Of a DNA stretch of 64,000 nucleotides, positions 1-64,000 are shown piece by piece (positions within the stretch are counted from its first letter, which is position 1; every line of letters starts with the position of its first letter). The notes beneath the pieces were generated by a model. It saw only the letters and a list, made by a program, of their open reading frames with translations, searched no databases and was not told the DNA's origin. A program made the position numbers and the translations under genes. Source of the stretch: an uncultured Sphingomonadaceae bacterium (GTDB taxonomy: Bacteria; Pseudomonadota; Alphaproteobacteria; Sphingomonadales; Sphingomonadaceae); the NCBI GenBank assembly GCA_903871605.1, contig CAIQHF010000036.1, positions 310,001 to 374,000 on the forward strand. Direction: 5' to 3'.

Positions 1-71
1 GATCGGCTTATGGCGCGTTTGATGGAGACGTGTATACGCGGGCGATCATCGCACGCGCCACGCCGGCCTGA
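1..71 (+). CDS. 3' end of an unidentified plus-strand gene
   Basis: An open frame enters from the left edge (codons begin at base 3) and stops at TGA 69-71. It encodes about 22 residues ending DGDVYTRAIIARATPA. The DG-x-VY pattern near a C-terminus recalls acyl-CoA oxidase/dehydrogenase tails, but the fragment is too short to assign. It converges on the minus-strand protease gene that ends at 104. Confidence 0.4.
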   Translation, partial: SAYGAFDGDVYTRAIIARATPA

Positions 72-90
72 CCGGAAAACCCCGGCAGGC
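66..90. terminator. stem-loop between convergent genes
   Basis: GCCTG-a-CCGG (66-75) pairs with CCGGCAGGC (82-90) around a 6-base loop, with one bulged A. It overlaps the stop of the left gene and lies just past the end of the minus-strand gene, so it could serve as a bidirectional terminator. There is no U-tract on either side, so this is structural evidence only. Confidence 0.35.
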
Positions 91-103
91 AGGCATGGTC
101 TGC

Positions 104-725
104 TCAATGCGCGCTGATCGTCATCACGCCGTCTTCGATCACGATCCGGCCGAGACGTGAGATTTCGGTCTGGCCGAGCAGCGTGTAGGGGATGCCCGCC
201 TGACCGATCACAGCGCGAAATCCGCCCAGTTGCTGGCCGCCGACGTTCATCGATCGGACGCGGGTGACGTTGAGCTGCGTGTAGCCGCCGATCCCCGCCA
301 TCGTTTCGGAGTGCGTGATGTCACGGTCTGCGCCCGTCTGGCGGGCGTCCTCCACCGACAGGATCGTGCATTGCGCACCCGTATCGATGATCGCCCGCAC
401 GACCACGCCGTTCATCAGCACGTTCGCGACGAACGAGCCATTCTGGTCGCGACGGATGTGCATCGTCTGTGACGCATCTTCGGGTAAGCCTTCCACAGCC
501 AGGCTCGCGGCGACCTGCTGCCGCTGCGCGGCGGATGTCCGGCCGAACGTGCGATCGGACAGACTCGGGGGGGGTAGGGACGAACGCCTCCAGCGGGACA
601 TAGGCATTGCTGCCGACGAACAATAAGGCCAGCAGCGAGATACGCGCGGCACGCCCCAACTTGCCGACGGGCAACCGGTCGCCGATCCGCACTTGCGGAG
701 ACTCGCCCGGCTTGGCGATATTCAT
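104..725 (-). pseudogene. retropepsin-like aspartic protease, frameshifted at a C8 tract
   Basis: Two minus-strand frames together make one protein. From ATG at 725 (preceded by GGAAG) a frame begins MNIAKPGES and contains a hydrophobic segment (ISLLALLFVG). It must shift by one base in a run of eight C on the coding strand (plus G567-574) to join the frame holding the protease domain. With seven C the protein would be about 206 residues. The domain has the clan AA signature IIDTGAQ (Asp about 114), a later GIGG turn and a conserved IPYTLLGQTEI segment. It closely matches the intact paralogue at 20720-21556, which also starts MNI-x-K but has a longer linker. Such proteins are usually membrane-anchored or periplasmic single-domain aspartic proteases. 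The extra base may be a real mutation, phase variation or a sequencing error. Confidence 0.72.
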
Positions 726-1200
726 GGTTCTACTTCCGGCAATTGCCGTATAGTGGCGCTCATTCATCGACGTTATCCTTGGTTTTTGTCGAATAAAGGG
801 CACTACCATCTCTGCTGAATGGCCGGGTTACCGATATGCGAGCGAAGCAAATGCTTCAAAAAACACAACATATCTTTAGTAAAAACGTTCCTCATTAATG
901 AACGGGATTCGGTAAACTTGCTCCATGTTATCTAGATAACTGGAATTGCGTAGAATTTTTCGATCGCTATAATTTGACAGTATATGGCAAATAAAGCGCT
1001 TTTTCAGCTAGAAGCGAGGTAATTCTGCGCCGACTGGGATCGCAACGTAGAAGGCCCGGCCCACGGTTACGGCCGACGACAACCTAGATCGCGACGACGC
1101 GCTGCTCGCCCGTGGCGGGAGGCCCGGCAGGCGCCGGCGGACCGAAACGGATCCGGCTCTCACACATCGCGATCGGACGGATCGGTTGGGACGCGACCGC
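726..1200. other. intergenic stretch, AT-rich in the middle, with a 14-bp palindrome
   Basis: No convincing gene. Bases about 840-1010 are clearly more AT-rich than their surroundings. They contain the perfect palindrome GTTATCTAGATAAC (927-940) and a smaller inverted repeat, CGTTC 886-890 with GAACG 900-904. The region is upstream of the protease (reading leftward) and downstream of the permease, so promoter or operator elements for the protease are the likeliest content. The part 1010-1200 is GC-rich and featureless apart from tiny unsupported frames. Confidence 0.5.
927..940. promoter_or_regulatory. perfect 14-bp palindrome, candidate operator
   Basis: GTTATCTAGATAAC is identical to its reverse complement and sits in AT-rich DNA about 200 bases upstream of the protease start at 725. 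It resembles a dimeric repressor site, but no cognate regulator is adjacent. Confidence 0.35.
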
Positions 1201-2574
1201 TCAGCGCGCGGTCGTCGCCGCTTTTCCCCGCATCGTCGCGTAATAGAGCGGGCCGACCACGACCAGGCCCGCAATCCACGAGAGGTCGGCGCCGCCTAGC
1301 AGGCCGACCATCGGCCCCGAATAGAGCCCGTTCGATACAAACGGCAGTTGCACGAGAATTCCGATCGCGTAGCAGATCAGCGCCGGGAGATTGAAATGTC
1401 CATAGATCCCGCCGTCGGATCTGAAGAAGGACGGGACGTCGTAATAGCCGTGCCGGATAAGATAATAGTCGACCAGGTTGATCGCGGTCCACGGCACCAT
1501 GACGTAGAGCAGCAGCAGCAGGAAGTTCGCGTAGCTTTCCATGAAATGTGGCCCGGCGAACAATGCCATCACGACCGCGACCAGCGCGAGCGCGATGGAA
1601 AGCGACGCGCGCGCGCGCGACCGCGGCTGCCAGGCCGGCACGAAGGTCTGGACGATCGCGATCGTCGACAGCACCGCGCAATACAGGCTGATCGCGCTCG
1701 CCGCGGCGATGCTCAGTGTCAGAGCCGGGATCGCGAAATCGGCGAACCAGCCGGTCGCCGCAACGAGGCTCTCCGATATGTCGAGATGCGGAAACCGGCT
1801 CCCTAGCAGCGCGCCGAGCGCCATCGGAGCGATCGAACCGAGCGCGCATCCCCAATAGCTCGCCCAGAACGCCGATCGCGTGCCCGTCTCGCGGGGCAGA
1901 TAGCGGGAATAGTCGGAGACATAAGGCGCATAGGCGACCTGCCACAGCACCGAGGTCGAGATCGCACCGAGAAGCGCCCCCCACGCGAGCGGTGGTGCCG
2001 CCGGCGCGGGCAGGGGATGATACCACAACACCCAACCGAAGCAGCCCGCAATCGCAACGCCGCACAGCCAGCTCATCACGCGCGTGAAGCCGTGGATGAG
2101 ATCGTGCCCGAAGATCGTGGCCAGCGTGCCGATCAGCGCGACCGCCGCGACCGCCATGTCCGGGGTGGTGGCAGGAAGCGCACGGTGCAGCGACTGCGCG
2201 CTCAGCACGAGGTTGGAGGCAAAGAAGCCGACGTCCATGGTCGCGACGAAGGCGATCACGGCGAGCGCGCCGCGCGCACCGAACTGGCCGCGCGTCTGGA
2301 TCATCTGCGGCACGCCGAGATGCGGGCCCTGCGCCGCGTGCAGCGCCATGAAGACCGCGCCGAACAGATTGCCGAACAGGATCGCGATCAGCGAGGCGGC
2401 GAGCGAAAGATGGAACACCGAGGTGCAGAGCGCACCGGTCGCGACGGTGAGCATGGTGAGATTGGCGCCGAACCACAGCGTGAACAGGTCGCGCGGCCGC
2501 CCATGACGCTGGTCGAGCGGAATCTGCTGGATGGTACGCTGTTCGATCTGCGCGACATGCTCGCCGCCCCCCAT
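1201..2574 (-). CDS. NCS1-family nucleobase/cytosine permease
   Basis: Inner-membrane symporter of the nucleobase:cation symporter-1 family (purine, cytosine, allantoin or thiamine-type substrates). The protein is about 457 residues with roughly twelve hydrophobic segments. The N-terminal block RHGRPRDLFTLWFGAN is the family hallmark, and a later segment (VSDYSRYLPRETG) matches the conserved region after TM6. I chose the ATG at 2574 because the family typically begins a short distance before the RHG-PRD block; an upstream start at 2646 would add 24 unlike residues. It is divergent from the sulfotransferase gene, and no catabolic enzyme lies beside it, so the substrate cannot be named. Confidence 0.85.
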   Translation of the reverse strand: MGGGEHVAQIEQRTIQQIPLDQRHGRPRDLFTLWFGANLTMLTVATGALCTSVFHLSLAASLIAILFGNLFGAVFMALHAAQGPHLGVPQMIQTRGQFGARGALAVIAFVATMDVGFFASNLVLSAQSLHRALPATTPDMAVAAVALIGTLATIFGHDLIHGFTRVMSWLCGVAIAGCFGWVLWYHPLPAPAAPPLAWGALLGAISTSVLWQVAYAPYVSDYSRYLPRETGTRSAFWASYWGCALGSIAPMALGALLGSRFPHLDISESLVAATGWFADFAIPALTLSIAAASAISLYCAVLSTIAIVQTFVPAWQPRSRARASLSIALALVAVVMALFAGPHFMESYANFLLLLLYVMVPWTAINLVDYYLIRHGYYDVPSFFRSDGGIYGHFNLPALICYAIGILVQLPFVSNGLYSGPMVGLLGGADLSWIAGLVVVGPLYYATMRGKAATTAR

Positions 2575-2808
2575 GGTCGATGGCGATGGATCCAAGCCAC
2601 AGTCCTTCCTGATAACCGACGCCCCGACGCAGGAGGCCCCGCGCATCCCCCGTCATTAGACGATGACGCGGCGCGCGCGATCGGCCAAGCGGCAATCGCG
2701 CCACAGTTTTTGCCAAAGCGGGAGGCACGATATTGCCCGTGGGGGGCGATGAGCTACAGGTTCACTGTCGCGCCATCGGCCTGGCGGGGCGGGGAAGGGC
2801 GTGCGCGG

Positions 2809-4722
2809 ATGAGACAGGAGCCTATGGGCACGCTCGAGGTGGCGCTCGCGCACAGCCGGCGCCTGCTCGCCCGCGATCCGGCGATGGCGGCAGAGCAGGC
2901 GCGGGAAATATTGCGCGCCGTGCCCGGCCATGCCGAGACGATGCTGCTGCTCGGCGACGCCTTGGCGCGCGCCGGTCGTGGCGAGGAGGCGCTCGCCGTG
3001 CTGGGCGACGCGACGCGCCGCGATCCGCGCTCGCCGCACGCCTGGCGGCTGCTCGGCGACCTGCTCCACCGCGGCGCGCGGTTCGTCGAGGCCGATCGCG
3101 CCTATCTCCACCATGTCGAGGCGGCGGCGCACGATCCGCGTCTGCGGCAAGCCGCGCTGGCGCTCGCCGGCCAGGACCTGCCGACGGCCGAGCGGCTGCT
3201 GCGCGCGCATCTCGACGAGCATCCGACCGACATCGCGGCGATGCGGATGCTGGCCGAACTCCACGGTCGTCTTGCGCGCAACCGCGAGGCCGAGGAACTG
3301 CTCCGCCGCGTGCTCGATCGCGCGCCGGGCTTCCACATGGCGCGCTACAATCTCGCGATCGTGCTTCACCGCCAGCACCGCGCCGGCGAAGCGATCGTCG
3401 AGATCGATCGGCTGCTCGAGGTCGAGCCCGACAATCCGTCCTACCGCAACCTCTCGGGCGCAGCCCGCGGCGGCATCAGCGCGCATGACGATGCGCTCGG
3501 CGAGTTCGAGAAGGCGCTGCACGGGCGGCCCGACAACGCCGCGATGTGGATGAGCTACGGACACACGCTCAAGACGCTCGGACGGCGCGACGACAGCATC
3601 GCTGCCTATCGTCGAAGCATCACGCTGCGCCCGGCGATGGGCGAGGCATGGTGGAGCCTTGCGAACCTCAAGGCGGTCAGCTTTTCGGCCGCCGACATCG
3701 CCGCGATGCGCGCGGCGCTTGCGGGGGAGCAGAGCCAGCTCGGCTTCGACGATCGTTTCCACCTCCATTTCGCGCTCGGCAAGGCGCTCGAGGATGCGGG
3801 CGACTTCGAGGCCAGCTTCCGCCACTATCTGCAGGGCAACCGGTTGCGCCGCGAGCGGGTCGATTACGATCCCGACGAGATCCACGAGCAGGTTGTCCGC
3901 GCCGAGGCGGTCTTCACACCCGGCTTCTTTGCCGCACGCGCCGGGCAAGGCTGCCCTGCGCCCGATCCGATCTTCGTGCTCGGCATGCCGCGATCGGGCT
4001 CGACGCTGGTCGAGCAGATCCTCGCCAGCCACAGCCTGGTCGAGGGCACGCGCGAGCTTCCCGACATCCAGGCGCTCGCCCACCGGCTCTCGGGCCGCAG
4101 GATGCGGAGCGATCCGTCGCGCTACCCCGAGGTCATCGCCGAGCTCGATCCGGCGGCGCTGCGCGCGCTCGGCGAGGAATATCTCGAGCGTGTCCGCGTC
4201 CATCGCAAGACCGACCGGCCCTATTTCATCGACAAGATGCCCAACAATTGGGGGCATGTCGGGCTGATCCATCTGATCCTGCCCAATGCGAAGATCATCG
4301 ACACGCGCCGCCATCCGCTCGGCTGCTGCTTCTCCAACTTCAAGCAGCATTTCGCGCGCGGCCAGAACTTCTCCTATTCGCTCGTCGAGCTCGGTCGTTA
4401 TTACGGCGATTATGTCCGCGCGATGGCGCATGTCGACGCGGTGCTGCCGGGACGCGTCCACCGCGTCGACCATGAAGCGATGGTCGATGACACCGAGGCG
4501 CAGGTGCGTGCTCTGCTCGCCGCCTGCGGACTCGCGTTCGAGCCGGCCTGCCTGCGTTTCTGGGAGACCGAGCGCGCGGTCCAGACGGCGAGCTCCGAAC
4601 AGGTCCGCCGGCCGATCTTTCGCGAGGGGCTGGACCAGTGGCGCCACTATGCGCCGTGGCTCGAGCCGCTCCGTTCGGCGCTCCGATCCTCGCTCCCGGC
4701 GCGCTTTTCGGCCGTGCTGTAG
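2809..4722 (+). CDS. TPR-repeat sulfotransferase family protein
   Basis: About 637 residues. The N-terminal ~350 residues are tetratricopeptide-type helical repeats (recurring A-x-A-LG/LLGDAL patterns). The C-terminal ~260 residues are a sulfotransferase domain: the 5'-phosphosulfate loop PRSGSTLVEQIL begins near residue 394, and a later segment has the 3'-phosphate-binding context (DTRRHPLGCCFSNF). The family transfers sulfate from PAPS; in sphingomonads such fusions often lie beside TonB receptors, as here (93 bases before the receptor start). The frame is open far upstream because of base composition; ATG 2809 or ATG 2824 are the sensible starts, and both precede the first repeat. The acceptor substrate is unknown. 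Confidence 0.85.
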   Translation: MRQEPMGTLEVALAHSRRLLARDPAMAAEQAREILRAVPGHAETMLLLGDALARAGRGEEALAVLGDATRRDPRSPHAWRLLGDLLHRGARFVEADRAYLHHVEAAAHDPRLRQAALALAGQDLPTAERLLRAHLDEHPTDIAAMRMLAELHGRLARNREAEELLRRVLDRAPGFHMARYNLAIVLHRQHRAGEAIVEIDRLLEVEPDNPSYRNLSGAARGGISAHDDALGEFEKALHGRPDNAAMWMSYGHTLKTLGRRDDSIAAYRRSITLRPAMGEAWWSLANLKAVSFSAADIAAMRAALAGEQSQLGFDDRFHLHFALGKALEDAGDFEASFRHYLQGNRLRRERVDYDPDEIHEQVVRAEAVFTPGFFAARAGQGCPAPDPIFVLGMPRSGSTLVEQILASHSLVEGTRELPDIQALAHRLSGRRMRSDPSRYPEVIAELDPAALRALGEEYLERVRVHRKTDRPYFIDKMPNNWGHVGLIHLILPNAKIIDTRRHPLGCCFSNFKQHFARGQNFSYSLVELGRYYGDYVRAMAHVDAVLPGRVHRVDHEAMVDDTEAQVRALLAACGLAFEPACLRFWETERAVQTASSEQVRRPIFREGLDQWRHYAPWLEPLRSALRSSLPARFSAVL

Positions 4723-4815
4723 CCGCGCTGCAACAACCGCGGATTGACGGGGGCGAAGCGACAGGAGAGGCTGTCTTCCATAATCGCTGCGCAACCGCAG
4801 CAAGGGGGATATGAC

Positions 4816-7245
4816 ATGGTGACTCGCATCGGCGGCGTAACGAAGAATCCCATCCGGATCGCCATGCTGCTTGCGACCAGCGCGCTGGCGATGCCGGCGA
4901 TCGCGCAGACCGCCTCGGTGGCCGCACCCAGCGCCGGACCGACGAGCGGCGATGCGCAGAATGGCGAGATCATCGTCACCGCGACGAAGCGCGCCGAGAA
5001 CATCCAGAACGTGCCGATCAGCATCCAGGCGCTCGGCAACGTCACGCTCGCCCAGCATCAGGTCCAGAATTTCGACGATTATGCCAAGCTGCTGCCCAGC
5101 GTCAGCTATCAGTCGTTCGGCCCCGGACAGAGCGAGCTCTATTTCCGCGGTATCGCAACCGGCGGCGACGGCATCGCCTCGGGCCCGCTGCCGGGCTCCG
5201 GCCTCTATGTCGACGAGATCCCGCTGACCACGATTGGCGGCGCGGTCGACTTCCACGTCTATGACATCAACCGCGTCGAAGCGCTGGCGGGGCCGCAGGG
5301 CACCTTGTTCGGCGCGAGCTCTCTGTCGGGCACGCTGCGCGTCATCACCAATCAGCCCGACACGTCGCGCTTCTCGGCTGGTTACGATCTGCAGGGCGAC
5401 AAGTTCGGCGGCGGCAATGCGGGCGGACAGGCCGAAGGTTTCGTCAACGTTCCGCTCGGCGACCGCGCAGCGATCCGCCTCGTCGGCTTTTACGACCATG
5501 AAGGCGGCTATATCGACAACACCTATGCGACGCGCACCTATGAGCGGCCGAACGACTACACGCCTGACGGGTCGGTGGTAAACTCGCCGCTCACCGTCAA
5601 CAATGCGCGATATGCCAAGAATAATTTCAACGACACGGATTCCTACGGCGGGCGCGCGCTGCTTAAGCTCGATGTCGGCGACGATTGGACGATCACGCCG
5701 GGCATCATGTACCAGCATCTGAAGGCGAACGGCACGTTCCTCTACGATCCCCGCGCGGGCGACTTGAAGGTCCACGACTTCACGCCGGACAAGGACAAGG
5801 ACAAATGGTATCTCGCGTCGATGACCGTTCAGGGCAAGATCGGCAATTGGGACGTCACCTATGCGGGATCCTATTTTGATCGCAGGGTCGATCTGACGCA
5901 AGACTATTCCTATTTCACCGTCGCCTATGATGGCACGACGGACTATAATTTCTATCAGGACGCCACTGGCCACAATATCGATCCCACACAGATCTATCAT
6001 ACCAATGATCATTACACCAAGATGTCGCACGAACTGCGCGTGAGTTCGCCCAAGGAGGATCCGGTGCGGCTCACCGCGGGCATGTTCATGCAGCGCCAGA
6101 CCGACAAACATTATGCCGACTACGAGATTGACGGCCTCGCCAACGCCGCGGTCTATTATGATACACCGGTGCCGGGCGGCAATCCGAACGACGTGTTCTT
6201 CACCGATATCAAGCGCGTCGATCGCGACTATGCAATGTTCGGCGAAGCCTCGTGGGATATCCTGTCCAACCTCACGCTGACCGGCGGCATCCGCGGATTT
6301 ATGGCGAACAACTCGCTCGACGGCTTCTCGGGTGGTTCCTACACATTGGCGCAATTCGGCTGCACGACCACCGCGCAGGCCTGCCATTCGATCAACAAAA
6401 ATTATCAGCAGGCCGGCGAGACGCACAAGGTCAACCTGACCTGGAAGATCGATCCGACCAAGATGGTCTATGTCACCTATTCGACCGGTTTCCGCCCCGG
6501 CGGCAATAACCGCCCCGCCTTCGCGCTCGGCCAGGTGCAGAATCCACCGCCCTACAAGGCCGACACGCTCACCAACTATGAGTTCGGCTGGAAGACGAGC
6601 TGGTTCGATCATACGCTGCGCGTCAACGGTGCGTTGTTCTGGGAAGACTGGAAGAACGTCCAGTATAGCGAGCCCGGCATCCTCGGCATCTATTACACGG
6701 TCAACGCCGGCAAGGCGCGCTCGCGCGGCGTCGAGGGCGACGTCAGCTGGACGATCGCGCATCACCTGACGCTGTCGGGCTCGGGGACCTATGTCGACGC
6801 CAAGCTGACCACGCCGTTCTGCGCGCCGTCCGGATGTGTGGCGACGGCGGCGACGCCCGATGCCGCGACCTTCGCGCCGTCGGGTACGCGTCTGCCGGTA
6901 ACGCCAAAGTTCAAGATCACCGGCACCGCGCGCTATGATTTCGAGGTCGGTGCGTACAAGCCGTTCCTCCAGGCGACGGTCAACCACCAGAGCGGCACGA
7001 CGCAATATCTGACGACAGCAGGCGAAGCGCTGATCGGGCCGACGAAGGGTTTCACCACCTTCGATTTCTCGGGCGGAGTATCCTATGCCAATTGGAACGC
7101 GTCGCTATTCATCCAGAACGCCTTCGACAAGCGCGGCATCCTGAGCAAGAACCTGGTCTGCGCGCCGGGATTCTGTGGCCAGTATGACCGTTTCTATCCG
7201 ATCAAGCCGCAATATTTCGGCGTCAGGTTCGGCCAGAAATTCTGA
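4816..7245 (+). CDS. TonB-dependent outer-membrane receptor
   Basis: About 809 residues. ATG 4816 follows an AAGGGGG ribosome site and gives a signal peptide ending ALAMPAIAQ. The TonB box/plug start reads EIIVTATKRAENIQNVPIS, followed by the plug domain with RVEALAGPQGTLFGASSLSG and a long beta-barrel ending in an aromatic residue (RFGQKF). It imports an unidentified substrate across the outer membrane using TonB energy. It lies directly downstream of the TPR-sulfotransferase, and the two probably form one transcription unit. Two cysteine pairs in barrel loops (QFGCTTTAQAC, PFCAPSGC) are of note. Confidence 0.93.
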   Translation: MVTRIGGVTKNPIRIAMLLATSALAMPAIAQTASVAAPSAGPTSGDAQNGEIIVTATKRAENIQNVPISIQALGNVTLAQHQVQNFDDYAKLLPSVSYQSFGPGQSELYFRGIATGGDGIASGPLPGSGLYVDEIPLTTIGGAVDFHVYDINRVEALAGPQGTLFGASSLSGTLRVITNQPDTSRFSAGYDLQGDKFGGGNAGGQAEGFVNVPLGDRAAIRLVGFYDHEGGYIDNTYATRTYERPNDYTPDGSVVNSPLTVNNARYAKNNFNDTDSYGGRALLKLDVGDDWTITPGIMYQHLKANGTFLYDPRAGDLKVHDFTPDKDKDKWYLASMTVQGKIGNWDVTYAGSYFDRRVDLTQDYSYFTVAYDGTTDYNFYQDATGHNIDPTQIYHTNDHYTKMSHELRVSSPKEDPVRLTAGMFMQRQTDKHYADYEIDGLANAAVYYDTPVPGGNPNDVFFTDIKRVDRDYAMFGEASWDILSNLTLTGGIRGFMANNSLDGFSGGSYTLAQFGCTTTAQACHSINKNYQQAGETHKVNLTWKIDPTKMVYVTYSTGFRPGGNNRPAFALGQVQNPPPYKADTLTNYEFGWKTSWFDHTLRVNGALFWEDWKNVQYSEPGILGIYYTVNAGKARSRGVEGDVSWTIAHHLTLSGSGTYVDAKLTTPFCAPSGCVATAATPDAATFAPSGTRLPVTPKFKITGTARYDFEVGAYKPFLQATVNHQSGTTQYLTTAGEALIGPTKGFTTFDFSGGVSYANWNASLFIQNAFDKRGILSKNLVCAPGFCGQYDRFYPIKPQYFGVRFGQKF

Positions 7246-7469
7246 TCAGGAAGGGGCGCCGCGGGCGTTCCCCTCCGCACCGTGGCGGCGTGGTCGGCTT
7301 GGCGGATGCGGCCGACGCGGCCGGCCTCGGATTGCCGCGCCCGTCTTCCGGCGAGCAGCCGGATGTCGCCGACGGTCTGTCGCGATGACGCCGCTCGACC
7401 GAATATGGTTGCGCGTCGGGGCACAGTCGGCGATCCAGCGGCGACAAGCAGAATAGACGATCGGAACAT

Positions 7470-8951
7470 GTGCACGTGACGTCAGCATCGAATCGTGCCC
7501 TCTCCGCCATGCTGTTCGCGCCGGCCTTGCTGGCCGCAGCACAGACGCCCGATACGGTTCCTCTGCTCAGCCCGTCGCCGCCGCCCATGTCGTCACCGGC
7601 GGCGGCGCCCGTCCCGGCGATGCCGCGTCTCTCGGCCCAGCAGATCGGCGCGCTTCGCGCGATGCTCGATGGCGCTGCGGCTGAGGGGATCGCGGCGGGC
7701 GGCGAGACGAGTGCCGCGCCGACCGAGGCTGGCGACGACGCGGTTGTGCGTGCGGCGCTGGACTATGCCAGGGCGCTTCATCACGGTCGCCTCGGCGAGG
7801 GCGATTTCATGGGCAATTGGGGGCTCAGGCCGCCATCCTATGACCCGAGGCCCGGCTTCGTCGCCGCGGTGCAGGCCGACAGGATACCCGCATGGATCGC
7901 GTCGTTGCCGCCGCCATGGGCGGGATATGATACGCTCAAGAAGGCGCTCGCTACCTATCGCGCGATCGACAAAGCCGGCGGCTGGCCGACGCTCGCGGCC
8001 GGCGCCGATCTCGCGCCCGGCGCCGTCGGCGATCGCGTGGCGCTGCTCCGCCAGCGGCTTGCGGTCGAGGACCATGCGCTCAGCGAGGGCCCCGCGCGCT
8101 ACGATGCAGACGTGGTTGCCGCCGTCCAACGCGCGCAGCGCCGCTACGCCTTGGAGCCGAACGGGATCGTCGGCAAGGCGACGCTGGCGGCGCTCAACGT
8201 CAGTGCGCATGATCGCGTTCGCCAGATCGAGGCGAATATGGAGCGCTGGCGCTGGCTGCCGGCCGAACTGCCCGCGCACCGCGTCCAGGTGAACATCGCG
8301 GCCGCCGTGCTCACCGTGTTCGACACCGACAATCCGGTGATGTCGATGCGCGCAGTGACCGGGCGGCCGGGCGACGAGACGCCGATGCTGTCCTCGACGA
8401 TCCGCAGCATCGTGTTCAATCCGCCGTGGAACGTGCCGAGTTCGATCGCGGCGAAGGAATTGTGGCCCAAGGAGCGCGCCCATCCAGGCTATCTCGCATC
8501 GCATGGCTTCAAGGTGATCGGCAGCGGCAGCGGATCGCGGCTCCAGCAGAGCCCGAAACGGAGCGCGCTGGGCAAGGTCAAGTTCGATTTCGACAACCCT
8601 TACGGCGTCTATCTCCACGACACGCCGACGCAGGGCACGTTCGGCCGCTCGAGCCGGCTCGCCAGCCACGGATGCGTGCGGCTCGCGCATCCCGTGGAGC
8701 TCGCCAAGCTGATGCTGCACGACGATCCGCTGTGGACCGCCGACGCGATCGACGCGGCGATCGCGAAGGGCGAGACGGTGCGCGCGCCGCTCGCCGAACC
8801 GGTTGCGGTTTTCCTATTCTACTGGACCGCCTATGCCAGCGCCGACGGCAAGATGACCTTCCTCGGCGATCCCTATGGCTGGGACGGTCAACTCGCCGAT
8901 CGCCTGACCACCAGCGCCGATCGCGCAAAACAGATGGTTGCCGCCCGATGA
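7470..8951 (+). CDS. YcbB-type murein L,D-transpeptidase
   Basis: About 493 residues. A signal-peptide-like N-terminus and a proline/alanine-rich stretch precede a peptidoglycan-binding-like segment (residues ~180-245) and a YkuD catalytic domain. The catalytic motif SHGCVRL has its cysteine at residue 402. The RWRWLP block before the catalytic domain and the large size are typical of the YcbB/LdtD group, which forms 3-3 crosslinks in the periplasm. The start used is GTG 7470; GTG 7476 is equally possible. The stop overlaps the next gene's ATG. Confidence 0.88.
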   Translation: MHVTSASNRALSAMLFAPALLAAAQTPDTVPLLSPSPPPMSSPAAAPVPAMPRLSAQQIGALRAMLDGAAAEGIAAGGETSAAPTEAGDDAVVRAALDYARALHHGRLGEGDFMGNWGLRPPSYDPRPGFVAAVQADRIPAWIASLPPPWAGYDTLKKALATYRAIDKAGGWPTLAAGADLAPGAVGDRVALLRQRLAVEDHALSEGPARYDADVVAAVQRAQRRYALEPNGIVGKATLAALNVSAHDRVRQIEANMERWRWLPAELPAHRVQVNIAAAVLTVFDTDNPVMSMRAVTGRPGDETPMLSSTIRSIVFNPPWNVPSSIAAKELWPKERAHPGYLASHGFKVIGSGSGSRLQQSPKRSALGKVKFDFDNPYGVYLHDTPTQGTFGRSSRLASHGCVRLAHPVELAKLMLHDDPLWTADAIDAAIAKGETVRAPLAEPVAVFLFYWTAYASADGKMTFLGDPYGWDGQLADRLTTSADRAKQMVAAR

Positions 8952-9301
8952 TCGATATGCCCAAGCGTCCCAAGCTGACCGTCATCGCGCTGCTCCTCGG
9001 CGCCTCGCTGCTCGGTGCCTGCGGGAAAGGCGACGATCAGCCGCCGGCGAACCAGGCAAGCACGGATCGATCGGTCGACGCTCCACCCCCGGCGGTGCCG
9101 GTGCCGGCGCCGACGCCGGTGCGCGCGCCCGAAGCAGAGCCGCAGCCGCATCCCGACGCCAATGTCGCTGCGCCCGCGAAGCCGGCCGAACAGCCGACCG
9201 CCGATCAGCAGATACTCGACGATGCCGATGCGACCGGCATGACCAGCCACGCACCGCGCCCGGCCGATCCGTCGGATCTGCCCGGCAACGGGCAGCGATA
9301 G
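8948..9301 (+). CDS. small proline-rich lipoprotein
   Basis: A 117-residue protein starting at ATG 8948, which overlaps the upstream stop as ATGA. The N-terminus is a lipoprotein signal with lipobox LGAC, so Cys25 should be lipidated. The rest is low-complexity, rich in Pro, Ala and acidic residues, with no recognisable domain. Translational coupling to the L,D-transpeptidase suggests an envelope role such as anchoring or regulating that enzyme, but this is inference. The function is unknown. Confidence 0.75.
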   Translation: MIDMPKRPKLTVIALLLGASLLGACGKGDDQPPANQASTDRSVDAPPPAVPVPAPTPVRAPEAEPQPHPDANVAAPAKPAEQPTADQQILDDADATGMTSHAPRPADPSDLPGNGQR

Positions 9302-9302
9302 C

Positions 9303-9611
9303 ATGGGCGACGATGATTATGTGTATGACGAGGCGAGCGGCGAGTGGTTGCCGGCGTCCGCGCTCGGCGCGACCGCAGACATTGCCACGAGCGCGGTCGT
9401 CGAAGTGCGCGATGCGGTCGGCAATCTGCTCGCCGACGGCGATCAGGTGACGCTGATCAAGGATCTGACGGTCAAGGGCGCCGGACAGACGCTCAAGCGC
9501 GGGACGCTGATCAAGTCGATCCGGCTGACCGGGGACGCACAGGAGATTGATTGCCGGTACGACGGGATCAAGGGGCTCGTGCTGCGCGCCGAGTTCGTCC
9601 GCAAACGCTGA
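9303..9611 (+). CDS. PhnA-domain protein lacking the zinc ribbon
   Basis: A 102-residue protein beginning one base after the lipoprotein stop. Residues ~33-102 match the C-terminal PhnA/YjdM domain: V-V-E-V-RDA-GN-L-DGD-VTLIKDL-VKG, then LKRGT-IKSIRLT and IDCRYDGIKGLVL-EFV. Full-length PhnA proteins carry an N-terminal zinc ribbon; here there is only a short acidic leader without a Cys pair. PhnA proteins are often labelled alkylphosphonate utilisation, yet their real function is unclear, and no phn genes are adjacent. Confidence 0.82.
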   Translation: MGDDDYVYDEASGEWLPASALGATADIATSAVVEVRDAVGNLLADGDQVTLIKDLTVKGAGQTLKRGTLIKSIRLTGDAQEIDCRYDGIKGLVLRAEFVRKR

Positions 9612-9675
9612 CGGGGGTTCGGGCCACACGCCTAGGAGGTGCCGCCGCGGCGCACTGCGAATTGCGCTTGCTCAA

Positions 9676-9695
9676 ACGATAGTCCCGACTATGGT
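9676..9695. promoter_or_regulatory. palindromic operator candidate, site 1 (TetR-type)
   Basis: ACGATAGTC-CC-GACTATGGT is an inverted repeat with one mismatch in the nine-base arms, lying 34-53 bases before the receptor start at 9729. A near-copy occurs at 13801-13820, and both are preceded by CGCTTG at a similar distance. It is a likely binding site of the TetR regulator encoded at 13144. Confidence 0.55.
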
Positions 9696-9728
9696 TGCTG
9701 CATCGCCAACATCGCTCTTGGGGGGCCG

Positions 9729-11978
9729 ATGTATAGGAACCATGTCCGTTTCGCCGGCATAGTGCCGATCCTGCTGTCTGCCAGCGGCGTGTCCGCGCAG
9801 ACGCCGCCGCCGCCCGCAGCGCCGGTACCCCAGATCGGCGAAATCATCGTCACCGCGCAGAAACGCTCCGAAAGGCTTCAGGACGTGCCGATCGCGGTTA
9901 CGGCGATCAGCGGCGACGCGATCAGGAACCGCCGGATCGCCGATATCGTCGATCTCTCCAATCAGGCGCCGGGCGTCCAGATCAAGGCCGATGACAGCGC
10001 CGCCAATCCGCGCATCTTCATCCGTGGTGTCGGGGTCAACGATTTCAATCCGACCACAGCGAGCGCGGTCGGCATCTATGTCGACGGCGTCTATGTCGGC
10101 TCCCCGCTCGCCCAGCGCGCCGGCTTCTTCGATCTCCAGCAGGTCGAGGTGCTCCGCGGACCTCAGGGTACGCTCTACGGACGCAACACCACAGGTGGCG
10201 CGATCAACCTGACGACGCGCAAACCCGGCGACACGCCCGAAGGCGATCTCTCGATCGATTACGGCCGGTTCAACTCGGTCGATGTCCAGGGCGGCATCAG
10301 CGTCCCGCTGTCGAAGGAGCTTGTCTCCTTCCGCCTCGCCGGTCTCTACCAGCGCGATGACGGCTATTCGCTCAACCGGCTGACCGGCGACCGTGGCAAC
10401 AATGCCAAGCGCTGGGATCTGCGCGGCACCTTCCACGTCACACCCGCGAGCAACGTCACCGATGACCTGACGATCAGCGGCGGGCATTCGCGCGGCAGTT
10501 CGATCTTCGCCTACGAGCGCTCGCTGCTTCCGCAGACGGTTGCTGCGACCGGCGCCGACGGACTGTGCGCGCCCGCCTATTATACGTCGGGCCAGTGCAC
10601 CAACATCCTGGGTTACGCCAATACCAGCAAGGATCTGTACCAGGGCGACTATCGCTTCGAGGGCAAGGACCACGTCAATCTGTTCGGCGTCACCAATACG
10701 CTGACCTATGATATCGGATCCGCCAGCATCGTCTCGGTCACGGGGTTCCAGCGCGCGACCCGCGACGACCTCGAGGAGACCGACGCCAATCCGCTCGAGG
10801 TGATCGCCTCGCGCTATATCGCGGATCAGGACACCACCAGCCAGGAGTTGCGGCTCCAGTCGAACGGCCACCCCCGACTGCGCTACGTCGCAGGCCTCTA
10901 TTATGCGCATGATACGCTGCGCAGCACGTCGGACTATGACGTGCTCCCGCCTCTGCAGCCGTTCTTCTCGCTCGCCGACCAGGCGGTCATCGGACTTGGT
11001 CATATCTACTGGCCGTTTCGCCAGACCAGCGACAGCTATGCCGCCTTCGGACAGCTCGACTATGATCTGACCGACAAGCTCAGCATTACCGGTGGATTGC
11101 GCTATTCGGCCGACCGCAAGCGATTCCACTATGTCAGCGAACTCAATGAGGCCACAGGTTCGCTTATCCTGTTCACGTTCGACGATGCCCAGACCTTCAG
11201 TTCGGTGTCGGGTCGCGCGGGCATCCAATATAAGCTGGGCGCCGGCGCCAATATCTACGCCAGCTACGATCGCGGCACCAAGAGCGGCGGCTTCTTCAGC
11301 GGCGAGACGACCGACATCAACGAGATCGGCCCGTACAAGGACGAAACCGTCAACGCCTATCAGGCCGGCGTGAAGACCGAGTGGTTCGACCGCAAGCTGC
11401 GCGCCAATCTCGCAATCTTCTACTATGATTACCAGAATCTGCAGGTCTATCAGACCGTCGTCCACGGTCTCGTCACCGAGCAACTCTTCACCAACGCCTC
11501 CGCTGCCCGGATGTATGGTGGCGAGCTCGAACTCGAGGCGACGCCCGCGCACGGGCTCGACCTTGCCGTCAACACGGCGTTGCTGAGCGCGAAATACCGC
11601 AATTTCCAGTCCGAGGGCGCGAACTATTCGGGCAATATCTTGCCGTCGGCGCCAAAGGTCAGTCTCCAGGCGTCGGCGCATTATGAGCATGCGCTCGCCA
11701 GCGGAACGTTCGTCGGCGAGATCGACGTCGCCTATCGCAGCAAGATCTATTTCGACACCTCCAACGCCGCGCGGCTGAGTGATCCCGGCCGGACCTTCGT
11801 CGATGGCCGCATCGCTTGGCGCCTGCCCGGCGACAAATATGAGATTGGCCTCTGGGCAAAGAACATCTTCAACGAGACCAACATCAGCGACATTACGCCG
11901 GTCGCCAGCCTGGGCTTCGATCAGGTCAATCCCGGCCCACCGCGCACCTTCGGTCTCTCGCTGCGGGCGCGCTATTGA
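9729..11978 (+). CDS. TonB-dependent outer-membrane receptor
   Basis: About 749 residues. ATG 9729 follows a GGGGGG stretch and yields a short signal peptide ending ASGVSAQ. The plug starts EIIVTAQKRSERLQDVPIAV and contains VEVLRGPQGTLYGRNTTGG, the classic sphingomonad/Caulobacter receptor signature. The barrel ends in aromatic SLRARY. The stop overlaps the start of the MFS gene, so receptor and inner-membrane transporter are co-translated and probably act in series on one substrate. A candidate TetR operator lies just upstream. Confidence 0.93.
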   Translation: MYRNHVRFAGIVPILLSASGVSAQTPPPPAAPVPQIGEIIVTAQKRSERLQDVPIAVTAISGDAIRNRRIADIVDLSNQAPGVQIKADDSAANPRIFIRGVGVNDFNPTTASAVGIYVDGVYVGSPLAQRAGFFDLQQVEVLRGPQGTLYGRNTTGGAINLTTRKPGDTPEGDLSIDYGRFNSVDVQGGISVPLSKELVSFRLAGLYQRDDGYSLNRLTGDRGNNAKRWDLRGTFHVTPASNVTDDLTISGGHSRGSSIFAYERSLLPQTVAATGADGLCAPAYYTSGQCTNILGYANTSKDLYQGDYRFEGKDHVNLFGVTNTLTYDIGSASIVSVTGFQRATRDDLEETDANPLEVIASRYIADQDTTSQELRLQSNGHPRLRYVAGLYYAHDTLRSTSDYDVLPPLQPFFSLADQAVIGLGHIYWPFRQTSDSYAAFGQLDYDLTDKLSITGGLRYSADRKRFHYVSELNEATGSLILFTFDDAQTFSSVSGRAGIQYKLGAGANIYASYDRGTKSGGFFSGETTDINEIGPYKDETVNAYQAGVKTEWFDRKLRANLAIFYYDYQNLQVYQTVVHGLVTEQLFTNASAARMYGGELELEATPAHGLDLAVNTALLSAKYRNFQSEGANYSGNILPSAPKVSLQASAHYEHALASGTFVGEIDVAYRSKIYFDTSNAARLSDPGRTFVDGRIAWRLPGDKYEIGLWAKNIFNETNISDITPVASLGFDQVNPGPPRTFGLSLRARY

Positions 11979-13147
11979 CGGTGGATGCCGCCGGCGCTGT
12001 GGGCGGCTGGGTCGGGCCGCCTCCACGTCCGGCCGAGCGGTGCGCAACGCTGTTCGTCGGCGTCGCGGGGCTGATGTTCGCCGGGGTCGGCCCGTTGCTG
12101 CTCGGCGCGCTCGAGGCGGCGCACCGGTTGAGCGCGGCGCAGATCGGGCTTGCGGGAACCGCTGAGCTGTTGGCGATGGGGCTGGCGGCCGGGCTGACCG
12201 GACCGCTGCTGGGCGTGGTGCGGCTCCGCCCGCTGGCCGTGACGTGCGGCTTGCTCATGGCAATCCTCAATCTCGCCACGATCACGGCCAGCGGCGGATG
12301 GCTGATCCTGCTGCGTGCACTCAACGGCCTGCCGAGCGGGAGCCTGGTATGGCTGATGACGGGAATGATCGTCCGCGCACCGCATCCCGAGCGCTGGGCG
12401 GGGCTGTATCTGACGCTCCAGACGCTTGCGCAGCTTGCCATGGTCGCGGTGCTGACGGCGTTCGTGCTGGCGCCGTTCGGTGTCGATGGCGGCTTCAGCG
12501 CGCTTGCCATGCTCGGCGGGGCTACCGCGCTCTCCGGCCTCGCGGTGCCGAGCTCCTACGCGCCGCTTCGCGACGATAGCAAGACGCATGGCGGCTGGCC
12601 GGGTGCGCGCGGCTGGTGGGCGCTCGCAGCGGGATTCTGCATGCTTGCCTTCATCCTGGCCGTGTGGATGTATCTCGCGCCGCTCGCGCGGCAGGCGGGA
12701 TTGTCCGAGGAGCTTGCCGGCACGGCGATCGCGATCTCGCTCGGCGCACAGGTCTTGGGAGGCGCCGCCGCAACGCTTCTCGCGGGGCGGCTGGCGTGGT
12801 TTGCGACGCTGATCCTCTCCATCGCCGGTCTGGTCGGTGTGATGGTGCTGCTCGCCTGGCAGCCGGGGCCGCTGGCGTTCCTCGCCTGCGTCGCCGGTTT
12901 CGGCTTTCTCTGGCTGTTCTCGACGCCATTCCTCGCAGCGCTGGCGATCGATGCCGATCCGAGCCGCCGCGCCGCAGCGCTCGGATCGGGCGCGCAATTG
13001 CTCGGCTGCAGCGGGGGCCCGCTGCTCGCGTCGCTGGTCGTGCGTGACGGCGAGGTGCGCGGAAGCCTCGTGCTGGGCGTCGCGCTGGCGCTCCTTTGCA
13101 CCGTCATCGTGATCGGGCTGCGTTTTACCGCTAGACGCAGCCGATGA
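11975..13147 (+). CDS. MFS transporter
   Basis: About 390 residues, hydrophobic almost throughout, with about twelve transmembrane segments and an Ala/Leu/Gly-rich composition typical of major facilitator permeases. The start is TTG 11975 (overlapping the receptor stop as TTGA) or GTG 11981. No family-specific substrate motif was recognised. Its position between a TonB receptor and a TetR gene, with catabolic enzymes downstream, suggests uptake of the pathway substrate, although efflux is possible. Confidence 0.8.
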   Translation: MTVDAAGAVGGWVGPPPRPAERCATLFVGVAGLMFAGVGPLLLGALEAAHRLSAAQIGLAGTAELLAMGLAAGLTGPLLGVVRLRPLAVTCGLLMAILNLATITASGGWLILLRALNGLPSGSLVWLMTGMIVRAPHPERWAGLYLTLQTLAQLAMVAVLTAFVLAPFGVDGGFSALAMLGGATALSGLAVPSSYAPLRDDSKTHGGWPGARGWWALAAGFCMLAFILAVWMYLAPLARQAGLSEELAGTAIAISLGAQVLGGAAATLLAGRLAWFATLILSIAGLVGVMVLLAWQPGPLAFLACVAGFGFLWLFSTPFLAALAIDADPSRRAAALGSGAQLLGCSGGPLLASLVVRDGEVRGSLVLGVALALLCTVIVIGLRFTARRSR

Positions 13148-13788
13148 CCGCCGTTCCACCCAAACGCTTCCGCCTCAAGGCCAAGCTCCAGCCGACGCAG
13201 GCGCGGGCGCAGGATACATATGAGGTGATCCTCGCGACCGCCGGCGAGATGCTGCGCGATCGGGGGTTCGAGCAACTCACCACCAACGCGATCTGCCAGA
13301 GGGCTGGGCTGACGCCACCCGCGCTTTATCGGTATTTTCCGAACAAATATGCGATCCTCAAGGAGTTGGGCGATCGACTGATGGCCGCGCAGGACGAGGA
13401 GATGATCGGCTGGATCGAGTCGGGCGGGCTTGCCGGCGCGACGTTCGACGAGCGGCTGGCCAGCATCGTCGCGATCCAGACGCGCATGGCCGAGATCATC
13501 CGCGCATTTCCGGGCGGCATCGCGATCGGCCGCGCGTTGCGCGCCGTGCCGATGCTCCAGAAGCTGCGCTTTGCATCACGCGACATGGTGGCGACCGAGC
13601 TCGCCGCTGCGATCGGCCCGCTCTATCCGCGCGTGGACGGGTCGCGGCTCGCGGTTGCGACGCGGATGCTCGTCGAGCTCAGCTATGCGGCGACCGAGAT
13701 GATGGTCGAGGAGCCCGATCGCGACGTCGACCGGCTGGCGGTCGAGGTCTGCCGGATGTTCGTGCTCTATTTCGACGATCTGGGTTGA
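13144..13788 (+). CDS. TetR-family transcriptional regulator
   Basis: A 214-residue protein whose ATG overlaps the MFS stop. An N-terminal TetR DNA-binding domain occupies residues ~22-75: RGFEQLTTNAICQRAGLTPP followed by ALYRYFPNKYAIL is the canonical helix-turn-helix region. The C-terminal ligand domain is unremarkable. It probably represses its own catabolic block: the repeated palindromes at 9676-9695 and 13801-13820 lie before the receptor and before the next gene. Confidence 0.9.
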   Translation: MTAVPPKRFRLKAKLQPTQARAQDTYEVILATAGEMLRDRGFEQLTTNAICQRAGLTPPALYRYFPNKYAILKELGDRLMAAQDEEMIGWIESGGLAGATFDERLASIVAIQTRMAEIIRAFPGGIAIGRALRAVPMLQKLRFASRDMVATELAAAIGPLYPRVDGSRLAVATRMLVELSYAATEMMVEEPDRDVDRLAVEVCRMFVLYFDDLG

Positions 13789-13800
13789 CGCTTGTCGCGT

Positions 13801-13820
13801 AAGATAGCTTTGACTATCGT
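13801..13820. promoter_or_regulatory. palindromic operator candidate, site 2 (TetR-type)
   Basis: AAGATAGCT-TT-GACTATCGT aligns without gaps to the site at 9676-9695. Its right arm is the exact reverse complement of that site's left arm. It lies 20-39 bases before the flavoenzyme start at 13841 and after the TetR stop, implying a second regulated promoter inside the block. Confidence 0.55.
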
Positions 13821-13840
13821 CTCCGCGAGGGAGGATTCGC

Positions 13841-15121
13841 ATGCAGTGGAGCAACTGGTCGCGCAGCGTATCCGCAACCCCGGCGCGGTTCACGCGGCCG
13901 CGGACACATGCAGAGCTGGCATCGCTGGTACGGGCGTCGCGCAAGCTTCGCGCGACCGGCGCCGGTCACAGCTTCATGCCATTATGCGCGACCGACGGGA
14001 CGCTGCTCAGCCTCGCCGACTTTGAGGGGACGATCGAGATCGGCCCCGATCGCCAGACCGCCTGGGCGCCCGCCGGCTGGGGGCTCGATCGGCTGACCGC
14101 CGCGCTGTGGGCGGAAGGGCTGTCGCTGATCAACCAGGGCGACATCAATCCCCAATCGCTGGCAGGTGCGACCGCGACGGGAACGCATGGCACCGGCGAG
14201 ACGCTGGGCAGCCTCTCGACGCAGGCCTGCGGCTTTCGCCTGATGCTTGCCGACGGCAGCGTCATCGAATGCGATGCGGACCGGAACGCCGAATTGTACG
14301 AGGCACAACGCCTTTCGCTCGGCTTGTTCGGCATCGCGCTCTCGATCCGTATTCATGTCCTTCCGGCCTATTATCTCGAGGAGCGGATCGAACGCCGCCC
14401 GCTTGCCGAGATGGCGGACCGCCTTGACGAACTCGCCGCCGCCACGCGCCATTTCGAATTTTTTGTCTTTCCCTACTCCGATTTCGTGATCTTCAAGACG
14501 CTCCACCCGGTCGAGCCCGAGGGCGGTTTCGTGCCCGGCACCGACGTCGACGAAGGCATTTTCCGAGCCGCCTGCCAGATCGGCAAGGCGGTGCCGTTCG
14601 CGATTCCTGCGATGCAGCGTTTGATGATGCGCCTGTCCGGCAAGCCGACACGCCGCGTCGGGCCGGCCTATGCGATCTTCCCGTCGGATCGCACCGTCCG
14701 CTTCGAGGAGATGGAATATGAGATGCCCCGCGCGACCGGCATGGCGACGCTGCTCGAGGCGATCGCCTATATTCGTCGCAAGCGCCTGCCGATCGCCTTT
14801 CCGTTCGAGTTTCGCATCACCGCCGCCGACGATATCTGGATGAGCCCGTTCAACGCCGGCCCGTCGGCCTCGATCTCCTTCCACCAATATGCCGGCATGC
14901 CGTGGCAGGCGCCGTTCGCTGAGATGGAGGCGATATTGCGGGCAGGGGGTGGGCGTCCGCACTGGGCCAAGCGCCACACGCTGACTCCGGAGGATGTCCA
15001 CCGGCTCTACCCCCGAACATCCGACTATATGCGCGTGCGGGAAGCGGTCGATCCCGCGCAAAAATTCGTCAATGCCGATCTTGCCAGGCTGTTCGGGCTC
15101 GCCGCGCCGCAAAAGGATTGA
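13841..15121 (+). CDS. FAD-linked oxidoreductase of the D-arabinono-1,4-lactone oxidase family
   Basis: About 426 residues with a strong ribosome site (GAGGGAGG). The N-terminal VAO-type FAD domain contains ATGAGHSFM; His43 is in the place of the covalent-flavin histidine of gulonolactone/arabinonolactone oxidases. The C-terminal ALO domain ends with the family motif GRPHWAKRHTL. Family members oxidise sugar-1,4-lactones or alditols using oxygen or another acceptor. Here it is 3 bases upstream of a PLP aldolase-like gene and in one block with an aldehyde dehydrogenase, so an alcohol or hydroxy-acid oxidation step in catabolism is more plausible than vitamin C synthesis. Confidence 0.85.
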   Translation: MQWSNWSRSVSATPARFTRPRTHAELASLVRASRKLRATGAGHSFMPLCATDGTLLSLADFEGTIEIGPDRQTAWAPAGWGLDRLTAALWAEGLSLINQGDINPQSLAGATATGTHGTGETLGSLSTQACGFRLMLADGSVIECDADRNAELYEAQRLSLGLFGIALSIRIHVLPAYYLEERIERRPLAEMADRLDELAAATRHFEFFVFPYSDFVIFKTLHPVEPEGGFVPGTDVDEGIFRAACQIGKAVPFAIPAMQRLMMRLSGKPTRRVGPAYAIFPSDRTVRFEEMEYEMPRATGMATLLEAIAYIRRKRLPIAFPFEFRITAADDIWMSPFNAGPSASISFHQYAGMPWQAPFAEMEAILRAGGGRPHWAKRHTLTPEDVHRLYPRTSDYMRVREAVDPAQKFVNADLARLFGLAAPQKD

Positions 15122-15124
15122 CCG

Positions 15125-16270
15125 ATGACCGACGAGGAACTCCATGCCCATCTGATCGACCAGCAGGGCTCCCGCGGCGATCTCAATACGCCGGTGCTCG
15201 TCGTCGAACTCGATGCGCTCGGCCGCAACATCGCGAAGATGGCCGCGTTTGCAGATATGCACGGGGTCAAGCTGCGCCCGCATGCCAAGACGCACAAAAG
15301 CCCCGAGATCGGGCGTCGCCAGATCGAGGCGGGCGCGATCGGCCTGTGTTGCGCCAAGATCGGCGAGGCCGAGGTGATGGCCGACGCGGGATTGACCGGC
15401 CTGCACATCACCTCGCCGGTGGTCTCACCGCCCGCGATGACGCGCCTCGCGACGCTCAACCTGCGCAGCGAAGCGCTGATGTGCGTCGTCGACGATCCCG
15501 CGAACGTCCGTGCGCTCGGTACGGCGGTGGTGGCGGCAGGTGAGGTGCCGCTGTCGGTCGCGATCGATATCGACCCTGGTATCCGGCGCACCGGTGTGCC
15601 GACGCCAGAGGCTGCGGTCGCGGTGCTCGAGGCGATCCGGGAGACGCCGTCGCTGCGATATCGCGGCGTGCAATGCTATTGCGGCTTCCAGCAGCATATC
15701 GCGGGTTTCGCCGAACGCGAGGCGGCGATGCTCGATCGCGCGGCATTCGTCCGCAGCGTGATCGCCGCGTTGAGCGAGGCCGGCGGTCGACCCGAGATCG
15801 TGACGGGCGGGGGCACGGGGACGCACCGCATCGACGTCGCGCTCGACCTGTTCACCGAGCTCCAGGTCGGCTCCTATGTGTTCATGGACAGCCAGTATCT
15901 CGCTTGCGACCTGACGGGAGACGGGGGGGGGCCGCCATTCGAGACCGCGCTGATGATCGATGCGCGCGTCGTCAGCGCGACGGGGCCCGCGATGGCCACG
16001 CTCGACGCGGGCTTCAAGGCGTTCGCAACCGACGCCGAGCCACCGCAGATCCTGAGCGGCGCCCCGGACGGCGCCAAATATTTCTTCATGGGCGACGAGC
16101 ATGGCGCGATCTTCTCGATTTCGGGCGTGCTGCCGGGACTCGCCGAGGTGGTGACGCTCGCCGCGCCGCACTGCGATCCGACGGTCAATCTCTACGACAC
16201 CTATCACGTCGTCCAGGGCGATACGCTGCGCGCGCTGTGGCCGATCGCCGCGCGGGGGCGTTCGCGGTGA
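15125..16270 (+). CDS. DSD1-family PLP enzyme (D-threonine aldolase/3-hydroxy-D-aspartate aldolase-like)
   Basis: About 381 residues. It has the fold type III PLP domain of the alanine-racemase superfamily, with lysine in RPHAKTHK (Lys55), a GGGTGT phosphate-binding loop near residue 235, and a C-terminal domain with GDEHG and the PHCD motif whose His/Cys bind the divalent metal in D-threonine aldolases. The known reaction is retro-aldol cleavage (or dehydration) of beta-hydroxy-D-amino acids, giving glycine and an aldehyde. The downstream aldehyde dehydrogenase overlaps its stop codon, which fits an aldehyde product. The exact substrate is unknown. Confidence 0.85.
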   Translation: MTDEELHAHLIDQQGSRGDLNTPVLVVELDALGRNIAKMAAFADMHGVKLRPHAKTHKSPEIGRRQIEAGAIGLCCAKIGEAEVMADAGLTGLHITSPVVSPPAMTRLATLNLRSEALMCVVDDPANVRALGTAVVAAGEVPLSVAIDIDPGIRRTGVPTPEAAVAVLEAIRETPSLRYRGVQCYCGFQQHIAGFAEREAAMLDRAAFVRSVIAALSEAGGRPEIVTGGGTGTHRIDVALDLFTELQVGSYVFMDSQYLACDLTGDGGGPPFETALMIDARVVSATGPAMATLDAGFKAFATDAEPPQILSGAPDGAKYFFMGDEHGAIFSISGVLPGLAEVVTLAAPHCDPTVNLYDTYHVVQGDTLRALWPIAARGRSR

Positions 16271-17661
16271 CCGAGATCGATGACGCACGACGGCTGCTCG
16301 CGCTGCAGCGCGCTGCCCATCGCCGGGACGGGACACCCGATGCGGCGGTGCGCCGCGATCGGCTGAGGCGGCTCGAACGATTGGTCGGCGATTATTTCGA
16401 TCGCTTCGCCGCCGCGATCTCGGACGATTTCGGCAATCGATCACCCGTCGAAACGCTGCTCCTCGAGACGATGGGCGCGGTCGGCGCGATCCGCTACGCC
16501 CGCCGCCATGTCGCGCGCTGGATGAAGCCCGAACGTCGGCGGGTCGGGCGCAACTTCTGGCCCGGCCGCGCCTATGTGCACCATGAGCCGCTCGGCGTCG
16601 TCGGGATCGTCTCGCCCTGGAACTACCCGCTGCTGCTCGCGCTCTCGCCGCTGGTCGATGCGATCGCGGCGGGCAATCGAGCGATCCTCAAGCCGTCCGA
16701 GCAGACCCCGCGTTTCTCGGCGCTGTTGGCGAGCGCGATCGGCGCGACGTTCGCGCCCGAGGAGGTCGCGGTCGTCATCGGCGGCCCCGATGTCGGCGCC
16801 GCCTTCGCGGCACTCTCCTGGGATCATCTGCTGTTCACCGGATCGACGGCGATCGGGCGCAAGGTGGCGCTGGCGGCCGCTGACGGGCTGGTCCCGCTGA
16901 CGCTCGAACTCGGCGGCAAATCGCCCGCGATCATCTGTCCGTCGGCGTCGCTCGCCAAGGCCGCCAACGCGATCGCGTGGGGCAAGTTCGTCAATGCAGG
17001 GCAGACCTGCATCGCGCCTGATTATGTCCTCGCGCCCGCCGGCGAGGTCCACGCGGCGGCGGAGGCGATCATGCGTGAGGTCCGGCGCTTCTACCCCGAT
17101 CTCGGACCGGACTATGGCGCGCTGATCGGCGAGCGCGCGTTCGACCGTGTCAGCATGCAGGTGGAGCAGGCGGTCAACTCCGGTGCTGCGGTGATCACCC
17201 ATGGCACGCCTGCGGACCGTGCGGCGCGACGCTTCCCGCCGACGATCGTGATCGAGCCGCCGCTGGATGGTGCATTGATGCGCGAGGAGATCTTCGGGCC
17301 CGTGCTGCCGATCATCGGCTATCGCGATCTCGACTCGGCGCTGGCGTTCGTCGCCGATCGGCCGCATCCGCTGGCGCTCTATTGTTTCGCCGAACGCCGC
17401 GCCGAGATCGACCATGTCCTCGGCCGCTCGCAATCAGGCGGCGTCACGGTCAACGGAACGCTCGTTCATATCGGCCAGGAAAGCCTGCCGTTCGGCGGCG
17501 TCGGGGCAAGCGGCATGGGAAGCTATCATGGCCGGGCCGGATTCGATCGCCTCAGCCATGCGCGCGGCGTCTTCCGCGTCGGCCGGTTCAACCCCGCCAA
17601 GCTGCTGTTTCCGCCCTATGGCAGGGGCACACGCCGCCTGATCGGCTTGCTGATGCGATAA
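16267..17661 (+). CDS. aldehyde dehydrogenase, coniferyl-aldehyde type
   Basis: About 464 residues starting at GTG 16267, which overlaps the previous stop (GTGA). It has the NAD(P) aldehyde dehydrogenase fold with GVVGIVSPWNYP, the general-base motif ELGGKSP (Glu214) and catalytic GQTCIAPDY (Cys248). The short N-terminus and Ala/Arg-rich early region resemble the coniferyl/aryl-aldehyde dehydrogenase group rather than betaine-aldehyde types. It probably oxidises the aldehyde released by the upstream PLP enzyme to a carboxylic acid. Confidence 0.87.
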   Translation: MTEIDDARRLLALQRAAHRRDGTPDAAVRRDRLRRLERLVGDYFDRFAAAISDDFGNRSPVETLLLETMGAVGAIRYARRHVARWMKPERRRVGRNFWPGRAYVHHEPLGVVGIVSPWNYPLLLALSPLVDAIAAGNRAILKPSEQTPRFSALLASAIGATFAPEEVAVVIGGPDVGAAFAALSWDHLLFTGSTAIGRKVALAAADGLVPLTLELGGKSPAIICPSASLAKAANAIAWGKFVNAGQTCIAPDYVLAPAGEVHAAAEAIMREVRRFYPDLGPDYGALIGERAFDRVSMQVEQAVNSGAAVITHGTPADRAARRFPPTIVIEPPLDGALMREEIFGPVLPIIGYRDLDSALAFVADRPHPLALYCFAERRAEIDHVLGRSQSGGVTVNGTLVHIGQESLPFGGVGASGMGSYHGRAGFDRLSHARGVFRVGRFNPAKLLFPPYGRGTRRLIGLLMR

Positions 17662-17820
17662 GAACGCGATCGCAGCGACCCGGCGATCCGGCGCGCGTGC
17701 ACTCGGATTGAGGGCCCTAGGCAGCGATAGCGCATCCGAACAAGACAGCCGAATTCGACGGCCCGCCGGGGATCGATGGGCCTCCCTCCCGCATTGAGAC
17801 GCGGGGGCCAGGAGGCGACG

Positions 17821-18768
17821 ATGGTGAAGTTTGGATACAAGCTCATGACCGAAGAGCATGGGCCCAAGGCGTTGATCGAAAATGCCGTGCGCGCCGAGGC
17901 GGCGGGCTTCGACTTCGTCTCGATCTCGGATCATTTCCATCCATGGCTGGAATCGCAGGGCCATGCGCCGTTCGCATGGAGCGTGATGGGCGCGATCGCG
18001 CACGCAACCTCGCATATCGGTATCGCGACCGGGCTCACTTGCCCGATCATCCGCTACCATCCGGCGGTGATCGCGCAGGCTGCGGCAACTATGGCAGTGA
18101 TGAGCGACAACAGGTTCACGCTCTCCGTCGGCGCCGGGGAGCGACTCAACGAACATGTCACCGGTGCGCGCTGGCCTTCGATCCCCGAACGCCATGCGAT
18201 GCTCGGCGAGGCGATCGACATCTTCAGGACGCTGTGGAAGGGCGGGGCACATAGCTGGAGGGGCGAGCATTTCGTTCTGGACCATGCGCAGCTCTACGAT
18301 CTGCCCGACGTCCCGATCGATATCATGCTGGGCGTCAGCGGCCCCGCTTCGGTCGCGCTCGCCGTCGACAAGGCCGATGGCATCATGACCACCGAGCCGA
18401 ACGCGGATCTGGTCGACGGCTTTCGATCGCGCAAACCGGGTCCCGCATATGCGGAAGCCGTGCTGGCCTATGCGGAAACCGAGGCGGCAGGGCTCGAGCA
18501 AGCGCGGGACAGCTTCCGCTTCTCGGCGCTGGGCTGGGCGGTGAACAGCGAATTGCCCACGGTCGCCGGCTTCGAGGCCGCCAGCCAATATGTCCGCGCG
18601 TCGGACATGGCCGATATGGTCGCGGCCGGCCCGGACGTGGCGGTGCACCGCGCGCTGATCCGCAACTATGTCGATGCCGGCTATGATCACATCGTGCTGA
18701 CCTGTCCCGGCCGGCAACAGGCGCGTTTCATCGAGTTTTTCGAAACCGAGCTGCGGCCGAGCCTCTAG
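17821..18768 (+). CDS. LLM-class (F420/FMN-type) oxidoreductase
   Basis: About 315 residues; ATG 17821 has a clear AGGAGG. TIM-barrel luciferase-like monooxygenase family: GYKLMTEEHGPKALIE, then FDFVSISDHFHPW, and SVGAGERLNEHVTG, which is characteristic of the F420-dependent glucose-6-phosphate-dehydrogenase-like subgroup. It lies 159 bases after the aldehyde dehydrogenase on the same strand and may have its own promoter. Cofactor (F420 or FMN) and substrate cannot be told from sequence. Confidence 0.85.
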   Translation: MVKFGYKLMTEEHGPKALIENAVRAEAAGFDFVSISDHFHPWLESQGHAPFAWSVMGAIAHATSHIGIATGLTCPIIRYHPAVIAQAAATMAVMSDNRFTLSVGAGERLNEHVTGARWPSIPERHAMLGEAIDIFRTLWKGGAHSWRGEHFVLDHAQLYDLPDVPIDIMLGVSGPASVALAVDKADGIMTTEPNADLVDGFRSRKPGPAYAEAVLAYAETEAAGLEQARDSFRFSALGWAVNSELPTVAGFEAASQYVRASDMADMVAAGPDVAVHRALIRNYVDAGYDHIVLTCPGRQQARFIEFFETELRPSL

Positions 18769-18801
18769 TCGGCGCAGGCGCCTTCGGCCGGGCGCGTCGA
18801 C

Positions 18802-19467
18802 CTAGCGCGCGGCGGACTCGATCCGCTGCTCGACCTGCCTCAGGATACGGTCGAGGTCGAGCAGCAACGGCTCCTGATCACGCCGGGCGGCCGTACGGAT
18901 CTGGTCCACGATCCGCTCGATCGCCACCTCGGCATAGGCGAAGAAATTTTCCGGCAGCTCGACTTCGTCCACGACACGCTTCGCAAGCGCCGCCATTGCA
19001 GCTCGCTGTTCGACGCTGGGCGACGTGCGCGGCACGACATCGATCGCGCAGAGTGCGCCGAGCCGCGTGCCGTCGGCGGTCTCGATCGGCACCGCGAAGA
19101 CGGAGCGCATGAACGGCGACCCGCTGACCATCGCATTGGCCGCGGTAACCGGATCGCCACCGAGATCGGCGACATGATAGCCCGCCGCAGGCAGCGCGGC
19201 GACGTCGCCATAGACAGCGATGGCGCGCGCCGTTTCCGTCATGTCGAGACCAACCGCCGACGGAAACCATTGCCGGTCGCGGTCGAGGACCGAGATCGCT
19301 GCCATGGGAACCGCCATCAGCGTCGCGACCGCATCCGTGATCGCGCGAAACTCATCATTGCCGCGCATCGACAGGATGCCCGAGGCAAAGAGACGAGCCT
19401 GCCGCAATTGCTCCCGCACCTCCCAGTCCGTCGACGGGCGACCGACGTTTTCCATTATCTTTTCCAT
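18802..19467 (-). CDS. GAF-domain protein
   Basis: About 221 residues. Residues ~35-175 form a GAF domain (FRAITDAVATLMAVPMAAIS, VLDRDRQWFPSAVG, SVFAVPIETADGTRLGALCA, IDVVPR), followed by a charged helical tail without a catalytic output domain. The related group senses small ligands or light/redox in signal transduction. The start could be ATG 19467 or ATG 19455 (preceded by GGAAAAG). It is convergent with the LLM gene, and a hairpin CGCCA-TTAT-TGGCG (19552-19565) lies upstream. The partner is unknown. Confidence 0.75.
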   Translation of the reverse strand: MEKIMENVGRPSTDWEVREQLRQARLFASGILSMRGNDEFRAITDAVATLMAVPMAAISVLDRDRQWFPSAVGLDMTETARAIAVYGDVAALPAAGYHVADLGGDPVTAANAMVSGSPFMRSVFAVPIETADGTRLGALCAIDVVPRTSPSVEQRAAMAALAKRVVDEVELPENFFAYAEVAIERIVDQIRTAARRDQEPLLLDLDRILRQVEQRIESAAR

Positions 19468-20215
19468 ACTGAAACGCTGTGATGGTCGACGAGTAGCGCG
19501 ATATCGTAGCCGTTGTCGCCTCGGGGTAACTACCTAGCGCGCGCCAAAATGCGCCATTATTGGCGGGCTCCATGAACAACTGCCAGTGACGAGGCAGTCC
19601 AAGCGCAGATATTAACCAGATAAGCCAATCTGAAGACGCGTCTTGTCGTGTAAGAGAGCGGAACACAAATTTGGCATAACGACAAAAGGCGTCATCCTAT
19701 ATGCGTTGCTTTGATACGCACGACGACGTCTTTGCGCGCGCGATCGGCATTTAGTTAACCATTCTCACCGGACGGATATCGCGGACGTTATGACCCGTCG
19801 CCGGATCGATCCGGATACGCCCAGAGCGCACTCTAATAGGCTAACGCCGGGCCGCAAACTGTAGATATTGATGTAGGTTGTTCGCGACGGTCTTAGTCTT
19901 GTTTAGCATAATCGCCGATTAGCCTTCCCGCGATCCATCGCGACACGTCTCGTTACGCTGCGCCATCTGAACCAGATGCGCCTTTGGCCACAACCGAGCC
20001 CCGACAATCATTCCGGCGCGCGAGCGGCGCGTGGCGGTCGTCACGCTCCTGTCGACGCGCGGATCGCACCTTAAGGGAAAGCCCTGAGTTCCCTTCGGCG
20101 ACCCAATAGGCTCAAGTGCTGATCGAGATGCAGATAGACCTAATTATGTATTAACAGAATAGTCAGGGTTTATACGCAGCGTTATGAGATTAGATAAACG
20201 GAAACGATCTCCATT
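19468..20215. other. long intergenic, AT-richer stretch
   Basis: About 750 bases with no frame that looks coding. Composition shifts toward A/T, and several in-frame stops occur in all frames. A short inverted repeat CGCCA-TTAT-TGGCG lies at 19552-19565. It separates the GAF gene from the sigma-like gene and may hold promoters for both, but no clear -35/-10 pair was identified. An undetected small RNA is possible. Confidence 0.4.
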
Positions 20216-20506
20216 ATGAAAAACTATAATGTCAGAGATATGCGATCATATTACGCAGATCCCGTACCAGTTTCCGCTTGGCAAGATCTCGAGACTATAC
20301 GCTCCACGGATGTTCAGCCGCACCGCTATTTAGATCGGGCAACCGAAAGCCTGTCGCTTCGCCAAGCTGCGGTCATCGAGCTTCATTATGTGTATGGCAC
20401 ACCCTTATCGGAGGTCGCCGACATCCTCGGCCTCAATCCCGTCGAGGTGTGTATCGCCAAATACAGCGCACTCAGAACTATTTCTGCGATTCCGCAAAAG
20501 CACTGA
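20216..20506 (+). CDS. small sigma-70 region-4-like protein
   Basis: A 96-residue protein. Residues ~43-90 resemble sigma factor region 4: ESLSLRQAAVIELHYVYG, then TPLSEVADILGLNPVEV, a helix-turn-helix that in sigma factors reads the -35 element. No region 2 is present, so it cannot be a complete sigma factor; it may be a DNA-binding or anti-sigma-like modulator. The gene lies in AT-richer DNA with a weak ribosome site and codons that are less GC-biased than neighbours, consistent with recent acquisition. The downstream gene is the intact retropepsin. Confidence 0.6.
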   Translation: MKNYNVRDMRSYYADPVPVSAWQDLETIRSTDVQPHRYLDRATESLSLRQAAVIELHYVYGTPLSEVADILGLNPVEVCIAKYSALRTISAIPQKH

Positions 20507-20524
20507 TCATTGGATTATGCAGTA

Positions 20525-20536
20525 ATTAATATTAAT
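20525..20536. repeat. 12-bp AT palindrome
   Basis: ATTAATATTAAT is a perfect palindrome 19 bases after the stop of the sigma-like gene. It is the first of three nested symmetric elements before the retropepsin gene, possibly an operator. Confidence 0.3.
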
Positions 20537-20549
20537 CGATATATGTTCA

Positions 20550-20566
20550 ACACACTAAGCGTGTGT
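20550..20566. terminator. hairpin after the sigma-like gene
   Basis: ACACAC-TAAGC-GTGTGT forms a 6-bp stem with a 5-base loop, 44 bases after the stop at 20506. There is no U-run, so it may be a weak terminator or a protein-binding site. Confidence 0.3.
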
Positions 20567-20598
20567 ATGTCCAAATACATTAATGGGACTGGACATAC
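20565..20598. promoter_or_regulatory. inverted repeat GTATGTCC-N18-GGACATAC
   Basis: Perfect 8-base arms at 20565-20572 and 20591-20598, separated by 18 bases, about 120 bases upstream of the retropepsin start. The spacing is compatible with a two-site operator or an RNA hairpin. Confidence 0.4.
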
Positions 20599-20719
20599 TT
20601 AAGCTAGTTTCTTTTCCTTTGGTCTATCGGTCGCAGCCGAGGCGGCCTCCGTTATGACCCAGTATTGCGTCTTGTTCGAGTTGCTCATGCGTAGCCCAGC
20701 TTTCACACGGGAGGTTTTG

Positions 20720-21556
20720 ATGAATATCGTTAAAAGCTCCGGCACACCCCGTCTTCCATGGCGCAAGCTCGGGGCCGGAGCGATCAGGTCGCTGCCTCCC
20801 GCGCTTCTCGCGGTGGCGCTGGGGTCGGTGCCTGCGGGATCCCAGGTCCGCGTCATCGTGGATGGGCAACTCCAGGAAGTCCCATATGGCGTCGTCCGCA
20901 CGTTGGTCTATTCGCATGGCGGCCCCCAGACGGCGCGGGACGAGACGGTCGGCGGGACCAACATGCCGGGTATCGCGCGGGTGATCACGACGCGGACGAC
21001 GGGCGAGGACGGCGACGGCAATCCGGCCGGCACGCGATTCGTCACGCGGATCGAACCGATCCCCGTCGGCTTCGACGGCCGCCCCGTCGCGCAGGGGACC
21101 GCACAGCGGCCGCGGCTGTCCCAGCCATACACGGATCGCGACGAAGGACGGGCGCAGGGCGCCCAGGATACCGCCGACACGGCCAGGTCGCTCCGGATCC
21201 CGCGCGATCCCCGCAGCGGGCAATTCGTCGCGAGGGTGCGGATCAATGGCGTTCCCGTGCTCGCGATCATCGACACCGGTGCCGACAGTACGGTCCTCTC
21301 CGCGCGGGATGCGCGGGCCACCGGCGCGATACGCGATGTCACCCACTCGGAGCCGATGGCCGGCATCGGTGGCGTAACGATGCTGGATGTCACGCGCGTC
21401 CGTTCGTTGAACGTCGGCGGGCAGGAGCTGAGCGGTTTCCCCGCCACGATCGGCGCGGAAGGCATACCCTATACATTGCTCGGGCAAACCGAGATTGCGC
21501 GTCTCGGCCGGATCGTGATCGATCACGGCGTAATGACGATCAGTCCCAGCAGCTGA
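20720..21556 (+). CDS. retropepsin-like aspartic protease (intact paralogue)
   Basis: About 278 residues; ATG 20720 follows GGGAGG. A hydrophobic N-terminal segment (PPALLAVALGSVPAG) should direct export or membrane anchoring. A variable linker leads to the protease domain with IIDTGADSTVLS (catalytic Asp185), GIGG and IPYTLLGQTEIARLGR. Single-domain clan AA proteases like this act as dimers. It closely matches the frameshifted copy at 104-725, which lacks about 70 linker residues. No obvious substrate gene is adjacent. Confidence 0.82.
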   Translation: MNIVKSSGTPRLPWRKLGAGAIRSLPPALLAVALGSVPAGSQVRVIVDGQLQEVPYGVVRTLVYSHGGPQTARDETVGGTNMPGIARVITTRTTGEDGDGNPAGTRFVTRIEPIPVGFDGRPVAQGTAQRPRLSQPYTDRDEGRAQGAQDTADTARSLRIPRDPRSGQFVARVRINGVPVLAIIDTGADSTVLSARDARATGAIRDVTHSEPMAGIGGVTMLDVTRVRSLNVGGQELSGFPATIGAEGIPYTLLGQTEIARLGRIVIDHGVMTISPSS

Positions 21557-22057
21557 CCAGGACACGAGGCTCTATTCGTCGGGGTCGACGCGCATGTTGC
21601 ACTAGCGAACGCCGCGATAAGAAGCGCGATCACGCGACGACCTCTCAACCAGCTAAAGACAGCTGTTATGCTTAATTTTTAGCTTCAATGATAAGCCATT
21701 GAATGAAGGGATTTTTCCTCGATACTATTTCGCTATTATAATGCCTCTTGACGTCCTACAACTGTTGATCAGGGTAGGAGAGGTTGGTCATGATTATCCC
21801 GGCCGCAACGTCATCAGTCAAAATGATGGTCTCTGGTTTTTGTGGAATTGAGATGCCGGATACAGGATCCGGTTCGCAGATTGCCGGCTTCGCGACGATG
21901 CTGAAGCCGCGCGCGGGAGCGCGGCATATCCGACAAGGCTTGTGGGCGCAAAGTATCGCGCGAGGCCGACGCTCCGGTCGAACACATGCACGACCGCCGC
22001 TTCAGCGCATGTGCTTGTCCGATAACCGTATCACCCTGTCCGTCATGCGGGTCTGCA
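21557..22057. other. intergenic region upstream of the response regulator
   Basis: AT-rich from about 21665 to 21790, GC-rich after. It contains an isolated TATAAT (21737-21742) without a well-spaced -35, and one small possible ORF (21790-22065). It probably carries the promoter for the response regulator. Confidence 0.4.
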
Positions 22058-22065
22058 ATGTCTAG
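21790..22065 (+). CDS. possible small ORF, uncharacterised
   Basis: A 91-codon frame beginning MIIPAATSSVKMMVSGF. It has a good AGGAG nine bases before ATG 21790 but an unconvincing Arg-rich C-terminal half, and it overlaps the response-regulator start by 8 bases. It could be a real leader gene or chance. No family recognised. Confidence 0.22.
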   Translation: MIIPAATSSVKMMVSGFCGIEMPDTGSGSQIAGFATMLKPRAGARHIRQGLWAQSIARGRRSGRTHARPPLQRMCLSDNRITLSVMRVCNV

Positions 22066-22672
22066 GATTGTCTATGTCGTCGACGACGACGATGCGGTCC
22101 GGTCATCGCTCGAGCTGCTGCTTGGATCGCAACCGGATATCGTGGTGCGGGCCTATTCCTCGGGCGAAGCCTTTTTGGCCGATCTCGAAACGCTCGAGCC
22201 CGGCGTTGCGCTGCTGGATGTCCAGATGCCCGGCCGATCAGGCATCGACGTGCTCGCCACCATCGTGAAGCGACGCCTCCGGATCGTCGTGATCATGGTG
22301 ACGGGGCAGGGCAATATCGAAATGGCGGTGCGCGCGGTCAAGAATGGCGCGCTCGATTTCATCGAAAAGCCCTATGCGCACACGACGCTGATCGACACGA
22401 TCAAACACGGCTTTGAACAGCTGGATCGCGACAGCCTGGTCGGCGACCGCGAGGCGGACGCGCGCGCGCGGATGGCGCGGCTCTCGCCAAGGGAGGTCGA
22501 GGTGATGATGGGGCTGATCGCGGGACGCCCGAACAAGATCATCGCCTTCGAACTCGATATCAGTCCCCGCACGGTGGAAATCTACCGGGCGAACGTGATG
22601 ACCAAGCTCAACGTGCGGAGCCTCTCGGAAGCGCTGCGGATCGCCTTCTGTTCGGGACTTGTCGAGATCTAG
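22058..22672 (+). CDS. FixJ/NarL-type response regulator
   Basis: About 204 residues. The receiver domain has acidic residues DDDD (9-12), phospho-acceptor Asp54 in LLDVQMPGRSG, MVTGQG and Lys in IEKPY. The C-terminal LuxR-type helix-turn-helix begins LSPREVEVM and continues IAFELDISPRTVEIYRANVM. The FixJ subgroup activates transcription when phosphorylated. No histidine kinase is adjacent. I chose ATG 22058 because MSRIVYVVDDD is the normal receiver start, although no clear ribosome site precedes it. Confidence 0.87.
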   Translation: MSRIVYVVDDDDAVRSSLELLLGSQPDIVVRAYSSGEAFLADLETLEPGVALLDVQMPGRSGIDVLATIVKRRLRIVVIMVTGQGNIEMAVRAVKNGALDFIEKPYAHTTLIDTIKHGFEQLDRDSLVGDREADARARMARLSPREVEVMMGLIAGRPNKIIAFELDISPRTVEIYRANVMTKLNVRSLSEALRIAFCSGLVEI

Positions 22673-22856
22673 GCGCAGCGCATGCGTCGCGCTCGAAGCA
22701 GACTTATCCGGCGCGAGCGGGGGCGGCATACCGCTTAGCCGGGCGTTCGCGGGAGGCTAGCCGATCGCGGCTTTCATCGCCCCGGCGTAGCTGCGGCGAG
22801 GTGTCTGGACACGTGCGGCGAGTTGGGCGACGACCCTTGCGAAGAGGGATAGCGCC

Positions 22857-24890
22857 GTGAAGAGCCCGACCAGCGTCGCCATACGAACGCACTGCAAGAT
22901 CTGCACGAATCAGTGCGGCGTGGTCGCGGAGGTCGCAGGCGGCGAGATCGTCCGGGTGAAAGGCGATTTCGAACACCCGCTGAGCAAGGGCTATACCTGT
23001 CCCAAGGGCCGCGCGATCGGCAGGCTCCACCATCATCCGGAGGCGATCACCCGCCCGATGATCCGTCTGGATGACGGGCTCGTGCCGGTGGACTGGGAAC
23101 GGTGTCTCGACGATCTGGCGGCGAGGCTCAAGACCGTGATCGACGAACATGGCCCGAACGCGGTCGGCTTCTTCTTCGGCAGCGGGCTCGGCATGGACGC
23201 GTCGGGATACCGGATGGGGGAGACGTTCTACAAGGCGCTCGGCGCGCCGCCAAAATTCTCGCCGCTGACGATCGACGGCACGGCGAAGGTCCTGGTGAAC
23301 ACGCTCGTCGGCGGCTTTCCCGGCCTCAGCGGCAAGACCGACTACGTCCATGCCAAGATGCTGCTGTACGTCGGGATCAACCCGATGGTCAGCCACGGCC
23401 ACAATACCGGCATGTTCAGCCCGCCCAGCATCCTCCGCGCGATGACCGCACGCGGCGGCGAGATCTGGACGATCGACCCGTTGCGCACCGAGACCGCCAA
23501 TTTCTCGACCCGCCATATCGCGCCCTATCCGGGAAAGGACTATGCGATCCTCGCCTGGCTGGTGCGCGAACTGCTCGACGGCGGACCGGTGACGCTCGCC
23601 CAGCCCGTCACCGGGCTCGACGAACTCAGGGCCGCGCTTGCCGGGTTCGATCGCGCGACCGCTGCCGCCATCGCTGGTGTCGACGAGCAGACGCTCGACG
23701 AGCTGCTGGCCGCGATCCGGCGCCACGGCGAGGTCGTGGTCGAAAGCGGCACCGGCCTGACCATGGCGTCGAGCGCGAACGTCACGCAGTGGCTTGCCGC
23801 GGTGCTCACGATCCTGACCGGCAAGATGAACCGCAAAGGCGGCGTCTGGTTTCACCCCGGCTTCATCACGCGCTTTGACAGTTTTCCGCTGCCGGTGATG
23901 GACAATCCCTATTCGCCCGGGCCGCCGACGATGCCGCAGGTCTCGGGTTTGATCGGCGACTGGCCATGCGCGGCGCTGGCCGGCGAGATCGCCGCGGGCA
24001 ATATCCGCGCCTTGGTCAATCTGGGCGGAAGCATGATACGCTCCTTCCCCGACGCCAACACGCTCGTTCCCGCGCTCGAAGGCCTCTCGGTGTTGGCGAC
24101 GCTCGAGGTCGTCTCGAACGAGACCACCGCGCTGTCGACGCATGTGCTGCCGACCAAGGATCAGGTCGAGCGCCCCGACCTGTCCGTCTGGGACACGCTG
24201 AGCGCGAGCGTGTCGATGCTCTATTCGCCGCCGGTGGTGCCACCGATGGGCGAGCGGCGTTCGGCGTGGTGGATCCTCTCGCAGCTGATGCGGCGATTGG
24301 GCTTGCCCGTGCCGGAGCATGTGCCGCCTGACGACCGCGCCGACGGGGCCGACGATGCGATGCTGGCGACGCTGCTGGCCGGCGCGCGCTGCGGCTTCGA
24401 AGAGGTGGCAGCGGCCGGCCAGGTCTCGCTGCCGCTCGAGTTTCCCGCGCGCTGGGTCGACGCGCATGTCGAGCGCATGGGCGGCTGGCGACTGGCACCG
24501 GCCGAGCTCGTCGCGATGTGGCACGAGATCCGCGCAGCCGACGAGGCGACGATGCACGCGCCGCCGCCGCTGCGCTTCATCTCGCGCCGTCAGCGGCGCA
24601 AGCTCAACGCGTCGCTGAGCTTCCTCGGCAGCCCCGCCGACATCATCCTCCACCCCGACGACGCTGCCGCGCATGGCGTCGAGCATGGCCAGCGCGTGCG
24701 GGTGTGGACCGACCGCGGCGAGATCGTGCTTACCGCCAACGTCACCGATATGATCCGCCGCGGCGTCGCCTCGATTCCGCACGGGCATGAAAGCGCCAAC
24801 GTCAATCTGCTGACCAGCGCCGAGCAGGTCGACGCGTTGACCGGCATGGTCCGCTACACGGGGATTCCGATCAGCATCGCGGCCGCGTGA
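22857..24890 (+). CDS. molybdopterin-dependent oxidoreductase with one 4Fe-4S site
   Basis: About 677 residues, GTG start at 22857 after GAAGAGGG. The N-terminal Fe4S4 domain has C13-x2-C16-x3-C20-x27-C48 (HCKICTNQCG, then GYTCPKG). The central molybdopterin domain and the C-terminal molydopterin dinucleotide-binding domain (near SLSFLGSPADIILHPDDA and NVNLLTS) are present. This is the DMSO-reductase superfamily, cytoplasmic type: no Tat signal precedes the cysteines. No electron-transfer subunit or formate-dehydrogenase accessory gene is adjacent, so it probably works as a solitary reductase/dehydrogenase; the substrate is unknown. Confidence 0.87.
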   Translation: MKSPTSVAIRTHCKICTNQCGVVAEVAGGEIVRVKGDFEHPLSKGYTCPKGRAIGRLHHHPEAITRPMIRLDDGLVPVDWERCLDDLAARLKTVIDEHGPNAVGFFFGSGLGMDASGYRMGETFYKALGAPPKFSPLTIDGTAKVLVNTLVGGFPGLSGKTDYVHAKMLLYVGINPMVSHGHNTGMFSPPSILRAMTARGGEIWTIDPLRTETANFSTRHIAPYPGKDYAILAWLVRELLDGGPVTLAQPVTGLDELRAALAGFDRATAAAIAGVDEQTLDELLAAIRRHGEVVVESGTGLTMASSANVTQWLAAVLTILTGKMNRKGGVWFHPGFITRFDSFPLPVMDNPYSPGPPTMPQVSGLIGDWPCAALAGEIAAGNIRALVNLGGSMIRSFPDANTLVPALEGLSVLATLEVVSNETTALSTHVLPTKDQVERPDLSVWDTLSASVSMLYSPPVVPPMGERRSAWWILSQLMRRLGLPVPEHVPPDDRADGADDAMLATLLAGARCGFEEVAAAGQVSLPLEFPARWVDAHVERMGGWRLAPAELVAMWHEIRAADEATMHAPPPLRFISRRQRRKLNASLSFLGSPADIILHPDDAAAHGVEHGQRVRVWTDRGEIVLTANVTDMIRRGVASIPHGHESANVNLLTSAEQVDALTGMVRYTGIPISIAAA

Positions 24891-24932
24891 CGGGGGCGTC
24901 GCGGCGTCGAACGGCTCGGCACGCGCACCCGA

Positions 24933-27014
24933 TCACAGATGCGAGTCGAACCAGTCGAGTACCCGCTGCTGGACATCCTGCTGGTGCGCGGGCTCGTGAA
25001 ACCAATGCGGCTCGCGCGGATAGCGGATCATCTCGGCCTCCTTGCCCAGCATTCTAAGCCCACGATAGAATTCCAGGCCGAGCGTGGTCGGCACCCGGCT
25101 ATCCTGGTCGCCGTGGAGCACCAGCACGGGGGTGGTGACCGCGGTGCTCAGCGCGCGTACCGAGCTGGTGTCATCGAGCTGCGCCAGATGATCCTCGATC
25201 TGGCCATAATAGCCGAGCGGGAAATCGGGCGTATCGGTGATCCGCGCCATCGCGGTCATGTCGGTGGGGCCGGCGCCGACCACCGCCGCCTTGAAGCGGT
25301 TGCCATGCGTCACCGCCCACGCCGCCATGAAACCGCCATAGCTCCAGCCCCCGATGCCGAGGCGGGCAGGGTCGGCGATCCGCTTCGCGACGAGCATGTC
25401 GACGCCGTCGAGAATGTCCTGATAGTCCATACCGCCCCAATCGTTGCCGACCGCACGGGCAAAGGCGGTGCCCTGCCCATCCGACCCGCGCGGGTTGGGC
25501 AGGAAGACGACATAGCCGTGCGTCGCGAGCATCTGCGCCCATTCGTGCCAGCTTCCTAGCCAGCCCGACCACCATGCCCATTCCGGTCCGCCATGGCCTT
25601 GCACGACCATCTTGGTCGGCGTGCCGGGAACATAGCCTGGCGGCGTCACCAACACGCCGTAGATGGTCTGTCCGTCCCTGCTGTTCTTCCAGGCGACCTG
25701 CTCGACCTTGCCGAGCCTCCAGGCGGCGACCTGTGGATTGATCCGGGTGACGGGCGTCGCCCGGCCGCCGCTTACCGTCCAGACGTCCGCCGGGCGATCG
25801 GGGCTCGACAGCGCGGCCGCGAAGCGCTTGCCGTCGTGGCTTGCGGTCACGCCGGACGCCTCGCCGTCGAAGGCGAGGATCGGCACGACATGTCCGTCGC
25901 GCGCGTCGATCCGGACGAGCCTGGAGCGCGTCTGCTCGAACGACAGCGCGACGATCGAGCGGCCGTCCGGCGCCCATTGCGCGTGGCTGATTTCGCCGGG
26001 ATAGGCATCAGCGAGCTTCGTGACCCGCCCCGAGGCGGCATCGATGGTGCGCACCCCGATGCCGATGAAACCGGGCGTCAATATCTCTTCGAACAGGATC
26101 GAGCGTCCGTCCGGCGACCATTTCGGCGCGGCGGCGACATGATCGTAGAGCGGGTCGCCGATCGTGCCGGTAGCGGGATCGAGCAACGCGAGTTTCGAAT
26201 GATAGAAGAAGTCGTTGATGCTCGTCGAGTCGGTGAACGTCACCGCCAGCCGCCTGCCGTCGGGCGACCAGTCCATCGCGCCGATATTGACGCCCGCGGG
26301 CGAGACGCGCCGCGCGACATGGGCGGCCAGATCGAGGATCCATAGCCGCGTGGCATGCAACGGCTTGTCGACCTCGACCCAATCGCGTTTCGCGGCCTTG
26401 TCGGCCTTCTCGTGCGGCGTCGGCGGATCGGCGCTGAGGAAGGCGATGCGCTTGCCGTCGGGCGACCAGGCGATGTCGCCAATATCGCCGGGCAGCGCGG
26501 TCAGCGGCACCGCCTCGCCGCCCGCGACGGGCATCAGCCAGATCTGGCGCGAGGTTTCGCCGAGCGCGTCGGTTGCGGGCGGCGGCAGCGTTCCGGCGGG
26601 GGTGCCGGGATCGGAGGCGCCATCGACCTTGAACTCGAACCCGGTGTCGGCGCCGCCCGAAAGCGGATTCTTGCGGTTGGAGAGAAACGCGACCCACTTG
26701 CCGTCGGGCGACCATCGCGGTGTATCGTCGGTGCCCGCGCTGACGATGAAGCGCCGCGCCGCCGCGCCGCCGTCCGCGGGCACCGACCAGATCGTCGAAT
26801 GCTCGGGCGAGAAGGTCGACATCTGCTGTTGCACGGTGAACAGGATGGTTGTTCCGTCCGGCGACATCTCCGCCTCGCGCATGTCGCGCAGCGACATGAT
26901 GTCGGCGGGCGCGATCGGCCCGCCGACATCGGCATGGGGTGCAGCGCCGCGCACCTGCTGCGGCGCCGCCGCGATCGTGAGCGTGGCGGCGGCGGCGAGC
27001 AGCAGCGATTTCAT
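24933..27014 (-). CDS. S9-family (prolyl oligopeptidase-like) serine peptidase
   Basis: About 693 residues with signal peptide (MKSLLLAAAATLTIAAAPQ). The N-terminal beta-propeller shows repeated WSPDGK/DWSPDGRR (TolB/WD40-like) blades. The C-terminal alpha/beta hydrolase contains GGWSYGGF (nucleophile Ser558), HGDQDSRVP (Asp) and EPHWFHEP (His). It should be a periplasmic peptidase cleaving short peptides. Its ATG at 27014 shares one base with the stop of the upstream TonB receptor (TGATG), so uptake and hydrolysis are co-expressed. Confidence 0.9.
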   Translation of the reverse strand: MKSLLLAAAATLTIAAAPQQVRGAAPHADVGGPIAPADIMSLRDMREAEMSPDGTTILFTVQQQMSTFSPEHSTIWSVPADGGAAARRFIVSAGTDDTPRWSPDGKWVAFLSNRKNPLSGGADTGFEFKVDGASDPGTPAGTLPPPATDALGETSRQIWLMPVAGGEAVPLTALPGDIGDIAWSPDGKRIAFLSADPPTPHEKADKAAKRDWVEVDKPLHATRLWILDLAAHVARRVSPAGVNIGAMDWSPDGRRLAVTFTDSTSINDFFYHSKLALLDPATGTIGDPLYDHVAAAPKWSPDGRSILFEEILTPGFIGIGVRTIDAASGRVTKLADAYPGEISHAQWAPDGRSIVALSFEQTRSRLVRIDARDGHVVPILAFDGEASGVTASHDGKRFAAALSSPDRPADVWTVSGGRATPVTRINPQVAAWRLGKVEQVAWKNSRDGQTIYGVLVTPPGYVPGTPTKMVVQGHGGPEWAWWSGWLGSWHEWAQMLATHGYVVFLPNPRGSDGQGTAFARAVGNDWGGMDYQDILDGVDMLVAKRIADPARLGIGGWSYGGFMAAWAVTHGNRFKAAVVGAGPTDMTAMARITDTPDFPLGYYGQIEDHLAQLDDTSSVRALSTAVTTPVLVLHGDQDSRVPTTLGLEFYRGLRMLGKEAEMIRYPREPHWFHEPAHQQDVQQRVLDWFDSHL

Positions 27015-29233
27015 CACAGGCTCCAGTCGATCCTCAGGCCGTAGGTGCGCGGGCGCACGATCGAATAGGCCGGCGAGGTCTGCGAGGCGAAGGGCCCGCT
27101 GAGAATGCCATATTTGTTGGTCAGATTGTCGACGAAGCCCATGATCCGGAAATGATCGCGCAGCGTGAAGGCAATGCGCGCGTCGAACAGGTTGAAGTTG
27201 CCGCGCATGAAGTCCGCGCCGAACGCCACCGGCGCGCTCGACAGGTAGCGGTGGGCCAGCCCGATCGACGGCTTGCCCGGAAGCTCGGGCAGATCATAGT
27301 CGATATTGTTCGAGATCGACCATTTGGACGAGCCGGGCAGCGTCGAGCCGGACGCGTAGCCGCCGCCTGCGGTGAAGGCATAGGGAAGAAACGCCGTCAG
27401 CCTCGCGTCCTGCAGGGTGATGCTGGTGCTGAGCGTCAGGTTGCGTACCGGTATGACCGAAGCGGCGATTTCGACGCCGGTGACGTTGGCCGACGCCGCG
27501 TTCAGCACGTAGGAATAATAGCTTGGCGCGGGGCCGAACTCGCGGGCCTGGATGTTTTTCCACACCATGTCGAAGACGGTGACGTCGGCGGTGAGACGGC
27601 CGTCGAACAACGTTGTTTTGACGCCGGCCTCGTAATTGTCGACACGATCGCTCTTGTAGGAAGACGGGATTTCCGGGAGCAGGCCGGCATTGGGATTGAT
27701 CCCGCCGACGCGATAGCCGCGCGAATAGGTGAAATAGGCGAGGAGATGGGAATTCGGGCGTACCGCGATCGATGCCTTGGGCGTGAAGCCGGTATCCTTC
27801 TGATCGGTCGAGCCCGAGAGATCGACGGTGCTCCCCGAGAGATAGCTGGCCTGGTTGAGCACGAACCCCTCGGCGCGGGTATGATAATAGCGGCCACCGG
27901 CGGTGAGCTCGAGCCCCTTCACCGGCTTCCACGTGGCCTCGCCGAAAATGCCGAAGTCGGTGTTGAGGGTGCTGGTCTCATAGCCATAGATGCGATCGCC
28001 CGGCGCGAGCGCCGACCCCAGCACGGCCTCGGCGCCGGCCGCAATCAGCTGGTCATAGCTGAACTTGGTCGAGCGCATGTAGCTCGTGCCGATCAACCAG
28101 CGCAGCGTGCCACCATTGTCCTTCGAGGCCAGCCGTGCCTCTATCGTCTTGATGTTGGCGTGCGCGTTGGTGAAGTCATAGGGCGCAAGCGAGCCCGTGC
28201 TGTGACCGGTCAGATAGCCATAGAAGCTGTCGTCGAACTGGGTGAAATTGGTCTTCTTGTCGACCGATCCGAGCACCGTCAGCGTCGCGACGTCGCCGAC
28301 GTCCTGATCGAGACGGAGGCTGTTGAGGAAAAAGCTCGTCTTCTGCGGCTCCTCGTGCGGCGTGAACCGATCATAGGTGTGATTGACGCTGATATAGGTG
28401 CCGTCGTCGAGCCGGGTGTCCTGATACGCACCGAGATAGGTGAGCTTGGTGCCGTCGAGCGGGGTCAGCACCACCGATCCGCGGACGCCGCGCGTGCGGA
28501 AGTCGTTGGTGCCCTTCTTGATCGGATCGAACGCGGTGTTGTCCAGATAGCCCGCATCGAAGCGCTGCAGGGCCATCACACGTACCGCCAGCTTGTCCTG
28601 GACGATCGGGACGTTGACCATCACCTTGCCCGCATAGTTGAGCTGGCGATCGGCATTCTTGGTCGAACCGACAAGCCCCTCGGCGGCGAGATCGAACTTC
28701 GAGACGTCCGCTGTCTTGGCTACGTAATTGACGGTGCCGCCGAGCGCGGACGAGCCGAACAGCGTTCCCTGCGGCCCGCGCTGAACCTCGACGCGATCGA
28801 GATCGAACGTATCGATGTCGGGTATGCCGATCGGAAAATTGGGTTCGACGATATTGAATTCGTTGAGATAATAGCCGACCGTCGTCTGGCCTTGCTCATG
28901 GTAGGTCGTCGCCGCGATGCCACGGATCACGACCTCGGAGACGCCCGGCTGATAGTCGTTGAACACCACGCCCGGCAGGCGATTGATATAATCCGACAGG
29001 CTGTTGGCGTTCATCCGTGCGAGCTGGTCGCCGGAGATCGCGCTGATCGGCGCGGCGATCTGGCGAATGTTTTCGCGGCGCTTGGTGGCGGTCACGATGA
29101 TGTCGGCCTGGCCACCGGCTGCGGTGGCGTCAGCGGGTTGGCCTGCATCTTGGGCCAGGGCAGGGCGGGCGAGCCCGACCGCAAGCGCGCTGGCAGCGGT
29201 CGCGGCAATCAGCAAATATCGCGAATCGAGCAT
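27014..29233 (-). CDS. TonB-dependent outer-membrane receptor linked to S9 peptidase
   Basis: About 739 residues. Signal peptide ends ARPALAQ; the plug begins DIIVTATKRRENIRQIAAP and contains VEVQRGPQGTLFGSSALGG; the barrel ends in RIDWSL. It is first in a two-gene unit with the S9 peptidase, so the substrate may be a peptide or a peptide-like compound. It is divergent from the amidohydrolase, sharing a 281-base intergenic region. Confidence 0.92.
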   Translation of the reverse strand: MLDSRYLLIAATAASALAVGLARPALAQDAGQPADATAAGGQADIIVTATKRRENIRQIAAPISAISGDQLARMNANSLSDYINRLPGVVFNDYQPGVSEVVIRGIAATTYHEQGQTTVGYYLNEFNIVEPNFPIGIPDIDTFDLDRVEVQRGPQGTLFGSSALGGTVNYVAKTADVSKFDLAAEGLVGSTKNADRQLNYAGKVMVNVPIVQDKLAVRVMALQRFDAGYLDNTAFDPIKKGTNDFRTRGVRGSVVLTPLDGTKLTYLGAYQDTRLDDGTYISVNHTYDRFTPHEEPQKTSFFLNSLRLDQDVGDVATLTVLGSVDKKTNFTQFDDSFYGYLTGHSTGSLAPYDFTNAHANIKTIEARLASKDNGGTLRWLIGTSYMRSTKFSYDQLIAAGAEAVLGSALAPGDRIYGYETSTLNTDFGIFGEATWKPVKGLELTAGGRYYHTRAEGFVLNQASYLSGSTVDLSGSTDQKDTGFTPKASIAVRPNSHLLAYFTYSRGYRVGGINPNAGLLPEIPSSYKSDRVDNYEAGVKTTLFDGRLTADVTVFDMVWKNIQAREFGPAPSYYSYVLNAASANVTGVEIAASVIPVRNLTLSTSITLQDARLTAFLPYAFTAGGGYASGSTLPGSSKWSISNNIDYDLPELPGKPSIGLAHRYLSSAPVAFGADFMRGNFNLFDARIAFTLRDHFRIMGFVDNLTNKYGILSGPFASQTSPAYSIVRPRTYGLRIDWSL

Positions 29234-29514
29234 CGATCATCTTCCCCAACACCGCCCACGGCCCCGCGCCGCGTGCAAGATGTCCTCCCCGCGCAAGCGG
29301 CCGGGTCGCGTCATGCGCGCCTGGTCCGCAATGACCGGCCGTGTCGTCGAGCCGTGTCCGGCCGCAGCTTGGCGCATAAGGCGGGCGCCAAAACATCCAA
29401 AATGCCGAGCGCGACGGGACCAAGCCGATTGGACCCGCCCGCGGGCGCGGATTGGATGTTTATCGGGCACCGTCGTATCGCCGATCCCGGGTCCGCCATC
29501 GTCCGGAGATAGAT

Positions 29515-31188
29515 ATGATAAGCCGTCGTTTGTTCGTGGGAGGTGCCTCGGCCGCCGCACTGACGCTGGCCGCTCGGCTTGACGCGCTGGCGACCGATCA
29601 TGGCCTCGATGTCGCGCTGATCAACGCCAACGCCTGGACGGGACGGGTTGGGGCGCCGCGCGCCGACGCGATCGGCATCCTGGGCGATCGGATCGTCGCG
29701 CTGGGGTCCGGCGCGGTCCGCCAGCGCATCACGCGCGCGACCCGCGTGATCGACCTCAAGGGCGCGTTCGCGATGCCCGCCTTTACCGACGGCCACACCC
29801 ATTTCCTGCGCGGCGCGACCAACCTGATCGAGCCCAACCTGCTCGACGTGCGCTCGCGCGAGGAATTCGTCGCCGCGGTCGGCCGCGCGGCGCGGGCGCG
29901 GCCCGGCAAGTGGATGCTGGGCGGCCCGTGGGACGAGCAGCGCATGGGCGGCGTGCTGCCCGCGCACGACTGGATCGACGCGGTCACGCCGGACACGCCG
30001 GTCGCGATCCCCCGCACCGATCTCCACAGCTATTTCCTCAATGCCGTGGCGCTGAGGCTCGCCGGAATCACCCGCGATACGCCCGATCCTGCGGGGGGGC
30101 AGATCGTGCGCGACGCGCAGGGCAATCCCACCGGCGTCGTCAAGGACAATGCCAAGCTGCTCGTCGATCGCATCGTCCCGCCACGCAGCGACGCCGAGGT
30201 CGACGAGATCATGCGCAAGGGCATCGCGCACGGCCTCAGCAAGGGTGTCGGCCAGGTCCACAATCCCGAGATCGACTGGAGCGTCTTTCCGTCGCTGCGC
30301 CGGCTGCGCGCGGCGGGCGAGACCGACATGCGCTTCTACGCGTTCGTGCCGGTCGCCGACTGGGAGCGGATGGCGAAGATCGTCGCCGAGGAAGGGCGCG
30401 GCGATGACTGGGTGCGTTGGGGCGCGGTCAAGGCGCTGGCCGACGGCTCGCTCGGCGCACGGACCGCAATGCTCTACGCGCCCTATACCGACGTGCCGAG
30501 CCAGACCGGGGTGCGCGTCACCAGCCTCGCCAATCTGCGCGAATGGATCGGCCAGGCGGATGCGCATGGGCTCCATGTCGCGACCCACGCGATCGGCGAC
30601 CGCGCCAATGACGACGTGCTCGACATCTATCAGGCGGTCGCCGACGCCAACGGGCCGAAGGACCGGCGTTTCCGCATCGAGCATGCGCAGCATCTGCGCC
30701 CGTCGACGATCCCGCGCTTCGCCAGGCAGAAGGTGATCGCCTCGATGCAGCCCTATCACGCGATCGACGATGGGCGCTGGGCGGTGAAGCGGATCGGCGA
30801 TGAGCGTTTGAAGGGGACCTATGCGTTCAAGTCGATGATCGACAGCGGCGCGACGGTGGCCTTCGGCTCCGACTGGCCGGTCGCGCCGCTCGATCCTCTG
30901 ACCGGCGTCTATGCCGCGATCACCCGACGGACGATCGATGGAGCCAATCCCGACGGCTGGTTGCCCGACCAGAAGATCACCGCCGAGCAGGCGCTCCACG
31001 GCTATACCGTCGCCAACGCCCATTCGGGCTTCATGGAGGATCGCACGGGACTGCTGGCGCCGGGCTATTATGCCGACATCGCGGTCTTCGACGCCGATCT
31101 CACCGCGATCGACCCGCTCAAAATCCCGAACGTGGCGGCGCTGCACACCTTCGTCGGCGGGAAGCAGCGGTTCACGACAGGCGGATAG
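29515..31188 (+). CDS. Tat-exported amidohydrolase (YtcJ-like)
   Basis: About 557 residues. ATG 29515 follows GGAG and gives a twin-arginine signal SRRLFVGG-SAAALTLAARL. Amidohydrolase superfamily, D-aminoacylase/YtcJ type: metal motif DGHTHF near residue 88, later HAIGDRAN, IEHAQHL and GSDWPV. Hydrolysis of an amide, lactam or enamide in the periplasm is expected. It is divergent from the receptor/S9 pair, which could supply peptide-like substrates. Its last 17 bases overlap the convergent PepSY gene. Confidence 0.87.
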   Translation: MISRRLFVGGASAAALTLAARLDALATDHGLDVALINANAWTGRVGAPRADAIGILGDRIVALGSGAVRQRITRATRVIDLKGAFAMPAFTDGHTHFLRGATNLIEPNLLDVRSREEFVAAVGRAARARPGKWMLGGPWDEQRMGGVLPAHDWIDAVTPDTPVAIPRTDLHSYFLNAVALRLAGITRDTPDPAGGQIVRDAQGNPTGVVKDNAKLLVDRIVPPRSDAEVDEIMRKGIAHGLSKGVGQVHNPEIDWSVFPSLRRLRAAGETDMRFYAFVPVADWERMAKIVAEEGRGDDWVRWGAVKALADGSLGARTAMLYAPYTDVPSQTGVRVTSLANLREWIGQADAHGLHVATHAIGDRANDDVLDIYQAVADANGPKDRRFRIEHAQHLRPSTIPRFARQKVIASMQPYHAIDDGRWAVKRIGDERLKGTYAFKSMIDSGATVAFGSDWPVAPLDPLTGVYAAITRRTIDGANPDGWLPDQKITAEQALHGYTVANAHSGFMEDRTGLLAPGYYADIAVFDADLTAIDPLKIPNVAALHTFVGGKQRFTTGG

Positions 31189-32368
31189 GAGGCGACGCCC
31201 GCGGTCGGCTCGAACCCGCGGGACGTCGCATCCGGCGACGCTTGAGCCAGAGATAAATGCCCGTACCCGCCTGCTCGAGCGTCGCGAGGCCGAGGACGAG
31301 ATCGAGCAGCACGCCCGGCGCTCCGATCATCTGCCCGGTGTGGAGCGGATAGAGCGCGCGCGCGACCGCGAAGCCGGCGCTGTCGCGATAGGGGTTGTCC
31401 TCATGCACGAAGCGACCGCTTGCGCCGTCGAACCAATAGGTGACCGGCCCCAGCCCGCCATAGTTCTCGCGACCCGTCGCGGTGAAGCGGATGCCCGCCA
31501 GATCGCGATCCTGATCGAACTGGAAGACCGCCGGCTGCCACAGAAGGTGGTGCGCCCGGGCTCGTTCGTTCGCCGCGACCAGCACGGCATGCATGTCCGG
31601 TGGAGTGACGCTGCGCCGCCCCGTGGCGGGAACGTCGAAGGGCGATGGCGAGGGCGGGGACAGCCGTTCGACCACGGGCATCAACGCCTCGCTGAAGAAG
31701 CTCATCGCCGCCGAGGTGAATGCCAGCACGGTGAGCGGCGCGAGCAGCCACAATCCGCTCGCACGGTGGATATCGAGCAGCATCCGCGGCAGCGGGCTGG
31801 ACCGGCGAAACACCCAGCTCCTCTTCCAGCTCTTCCAGAAGGGCCGGCGGGCTGGCCAGGTGAGCCAGACTCCGACGAAGTTGCTCAACAACCACAGCAC
31901 CGCCGTTATCCCCATCAGCCAACGCCCCACGCCGCCGATGAGGAGGTCGCAATGAAGCTCGTAGATCGCACGCATCAGGTGCGGCCGATCCCAGCCGGCG
32001 CCCGATTGCCGCGTGCCGACGACATGCCCGTCGCCGCTGTCGAGAAAGACCTCGTCGAAATCGAGCGACGCGGGGCCGCGTGGCGCGACGCTGATCGTCA
32101 TGTTGCGGCGCGGATCGGCCCGAACCGGATAATAGGTTGCGATCAGGCCGGGATTCGCATGTTGCATCGACGCCACCGCTGCTTCCGGGTCGGCGTGCCC
32201 GGCCCGGCGCGGGGTGAACAGCGCCGGATTGAGCCAGGCGTCGAGCGGGCGCTCGAAACTCAGCAGACATCCGGTCAACGCCGCGATCCCCAGGAAGATC
32301 GTCATGGCAAGCCCCGTATAGCGATGCAGGGCTATCCAGAATTGGCGCGTCACGCGTATCGTCTCCAC
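31172..32368 (-). CDS. PepSY-associated transmembrane protein
   Basis: About 398 residues, GTG start. The order is TM near residues 18-37 with IALHRYTGLAM (conserved His), a periplasmic part, a second pair of TMs (WLMGITAVLWLLSNFVGVWL), LLDIHRASGLWLLAPLTV, and a last TM near the C-terminus. PepSY_TM proteins are often iron-siderophore reductases of the inner membrane beside TonB receptors. Its role here is not fixed by context. Confidence 0.85.
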   Translation of the reverse strand: METIRVTRQFWIALHRYTGLAMTIFLGIAALTGCLLSFERPLDAWLNPALFTPRRAGHADPEAAVASMQHANPGLIATYYPVRADPRRNMTISVAPRGPASLDFDEVFLDSGDGHVVGTRQSGAGWDRPHLMRAIYELHCDLLIGGVGRWLMGITAVLWLLSNFVGVWLTWPARRPFWKSWKRSWVFRRSSPLPRMLLDIHRASGLWLLAPLTVLAFTSAAMSFFSEALMPVVERLSPPSPSPFDVPATGRRSVTPPDMHAVLVAANERARAHHLLWQPAVFQFDQDRDLAGIRFTATGRENYGGLGPVTYWFDGASGRFVHEDNPYRDSAGFAVARALYPLHTGQMIGAPGVLLDLVLGLATLEQAGTGIYLWLKRRRMRRPAGSSRPRASPPIRLS

Positions 32369-32510
32369 CTCGATGATCCGAGCCGGCGATGAAGCATGGC
32401 TGTGTCCTCGTCACCAGCCAGTTCGACGAAGCGCAGGGAGCCAAGCCGGTGGTGCGACGCGCTGCGCAGGGCAAGATTGCGGGCTGCGCAGGAGCGGGTA
32501 TGGCGGGCAT

Positions 32511-33671
32511 ATGGTGCCCGACATCGACCCGTTCCATGCCATTGCGATCAGCCGCCAGGCGCACCGGCTCGCCGCCGGCGGACGCTCGATCATCCATATG
32601 GAATTCGGGCAGCCGTCGACGGGCGCTCCGGCGGCTGCGATCGAGGCCGCGCATCGCGTGCTCGATTCGGACGGCATGGGCTATTGGGAAAGCATGCCGC
32701 TCAAGCTGCGGATCGCCGCGCATTATCGGGAAAGCCAATCCGTCGAGATCGATCCCGAGCAGGTCATCCTGACCTGTGGCGCCTCGCCCGCCTTCGTGCT
32801 GGCGCTGTCGTGCCTGTTCGTGCCCGGCGATCGGGTCGCGTTCGCGCGGCCCGGCTATGTCGCCTATCGCAACACGCTCAAGGCGCTCCATCTCGTTCCC
32901 ATCGAAATCGCGTGCGGCGCGGAGCAGCGTTACCAGATCAGCGCGGCCGCGATCGAGCGGCTCGATCCGGCGCCGCAGGGGCTCATCCTCGCAAGCCCCG
33001 CCAACCCGACCGGAACGATCATCGCCGATTCCGAGCTCGCCGCCATCGCCGAGGTCTGCCGCCGCCGCGGCATTCGGATCGTGTCGGACGAGATCTACCA
33101 TGGGCTGAGCTATGTCGGGCCGGCCCGGTCGATGCTGTGGGACGCGCCGGATGCGCTCGTCGTCAACAGCTTCTCCAAATATTTCAGCATGGCGGGTTGG
33201 CGGCTGGGCTGGCTGATCGTGCCGCCCGCCCTGATCGACGCGGCACGTGCGCGGATGGGCAATCTCTTCCTGACGCCACCGTCACTCGCCCAGCATGCCG
33301 GGCTCGTCGCCCTCGACTGCCGCGACGAGCTGGAAGGTCATGTCCGCACCTATGCGCGCAACCGGGCCTTGCTGCTGGATGCGCTCCCGGCGCTCGGGCT
33401 GCGCCGGATCGCGCCGCCCGACGGCGCCTTCTACATCTATGCCGATATCGGACATCTGACCGACGACAGCATGGCCTTCTGCATGCGCCTGCTGATGGAT
33501 ACAGGCGTCGCGACCGCGCCGGGGATCGACTTCGATCCGGCGGATGGCGGCCGCTTCATCCGGTTCAGCTTCGCGGTATCGACCGACCGGATCGCCGAGG
33601 CGATCGAGCGCATGAAGCCGTGGTTCGCGGCCGCATCCGATCAACGGGCGGATCCCCCGCTCACCGTGTGA
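32511..33671 (+). CDS. class I/II pyridoxal-phosphate aminotransferase
   Basis: About 386 residues from ATG 32511 (MVPDIDPFHAIAISRQAH). Fold type I: FGQPSTGAPAAA substrate loop, LASPANPTGT, SDEIYHGLSYVG and the PLP lysine in NSFSKYFSMAGWRLGW (Lys223), then RFSFAVSTD with the substrate-carboxylate arginine. This is the aspartate/aromatic-type aminotransferase group. The frame runs open upstream, but residues before 32511 are compositional noise. The 3' end overlaps the convergent btuF-like gene by 11 bases. Confidence 0.88.
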   Translation: MVPDIDPFHAIAISRQAHRLAAGGRSIIHMEFGQPSTGAPAAAIEAAHRVLDSDGMGYWESMPLKLRIAAHYRESQSVEIDPEQVILTCGASPAFVLALSCLFVPGDRVAFARPGYVAYRNTLKALHLVPIEIACGAEQRYQISAAAIERLDPAPQGLILASPANPTGTIIADSELAAIAEVCRRRGIRIVSDEIYHGLSYVGPARSMLWDAPDALVVNSFSKYFSMAGWRLGWLIVPPALIDAARARMGNLFLTPPSLAQHAGLVALDCRDELEGHVRTYARNRALLLDALPALGLRRIAPPDGAFYIYADIGHLTDDSMAFCMRLLMDTGVATAPGIDFDPADGGRFIRFSFAVSTDRIAEAIERMKPWFAAASDQRADPPLTV

Positions 33672-34524
33672 GCGCGTCCGCCGACCGGACCTGCGCGGCG
33701 AGCAACGCGACCGCGCGCCCATATCCGGGGCCACCGCAGACGGTCAGCGCCTGTGGAATGTGGAGATGATGCGCGGGGGGTAGGACCCGGTCGAGCAGGG
33801 GATGCCGCACCATCGCGCCGCTCCGGTCGTCGCCCGCGCGCGTGCCGTCCTCGGTGACGACGAAGTCGGGCCTGGCAAGTGCCAGCTGCTCGAGCGGGAT
33901 CTGCGACAATGCCGGGCGGCCGAGGCGCACGGCGACGTTCACCAGCCCGACGCGTCGCATCATCGCATCGACGAGCGTCCCCGTGCCGGTCAGATAGCCC
34001 TGGCGCTGGTAATAGGCGGCGCTGCGCCCGCGCCCCGGCGGATCGCCGATCCGGCCAAGCGCGGCGTGGATCGCGGCGATCAGCGCGGTTCCGCGGTCGG
34101 GATGGCCGAGCGCACCCGCCACGACCCGGATCGACTCGTCGCTGCCCGCCAGGCTGTCCTGTTGCGGCAGATCGATCATCCTCACCCCGCGCGTGGCGAG
34201 CGGCCCGAGCATTTCCCGCGTGCGATAGGGGGCGTCGATCACCAGATCGGGCCCAAGCGCGACGACCTCCTCGGCGCTGCGGTGCGTGAAGGGAAGGTGC
34301 GCCGCCCGATCGGCATAGATGGAAAGCTGCGGGTCGCGCGCCCATTCGGTCAGCGCGGCGATCTGCGGTCGATCCGCCAGCGCGATCACCAACTCGTCGG
34401 CGCACAGGCTGAGCGAGACGACCCTGCGCGGCGGATGCACCGTCGCTGGTCGGTCGGGCGGCTGGGCACCGCCCAGCATCGGCGCGACCAGCACGGCAAC
34501 GACGGATTTTCGCAAGCGGGACAC
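33661..34524 (-). CDS. btuF: periplasmic corrinoid/ferric-type binding protein (BtuF-like)
   Basis: About 287 residues with signal peptide (SVVAVLVAPMLGGAQ). Type III periplasmic-binding fold with RRVVSLSLCADELVIALADR near residue 33, GPDLVIDAPY in the middle and a C-terminal GYGRAVALLA. The family binds cobalamin or ferric complexes. It is divergent from the btuC permease, and the B12 riboswitch downstream supports a cobalamin assignment. Ferric-siderophore binding remains possible. Confidence 0.72.
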   Translation of the reverse strand: MSRLRKSVVAVLVAPMLGGAQPPDRPATVHPPRRVVSLSLCADELVIALADRPQIAALTEWARDPQLSIYADRAAHLPFTHRSAEEVVALGPDLVIDAPYRTREMLGPLATRGVRMIDLPQQDSLAGSDESIRVVAGALGHPDRGTALIAAIHAALGRIGDPPGRGRSAAYYQRQGYLTGTGTLVDAMMRRVGLVNVAVRLGRPALSQIPLEQLALARPDFVVTEDGTRAGDDRSGAMVRHPLLDRVLPPAHHLHIPQALTVCGGPGYGRAVALLAAQVRSADALTR

Positions 34525-34622
34525 GAAGGCCTTTCATTTGGGACGGCGCTACGGTTACCAGATGCGCCGAACGCGTCGGTGGCACAATCGCTGCGGACCG
34601 CATCATCTGGACGAGATCCGCC

Positions 34623-35630
34623 GTGACATATTCCTCGGGACGCGGCCGCATGTCGCTCCTCCTACCGCTGTTGCTCATGTTCGCACTGCTGAGCGGACTG
34701 CTGTCGATCGCGGTCGGGCCGGCACATATCGGGCTGCCCGCGATGGTGGCGGCGATCGAGGGAAAGGGCGACCCGATCGTCCGCGCCATCCTGCTCGATC
34801 TCCGGCTGCCACGCGCGATACTGGGGCTGGTCGTCGGTGCGATGCTCGGTGCCGGCGGTGCGGCGCTGCAGGGTTATCTGCGCAACCCGCTCGCCGAACC
34901 CGCGATACTCGGCATATCGAGCACGGCGGCGCTCGGCGCGGTGATCGCGATCTATTTCAAGCTCGCCGACACATATTCGTGGCTCGTGCCGCTGTTCGCG
35001 GTGATCGGCGCGGTGCTTGCGCTGATCCCGCTGCTCGCTCTGTCGGCACGCGGCGAGAGCGCGCTCACGCTGATCCTGGCGGGGGTGGCGCTGAGCACGC
35101 TTGCGGGGGCCGGGATCAGCCTCGCGCTCAATCTTGCGCCCAACCCCTTTGCGGCGATGGAGATCACCAGCTGGCTGCTTGGCTCGCTCGAGGATCGCTC
35201 GTTCAAGGACGTGCTCATCGCCGCACCGTGCGTCGCGATCGGGCTGGCCCTGCTGCTCGGCCAGGGCCGCGCGCTCGATGCGCTATCGCTCGGCGAGGAT
35301 GGCGCGCGGTCGCTCGGCACCGATCTCAGGAGAACACGGCTGCAGATGCTGGCCGGCATCGCGATCGGCGTCGGCGGCGCCGTCGCGGTCTCGGGAGCGA
35401 TCGGCTTCGTCGGGCTGATCGTCCCCCATCTCGTGCGGCCGCTCACCGATCGCAGCCCTTCGGCGGTGCTCCTGCCCTCGGCGGTGGCGGGCGCGCTGCT
35501 GCTGACCACCGCCGACATTGCCGTCCGCCTCGTCCCGACCGCGATGCCGCTCAAGCTCGGCGTGCTGACCGCACTCGTCGGTGTGCCGTTCTTCGTCCGT
35601 CACCTCTTGCGGGAGCGGCGGTTATGGTGA
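34623..35630 (+). CDS. btuC: FecCD/BtuC-type ABC permease
   Basis: About 335 residues, GTG 34623 (or ATG 34650). Ten hydrophobic segments with the family pattern ILLDLRLPRAILGLVVGAML, GGAALQGYLRNPLAEP, LLGSLEDRSF and SGAIGFVGLIVPHLVRPL, the conserved EAA-like coupling region. It overlaps btuD by 7 bases. This is the inner-membrane channel for cobalamin (or iron-chelate) import with the ATPase encoded next. Confidence 0.85.
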   Translation: MTYSSGRGRMSLLLPLLLMFALLSGLLSIAVGPAHIGLPAMVAAIEGKGDPIVRAILLDLRLPRAILGLVVGAMLGAGGAALQGYLRNPLAEPAILGISSTAALGAVIAIYFKLADTYSWLVPLFAVIGAVLALIPLLALSARGESALTLILAGVALSTLAGAGISLALNLAPNPFAAMEITSWLLGSLEDRSFKDVLIAAPCVAIGLALLLGQGRALDALSLGEDGARSLGTDLRRTRLQMLAGIAIGVGGAVAVSGAIGFVGLIVPHLVRPLTDRSPSAVLLPSAVAGALLLTTADIAVRLVPTAMPLKLGVLTALVGVPFFVRHLLRERRLW

Positions 35631-36400
35631 CGATCAGCTGCCGTGATCTGGATGTCGATCTCGGCGGACGGCGGGTGCTGTCGGCGATCGATCTGGACTT
35701 CGCGGCCGGCGCGCTCGTCGGCGTGATCGGTCCGAATGGTGCGGGCAAATCGACCCTGGCGCGCGCGATGCTCAATCTCGTGCCGACGGCGGGCGGATCG
35801 GTCGCGATCGACGGCGCCGAGCTTGTCGGCCTCGCCCCGTCGCATGTCGCGCGCCGCGTCGCCTATCTGCCGCAGGGTCAGGAGATCCACTGGCCGCTAT
35901 CCGTCGAGCGACTGGTCGGGCTCGGCCGCCTGCCGCATCTCGCGCCCTTCTCGCGGATCGGGCCGGTCGACCAGGCCGCGATCGAGTCGGCGATGGCGCA
36001 GACCGGCACATTGCCGCTTCGCGAGCGGATCGCGACCGAGCTGTCAGGCGGCGAACGCGCGCGGGTCATGCTCGCCCGCGCCCTGGCCACCGAGGCGCCG
36101 GCGCTGATCGTCGACGAACCGCTCGCCTCGCTCGATCCCGGTCACCAGATCGAGGTCATGGCGCTGCTTGCCGCGCGGGCGCGGGCGGGGGGGCTGGTGC
36201 TCGTCATCCTGCACGACCTCGCTGCGGCGGCGCGCTATTGCGATCGCCTCGTGCTATTGCACCATGGCCGCGTCGTGGGCGATGGTGCGGCGGGCGACGT
36301 CTTGTCCGATGCGGCGCTCGATGCCGTCTATGGCATCTCGGCATGGCGCGGCGAGGCAGAGGGCGCGCCGCTGTTCGTCCCGCTGCGCCGTCGTGACTGA
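35624..36400 (+). CDS. btuD: ABC transporter ATP-binding protein (BtuD-like)
   Basis: About 258 residues; ATG 35624 overlaps the permease stop and has a GGGAGCGG ribosome site. Walker A GPNGAGKST at residues 36-44, Q-loop LPQGQEI, signature LSGGERARVM, Walker B ALIVDEPLASLD, H-loop LHDLAAAARYCDR. It energises the BtuFC importer. The B12 riboswitch lies 122 bases after its stop. Confidence 0.85.
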   Translation: MVTISCRDLDVDLGGRRVLSAIDLDFAAGALVGVIGPNGAGKSTLARAMLNLVPTAGGSVAIDGAELVGLAPSHVARRVAYLPQGQEIHWPLSVERLVGLGRLPHLAPFSRIGPVDQAAIESAMAQTGTLPLRERIATELSGGERARVMLARALATEAPALIVDEPLASLDPGHQIEVMALLAARARAGGLVLVILHDLAAAARYCDRLVLLHHGRVVGDGAAGDVLSDAALDAVYGISAWRGEAEGAPLFVPLRRRD

Positions 36401-36521
36401 CCGGGCGAATGCCCCCCGTCGGACCGATCGACGCAAGCACTGATCAATCCGACTAGCCGACCGGGATCGTTTCGGTTATCGCCGCGATCGGAACCCGATC
36501 CTGTCGGGCTCCATGATCGCG

Positions 36522-36735
36522 CCGGTGCCCGGAGACGGGCCTTGAGGGAATGCGGTGAGGGCGGGTTGCCGCCTCAATCCGCAGCTGTCCCTGCAACTGT
36601 AAGTGGCGAGCGCGATGCACATCGCCCGTTCTTCGGACGGGCAGCCACTGGGCCGGACGCATCATCATGCGGCGACCTGGGAAGGCCGTGCATCGCGTGA
36701 TGACCCACGAGCCAGGAGACCTGCTGGCGCACCGG
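36522..36735 (+). ncRNA. adenosylcobalamin (B12) riboswitch
   Basis: Conserved elements occur in order: CCGGTGC (36522-36528), which pairs with GCACCGG (36729-36735) to close P1; GGGAATGCGGTG and CCGCAGCTG; the core CCCTGCAACTGTAAG-GGCGA; GCCACTGG; GGGAAGG; the ATGACCCACGAGCCAGGAGACCTGC block (B12 box) at about 36700-36724. This is a full-length AdoCbl-type aptamer controlling the btuB-like receptor downstream: effector binding should lower its expression. Confidence 0.93.
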
Positions 36736-36858
36736 TCGCTCTTGCCTGGTCCAGGGGATGGTCACGGCACGGTATTCCGTCTGAGCGACGAACCATGCGG
36801 CTGGGGCCGCATCGGTGTGCGCCGACGGTGCTCTCGCGCCCGCCGCCGTCGCGCGCCG

Positions 36859-36876
36859 ACCGTTCGCTCGAACGGT
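36859..36876 (+). promoter_or_regulatory. hairpin in the btuB leader
   Basis: Seven-base arms ACCGTTC and GAACGGT around GCTC, 46 bases before btuB's ATG and downstream of the riboswitch. It is a candidate part of the expression platform. Confidence 0.4.
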
Positions 36877-36921
36877 ACGCCCCCGCCGCCGACGTTGCTC
36901 GGGCGCTAAGGGGAATACCGT

Positions 36922-38937
36922 ATGAATATCCGTTTCATCACCGTCCTGGCGGTGACCGTCGCATCGCCGGCGATCGCGCAAGGCACGCTCGGTCTGGCGT
37001 CCGGCGATGCCGCGGCGCGCGACGATATCGTCGTCACCGCGACGCGCTCGGGCGATGCGATCGCGACCGATCTGGTCGGCTCCTCGGTGACCGTGCTCGA
37101 CGATCAGGATCTGCAGGATCGCCAGACGCGCATCCTCTCCGACGCGCTTCGGGACGTGCCCGGCGTCGCCGTCAGCCGTTCGGGCGCGGTCGGCGATCTG
37201 ACCGAAATCCGCATTCGGGGCAGCGAATCGAACCATGTCCTCGTCTTCGTCGACGGCATCAAGTCCGACGATCCCTATGACGGCGAATATGACTTCGGCA
37301 CGCTGATCAATGACGAGGCATCGCGCGTTGAGGTGCTGCGCGGGCAGCAGAGTGCGCTCTACGGGTCGGACGCGATCGGCGGGGTGGTCAGCTATACCAC
37401 GCTGTCCGGTCGCGCGCTCCCGGGCATTTCGCTGCGCGCCGAGGGCGGATCGATGGGCACCTATGACGGCGGCGCGCGCGTCGCGGGCGTCTCGGGCGAC
37501 TTCGATTACGCGGTGTCCTCCTCCTATTACCACACCGACGGCTATCCGATCGCGCCGGGCGGCAGCCGCGACATCGGCTCGAACAATCTCGGCGCCTCGG
37601 GCAAGTTCGGTTGGACGCCGGCACCGAATCTCAAAATCACCGCCGTCGGCCGCTACGGCTGGACCAAGGCGGATGCGGACGATCAGGATCTGGCCGCCAA
37701 TTCGCCCGTCGTCATGGGCTATCCGGTCATCACGACGGTCGATACGCCGGGCAATTACTACACCAATCGCAGCTATAGCGGCCTGCTCGGCGCGCAGTGG
37801 AGCCTGTTCGACGACGCCTGGACAAACTCGGCGACGGCGACGATCGCCGACACCACGCGCGACGGCTATGATTTCGGCGCGCTCAGCTATGGCGACCATG
37901 GCCGCCGATATCGGGGTTCGTTCGACAGCACCGTCCGCTTCGGCACCGATCGAATCAAGAACCGCTTCACCGTGGCGCTCGACGCCGAGCGCCAGGACTT
38001 CGCCAACACGTCGCCCGGCGGCTTCTCCGATAATCGGGCGCACCGCATCGACACGCTGGGCTTCGTCACGCAATATGATCTGACCGTCGACGACCGGCTG
38101 GCGATCAGCGCGTCGGCGCGGATCGACGATAATTCGCGGTTCGACGACGATTCGACCTATCGCGCGACCGCCTCCTATCTCTTTGCGACGGGCACGCGCC
38201 TTCATGCCGCCTACGGCACGGGCATCAAGGATCCGTCGGCCAGCGACCTGTTCGCCTATGCGACGGGCGAGTTCATCGGCAATCCCAATCTCAGGCCCGA
38301 GCGCTCGAAGGGCTGGGAAGCGGGTGTCGAGCAGAAGCTGCTCGGCGACCGCATCAAGATCGGCGCGACCTATTTCGACAATCGCTTCGTCGACGAGATC
38401 GATTCCACCTACACCTTCGTCGACGGCGCCTATGTCCAGACGACGTACAACAATCCCGACCGGTTCACGCAGCGTGGGCTCGAGGCCTATGGTTCGGCGC
38501 GCGTCGGCGCGGTCCGTGTCGACCTAAGCTACACCTATCTGCATGCGCCGCAGACGACGATGGTGATCGCGGATCCCGCGCCGGCCGACGGCAGCTATCA
38601 ATTGCCCGTGCCGGTCACGACGCAGGCCTATCGCCGTGCCAAGAACATCGCCAGCGCCAACCTCACCTGGGCACCCAGGACGTTGCCGATCACCACGACC
38701 CTGACCGTGCGCTATAATGGCAAGCAGACCGACTATGCGTTCAATTCCGACTTCAATCGTCTGATCGTGCTGTTGAAATCCTACACGCTGGTCAATCTCA
38801 ACGCGACCTATGATGTCACGCGCAACGTCCAGATCTTCGGCCGCGTCGAGAATCTGCTCGACCGCAAATATCAGGAGGTTTTCACCTTCGCGACCCCGGG
38901 GCGGGCAGTCTATGGCGGTGTCCGCGTCAAGATCTAG
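36922..38937 (+). CDS. btuB: TonB-dependent vitamin B12 receptor (BtuB-like)
   Basis: About 671 residues, ATG 36922. Signal peptide ends ASPAIAQ. The TonB box DIVVTATRSGDAIATD and plug VEVLRGQQSALYGSDAIGG have the shorter BtuB/FepA-style form; the barrel ends VRVKI. The upstream AdoCbl riboswitch and the btuFCD genes identify the substrate as a corrinoid. It carries cobalamin across the outer membrane; btuF receives it in the periplasm. Confidence 0.88.
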   Translation: MNIRFITVLAVTVASPAIAQGTLGLASGDAAARDDIVVTATRSGDAIATDLVGSSVTVLDDQDLQDRQTRILSDALRDVPGVAVSRSGAVGDLTEIRIRGSESNHVLVFVDGIKSDDPYDGEYDFGTLINDEASRVEVLRGQQSALYGSDAIGGVVSYTTLSGRALPGISLRAEGGSMGTYDGGARVAGVSGDFDYAVSSSYYHTDGYPIAPGGSRDIGSNNLGASGKFGWTPAPNLKITAVGRYGWTKADADDQDLAANSPVVMGYPVITTVDTPGNYYTNRSYSGLLGAQWSLFDDAWTNSATATIADTTRDGYDFGALSYGDHGRRYRGSFDSTVRFGTDRIKNRFTVALDAERQDFANTSPGGFSDNRAHRIDTLGFVTQYDLTVDDRLAISASARIDDNSRFDDDSTYRATASYLFATGTRLHAAYGTGIKDPSASDLFAYATGEFIGNPNLRPERSKGWEAGVEQKLLGDRIKIGATYFDNRFVDEIDSTYTFVDGAYVQTTYNNPDRFTQRGLEAYGSARVGAVRVDLSYTYLHAPQTTMVIADPAPADGSYQLPVPVTTQAYRRAKNIASANLTWAPRTLPITTTLTVRYNGKQTDYAFNSDFNRLIVLLKSYTLVNLNATYDVTRNVQIFGRVENLLDRKYQEVFTFATPGRAVYGGVRVKI

Positions 38938-38999
38938 CGTGTCCGGCGGCGAGGGAGGGCGTCCGTCGGCGCACGGGCAGCGGATACGCTCCGATCCGG

Positions 39000-39554
39000 C
39001 TAGCAGCGCTGGCTCGCCAATCGGCGCATCATCGGTATGAAGTCGGCGAAGTGGCGCGTTGCCGCTTCGTCGCTCTTCCCGCCATCGTCGAAACGACGCA
39101 GCGCGACGGCCTCGCGCCAATAGGAAAGGCGTTCGAACGCCTCGGCTTCGGCCGGCTCGAATGCGCCGCCTTGCACGTCGAGCGACATCTGCGATGCTCG
39201 GCTCAGCGCCGGAAAATAATCCCGATCAACCGCGCAGAGATAGCGCTTGGCCGGCACGTGGAGCGCGACGGGGCGCGACACCGCCGCCCCGAACATGTCC
39301 GCAAGCGCCTCGGCGCCGACCAGTTCGTGGTGATCGTCGATGCTGAAATCGGCGGTCTCGTCCGGATGGACGACGAGATGCCCGACATCGTGAAGCAGCG
39401 CGGCGACGATCAAGGCGTCCGACGCGCCGCTCGCCTCGGCAAGCACCGCACATTGGACCGCATGTTCGACCTGCGTGACACCCTCGCCATAGCGGAGGCG
39501 ACCACGCGCGCCATAGAGATCGACAATGTCGTCGACGGTCGTGACGGTGATCAT
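39000..39554 (-). CDS. HD-domain oxygenase, PhnZ/TmpB-like
   Basis: A 184-residue protein from ATG 39554. It matches the mixed-valent diiron HD oxygenases that cleave the C-P bond of 1-hydroxy-aminophosphonates. Early RYGEGVTQVEHAVQ holds His31; LLHDVGH holds His55-Asp56; then His76 (DDHHELVG), His99 and Lys103 (LHVPAKRYLC), and Arg153 with Asp156 (RRFDD). The spacing fits the metal and substrate ligands I recall for PhnZ. PhnZ gives glycine plus phosphate; TmpB gives glycine betaine plus phosphate. The gene is last in an operon for glycine betaine demethylation, with a 32-base gap after soxG. No partner alpha-ketoglutarate hydroxylase (PhnY/TmpA) is in the window. A different HD hydrolase function is possible. 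Confidence 0.72.
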   Translation of the reverse strand: MITVTTVDDIVDLYGARGRLRYGEGVTQVEHAVQCAVLAEASGASDALIVAALLHDVGHLVVHPDETADFSIDDHHELVGAEALADMFGAAVSRPVALHVPAKRYLCAVDRDYFPALSRASQMSLDVQGGAFEPAEAEAFERLSYWREAVALRRFDDGGKSDEAATRHFADFIPMMRRLASQRC

Positions 39555-39586
39555 GGCGGTGCTCCGGATCGGTCTCGCCGAACCCG

Positions 39587-40069
39587 TTAGAGATCGTCCG
39601 CCGCAAGCGCCAGCGCGGCATGGAGATAGGCCGCGAAGGATCGCCAGGTCTCGATCCGGAATTCGGCCTCGCCGGTCCGCCACAGCACGATCTCGACGCC
39701 GTCGTAGAGCGTTCGCGTGACCTTGCCGGGGGGAAAGGTCGCGAGCGACAGGTCGAGCGCGCACCCGCATTGGATCAGCGCGGCGGCCCGATCGCCAGCC
39801 ACCGTCAGCCCGACATTGCGGTGTCCGATGTCGGTCAGGGCGTGCAGCGGCGCGATCGTCGGTGGTTGCGCGCCGTCGGGCAGGATCAGCAGCCATTCGT
39901 CGGGGCCGAGAGCGAGCGCGTGGCCATCCGCGAACCGCGCGCTGGCGAGCAGCCTCGGCAAGCCGCTCGGTACGCGCGTCCGCAGGCTGTAGCGGACCGC
40001 CGGCGGCGTCCACGCGATCGCGATGCCGTCGCGGACGACGGGCTCGTCGGCAAGAAGCGCATCAGCCAT
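39587..40069 (-). CDS. soxG: sarcosine oxidase gamma subunit
   Basis: A 160-residue SoxG-type protein: LGPDEWLLILP, ALTDIGHRNVGLTVAGDRA and CALDLSLATFPPG-TRTLYDGVEIVLWR are family landmarks. It is structurally related to the GcvT fold and completes the heterotetrameric sarcosine oxidase. Overlaps soxA by 8 bases. Confidence 0.85.
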   Translation of the reverse strand: MADALLADEPVVRDGIAIAWTPPAVRYSLRTRVPSGLPRLLASARFADGHALALGPDEWLLILPDGAQPPTIAPLHALTDIGHRNVGLTVAGDRAAALIQCGCALDLSLATFPPGKVTRTLYDGVEIVLWRTGEAEFRIETWRSFAAYLHAALALAADDL

Positions 40070-42923
40070 CGAGTCGCGCTCCCTCTCGATCGTAGAAGAG
40101 CGGCTCGCTGACGGTCACACGGTGGGTCTTGTCCGCCATAGGCACGAACAGCGTCTCGCCGATCCGCGCCCGCCCGCCCGCGACCACCGCGAGCGCGATC
40201 GAACGGCCGAGCGTCGGGCTATGGTAGGAGGAGGTGACGTGGCCGATCATCGGCACGGGCACCGGCGCGTTCGGAACGTCGACGATCTGCGCGCCCTCTT
40301 CGAGGACATAGTGCGGATCGTCGGTCAGCAACCCGACGAGTTGCTTGCGATCGGGCAGCAGCATGTCGGGCCGCGCGAGCGAACGGCGGCCGACGAAATC
40401 GAGCTTCTTCTTGCCCACCGCCCAGCCGATCCCGGCATCGTCGGGAGTAAGCGTCCCATCGCTGTCCTGGCCGACGATGATATAGCCCTTTTCGGCGCGC
40501 AGCACGTGCATCGTCTCGGTCCCGTAAGCGGTGATGCCATGCCTCTGGCCCTCGGCCCACAAGGCCTCCCACACCGCAAGGCCGTGCCCCGCGGGGACGT
40601 TGACCTCGAAGCCGAGCTCACCGGTGAAGCTGACACGGAACAGCCGCATCGGCACGCCGCAGATGCGGCCCTCGGCATAGGCCATATGCGGCAAAGCCTC
40701 GGGCGACAGGTCGACACCCTCGACATGGGGGGCGATCACGTCGCGTGCGCGCGGACCCTGCAGCGCGATCACCGCATATTGTTCGGTGGTCGAGGTCAGC
40801 CAGACGTCGAGATCGGGCCATTCGGTCTGGAGATAATCCTCCATCATGCCGAGCACGCGCGCCGCGCCGCCCGTCGTGGTGGTGACGTGGAAGCGATCGT
40901 CGGCGAGGCGGGCGGCGACGCCGTCGTCGCGGATGAAGCCGTCCTCGCCGAGCAGCAGGCCGTAGCGGCAGCGACCCGGCGCCAGCGCCTTCCATGGGTT
41001 GGTGTACATGCGGTTGAGGAACTCGGCGGCGTCGGGGCCGACCACCTCGATCTTGCCGAGCGTCGAGGCGTCGAACATCCCGACTCCCGTGCGCACCGCG
41101 CGGCACTCGCGCGCGACGGCCGCGTCCATGTCCTCGGATGCGCGCGGAAAATAACGCGCGCGGCGCCATTGCGCGACATTCTCGAACACCGCGCCTTGGG
41201 CGTGCGCCCAGCTGTCGATCACGGTTTTGCGCGTCGGCTGGAACAGCGCATCCTTGGCGCTGCCGGCGAGCGCGCCGAACGTCGTGGGCGTATAGGGTGG
41301 CCGGAAGGTCGTCAGCCCGACCTGCGGCGCCGTGTTGCCGAGCGCCCCCGCCGCCACCTGTAGGCCGTTGAGGTTCGAGGTCTTGCCCTGGTCGGTCGCC
41401 ATGCCGTTGGTGGTGTAGCGCTTGATGTGCTCGATCGAGCGGAAGCCCTCGCGGACCGCGAGCCGGATATCGCGCGCGGTAACGTCGTTCTGGAGATCGA
41501 CGAACGCCTTGAAGCTTGCCGGATCGCGCGGGCTCCACAGCGCCTCGGCATGGACGCCGTGGCCCGGATCGATCGCGCCGGCGCAGGCACCCGTGCACGT
41601 CACCCGATCCATCTCGCCCTCGGGCACGAACGCGCCGAGCGCTTCGTCCCAGCCAAGCTTGCCCTTGCCGTGGCTCCACAGGTGCACGGTCGGCGTCCAG
41701 CCGCCCGCCATCAGCAGCGCGTCGCAGGCAATCTTGCGCACCTGTCTGCTGCCGAGCGGAGCAAGGGTGATGCCCGTCACCGCCTTCGCGCCGTGCGTGC
41801 CGATCACGACCGCGTGCGGGATCAGCTCGAGCCCGAGGTCGCTGGCGCGTGCCTTGAGAGACGGGTCGAGATCGGGCCGGGAATCGACGATCGCAGCAAT
41901 CCCGATGCCCGCCTCGGCGAGATCGAAAGCGACCTGGTAGCCGCTGTCGTGCGTCACCATCAGCGCAACGCGTTTGCCGACCGCGACGCCGTAGCGATGC
42001 AGATAGGTGCGCGCGGCGCTGGCGAGCATCACGCCGGGGCGATCGTTGTCGGCGAACACCAGCGGACGCTCGATCGCGCCGGTCGCAAGCACGATCCGCG
42101 CCGCGCGGATGCGATGGAGCCGTTCGCGGGGCCCGGTCGCGGTCGCCGGGGGAAGGTGATCGGTCAGTCGCTCGACCGCACCGACGAAACCATCGTGATA
42201 AAGCCCGATCGCCGTGGTGCGCGAAAGGCAAACGACCCCCGCGTCGTCCAGCCGCGTGAGCGCTCCCGCGAGCCAGTCCCACCGCGCGGGGTTGGCGAGC
42301 AGCTTGCCGCCGAGCTCGGGCTGCTCGTCGATCAGCATCACGCGCTCGCCGCTCGCCGAAGCCGCAAGCGCCGCCTCGATACCCGCCCGGCCCGCGCCGA
42401 CGATCAGGAGATCGACGAAATCATGCCGCGCCGTATAGCGATCGGGGTCGATCGCATGAGGCGCCTTGCCCAGCCCCGCCATGCGACGGATGGCGGGCTC
42501 GTAGAGCGTCTCCCATGCGCTGCGCGGCCACATGAAGGTCTTGTTGTAGAACCCTGCCGGGAAGAGCGGCGACAGCAAATTGGTCGCGGCGCCGAGATCG
42601 AAGCCCAGCGACGGCCAGCGATTTTGCGTCTCGACGGTGAGATCGTCGTGCAGTTCGATCGTCGTCGCGCGGACGTTGGCGGTATGGCGCCCGGGTCCGC
42701 GATCGACGCCCATCAGCGCGTTGGGTTCTTCCACGCCCGCGCCGAGCAGGCCGCGCGGGCGATGATATTTGAACGAGCGCCCGACCAGGTGCACGCCGTT
42801 GGCGAGCAGCGCCGAGGCCAGCGTGTCGCCGGCGGCGCCCGTCATCGCTTTGCCGTCGAAGCGGAAGGCGACGGGGCGGGCGACATCGATCCGGCCGCGA
42901 CCGGGGAGGCGGAAGGCGCTCAT
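40062..42923 (-). CDS. soxA: sarcosine oxidase alpha subunit
   Basis: About 953 residues from ATG 42923, overlapping the soxD stop. The N-terminal ~95 residues form a 2Fe-2S-ferredoxin-like domain without an obvious Cys cluster, with SFKYHRPRGLLGAG; then an NAD-binding domain LLIVGAGRAGIEAAL; the second half is a tetrahydrofolate-binding GcvT-like domain (RTGVGMFDASTLGKIEV to the GWAVGKKK block). With SoxB, D and G it oxidises sarcosine to glycine, passing formaldehyde to tetrahydrofolate. Confidence 0.93.
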   Translation of the reverse strand: MSAFRLPGRGRIDVARPVAFRFDGKAMTGAAGDTLASALLANGVHLVGRSFKYHRPRGLLGAGVEEPNALMGVDRGPGRHTANVRATTIELHDDLTVETQNRWPSLGFDLGAATNLLSPLFPAGFYNKTFMWPRSAWETLYEPAIRRMAGLGKAPHAIDPDRYTARHDFVDLLIVGAGRAGIEAALAASASGERVMLIDEQPELGGKLLANPARWDWLAGALTRLDDAGVVCLSRTTAIGLYHDGFVGAVERLTDHLPPATATGPRERLHRIRAARIVLATGAIERPLVFADNDRPGVMLASAARTYLHRYGVAVGKRVALMVTHDSGYQVAFDLAEAGIGIAAIVDSRPDLDPSLKARASDLGLELIPHAVVIGTHGAKAVTGITLAPLGSRQVRKIACDALLMAGGWTPTVHLWSHGKGKLGWDEALGAFVPEGEMDRVTCTGACAGAIDPGHGVHAEALWSPRDPASFKAFVDLQNDVTARDIRLAVREGFRSIEHIKRYTTNGMATDQGKTSNLNGLQVAAGALGNTAPQVGLTTFRPPYTPTTFGALAGSAKDALFQPTRKTVIDSWAHAQGAVFENVAQWRRARYFPRASEDMDAAVARECRAVRTGVGMFDASTLGKIEVVGPDAAEFLNRMYTNPWKALAPGRCRYGLLLGEDGFIRDDGVAARLADDRFHVTTTTGGAARVLGMMEDYLQTEWPDLDVWLTSTTEQYAVIALQGPRARDVIAPHVEGVDLSPEALPHMAYAEGRICGVPMRLFRVSFTGELGFEVNVPAGHGLAVWEALWAEGQRHGITAYGTETMHVLRAEKGYIIVGQDSDGTLTPDDAGIGWAVGKKKLDFVGRRSLARPDMLLPDRKQLVGLLTDDPHYVLEEGAQIVDVPNAPVPVPMIGHVTSSYHSPTLGRSIALAVVAGGRARIGETLFVPMADKTHRVTVSEPLFYDREGARLDG

Positions 42924-43234
42924 ACGATTCCGCCCGTGTCGCCGGTCCAGCTGTCCGCCTCGCCGGGGCGCGCGACACCTGCCTTGTAGGTCCGCTCGAA
43001 CGTGTCGGTGACGGTGTCGCGGACCGCGTTGAAGAAGCGCCCGCAGCCATGGACGTGGCGCCATCGCTCGAAATGTCGCCCGCGCGCATTGGTGCGGACG
43101 AACAAATAGGTTTCCCACTCGGCATCGCTCAGATCGTCAGGATTGATCGGACGCGCGATATGCGCCTCGCCGGCATAGCCGAACTCGATCTCGGGGCGCG
43201 GCTCGTCGCAATAGGGGCAGTGGATCAGCAGCAT
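42920..43234 (-). CDS. soxD: sarcosine oxidase delta subunit
   Basis: A 104-residue SoxD protein beginning MLLIHCPYCDEPRPEIEF. The N-terminal CPYC and the later HVHGCGRFFNAVRDT supply the cysteines and histidines that bind zinc in this subunit. Overlapping or near-overlapping starts with soxB and soxA show translational coupling. Confidence 0.93.
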   Translation of the reverse strand: MLLIHCPYCDEPRPEIEFGYAGEAHIARPINPDDLSDAEWETYLFVRTNARGRHFERWRHVHGCGRFFNAVRDTVTDTFERTYKAGVARPGEADSWTGDTGGIV

Positions 43235-43235
43235 G

Positions 43236-44489
43236 TCAGTGTGCCACCGCGGCCGCGGCCGCTTCGTCGATCAGCCGTCCGCTGCGGAAGCGATCGAGGT
43301 TGAAGGGGGCATTGATCGGGTGCGGCTCGTCCTTGGCGATCGTCCAGGCGAGCAGGTCGGCGGCGCCGGGCGTCGCCTTGAAGCCGCCCGTTCCCCAGCC
43401 GCAATTGACGTAGAGGCCCTTGACCGGAGTCTTGCCGAGGATCGGCGAGCGATCGGGTGTCACGTCGACGATGCCACCCCAGTTGCGCAGCATCCGCATG
43501 CGGCGGACGACCGGAAATATCTCGCAGATCGCCGCCAGTGTATGCTCGACGATGTGGAGCGCGCCGCGCTGCGAATAGCTGACATAGGCGTCGGTGCCAG
43601 CGCCGATCACCAGCTCGCCCTTGTCCGATTGGCTCATATAGGCGTGCACCGTGTTCGACATCACGACGCAGGGGAAGAAGGGCTTGACCGGCTCGGAGAC
43701 CAGCGCCTGCAAGGGAAAGCTCTCGAGCGGGAAGCGCAAGCCCGCCATGTCCATCAGCACCGAGCTGTTGCCCGCTGCCGACACGCCGATCTTTCTGGTT
43801 GCGATGAAGCCGCGTTCGGTCTCGACGCCCTCGACGGCACCGTCGGCGCCGCGACGGATACCCGTGACCGCGCAATTCTGGATGATGTCGACGCCGAGCG
43901 CCGCGGCGCCGCGGGCATAGCCCCAAGCCACCGAATCGTGCCGCGCCGTGCCGCCGCGTCGTTGCAACGCGGCGCCGAGCACGGGATGGCGCGCATTGGG
44001 GTCGATCGAGAGCGGCGGGCAATAGGCCTGCGCCTCCTCGGCGGTCAGCCATTCGTTGTCGACGCCGTTCAGGCGGTTCGAATGGATGTGGCGCTTGAAG
44101 CTCTGCACGTCGTGGACGTTGTGCGCGAGCATCAGCACGCCGCGCTTGCTGTACATGACGTTGTAGTTGAGCTCCTGGCTGAGGCCGTCCCACAGCTTGA
44201 CCGCGTGATCGTAGAGGAACGCGCTCTCGTCGTAGAGATAGTTGGAGCGGATGATGGTCGTGTTGCGGCCGGTATTGCCGCCGCCCAGCCAGCCCTTGTC
44301 GATCACCGCGACATTGGTGATCCCGTGCTTCTTGGCCAGATAATAGGCGGCGCCGAGCCCGTGCCCTCCGGCTCCGACGATCACCGCGTCGTAAGATGGC
44401 TTGGGCGCGGCATCGGGCCACTGCGCCGGCCAGCCCTTGTGGTGCCCGATCGCCTTGGCAAGCAGCGTTGCCGCGGAAAACCGCGTCAC
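43236..44489 (-). CDS. soxB: sarcosine oxidase beta subunit
   Basis: About 417 residues from GTG 44489, whose codon overlaps the Rieske stop. FAD-binding VIVGAGGHGLGAAYYLAKK near residue 36; GRNTTIIRSNY, FPLESFPLQALVSEP and the C-terminal GWGTGGFKATPGA are SoxB landmarks. This subunit carries the flavins and the sarcosine-binding site. Its position directly after the Rieske oxygenase and before soxD-A-G matches pathway order. Confidence 0.92.
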   Translation of the reverse strand: MTRFSAATLLAKAIGHHKGWPAQWPDAAPKPSYDAVIVGAGGHGLGAAYYLAKKHGITNVAVIDKGWLGGGNTGRNTTIIRSNYLYDESAFLYDHAVKLWDGLSQELNYNVMYSKRGVLMLAHNVHDVQSFKRHIHSNRLNGVDNEWLTAEEAQAYCPPLSIDPNARHPVLGAALQRRGGTARHDSVAWGYARGAAALGVDIIQNCAVTGIRRGADGAVEGVETERGFIATRKIGVSAAGNSSVLMDMAGLRFPLESFPLQALVSEPVKPFFPCVVMSNTVHAYMSQSDKGELVIGAGTDAYVSYSQRGALHIVEHTLAAICEIFPVVRRMRMLRNWGGIVDVTPDRSPILGKTPVKGLYVNCGWGTGGFKATPGAADLLAWTIAKDEPHPINAPFNLDRFRSGRLIDEAAAAAVAH

Positions 44490-45739
44490 GCCGCCCGCCC
44501 GCCGAGCGCGCGCTGTGCACGGCTGGTATAGAAGGTCTTGAAGCTCTCGACGAGCTTCTCCTCGGTCGAATAGGGGCCGGGGCGATAGCCGTCGCCGCTG
44601 ATGCCGAGATGGTTGATGTGGGCGAGCCACGAATCCTGCGCATTGGTCGCCCGCCACACCGCGGTGAGATTGTCGACGTCGTAGTCGACGCCTTCCTCGG
44701 CATCCTCGCGCACCAGCCAGCTCGTTCGCAGCAACGTCCGGTCGGGTGCCAGCGGGGTCAGCGAAAAGGTGACGACATGGTCGCAGCAGAAATGGTGCCA
44801 GCTGTTGGGCTGCGTCCATACCGAGAGGCTGGAGGTGTTGGGTTCGGTGAACGGGCCGAGCAGCTTGCGACAGGCGACCGTGCCATCCATCGTCTGAGAC
44901 ACGGCACCGTTGGCGAGCGGCAGGCGCGCGACGCGATGCCACCAGTCGTCCGGAAACTCGATGAGATCGTGATAGATGCCCAGCCTTTTCCACTCCTCGC
45001 GCTCGGCGCCGACGATGTCGATGAATGTCGTGTCGTCCACCACGCCGGCCGCGCCCGCATCCTCCGGCAGGCCCTTGCCGAACCCGTTGGTGCCGAGACA
45101 GGCGATCAGCTCGGGATGGTTGCTATCGCAATGATAGCATTCGCGGTTATTCTCCATCACGAGCTTCCAATTGGCATGCTCGACCAGCTCGTCCTGCGCC
45201 ACCACCTTGCAATGATCGAGATCGTAGATCGAAACCTGCTCGGCAATGTCGGCCTTGACGCGATCGATCGGCGGCGGCGTGTCGGCAAGGCACACGAACA
45301 GCAGGCCGCCGATATTCTCGATCGCGACCGGCAGCAGGCCATGATCGGCCTTGTCGAACTTGTCGCCCATGTTGCGCGCGGCGAGCAGCCTGCCGTCGAG
45401 CCCGTAGGTCCAGACATGATAGGGGCACATCAGTCGCGACGCGCTGCCGCTCTGCTCCTGGCAGATCCGCGCGCCGCGATGCCGGCAGCTATTGTGGAAG
45501 GCGCGGACCTCGCCATCGCGGCCGCGGACGATGATCACCGAATTATTGGCGAGCTCGAACAGGAAGAAGTCGCCCGGCTTCTTCACGTGCGCGACGGTAC
45601 AGGCGTAGAGCCATACCGACTTCAGCATCACCTGCGTGTCGAAGTCGAAGGCCTGCTGGCCGACATAGAGCTGCTGGGGGAGGGTATGGCCGGGCCGGGC
45701 CTCCGCCAGCAGGGCAGGGATGGTCTCATAGGCGGACAT
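44486..45739 (-). CDS. gbcA: Rieske oxygenase, glycine betaine monooxygenase-like (GbcA)
   Basis: About 417 residues. Rieske 2Fe-2S ligands: Cys85-x-His87 (CRHRGARIC) and Cys105-x2-His108 (CPYHVWTY). The catalytic domain contains ENNRECYHCDSNHPEL, a hallmark of the quaternary-ammonium oxygenases (glycine betaine, stachydrine, carnitine). The adjacent dimethylglycine and sarcosine genes make glycine betaine the likely substrate; the products would be dimethylglycine and formaldehyde. The expected ferredoxin-reductase partner (GbcB) is not in the window, so electrons must come from a protein encoded elsewhere. Confidence 0.85.
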   Translation of the reverse strand: MSAYETIPALLAEARPGHTLPQQLYVGQQAFDFDTQVMLKSVWLYACTVAHVKKPGDFFLFELANNSVIIVRGRDGEVRAFHNSCRHRGARICQEQSGSASRLMCPYHVWTYGLDGRLLAARNMGDKFDKADHGLLPVAIENIGGLLFVCLADTPPPIDRVKADIAEQVSIYDLDHCKVVAQDELVEHANWKLVMENNRECYHCDSNHPELIACLGTNGFGKGLPEDAGAAGVVDDTTFIDIVGAEREEWKRLGIYHDLIEFPDDWWHRVARLPLANGAVSQTMDGTVACRKLLGPFTEPNTSSLSVWTQPNSWHHFCCDHVVTFSLTPLAPDRTLLRTSWLVREDAEEGVDYDVDNLTAVWRATNAQDSWLAHINHLGISGDGYRPGPYSTEEKLVESFKTFYTSRAQRALGGRAA

Positions 45740-45744
45740 GCGGC

Positions 45745-48264
45745 CTAGCTCCTGAGCGCGATGTTCTCGGGATCGAACGGCGAATCCGCGATCACGGTTG
45801 CCGCATGACGCTCGCCGAGGATGATGATCGACAGCGCGGTGCCCGGGGCGGCGAGATCGGGGCGGACCATCGCGAGCGCAAGGCTCTTGCCCGTCCGCCA
45901 GCCATAGCCGCCCGATGTCGCGCGGCCGACCATCTCGTCGCCGAGCAGGATCGGCTCGGCGCCGCGCGCGTCGGCATCGGTGACGCCGTGCACCTCGAGC
46001 GTGACGAGCGCATTCGTCTCGCCCGCGTCGCGACGCGCGAGCAGCGCATCCTTGCCGAAGAAGCCCGGCTTCTTCTGCCCGATGAAGCGCCCGAGACCGC
46101 TTTCATAGGCGGAATATTCGACCGACAGTTCGCGCGGGATCAGCTTGTAGCCCTTCTCCAGCCGCATCGAGTCCATCGCGCGGATGCCGAAGGGCTTGAG
46201 GTCGTCGCCGCCGGCCGCGAACAGCAGGTCGAAGATGTAATTCTGCATCTCGATCGGATGGTGGATCTCCCAGCCGAGCTCGCCGACGAAATTGACCCGC
46301 AGCGCCTCGACCTGCGCGACGCCGATGCTGATCCGCTTGCCGGTCAGCCAGGGGAATGCGGCGGTCGAGAGATCGGTGTCGGTCAGCTTGGCGAGGATCT
46401 CGCGCGACGTGGGGCCGGCGAGCACGAGCACGCCCATCGCCGTCGTCTGGCGCTCGAAGCTGACCGAGCCGTCCTTGGGCATTAGCTGCCGCAGATAGTC
46501 GTGGTCATGCTTCTCGTAGGCGCCCGCCGAGACGAGGAAGTAACGCTGCGGCCCGCGCTTGTAGACGGTGAACTCCGAGCGCACCCCGCCGCGCGCGGTG
46601 AGCAGATAGGAAAGGGTGACGCGGCCGATCGCCTTGGGCACCGCGTTGGTCAGCAGCCCGTCGAGCCAGGCCTCGGCGCCCGGCCCCGAAATCTCGCATT
46701 TGGCGAAGGCGCTCATGTCGAGCAGTCCCGCCTTCTCGGTCACGTGGCGGCATTCGGCGCCGACATGCTCGAAATAGTTTGAGCGGCGGAACGACCATTT
46801 CTCGAGCACCGGATCGTCGCCGTCGGGCGCGGGGTAGTTGTGGTGGAGCAGCACGTCGGGGCTGTTCTTCTCGCCCTCGGTGAGCTGATAGCCTTCGGGG
46901 GCGAACCAGTTCGGCCGCTCCCAGCCGAACACGGTGCCGAACACCGCGCCCTTCGCCTTCATCCGATCGTAGCAGGGCGCGCGGCGCAGGCCGCGGGCGC
47001 CTTCGCGCTCCTCGTCCGGATAGTGGACCGAGAAGACCTTGGCATAGGCTTCCTCGTTCTTGGCCTTGAGATAGCCGAAGCCCGCATAGTCGCCGAAGCG
47101 GCGCGGATCGACGCCGGTCATGTCGATCGTCGGCTCGCCATCGACGATCCAGTGCGCGAGCTGCCAGCCGGCGCCGCCCGCCGCGGTGATGCCGAAACTG
47201 TGGCCCTCGTTGAGCCAGAAGTTCTTCAGCCCCGGCGCTGGGCCGACGATCGGGCTGCCGTCGGGCGTATAGGCGATCGCGCCATTATAGACGCGCTTGA
47301 TGCCGACCTCGCCGAACGCGGGCACGCGCGCGATCGCCGCCTCGACATAGGGCATCAGCCGGTCGAGATCCTCGGGGAAGAGTTCATATTCGGACTGCGC
47401 GTCGGGACCATTGGGGTAGCAGATCGGCGCGCCGATCTCATAGGGCCCGAGCAGCAGCCCGCCGGCTTCCTCGCGCATGTAATAGCTGGCGTCGCTCTCG
47501 CGCAGCACGCCCATTTCGGGAAGCCCCTGGCGCTTGCGTTCCATGATCGCGGGATGCTGTTCGGTGACGATATATTGGTGCTCGACCGGGATCACCGGCA
47601 CGTCGAGCCCGACCATCTGGCCGGTCTGGCGCGCGAAGCTGCCCGTTGCGGAGACGACATGCTCGCACAGGATATCGCCCTGGTCGGTCGAGACCAGCCA
47701 TTCGCCGCTCGGCTGCTGCACGATCGCGGTGACGACGGTGTTGCGGTGGATCGTCGCGCCCATCTGCCGCGCGCCCTTGGCCAGCGCCTGGGTGAGGTCG
47801 GCGGGCTGGATATAGCCGTCGGCCGGGTGGCGGATCGCGCCGAGCACGCCGGTGGTGTCGCACAGCGGCCAGATCGCCTTGAGCTCGTCGGGGGTCAGCA
47901 TGTCGACCTCGACGCCGATCGTTCGCGCGACGCCCATATAATATCGATATTCGTCGAGCCGGTCCTGCGTGCAGGCGAGGCGGATGTTGGACACGTTCGA
48001 GAAGCCGACGTTCAGCCCGGTTTCGGCCTCGAGCGAGGGATAGAGCGCGACCGAATATTGGTGCATCTTGCCGACGGAATAGCTCAGGTTGAACAGCGGC
48101 AGCAGGCCCGCCGCATGCCAGGTCGAACCCGAGGTGAGCTCCTTGCGCTCGATCAGCATCGCATCGGTCCAGCCGAGCTTGGCGAGATGGTAGAGCGTGC
48201 CCACGCCGACCACGCCACCACCGATCACCACCACGCGCGCGCTTGTCTTCAAAGGTCGACCCAC
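45745..48264 (-). CDS. dimethylglycine/sarcosine dehydrogenase-like FAD and folate enzyme
   Basis: About 839 residues, GTG 48264 (TTG 48252 is also possible and would begin MKTSARVVVIGG). The N-terminal half is an FAD-dependent D-amino-acid-oxidase fold (VVVIGGGVVGVGTLYHLAK, ERKELTSGSTWHAAGLLP), the His in STWHAAG being the covalent flavin site in dimethylglycine dehydrogenases. The C-terminal half is a GcvT aminomethyltransferase-like folate domain (AGLLDMSAFAKCEISGPGAE to the GWRTGKSLALAMV block). It likely demethylates dimethylglycine to sarcosine. It is the first gene of the soxBDAG operon, with a 5-base gap to the Rieske gene. Confidence 0.9.
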   Translation of the reverse strand: MGRPLKTSARVVVIGGGVVGVGTLYHLAKLGWTDAMLIERKELTSGSTWHAAGLLPLFNLSYSVGKMHQYSVALYPSLEAETGLNVGFSNVSNIRLACTQDRLDEYRYYMGVARTIGVEVDMLTPDELKAIWPLCDTTGVLGAIRHPADGYIQPADLTQALAKGARQMGATIHRNTVVTAIVQQPSGEWLVSTDQGDILCEHVVSATGSFARQTGQMVGLDVPVIPVEHQYIVTEQHPAIMERKRQGLPEMGVLRESDASYYMREEAGGLLLGPYEIGAPICYPNGPDAQSEYELFPEDLDRLMPYVEAAIARVPAFGEVGIKRVYNGAIAYTPDGSPIVGPAPGLKNFWLNEGHSFGITAAGGAGWQLAHWIVDGEPTIDMTGVDPRRFGDYAGFGYLKAKNEEAYAKVFSVHYPDEEREGARGLRRAPCYDRMKAKGAVFGTVFGWERPNWFAPEGYQLTEGEKNSPDVLLHHNYPAPDGDDPVLEKWSFRRSNYFEHVGAECRHVTEKAGLLDMSAFAKCEISGPGAEAWLDGLLTNAVPKAIGRVTLSYLLTARGGVRSEFTVYKRGPQRYFLVSAGAYEKHDHDYLRQLMPKDGSVSFERQTTAMGVLVLAGPTSREILAKLTDTDLSTAAFPWLTGKRISIGVAQVEALRVNFVGELGWEIHHPIEMQNYIFDLLFAAGGDDLKPFGIRAMDSMRLEKGYKLIPRELSVEYSAYESGLGRFIGQKKPGFFGKDALLARRDAGETNALVTLEVHGVTDADARGAEPILLGDEMVGRATSGGYGWRTGKSLALAMVRPDLAAPGTALSIIILGERHAATVIADSPFDPENIALRS

Positions 48265-48275
48265 CGTCTTTTTCA

Positions 48276-48298
48276 GGCGTGATGATGATCGTCACGCC
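48276..48298. promoter_or_regulatory. stem-loop between deacylase and dehydrogenase genes
   Basis: GGCGTGA (48276-48282) and TCACGCC (48292-48298) form a 7-bp stem with a 9-base loop in the 70-base gap ahead of the betaine operon. On the minus strand it is followed by GAAAAAG, not a U-run, so its function is unknown. Confidence 0.35.
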
Positions 48299-48334
48299 GG
48301 CGCCTTGTCGAAGCCGGCGGCTCGATTGGCGAGA

Positions 48335-48847
48335 TTAGTCTTGCTTATCGAGCCCGGCCGAGGGGACGGGGATGACCGCGGGCGAATGGCCCCAGGCGGC
48401 AAGCGCCTTGACGAGGTCGGCGCCAGACAGCCCCACGGTCGCTATGTTTTCCAGGGGGTGGACGTTGACGCGCGGCGCCGAGGCGACCGTCGCGTCGAGC
48501 ACGACCGATACGGTGCCGTCGACATCGTTGATCGCCGCGAGCGGCGTCACCGCGCCGGGCGACACACCCAGCAGCCGTTCCATGTCCTCGGCTTTGCCGA
48601 AGGACAGCTTCTTCGCGCCGATCGCGGCCGGCAGCGCCTTCAGATCGACGCGCGCATGCGCCTCGACCGTGACCAGCCAGAAGCGCCCGTCCTTGTCCTT
48701 GAGAAACAGATTCTTGGTATGAAGACCGGGGATGGCGGTATGCAGGCCCTCGCTCTCCTCGACCGTGAAGACCGCGTCATGGCGGATGTTGTCATGCGCG
48801 ATGCCCAGCGTGTCCAGCGTAGCGAGCAGCGTGGCTTGGTCGTGCAT
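48335..48847 (-). CDS. YbaK/ProXp-type aminoacyl-tRNA editing deacylase
   Basis: A 170-residue protein from ATG 48847. Single YbaK domain: VFTVEESEGLHTAIPG, HTKNLFLKDKDGRFWLV, KKLSFGKAEDMERLLG, PGAVTPLAAINDVDG. This is the prolyl-tRNA-synthetase-associated group that hydrolyses misacylated Ala-tRNA(Pro) or similar. It stands 70 bases upstream of the betaine operon on the same strand, though the functional link is doubtful. It is divergent from a LysR gene. Confidence 0.87.
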   Translation of the reverse strand: MHDQATLLATLDTLGIAHDNIRHDAVFTVEESEGLHTAIPGLHTKNLFLKDKDGRFWLVTVEAHARVDLKALPAAIGAKKLSFGKAEDMERLLGVSPGAVTPLAAINDVDGTVSVVLDATVASAPRVNVHPLENIATVGLSGADLVKALAAWGHSPAVIPVPSAGLDKQD

Positions 48848-48926
48848 GTTCGTCCCGTTTTCGCCGATTTCAGACCGAGGGCCTCTACCGCCGGGCCACG
48901 TGACGTGCGAGCAGTCAGCTGACAGC

Positions 48927-48941
48927 ATTAGTATCTCTAAT
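48927..48941. promoter_or_regulatory. candidate LysR box upstream of deacylase/LysR genes
   Basis: ATTAG-TATCT-CTAAT is an inverted repeat in the T-N11-A format used by LysR regulators. It lies in the divergent intergenic region between the deacylase gene and the LysR gene at 49101. Confidence 0.45.
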
Positions 48942-49100
48942 CCTCGATCGCGGGCATCGCCGGCGACCGAGCCCGATCGAGCGGGCAGCATTGGCCAACG
49001 CCGCGCCGTTGCGCTAGGATCGCGCATGGCGACTGGACCCGCAGCAGCGGGCCGCGGGGATGGGGATGCGGGCGGTCTTTGGAAAGGGCTTCACCCGAAT

Positions 49101-50087
49101 ATGAAATTGCCACCCGGGTTCGATCTCAGCTCGATCGAGGTGTTCATGCTCACCGCCGAACTCGGCGGCATGACGCAGAGCGCGGTCCACCTCGGCATGA
49201 CTCAATCCGCCGTGTCGCAGACCATTTCGAAGCTCGAGACTGCGCTTGCCACCAAATTGTTCGACCGCACGATGCGCCCGCTCGCGCTGACGCCGAGCGG
49301 CAAGCTGCTGCTCCAGGACGGCAGTCGCCTGCTCGCGGCCGCCAAAGGGCTGGCGATCGAGGTGCGCGAGGGCAGCCAACGCCCGGTCGATTGTGTAACG
49401 ATCGCGATGGCGGAGAGCATCGCCAACCATCTGACCGCGCCGCTGCTGCTCGGCCTCGGCGACCGCGCGCTGCGCTGGCAGCTGCGCTCGGGAATCTCGC
49501 TGCTCCAGCATCACGAGTTTCTGAGCCGCAAGATCGACATGCTGATAACCGGAAGCAGCCAGCTCGAGAATTCGGACGACGTCGATCACTTCCCGATCAT
49601 GACCGAGGAATTCATCCTCGTCGCGCCGGCCAGCTATGCCGGGCTGCTCGATCCGATCGATTCGCTGGCGACGCTTCCCTTCATCCGCTTTTCGCTGCTG
49701 TCCGCGATGGGCCAGCGTATCGAGCGCCAGGTGGCGCGGATGCGGCTCAACCTGCCCAACACCGTCGAACTCGATTCGACCGGCCAGCAGATGACCGCGG
49801 TCGCCGCCGGCGTGGGCTGGACGATCACGACGCCGCTGTGCCTTGCCAGCCATCTCGATCTGCTTCCCAAGCTGCGCGTCGCGCCGATCGTTCGCGCGCA
49901 ATTCCGCCGCACGATCCACCTCGTCGCACGGCGCGGCGAATTCGGCCTGCTGCCGCGCGATATCGCAGCGCTCGCCGCGCACAGCCTGCGCCGGAGCCGA
50001 TTGATCGAACTGGCGCGGCAACTGCCATGGCTCGATGGCATATTGGGCTGGCCTGCCGAGCCGGCCGCGCGTGATACCGCCGCCTGA
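49101..50087 (+). CDS. LysR-family transcriptional regulator
   Basis: About 328 residues from ATG 49101. N-terminal HTH with SSIEVFMLTAELGGMTQSAV, then LGMTQSAVSQTISKLETALA, typical LysR wing. The C-terminal effector domain is periplasmic-binding-like. It is divergent from the deacylase/betaine operon genes, so it is a candidate regulator of them; the inverted repeat at 48927-48941 fits a LysR box. Confidence 0.88.
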   Translation: MKLPPGFDLSSIEVFMLTAELGGMTQSAVHLGMTQSAVSQTISKLETALATKLFDRTMRPLALTPSGKLLLQDGSRLLAAAKGLAIEVREGSQRPVDCVTIAMAESIANHLTAPLLLGLGDRALRWQLRSGISLLQHHEFLSRKIDMLITGSSQLENSDDVDHFPIMTEEFILVAPASYAGLLDPIDSLATLPFIRFSLLSAMGQRIERQVARMRLNLPNTVELDSTGQQMTAVAAGVGWTITTPLCLASHLDLLPKLRVAPIVRAQFRRTIHLVARRGEFGLLPRDIAALAAHSLRRSRLIELARQLPWLDGILGWPAEPAARDTAA

Positions 50088-50104
50088 GGCATCGGCAGCG
50101 CGGT

Positions 50105-50983
50105 CTAGGCCATGCGGCCGTCCACCGCGCGGATCAGGCCCTGGACGGTCAGGCCGCCGTGCAGCGCGCCGGCATCGACGTGCGGCGCATAGACCAGCCC
50201 GATGTCGCGGCGGAACGCGAAGTCGGGCAGGTGGGGGCGCACGACACCGTCCGCCACGAAGCAATCGGGCATGACGGTGACGCCCAGGCCCGCGCGCACA
50301 TAGGCGAGCGCCCGCGCCTCGGATGTCGTCCGCGCCGCGAAGAAGGGACGGATGCCCCGTGCGGTGAAGTAGCGGCTGGTCTCCGACAACAGCTCGCAAT
50401 TCTGCCGGACGATCATCGGCTCGTTCATCAGTGCGTCGGGCGCAATGACGCTGCGATCGGCGAGACGGTGCGCGCTCGACATCGCCAGCGAATAGCCTTC
50501 GGAAAATAGGATCTGCTGCGCGTAGCGCGCATGATCCGCGCGGATGATGGTCAATGCGAGATCGAGGCGCCCGCGGGCCAGCCGCTCGAGCAGGTCTCGC
50601 TCGCGCGCCTCGACGATCTCGACGCGCTCGGACAGAGCCGAGCCAGGGCGCGCGGACAGGAAATCCTCGATCCACCGCGCCGGCGTGGTGAGCAACACCC
50701 CCAACCGGATCGTCCCGGCAACGTCGGCGCCCGCGACTTCGCGCTCGGCGAGCGCGAAATCGGCCTCGATCCGGCGCGCATGCGACGCCAGCCGCGCGCC
50801 GGCGTCGGTTAGCTCGACACGGCGGTTGGTGCGCAGGAACAGCGTCTGCCCGAGCATCTTCTCGATCTTGGCAATGCCGACCGACAGCGTCGGCTGCGAC
50901 ACGTTGCAAACCGCCGCCGCCTTCGAGAAATTGCCCTGGTCGATCACCGCGAGGAAGTAGCGGAGGTGATAGCGGTCGATCAT
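50105..50983 (-). CDS. LysR-family transcriptional regulator next to ivd
   Basis: About 292 residues. HTH begins YHLRYFLAVIDQGNFSKAAA, then CNVSQPTLSVGIAKIEKMLG; C-terminal substrate domain follows. It is divergent from the isovaleryl-CoA dehydrogenase operon by 87 bases. A palindrome overlapping its own start codon suggests autoregulation and control of ivd. Leucine-degradation operons often use MerR-type LiuR instead, so LysR control here is a variation. Confidence 0.88.
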   Translation of the reverse strand: MIDRYHLRYFLAVIDQGNFSKAAAVCNVSQPTLSVGIAKIEKMLGQTLFLRTNRRVELTDAGARLASHARRIEADFALAEREVAGADVAGTIRLGVLLTTPARWIEDFLSARPGSALSERVEIVEARERDLLERLARGRLDLALTIIRADHARYAQQILFSEGYSLAMSSAHRLADRSVIAPDALMNEPMIVRQNCELLSETSRYFTARGIRPFFAARTTSEARALAYVRAGLGVTVMPDCFVADGVVRPHLPDFAFRRDIGLVYAPHVDAGALHGGLTVQGLIRAVDGRMA

Positions 50984-50997
50984 AGTTTTTCTCTATG
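50981..50997. promoter_or_regulatory. candidate LysR box overlapping the regulator's start
   Basis: CATAG-N7-CTATG has the T-N11-A layout. It covers the ATG of the LysR gene at 50983 and lies about 75 bases upstream of ivd, the usual position for a LysR-type site controlling a divergent promoter. Confidence 0.5.
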
Positions 50998-51070
50998 CTG
51001 TGCTTCACGAAACTTCAATTTTCCATGCAGCGCATCATCGCCTATCGCAGCCATAAAGGATTGGGAGAGA

Positions 51071-52243
51071 ATGGTGGCCGAGCTGGACTTCGCGCTGGGC
51101 GAAATGGCGGACATGATCCGCGGCACGACGCTTCGCTTCGCGACCGACCGCATCGCGCCGCTGGCCGCGCGGATCGACGCCGAGGACCGTTTTCCGCGCG
51201 AGCTGTGGCCCGAAATGGGGGCGCTCGGGCTGCATGGCGTCACGGTCGCCGAGCAATATGGCGGTCTGGGCCTCGGCTATCTCGAGCATGTCGTCGCCTG
51301 CGAGGAAATCAGCCGGGCCTCGGCCTCGGTCGGCCTGTCCTACGGCGCGCATTCGAACCTCTGCGTCAACCAGATCCACCGCTGGGGCAGCGACACGCAG
51401 AAGGCCCGATATCTACCCAAGCTGGTCTCGGGCGAGCATGTCGGCAGCCTCGCGATGTCCGAGGTCGGCGCGGGGTCGGACGTCGTCTCGATGAAGCTGC
51501 GCGCCGACAAGGTCGAGGGCGGCTTCCGACTCAACGGCACGAAGTTCTGGATCACCAACGCCGCCTATGCCGATACGCTGGTGGTCTATGCCAAGACGAC
51601 TCCCGATGCGGGTTCGAAGGGCATCACCGCCTTCCTGATCGAAAAGGATTTCGACGGTTTCTCGATCGGCCAGACGATCGACAAGATGGGGATGCGCGGC
51701 TCGCCGACGGCGGAGCTGGTCTTCGACGACTGTTTCGTGCCCGACAGCCAGGTGATGGGTCCGCTCGACGGCGGTGTCAAAGTGCTGATGTCGGGGCTCG
51801 ATTACGAACGCGTCGTGCTGTCTGGCATCCAGCTCGGCATCATGCAGTCGTGTCTCGACGTCGTCGTGCCCTATGTGCGCGAGCGCAAGCAGTTCGGGCA
51901 GAGCATCGGCGCCTTCCAGCTGATCCAGGCCAAGATCGCCGACATGTATGTCGCGCTCAATTCGTCGCGCGCCTATGTCTATGCGGTGGCGCGCGCGTGC
52001 GACGCGGGGCAGACGACGCGCTTCGACGCCGCCGGCGCGATCCTGCTGGCGTCGGAGAATGCGGTGAAGGTCGCGGGCGAGGCGATCCAGGCGCTGGGCG
52101 GCGCGGGCTATACCAAGGACTGGCCGGTCGAGCGTTATTGGCGCGACGCCAAGCTGCTCGATATCGGCGCAGGCACCAACGAGGTGCGGCGGATGCTGAT
52201 CGGCCGCGAACTGATCGGCCACGACGCGCCGAGGGCGCAATAA
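51071..52243 (+). CDS. ivd: isovaleryl-CoA dehydrogenase
   Basis: About 390 residues; ATG 51071 follows GGGAGA. Acyl-CoA dehydrogenase fold: [19 protein letters not shown], then [10 protein letters not shown], and the catalytic glutamate in [10 protein letters not shown] (Glu246), the position characteristic of isovaleryl-CoA dehydrogenase rather than of short/medium-chain enzymes. It ends with [16 protein letters not shown]. Oxidises isovaleryl-CoA to 3-methylcrotonyl-CoA in leucine breakdown. Its stop shares one base with the next start. Confidence 0.93.
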
Positions 52244-53850
52244 TGCGCGCGCTGGATACGCTCATCGATCCCGCGAGCGAGACGTTCCAGGCCAATGCCG
52301 CGCACAATGCGGCGCTCGCGGACGAACTGCGCCAGCGCATCGCGGTCGCCGCCCGCGGAGGGTCGGACGCGCACCGTGACCGTCATGTCGCGCGCGGCAA
52401 GCTGCTGCCGCGCGACCGCGTCCAGCGGCTGCTCGATCCGCTCTCGCCCTTCCTCGAGGTAGGAGCGCTTGCCGCCGACGGCATGTATGACGAAGACGGA
52501 CGCGGCGGCGCGCCCGGCGCGGGCATGATCGCCGGCATCGGCCGGGTCTCGGGGCGCGAGTGCATGATCCTCGCCAATGACCCGACGGTGAAGGGCGGCG
52601 CCTATTTTCCCATGACCGTGAAGAAGCATCTGCGCGCGCAGGAAATCGCGCGCGAGAACCGGCTGCCGTGCCTCTATCTGGTCGACAGCGGCGGCGCCAA
52701 TCTGCCGCACCAGGCCGAGGTCTTCCCCGATCGCGAGCATTTCGGCCGGATCTTCTACAATCAGGCGCAGATGTCGGCGGAGGGCATCCCGCAGATCGCC
52801 TGCGTGATGGGCAGCTGCACGGCGGGCGGCGCCTATGTCCCCGCCATGTCCGACGAGACGGTGATCGTGCGCAACCAGGGGACGATCTTCCTCGCCGGCC
52901 CGCCGCTGGTCAAGGCGGCGACGGGCGAGGTGATCTCCGCCGAGGAGTTGGGCGGCGCCGAGACGCACGGCCGCAAGTCGGGCGTGGTCGATCATGTCGC
53001 GGAGAATGACGAGCATGCGCTGCTGATCGTCCGCGACATCGTCGCGACGCTCAACCGGCCCAAGACGGTCGACATCGAGATCGCGGCGCCTGCGCGCCCC
53101 AGGCTCGATCCGGCCGAGCTCTACGGCATCGTGCCCAGCGACGTGCGCGCGCCCTACGACGTCCGCGAGGTGATCGGGCGGATCGTCGACGGCTCCAAGC
53201 TGCACGAGTTCAAGGCGCTGTATGGCACGACCTTGGTCTGCGGCTTCGCGCGAATCTGGGGGATGCCGGTCGCGATCCTCGCCAACAACGGCGTGCTGTT
53301 CTCCGAGAGCGCCTTGAAGGGCGCGCATTTCATCGAGCTCGCCTGCCAGCGCCGGGTGCCGCTGCTGTTCCTCCAGAACATCTCGGGCTTCATGGTCGGC
53401 GGGAAATATGAGGCCGAGGGCATCGCCAAGAACGGCGCCAAGCTGGTGACGGCGGTCGCGACCGCCTCGGTGCCCAAGATCACCGTGCTGATCGGTGGCA
53501 GCTTCGGCGCGGGCAATTACGGCATGTGCGGTCGCGCCTACAGCCCGCGCTTCCTGTTCAGCTGGCCCAATGCGCGGATCAGCGTGATGGGCGGCGAGCA
53601 GGCCGCCGCTGTGCTCGCCACCGTCCACCGCGATGCGGAGAGCTGGACGCCCGAGGAGGCCGAAGCCTTCAAGGCGCCGGTCCGTCAGAAATATGAGGAC
53701 GAGGGCAACCCCTATTATGCCACCGCGCGCCTGTGGGACGACGGCATCATCGATCCCGCGCAGACGCGCGACGTGCTGGGGCTCGCCTTCTCCGCCACGC
53801 TCAACGCGCCGATCCCCGAACGGGCGACGTTCGGCCTGTTCAGGATGTGA
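52243..53850 (+). CDS. mccB: methylcrotonyl-CoA carboxylase carboxyltransferase (beta) subunit
   Basis: About 535 residues. Carboxyltransferase fold with two crotonase-like halves: [19 protein letters not shown], then [35 protein letters not shown], and later [20 protein letters not shown] with [16 protein letters not shown]. This pattern is specific for MCC rather than propionyl-CoA carboxylase. It works with MccA to convert 3-methylcrotonyl-CoA to 3-methylglutaconyl-CoA. Confidence 0.94.
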
Positions 53851-53854
53851 TGCG

Positions 53855-55714
<1,860 letters not shown>

Positions 55715-55820
55715 CCGCGCTCATGCCGGCTTCCCGTTTGGGCGGGATCGCGCAATAGGGAAAGGCGCCGGCGCGGCGTGGGTTGCGTCCGGCGCGTCCT
55801 CCCACGGCAAGGGGCCTGGA

Positions 55821-56321
55821 ATGACCACGACGTTCGACAGCAGCGAGTTCCGCCGGATATTGGGCCATTATCCGACCGGCGTCTGCGCCGTCACCGCGAT
55901 CGTCGACGGGGCGCCCGCCGCGATGGTCGTCGGATCGTTCACCTCGGTGTCGCTCGATCCGCCGCTCGTCGCCTTCCTTCCCGACCGCCGCTCGACGAGC
56001 TGGCCGCGAATCGAGGCGGCCGGCCGCTTCTGCGTCAACGTGCTCGCCGCGCAGCAGGAAAGCCTTTGCCGTACGCTTTCGTCGAAGGCCGCGGACAAAT
56101 TCGAGACGGTCTCCTATCGCCTGTCGGACTCGGGGCTGCCGATCTTCGAGGGGATCGTCGCGTGGATCGAATGCGATCTCTACGCGGTGCACGAAGCGGG
56201 CGACCATTTCATCGCGATCGGCCAGGTGAGGGCAATGGACATCGAGCATCCGCACCGCCCGCTGCTGTTTTTCCAGGGCGGATACGGGCAATTCACGCCG
56301 CTCGCCGAGGAGATTGCGTGA
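55821..56321 (+). CDS. flavin reductase-family protein
   Basis: A 166-residue protein. FMN-binding split barrel of the flavin-reductase-like family: FRRILGHYPTGVCAVTAI near the start, VGSFTSVSLDPPLVAFLP, FCVNVLAAQQE, and a C-terminal RPLLFFQGGYG. It usually supplies reduced flavin to a monooxygenase or acts as a small FMN enzyme. It follows mccA by 106 bases on the same strand but no monooxygenase is adjacent. Confidence 0.85.
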   Translation: MTTTFDSSEFRRILGHYPTGVCAVTAIVDGAPAAMVVGSFTSVSLDPPLVAFLPDRRSTSWPRIEAAGRFCVNVLAAQQESLCRTLSSKAADKFETVSYRLSDSGLPIFEGIVAWIECDLYAVHEAGDHFIAIGQVRAMDIEHPHRPLLFFQGGYGQFTPLAEEIA

Positions 56322-56331
56322 CGTTGCGGCG

Positions 56332-57339
56332 CTATCCGATGATGGTGCGATAGAGGCCGATATAGGCGTCTGCCATCCGGTCGACCGAGAAGCGCTCGAC
56401 CACCGCCCGGCGACAGGCGGCGCGATCAATCTCTCCGATCCGGGCGACCGCGGCGACGGCTTCGGTGGCGTCGTCGACGAGAAAGCCCGTGACGCCATGC
56501 TCGATCAGCTCGGGCATCGCGCCGCGGCGCGTTGCGATCACGGGCGTGCCGCAGGCCATCGCCTCGATCACCGACAGGCCGAACGGCTCATCGAAATTGA
56601 TGAGATGCAGCAACGCGCGGGCGGTCCCCAGCGCCGTCGTTCGCGCCGCGCCGCCGACCGCCCCGTGATAGCGGATCGTAACGCCGTCGGCGGCCGGCAC
56701 CACCTCGCGGTCGTGATACCCCGTGTCCTGAACGATGCCGTACATGTCGAGCGGCAGCCCGAGCGCGCGTGCGACCGCGATCGCCTCGCTGGCGCCCTTG
56801 TCGGGATGGATGCGGCCGAAGAACAGCAGCGAGTCGCCGCCACGCGCATCGAAGGGGAAATCCTCCAGCGGAATGCCGTGATGGATCGTCGCGGCATAGC
56901 GTAGCGCGGGATGGCGATCGGCCTCGCTGATCGCGACATAATGAACGCGGTCCTGATAGGGCAGGTACATCGGCAGGATGCGATCGGACGAAAAGCCGTG
57001 GATCGTCGTCACGATCGGCGTGTCGGTCAGCCGCGAGAAGGCATGGGCGGGAAAGTCGGCCTGATTGTGGATCAGATCGAAGCGGCCGGCCTGTTCGAAC
57101 AGATGGGCGAGATGGCGGAACTCCCAGACCTTCGCGTCGATCCGCGGATCTTCCGAATAGGGCGCGGGGACTACGCCGTCGAGCGTGGCGCCGGTCAGGC
57201 TGTCGCGCGTCGCAAACAGCGTCACGTCGATCCCGCGCGCGACCAGCGCCTCGGTCAGCAGGCTGGTGACAAGCTCCCACGGCCCATAATGACGCGGCGG
57301 GGTGCGCCAGGCGATCGGCGCCAGCATCGCGATCTTCAT
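56332..57339 (-). CDS. family 4 glycosyltransferase
   Basis: A 335-residue GT-B enzyme. MKIAMLAPIAWRTPPRHYGP with PWELVTSLLTEALVARG near the N-terminus; FFGRIHPDKGASEAIAVARA begins the second Rossmann domain; the C-terminal donor site reads EPFGLSVIEAMACGTPVI. ATG 57339 overlaps the GH13 stop (ATGA). Its co-translation with a GH13 glucosidase suggests work on an alpha-glucan or oligosaccharide; donor and acceptor are unknown. Confidence 0.87.
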   Translation of the reverse strand: MKIAMLAPIAWRTPPRHYGPWELVTSLLTEALVARGIDVTLFATRDSLTGATLDGVVPAPYSEDPRIDAKVWEFRHLAHLFEQAGRFDLIHNQADFPAHAFSRLTDTPIVTTIHGFSSDRILPMYLPYQDRVHYVAISEADRHPALRYAATIHHGIPLEDFPFDARGGDSLLFFGRIHPDKGASEAIAVARALGLPLDMYGIVQDTGYHDREVVPAADGVTIRYHGAVGGAARTTALGTARALLHLINFDEPFGLSVIEAMACGTPVIATRRGAMPELIEHGVTGFLVDDATEAVAAVARIGEIDRAACRRAVVERFSVDRMADAYIGLYRTIIG

Positions 57340-58919
57340 GCGACGATCAGCCCCTCGTCGGCACGCAGTGTGCCGGGCACGGGTGCGCCATCGCGCGTCG
57401 AGAGCAGCGGCACGCCGTGCCAGTCCAGACCGATCGCCTGCGAGGTCAGATTGAGCAGGACGAGCAGCTGGCGGCGATCATCGGTGCGCCGATAGGCGAG
57501 CACGCCGTCGGGCGCGTCGACCAGCACGATGTCGCCGAGTTCGAGTGCGGCCTCGCGCCGGCGCAGCCGGAGCAGCGCGCGATAGAGCAGCAGCATCGAT
57601 CCGGGATCGCCATCCTGCACCGTGACGTTGCGCGTCGGCCAGTCGGGATTGAGCGGCAGCCATGGCTCGACCGCGCTGAACCCGGCGAAGCGAGTCGTAT
57701 CCCACGGCATCGGGGTACGCGATCGGTCGCGACCGATGCCGATCCCGGGCTGGCGCAGATCCTGCGGATCGCGGACGCGGTCGGGCGGTATGACGACCTC
57801 GCCGATCCCGATCTCGTCGCCCTGATAGAGCGTCGGCGTCCCACGCAGCGTGAGCAGCAGCATCGCGGCGACGCGCGCCTGCGCCTCGCCGACGCGTGCG
57901 GCGATGCGCGGCGCGTCATGGCTGCCGATCACCCAATTGGGCCAACCATGCGCCGGCAGCGAGGCTTCATAGTCTGCGATCAGTCGGCGCAGCAGCGCCG
58001 CATCCCAGCCGGTCTCGATCAGCTGGAAGTTGAACGGCAGATGGACCTGCGGCCGCTCGAGCGTGCCATACCAGCGCGCATGGCGATCGTTGGGCAGGAA
58101 GATCTCCCCGATCAGCACGCGCTCGTCGCCGGTCTTCGCGCCATATTCGTCTGCCAGCGCCCGGAATTCGGCCGCGATCGCGTGTGCCTCGATCTGGTCG
58201 GTCGAGTGAAGCTGGATCAGCCGGTCGCGCTCGGTGATGCCGGGATGCCAGGCGGGATTGACCGGATTGTCGGGAAAGCCCTCCGCCTTGACGATATGCC
58301 ACAGCACGTCGATCCGGAAGCCATCGACGCCGCGGTCGAACCAGAAGCGCAGCACGCGCATCATCGCCGCGCGGAGCTGCGGGTTGCGCCAGTTGAGGTC
58401 GGGCTGCGATGCGAGGAAGGCGTGGAGATAATATTGGCCGGTCGCCGCATCCCACTCCCACGACGAGCCGCCGAAATCGCTGATCCAGTTGTTCGGCGGA
58501 CCGCCACCGGGCGCAGGGTCGCGCCAGATATACCAGTCGCGCTTGGGGCTGCTTCGGGACGAGCGGCTCTCGATGAACCACGGGTGCCGGTCCGAACTGT
58601 GATTGGGCACGAAGTCGAGCAGCAGCTTCAATCCGCGCGCGTGGATCGCCGCGAGCAGCCGGTCGAATGCGGCGAGGTCGCCGAACATCGGCTCGATGCC
58701 GGTATAATCCGCGACGTCGTAGCCGAAGTCGGCCATTGGCGACGGGAAGATCGGCGACAGCCAGATCGCATCGACGCCGAGCGCCACGACATGATCCAGC
58801 CGACGCTCGATTCCGGCAAGGTCGCCGACGCCGTCGCCATTGCTGTCCTGAAACGAGCGGGGATATATTTGGTAGATGACGCCGCGTTTCCACCAGGGCG
58901 CAACCGGTCGCGCTGTCAT
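57336..58919 (-). CDS. GH13 alpha-glucosidase/oligo-1,6-glucosidase-like enzyme
   Basis: About 527 residues from ATG 58919. TIM-barrel GH13 motifs: IYQIYPRSFQDSNGDGVGDL, DFVPNHSSDRHPWF, GFRIDVLW with nucleophile Asp204, LIGEIF with acid/base Glu272, and IGSHDAPRI with Asp335 (Ser-His in place of the usual Asn-His). No signal peptide, so it is cytoplasmic. It is the middle gene of a three-gene minus-strand operon and starts 1 base after the upstream stop. Confidence 0.9.
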   Translation of the reverse strand: MTARPVAPWWKRGVIYQIYPRSFQDSNGDGVGDLAGIERRLDHVVALGVDAIWLSPIFPSPMADFGYDVADYTGIEPMFGDLAAFDRLLAAIHARGLKLLLDFVPNHSSDRHPWFIESRSSRSSPKRDWYIWRDPAPGGGPPNNWISDFGGSSWEWDAATGQYYLHAFLASQPDLNWRNPQLRAAMMRVLRFWFDRGVDGFRIDVLWHIVKAEGFPDNPVNPAWHPGITERDRLIQLHSTDQIEAHAIAAEFRALADEYGAKTGDERVLIGEIFLPNDRHARWYGTLERPQVHLPFNFQLIETGWDAALLRRLIADYEASLPAHGWPNWVIGSHDAPRIAARVGEAQARVAAMLLLTLRGTPTLYQGDEIGIGEVVIPPDRVRDPQDLRQPGIGIGRDRSRTPMPWDTTRFAGFSAVEPWLPLNPDWPTRNVTVQDGDPGSMLLLYRALLRLRRREAALELGDIVLVDAPDGVLAYRRTDDRRQLLVLLNLTSQAIGLDWHGVPLLSTRDGAPVPGTLRADEGLIVA

Positions 58920-58920
58920 C

Positions 58921-59586
58921 TCATGCCCTCGGCGGTTCGACGGCAAGCGTCGCGGCGCCGGCGAATGGGTGGAAGACCAGCTTCCACCGCGATCCGTCCG
59001 TCCCCGTGCCGCCCAGCACGAGCAGCTCGCAATCATGGCGATCGAGCCAATCGAGGATATCCCCGTCGGTAACCGAGCCGCGGGGATCGATCAGGCGCGG
59101 AGCACCCTGCTCGTCTCGTAGGAAGGCCGTGCAGATATCCCCGCGGCGCGCGGCCGTCCGCGCGAACGCCGTCTCGAGCGTCGTTCGCGCCATGCCGCCG
59201 ACGATCCAGGCCGGCGGCGGCGTCCGCTTGGCGGCCCGGGACGGCGCGGGACCGGACGGGGTGGGACCGGACGGCGCGAGACTGGGCGGGTCCGGTGCAG
59301 CCACGGCCGCCGGCGGCGCCGGGTCGGCTGGCGAGGGCGCAGCGGCGGCTGCGATCAGGGCCGAACGGCTGGGTAGCTCGACGAGCAGACCTTGCGGCAA
59401 TGCACTGGCGGGGATCTCGTTCGGTGTGCCGCAGAAGCGGCAATCATATGCGCCGTCGCGTCGCGTGCCGCCACCCTTGTTGGGCACCACGACATGATAG
59501 AGAGCGGGAAGGCGCACCTCCTGAACGCGGCGGCACTGCGCGCACCGGCGCTGCAAGGGCCGTAACAGACGGGAAGCGAGAGGCAT
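58921..59586 (-). CDS. uncharacterised zinc-ribbon protein
   Basis: About 221 residues from ATG 59586 (GTG 59598 possible). An N-terminal zinc ribbon is formed by Cys15-x2-Cys18 and Cys49-x2-Cys52; a Pro/Ala-rich linker then leads to a C-terminal domain with GDILDWLDRHDCELLVLGG. No known family recognised. It is the first gene of the operon with the GH13 enzyme and the glycosyltransferase, so a structural or regulatory role there is possible. Confidence 0.6.
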   Translation of the reverse strand: MPLASRLLRPLQRRCAQCRRVQEVRLPALYHVVVPNKGGGTRRDGAYDCRFCGTPNEIPASALPQGLLVELPSRSALIAAAAAPSPADPAPPAAVAAPDPPSLAPSGPTPSGPAPSRAAKRTPPPAWIVGGMARTTLETAFARTAARRGDICTAFLRDEQGAPRLIDPRGSVTDGDILDWLDRHDCELLVLGGTGTDGSRWKLVFHPFAGAATLAVEPPRA

Positions 59587-59682
59587 GGCGGGGGGCACTC
59601 GGAGGAACAGCGGGCTCCACCCTAGCGCAGTCGTCGGGCAATTGCATCGACCCTCGCCCCGCCGATCGCACCGCCGCGAGCC

Positions 59683-60360
59683 TCAGCCTAGAGGCTTGGC
59701 CGCCAGCCAGACGATATGGTGTGCGCCCTTGCGTCCTCCCGTCGAACGGACCTTGCGTTCGTCCACCACGAAACCGGCGCGCTGAAGGCGATCGGCAAAA
59801 GCGCGATCGGGATATGCCGACCAGATCGCCAGAATTCCCCCCGGATTGAGTGCCGCATAGGCGGACCGCAGCCCCTGGCCGCCATAGAGGCGGTCGTTCG
59901 CCGCGTGGATCAGGCCATCGGGTCCATTGTCGACGTCGAGCAGGATCGCGTCATAGCCTACGCGCGCTGCGCCGATGCAGTCGTGCACGTCGCGCAGCGC
60001 GATCTCAACGCGCGGATCGGACAGGCTGTCGCCGAACAGATGCGCCAGCGGCCCCTTCGCCCAGGCCAGGATTTCGGGAACGAGCTCGGCCACGACCACC
60101 GTCGCCGAGCGTGGCAGGACGCCCAGCGCCGCGCGCAGCGTGAAGCCCATGCCGAGGCCGCCGATGAGGAGTCGCGGCGCCGGTCTGGCCCCGAGCCGTT
60201 CGCAGGCGAGCGTGGCCAGCGCCTCTTCCGAGCCACGCAGACGGCTGCTCATCAGCTCGTTGCGGCCGAACAATATCGAGAAATCGCCGCCGCGCCGCAT
60301 CAGCCGCAGCGTGCCGCCGTCCGGAAGCGCCGCGGTATCGACCAGTTCGAGCGGAATCAT
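59683..60360 (-). CDS. spermidine-synthase-like SAM-fold protein
   Basis: A 225-residue Rossmann protein with LLIGGLGMGFTLRAALG (nucleotide-binding loop), VVAELVPEILAWAKGPLA, and LLDVDNGPDGLIH. It is similar to the spermidine/spermine synthase group but shorter, and homologues are often annotated as methyltransferases. It lies between a zinc-ribbon operon and the FUSC gene, without functional clues. Confidence 0.72.
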   Translation of the reverse strand: MIPLELVDTAALPDGGTLRLMRRGGDFSILFGRNELMSSRLRGSEEALATLACERLGARPAPRLLIGGLGMGFTLRAALGVLPRSATVVVAELVPEILAWAKGPLAHLFGDSLSDPRVEIALRDVHDCIGAARVGYDAILLDVDNGPDGLIHAANDRLYGGQGLRSAYAALNPGGILAIWSAYPDRAFADRLQRAGFVVDERKVRSTGGRKGAHHIVWLAAKPLG

Positions 60361-60577
60361 GCGCGGTCCGCTATTTGGTCGACGCGACGATGGCGAGGAT
60401 GATCATGGCCGCCGGTCATGCGCGCGTTCCGTCTGCAAAGGTGTGGAGCGCGCGACTAGCGCATCCGCAAGGGGGCGTCGACAGAGGCGATGCCTTGCGC
60501 CGCAGCTGACCGGTCGATCCTCCGCGACGTCGGAGCCGATTGCGTGGTCCTGCGTATAGGTCGAGGCAGAGGGGACG

Positions 60578-61624
60578 GTGGTGCACGTGCGACGATCGAT
60601 CCAGGGCAGGCGGTTCGGCCACCACCACCTGCAGCCGTTCCACTGGCGCGAAGCGGGATTGTGCCTGCCCGCCATGCCGTTGCTGATCATCGCGGGCCAG
60701 GCGCTGGGCTATCCGATCCAGGCGGCGACCGCGGCCGGCGCGGCGTTCGCGGTGGCGTTCGGCGCCGCGCGCGAGCTTCGCGGGCGACGCTGGGCGGCGA
60801 TGCTGTCGGCGACGGTCGGCATGGCGCTGGCGGCGCTGCTCGGCACGCTGCTCGGGCAGAACGACGCTGCCTTCATCGTCGCCGCAGCGGGCTCCGCGGC
60901 CGCTTGCGCGGCGCTTGCGTTGTACGACGAGGATCTCTGGTGGGTCGCGCTCCAGGTCGTGATCACCTTTTTCGTGGCGGGCTATTATCACGGCGGCGTC
61001 GGTGCTGCCGTCGAGCGGACCGCGATGGTCCTGACCGGCGGCCTGGTCGAAATGGCGAGCGTCATGGTGCTCGCCTTGCTGTTCCCGCGCGCCGCCGCGC
61101 CGCTGTTCGAGGCCGGCGTCACGCCGGAACGCCATCGTGCGCTGATCGTCGCGCACACCGCACGCGCTGCGCTCTGCGTCGTCGCCAGCCTCGTCGTCGG
61201 CCGCCATTTGCGGCTCGCCAACGGCTATTGGGCGCCGATGACTGCGTTGATCGTGCTCAAGCCCAAGCTGCGCGACACGCGCGTGCGGGGGCTTGCGCGG
61301 CTCGGCGGCACCGTCGGGGGATGCCTGCTCGCAACGCTGTTCGCGATGGCGTTCCGGGAACAGCCATGGGCGCTGCTCGCCGGCATGACGCTTGCCGCGG
61401 GCGCCGCGTTCGCGCTCCAGAAGGCGCATTATGCCGGACTGACGGCATCGATCACCGCGACGATCGTGCTGCTGACGTCGCTGGGCAACAGCAGCGCGAT
61501 CGGCAATGCGGAGCACCGGATCATAGCGACGCTGATTGGTGGCGGCCTGGCGCTGCTGAGTGCGCTGCTCGTCCCGCATAGCATGCCGCGCCGCAGACCG
61601 CGATCGGACCGCGTCGGCGGATAG
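60578..61624 (+). CDS. FUSC-family inner-membrane protein
   Basis: About 348 residues, GTG start at 60578 with upstream GAGGGG. Two runs of hydrophobic segments, each about four to five TMs; the second half carries LRLANGYWAPMTALIVLKPKL, a motif of the fusaric-acid-resistance (FUSC/AaeB) family. It lacks the large cytoplasmic part of full-length AaeB, so it may be a half-size member. Role: export of aromatic acids or similar, unproven. Confidence 0.75.
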   Translation: MVHVRRSIQGRRFGHHHLQPFHWREAGLCLPAMPLLIIAGQALGYPIQAATAAGAAFAVAFGAARELRGRRWAAMLSATVGMALAALLGTLLGQNDAAFIVAAAGSAAACAALALYDEDLWWVALQVVITFFVAGYYHGGVGAAVERTAMVLTGGLVEMASVMVLALLFPRAAAPLFEAGVTPERHRALIVAHTARAALCVVASLVVGRHLRLANGYWAPMTALIVLKPKLRDTRVRGLARLGGTVGGCLLATLFAMAFREQPWALLAGMTLAAGAAFALQKAHYAGLTASITATIVLLTSLGNSSAIGNAEHRIIATLIGGGLALLSALLVPHSMPRRRPRSDRVGG

Positions 61625-61636
61625 CCGGATCGGTGC

Positions 61637-63238
61637 TCAGGCGGCGCGCAGCTGCGAGAGGAAGCGCGATGTCGCGGCCTTCAGCGATGAGGCCTGCTCC
61701 GCCACCTCCTGCGCCGTATCGCTGACGCGCACGGTCAGCGCGTCCGAGTCGGTGGCGCCGCGCGCGAGCGTCGTCATCCGGTCACGGACATCGTCGGCGT
61801 GGAAGGCTACCGCCTGCGTCTCGCGGCTGATGTCCTCGGCCGCCAGTCGCTGCTGGACGATCGAGCCGGCGATCGATGTGGCGATCGCCGCGACGCCGCT
61901 GATCTCGGCTGCGGTATCACGCATCCCGGCGGCGGCCGACCCGATCCGCGCGCCGATGCTGTCGACCTGCGCGGTGATATCGCGCGTCGCCTCGCCGGCA
62001 CGCTGCGCGAGCGATTTGACCTCGCTGGCGACGACCGCAAATCCGCGCCCGGCTTCGCCCGCCCGCGCCGCCTCGATCGTCGCGTTGAGCGCCAGCAACT
62101 TGGTCTGCGATGTCACACTTTCGATCAGCGTCACGATCCGGCCGACCCGCATGGCCTCGTCGCTCATCGCGGTGATGCGCGTCTCGCTGCTCTGGACGAG
62201 CTGCTGCGCGCGTGCGCTGAGCGTGGCGTGCTCGTCGACCTGCCGTGCGATCGACGCGATCGCGATCGTCAACTGCTCCGCGGCCGTGGCCAGCGCGGTC
62301 ACCGACGCCGAGGTGGCGATCGAGCGGTCGGCAATGTCGCCGGCGGCATCGACGGCCTGCTGCGACATCCGCGCGAGCGACACCGCGGAGCCCTTGAAGT
62401 CGGCGACCGCGGCGGACAGCGTATCGACGACCGCGACGACGTCTCGCTCGAACCGCTCCGCGAGCGCCACCATCTCGGCGCGCCGCGCGCTTTCGGCCTC
62501 GCGCGTGATGACGATCGTGCGCTCGACCTGCCGCATCTCGGCCGCCGCGCCCTCGCGCTCGGTCTCGCGCTTGAGTTCCTCGGCTTCGAGCAACCGCTCT
62601 GCGGTTCGGCCGGCCACCACGAACATCCGGCTCTGATCGATCGACGTCCGTGCGAGAATCGAGACAAAAACGGGCATCAGCGGCGCCAGCAGCAACGTGC
62701 CGTCCTCGACGCGGACGAAGACCAGCATCATCGGAATCACCACCGGCCCGGTGAAGGCGAGGAACGCGATGGGAAGGTTGAGATAGAGGATCAGCCCCAT
62801 GCATGCCGCCGCCACCTGGAAGGCGACCACGAGCAGCATGACGCGCGCGTCGGCCCCGATCGCGATCCCGCTCATCATCACGCTCCAGCCGACGCCGAGC
62901 GCGAAGGCGACGCGCGCGTGGCGCAGCACCGCCGAGCGGATCCGCGTCGGATCGACGCGACGCGGGAGCTTGCGCGCCGCATAGCCGCAGGTGAGGGCGA
63001 CCATCAGCGCGCCGACGAGCAGTATCGGTCGCGCCGCGGACGCCCAGAATAGCGGGATGATGATCGCGAGGATAAGCCCGAGCACGATCGCCATCGAGCG
63101 AAGCGCGCGCGTCGTGGCTTCGATCTGTTGCGCGAATATCCGCTCGCGCACGGCGTCGCCCGGCGCATCGATCCTGATCAGATCGTGCCAATAGTGCCGG
63201 ATATCGAGGCGTGCGGCATCTGCCCAAGCGCGGTTCAT
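61637..63238 (-). CDS. methyl-accepting chemotaxis-like protein with integral N-terminal membrane domain
   Basis: About 533 residues. The N-terminal ~180 residues contain about five to six TM segments (beginning near residue 49) with no periplasmic sensor domain. A cytoplasmic coiled coil follows, ending in the MCP signalling hairpin [19 protein letters not shown] and [15 protein letters not shown]. It probably signals to CheA/CheW, but no che gene is nearby. The early [19 protein letters not shown] region resembles sphingomonad GGDEF/EAL N-termini, a domain shared between signalling families. Confidence 0.85.
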
Positions 63239-63433
63239 CTGGTCATCCGAGGCACTGCAACATCCGTACGGCTTATGCCCATATGGTTAGTCGATCGTTA
63301 ACTCGCGCCGCAGGCGTTCGGAACGCCGGCCACCACTTCAGAAGGGGCGGGCGACGTTTCCGCTACGGCACCGGAATATTTCCGGGCGAATCGGCGCTCG
63401 CCGGGCTGCGGCCGGGATCGACGACCGGGGCTG

Positions 63434-64000
63434 CTAGAGACCCAGGCCCAGTTGGGCCGCCACCGGATCGCCGGGCTGATCGAGCGCCGACAGCGTCAAG
63501 CCGAGCAGCCGCACGGGCCGCTCGACCGGGCACAGCGCGAGCATCAGCATCTTGCCCGCCTCGGCGAACTGCGCGCGGCTCGCGATCGGCTCCGCGAAGC
63601 TCCGCGCACGCGTGATCTGGCGGAAATCGTCATATTTCACCTTCAGCGTCACGGTGCGCCCGCGTGATCGGGATGCCTCGATCCGCGGCCAGACCGTCTC
63701 GACGATCCCGTCGAGCGCCTCGAGGAGCTCGGTCGGGCCGCGCAGATCGGTGAAGAAGGTGTTTTCCGCGCCCACCGACTTGCGGATCCGATCGGGGCGG
63801 ACGGGGCGATCGTCGAGCCCGCGCGCTGCGTCGTGAAGATAGCTGCCCCAACTGCCGAAATTCGCCAGCAGCCAGTCGCGCGACCTGGCACGCAGATCGG
63901 CGCCCGACGCAATGCCGAGCCGTGTCATCTTCTCGGCGGTCTTGGGCCCGACGCCATGGAAGCGCTTGACGGGCAGCGCCGCGACGAAATCCGGCCCGCG
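63434..64000 (-). CDS. dinB: DNA polymerase IV, C-terminal part (truncated by window edge)
   Basis: The frame runs from the right edge (base 64000) to a stop at 63434, about 188 residues. It includes the helix-hairpin-helix thumb (LPVKRFHGVGPKTAEKM, then TRLGIASGADLRARS) and the little-finger domain with SVGAENTFFTDL and TLKVKYDDFRQITRA. This is the Y-family translesion polymerase. The palm and fingers lie outside the window. Confidence 0.93.
   Translation of the reverse strand, partial: RGPDFVAALPVKRFHGVGPKTAEKMTRLGIASGADLRARSRDWLLANFGSWGSYLHDAARGLDDRPVRPDRIRKSVGAENTFFTDLRGPTELLEALDGIVETVWPRIEASRSRGRTVTLKVKYDDFRQITRARSFAEPIASRAQFAEAGKMLMLALCPVERPVRLLGLTLSALDQPGDPVAAQLGLGL

Follow-up and report, generated by a model that had tools for sequence, protein, structure and literature searches.

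The 64,000-nucleotide stretch analysed here (the window), from an uncultured Sphingomonadaceae bacterium, carries on its minus strand a dmgdh-gbcA-soxBDAG operon whose last gene is followed by one for an HD-domain oxygenase.

The HD gene and the operon before it

45745..48234, minus strand: dimethylglycine dehydrogenase-like (DMGDH) FAD and GCV_T protein, first operon gene (DAO, FAO_M, GCV_T, GCV_T_C)
44486..45739, minus strand: gbcA-like Rieske oxygenase of the glycine betaine monooxygenase type (NF058607, 420.5 bits, below the cut-off of 670; Rieske and Ring_hydroxyl_A)
43236..44489, minus strand: soxB, sarcosine oxidase beta subunit (TIGR01373, 694.2 bits, over the cut-off; start by codon score)
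42920..43234, minus strand: soxD, sarcosine oxidase delta subunit (TIGR01374, 121.4 bits, over the cut-off)
40062..42923, minus strand: soxA, sarcosine oxidase alpha subunit (TIGR01372, 1386.9 bits, over the cut-off; start by codon score)
39587..40069, minus strand: soxG, sarcosine oxidase gamma subunit (TIGR01375, 99.6 bits, below 143.95; PF04268, 27.8 bits, over 21)
39555..39586, minus strand: soxG-HD spacer of 32 bp, carrying a GGAG 7 nt ahead of the HD ATG (from the sequence)
39000..39554, minus strand: HD-domain oxygenase of the Phn-HD type (TIGR03276), related to PhnZ and TmpB, 184 aa (profile, alignment, tree and model)

The gene order reported in an earlier note on this DNA (dmgdh-like, gbcA-like, soxB, soxD, soxA, soxG and then, in phase on the same strand, the HD gene) was confirmed. 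A soxBDAG set is present with dmgdh- and gbcA-like genes, the gbcA and soxG scores lying under their curated cut-offs. Gene calls come from a codon-score script rather than a standard caller; the script places the dmgdh-like start at 48234, and the longest open reading frame extends to 48264. Within the six-gene operon, adjacent genes overlap by as much as 8 bp or lie up to 5 bp apart, and the gap between soxG and the HD gene is wider, at 32 bp. The HD gene may be co-transcribed with the sox operon; a terminator scan returned no site anywhere, not even 3' of the HD gene, and a promoter scan was likewise uninformative. Positions 33661-38937 hold what appear by eye to be vitamin B12-type uptake genes, including a TonB receptor gene (TIGR01779, 226 bits, below the cut-off of 599.7) that is convergent with the HD gene.

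The HD open reading frame runs on the minus strand from an ATG at 39554 to a TAG at 39000 (184 codons), and its product carries every residue that the earlier note had named (His31, His55-Asp56, His76, His99, Lys103, Arg153, and Asp156). In an alignment that sets the window protein beside 116 further genome loci and the stretches of TmpB and PhnZ matched in a PDB search (119 rows in all), these residues are invariant, save Asp156, which is present in 114. The diiron ligand set H...HD...H...H...D, described as a feature of PhnZ-type HD oxygenases in the available text of PMC8177086, is complete (H31, H55, D56, H76, H99, and D156), and the window protein retains all 34 positions that reach 90% conservation or more across the other 116 genome rows. 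Tyr22 and Glu24 of the mobile loop are present, one residue closer together (Y-x-E) than their counterparts in PhnZ (Y-x-x-E, Y24/E27); the short form occurs in 30 of the 119 rows, the window included, YxxE in 83, and other forms in six.

Kinship with PhnZ and TmpB, also proposed in the earlier note, held up. TIGR03276 (Phn-HD) matches at E 1.5e-60, and the nearest solved-structure sequences are TmpB (6npa, E 6.5e-32) and then PhnZ (E 4e-23); together with the 34 conserved positions, the TIGR03276 and 6npa matches argue that the reading frame is not a chance one. An AlphaFold model (pLDDT 93.3) matches ten PDB chains below E 0.001, all of them TmpB or PhnZ (ranks 1-10, E up to 5.3e-9, TM 0.82-0.87; rank 11 has E 0.16). 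In the profile search that the earlier note had suggested, three models match but all fall below their curated cut-offs, TIGR03276 narrowly (203.8 bits against 214.6, a value exceeded in 35 of the 87 class-sample genomes with a match at 1e-30), NF049941, the TmpB equivalog model, by far more (164.5 against 300), and so too NF052439, for the hydroxymethylphosphonate enzyme PhnZ1 (163.9 against 300). Kinship with TIGR03276 is therefore claimed from the tree and the features, not from a clean model match. Judged by sequence and predicted structure, the protein is kin to the Phn-HD oxygenases and related to PhnZ and TmpB in family, ligand set, and modelled fold.

HD genes and sarcosine oxidase operons in other genomes

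Genes of the Phn-HD type are common: a match at 1e-30 was found in 87 of 385 genomes of a class sample, full-length HD genes in 13 of 298 genomes of the family and three of ten of the genus, and HD genes in 17 of 397 genomes of a second family sample (own genome included in each count). Besides the window, 119 HD loci were gathered (12 from the family, one from G300, a genome of the same genus, four Actinomycetota contigs, 99 places in the class sample, and three further places in the family). Around the first 116 loci, 12 of which extend less than 3 kb to one side, tblastn with the window Sox proteins gave no sox gene above 40% identity; around the last three it gave no Sox match. Clustering of neighbours at 114 of the 116 loci gave 25 with TmpA-like genes, 23 with C-P lyase, 17 with PhnX and/or FAD oxidase, and 49 with other contexts. 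C-P lyase genes were labelled by eye, and Pfam confirms PhnJ, PhnI, and PhnH at one of the 23 loci (L136, where the PhnM-labelled protein matches only Amidohydro_3); one PhnJ-labelled neighbour had no NCBIfam match at 1e-15, and the labels TonB (except at L223), LuxR-like, MFS, and DMGDH-like were assigned partly by eye. Context is strongly clustered on the HD tree (two changes for TmpA-linked HDs against a mean of 20.8 in shuffles), and in this survey HD clades track gene context (TmpA, C-P lyase, PhnX/FAD).

Six of the 28 plasmid records with an HD match were opened, to 7 kb on each side. Their contexts were PhyH-HD (two), TauD-HD (two), phospholipase C/HD (one), and HD beside TIGR03364-phnX (one); no sox gene is listed near the HD on these six plasmids, for which the PLSDB gene tables are incomplete.

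Viewed from the sox side, soxG was found at 1e-12 in 27 of 396 genomes of an order sample, own included. By tblastn, an HD gene behind soxG is absent from all 26 other Sphingomonadales stretches as fetched, less than 1 kb lying beyond soxG at L226 and L235; the absence rests on tblastn because the codon-score script missed soxG at 11 of the 26 loci, and at one further locus it called no next gene. Fourteen of the 26 have the same six-gene order as the window, with DMGDH 76-81% identical; by hand tally, eight have dmgdh and sox without gbcA, three sox only, and one is an incomplete stretch. Missing from these 26 stretches and from the G300 operon, the HD gene is no regular member of the betaine/sarcosine operon, and the loci examined show it linked to sox only once. 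The earlier note knew of no description of this gene order: HD stands beside sox at none of the 119 other HD loci, in none of the 26 stretches, and not in G300, and no description of the order was found in the open-licence papers searched. The window genome also holds a second gbcA-like and sox set (L262:2596-12384, on contig C38), its SoxB 50% identical to the window's.

Weak tblastn matches of window operon proteins lie near five other HD genes: L108 (DMGDH 40%, GbcA 32% identity), L136 (DMGDH 27%), L165 (SoxA 27%), L172 (DMGDH 42%, cut by the stretch end), and L176 (DMGDH 38%). Of these five, L108 and L176 were scanned, and L176 is the most telling. At L176:4483-12265, from another family of the class, one strand carries a DMGDH-like gene (DAO, FAO_M, GCV_T, GCV_T_C), a TauD-family gene of the TmpA cluster, the HD gene, phnW (over its cut-off), and a phosphodiesterase-family gene. 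At L108:8018-16501 the DMGDH-like gene and a Rieske oxygenase (the GbcA match) lie 4-8 kb from the HD gene. The DAO and GCV_T family is broad, so L176 and L108 are taken as a hint only, leaving the odds of the readings given below unchanged.

The phosphonatase cluster and the history of the HD gene

In an IQ-TREE phylogeny of the 119 rows, the window HD is sister to L092, the HD of G300 (support 100/93), and these two form a five-row clade with L049, L054, and L057 (100/92), the nearest row outside it being L108; TmpB is placed elsewhere, among TmpA-linked HDs. The bootstrap was not fully settled in either of two runs; both groups recur (100/90 and 100/88) when six long rows, PhnZ among them, are removed. 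The tree joins the protein to HDs linked to LysR, FAD oxidase, and PhnX, away from TmpB.

At L092, L049, L054, and L057 the HD is followed by a long TonB-type gene, and the LysR gene, whose end the HD start overlaps by 4 bp, is divergent from genes for an FAD oxidase, PhnX, and a transporter. The nearest relative of the window HD (60% identity) is the one behind LysR in this phosphonatase cluster of G300. The window genome, which has a single Phn-HD match, keeps the TonB-LysR-FAD-PhnX-transporter run on contig C38 with the HD gene absent and 178 bp between LysR and TonB. These C38 genes are close to those of G300 (LysR 86%, FAD 81%, PhnX 82%, and TonB 89% identity); the FAD oxidase (TIGR03364, 416.5 bits) and PhnX (TIGR01422, 334.4 bits) exceed their NCBIfam cut-offs, the best match of the LysR is phn_lysR (248.8 bits, below the cut-off of 341.1), and the transporter is a DUF5690 protein. 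The LysR-TonB gap gave only scattered short HD matches, counted as none; the best candidate remnant (27 residues, 30% identity, E 9e-4 with a 380-bp target and lenient settings) lies partly inside the TonB gene and was rejected.

The wider C38 stretch (L223, G000:C38:112000-131900) contains, in a row, genes for choline dehydrogenase, a HAD-like protein (no Pfam match), phosphocholine-specific phospholipase C, the TonB receptor, phn-type LysR, FAD oxidase, PhnX, the DUF5690 transporter, an ethanolamine permease, EutB, and EutC. In G300 it is the sox operon, not the phosphonatase cluster, that adjoins genes for EutBC, phospholipase C, choline dehydrogenase, and betaine-aldehyde dehydrogenase. 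That operon is split over two contigs, has eutC and eutB on the opposite strand after soxG, and resembles the window's closely (DMGDH 97%, GbcA 82%, SoxB 94-99%, SoxD 89%, SoxA 87%, and SoxG 70.5% identity). No HD gene lies behind soxG in G300, a genome that is 80% complete and so could lack a second HD.

Because the HD gene is in the phosphonatase cluster and not the sox operon of G300, with the converse in the window genome and the HD-sox pairing nowhere else, it has most likely been relocated from a phosphonatase locus, as far as sequence comparison can tell. Its placement behind sox looks derived, since the genome's own LysR/FAD-oxidase/PhnX cluster is without an HD and the nearest relatives carry theirs there. 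The simplest history would be a single move, from phosphonatase locus to sox operon in the window lineage, with the direction read from the tree. The 60% identity between the two HDs is at the low end for this pair of genomes (EutC 63%, SoxG 70.5%, others compared 80-99%), so the window HD may instead have come from another lineage; between L049 and L054, too, the HD changes faster than its cluster (82.5% identity against 91-96%).

In sphingomonads, the survey points to phospholipase C as an HD partner: a phospholipase C gene is divergent from the HD gene, at about 0.15-0.25 kb, at six of the 12 family loci and all three further family loci. The pair is possibly a phosphonolipid scavenging locus, in which the HD would serve phosphonolipid headgroups; no such report is among the literature matches listed. 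Loci with the divergent arrangement are L048, L050, L052, L055, L056, L058, and L284-L286, often with a TonB-type gene behind the HD, and it also occurs on the Novosphingobium plasmid NZ_CP039697.1.

Predicted reaction and known relatives

According to the available text of PMC8177086 and PMC10574752, PhnZ converts (R)-1-hydroxy-2-aminoethylphosphonate (R-HAEP) to glycine and phosphate, and TmpB converts its trimethyl form to betaine and phosphate, both with a mixed-valent diiron centre (see also PMC9296572, PMC10590968, and PMC8154272). PhnZ homologues in phnWX (15 of 1,186) and phnWAY (24 of 75) clusters have been linked to R-HAEP use (PMC8154272, available text). In the accessible part of PMC10590968, the PbfD FAD oxidases act on N-methyl-aminoethylphosphonate (N-methyl-AEP), PbfD1 also on dimethyl-AEP and PbfD2 also on AEP, and those other than PbfD1 are found mostly beside phnX alone; the TIGR03364 protein here is taken, by its gene context, as PbfD-like. 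By analogy with the PhnZ and TmpB reactions, the phnWX and phnWAY clusters, and the PbfD substrates, the window HD should act on a hydroxylated, perhaps N-methylated, AEP. R-HAEP itself is a guess, because PMC8316502 (available text) holds AEP specificity to be confined to the original PhnY*Z subclade and the accessible literature yielded no tested substrate for any enzyme of the clade of the window HD; the Phn-HD types with tested substrates found there are PhnZ, TmpB, the methylphosphonate-pathway PhnZ, and the fused PhoF only.

We consider it rather probable that a PhnZ-family diiron oxygenase moved from a LysR-FAD oxidase-PhnX locus to the end of dmgdh-gbcA-soxBDAG and cleaves the C-P bond of 1-hydroxy-2-aminoethylphosphonate. 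The enzyme, relocated within the genus to the 3' end of the operon, would have a mixed-valent diiron centre, and Lys103 and Arg153 would presumably help to bind the phosphonate of the substrate, as in PhnZ. Cleavage of the C-P bond with O2 would release phosphate together with an amino acid, which would be glycine if the substrate is unmethylated and sarcosine or dimethylglycine if it is N-methylated; DMGDH and Sox from the operon would then demethylate the methylated product. The likely reaction is thus from R-HAEP or an N-methyl form of it to phosphate and glycine or an N-methylglycine that the operon could use. Because the partner hydroxylase was not found in the genome, the candidate substrate may be taken up ready-made.

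The arrangement suggests that the HD product feeds the betaine/sarcosine operon, and the coupling may be of benefit to the cell. Sarcosine, dimethylglycine, and betaine from N-methylated substrates would each fit the present operon. A mono- or dimethyl substrate, giving sarcosine or dimethylglycine, is possible; we propose only tentatively that the relocated HD acts on mono- and dimethyl hydroxy-aminoethylphosphonates to give these products and phosphate, as a phosphonate branch of betaine catabolism. If so, one operon would span a phosphonate headgroup, C-P cleavage, and N-demethylation, as part of a wider scavenging of phospholipid and phosphonolipid headgroups in sphingomonads (phosphocholine-type phospholipase C, choline and ethanolamine breakdown, FAD oxidase and PhnX), and the DMGDH-like/TauD/HD/phnW run of L176 would represent this coupling in a second, independent form. 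A change of gene neighbours within a single genus, seen between two of its genomes, yields a specific substrate hypothesis (N-methyl-HAEP to sarcosine), and compounds suited to testing it have already been synthesised (PMC10590968, available text).

It is also conceivable, though we think it rather unlikely, that the move was neutral, the HD still serving the unlinked C38 phosphonatase pathway, with R-HAEP converted to glycine and phosphate, and gaining no more than a promoter from its place after soxG. The ancestral partners PhnX and FAD oxidase do remain in the window genome, sarcosine oxidase does not use glycine itself, and the pairing with sox is single (0 of 119 other HD loci, 0 of 26 other soxG stretches); yet the HD gene shares its strand with soxG, follows it at 32 bp, has a GGAG ahead of its start codon, and ends an operon whose enzymes consume N-methylglycines. 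The regrouping of choline, ethanolamine, and phosphonate genes between the window genome and G300, as if these belonged together, and the DMGDH-like gene beside another HD at L176 likewise favour a coupling of the HD reaction to demethylation.

Glycine betaine formation from (R)-1-hydroxy-2-trimethylaminoethylphosphonate, the true TmpB function and part of what the earlier note had proposed, is improbable. TmpB ranks first among the PDB matches in both sequence and fold, and its product would go straight into the gbcA step, but the window HD is in a different clade and by hand count has six of the 29 residues that mark the TmpB clade (retained by 80% or more of 16 rows from that clade and by no more than 25% of 40 rows of C-P lyase or PhnX/FAD context). 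Five HDs that are TmpA-linked but fall outside the TmpB clade (L093, L127, L129, L132, and L144) have the short Y-x-E loop as well, so partnership with TmpA is not confined to that clade. A search for TmpA, suggested in the earlier note, came back empty: none of the 12 PhyH- or TauD-type proteins found in the genome (five and seven) matches the TmpA model NF049936 (ten scanned at 1e-8 and two at 1e-15), which gives 279 bits on a TmpA-like control protein, and a TmpA-like query found at best 21 bits in the window genome. On the tree position, the NF049941 score (164.5 against 300), and the missing TmpA, the TmpB function was rejected. At the limits applied, none of the five PhyH proteins had an NCBIfam match, and a PhnY*-type hydroxylase may be among them; L008, a 2-oxoglutarate oxygenase of the same genome, scores 35.7 bits with TIGR02409, a related model for carnitine whose cut-off is 414.75. 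Five TauD-type dioxygenase genes lie within 16 kb at G000:C29:71053-87032, and L002 and L003 share one arrangement of LuxR-like, autoinducer-synthase-like, PhyH oxygenase, and GntR-like genes (PhyH identified by search, the rest by eye). An HD phosphohydrolase is highly improbable, given the full H...HD...H...H...D set, the conserved Lys103 and Arg153, a Tyr22 that is invariant in a 40-row alignment (A1), the presence of Glu24, and a model matched below E 0.001 only by the oxygenases PhnZ and TmpB.

Compared with PhnZ (uncultured bacterium HF130_AEPn_1; PDB 4mlm, 4mln, and 4n71), the window HD shares the fold, the iron ligands, the Lys/Arg/Ser/Gln positions, and the loop Tyr and Glu, at 37% identity over the matched stretch; it differs in a loop one residue shorter (Y-x-E, not Y-x-x-E) and in being without a linked 2-oxoglutarate hydroxylase. 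TmpB (Leisingera caerulea; PDB 6npa), the best solved match at 39% identity over the matched stretch, shares the ligands but belongs to another clade, with YxxE in the loop and TmpA as partner. A more distant HD stands beside TIGR03364-phnX on the Asticcacaulis sp. DW145 plasmid NZ_AP029026.1. The closest relatives are the HDs of the LysR-TIGR03364 FAD-PhnX clusters (G300 L092, L049, L054, and L057; 55-60% identity), which are in the same clade and have the ligands and the short Y-x-E loop in common with the window HD. In those genomes the HD adjoins phosphonatase genes; in the window it ends a sarcosine oxidase operon, the only one of the Sphingomonadales sox operons compared in which an HD is the last gene.
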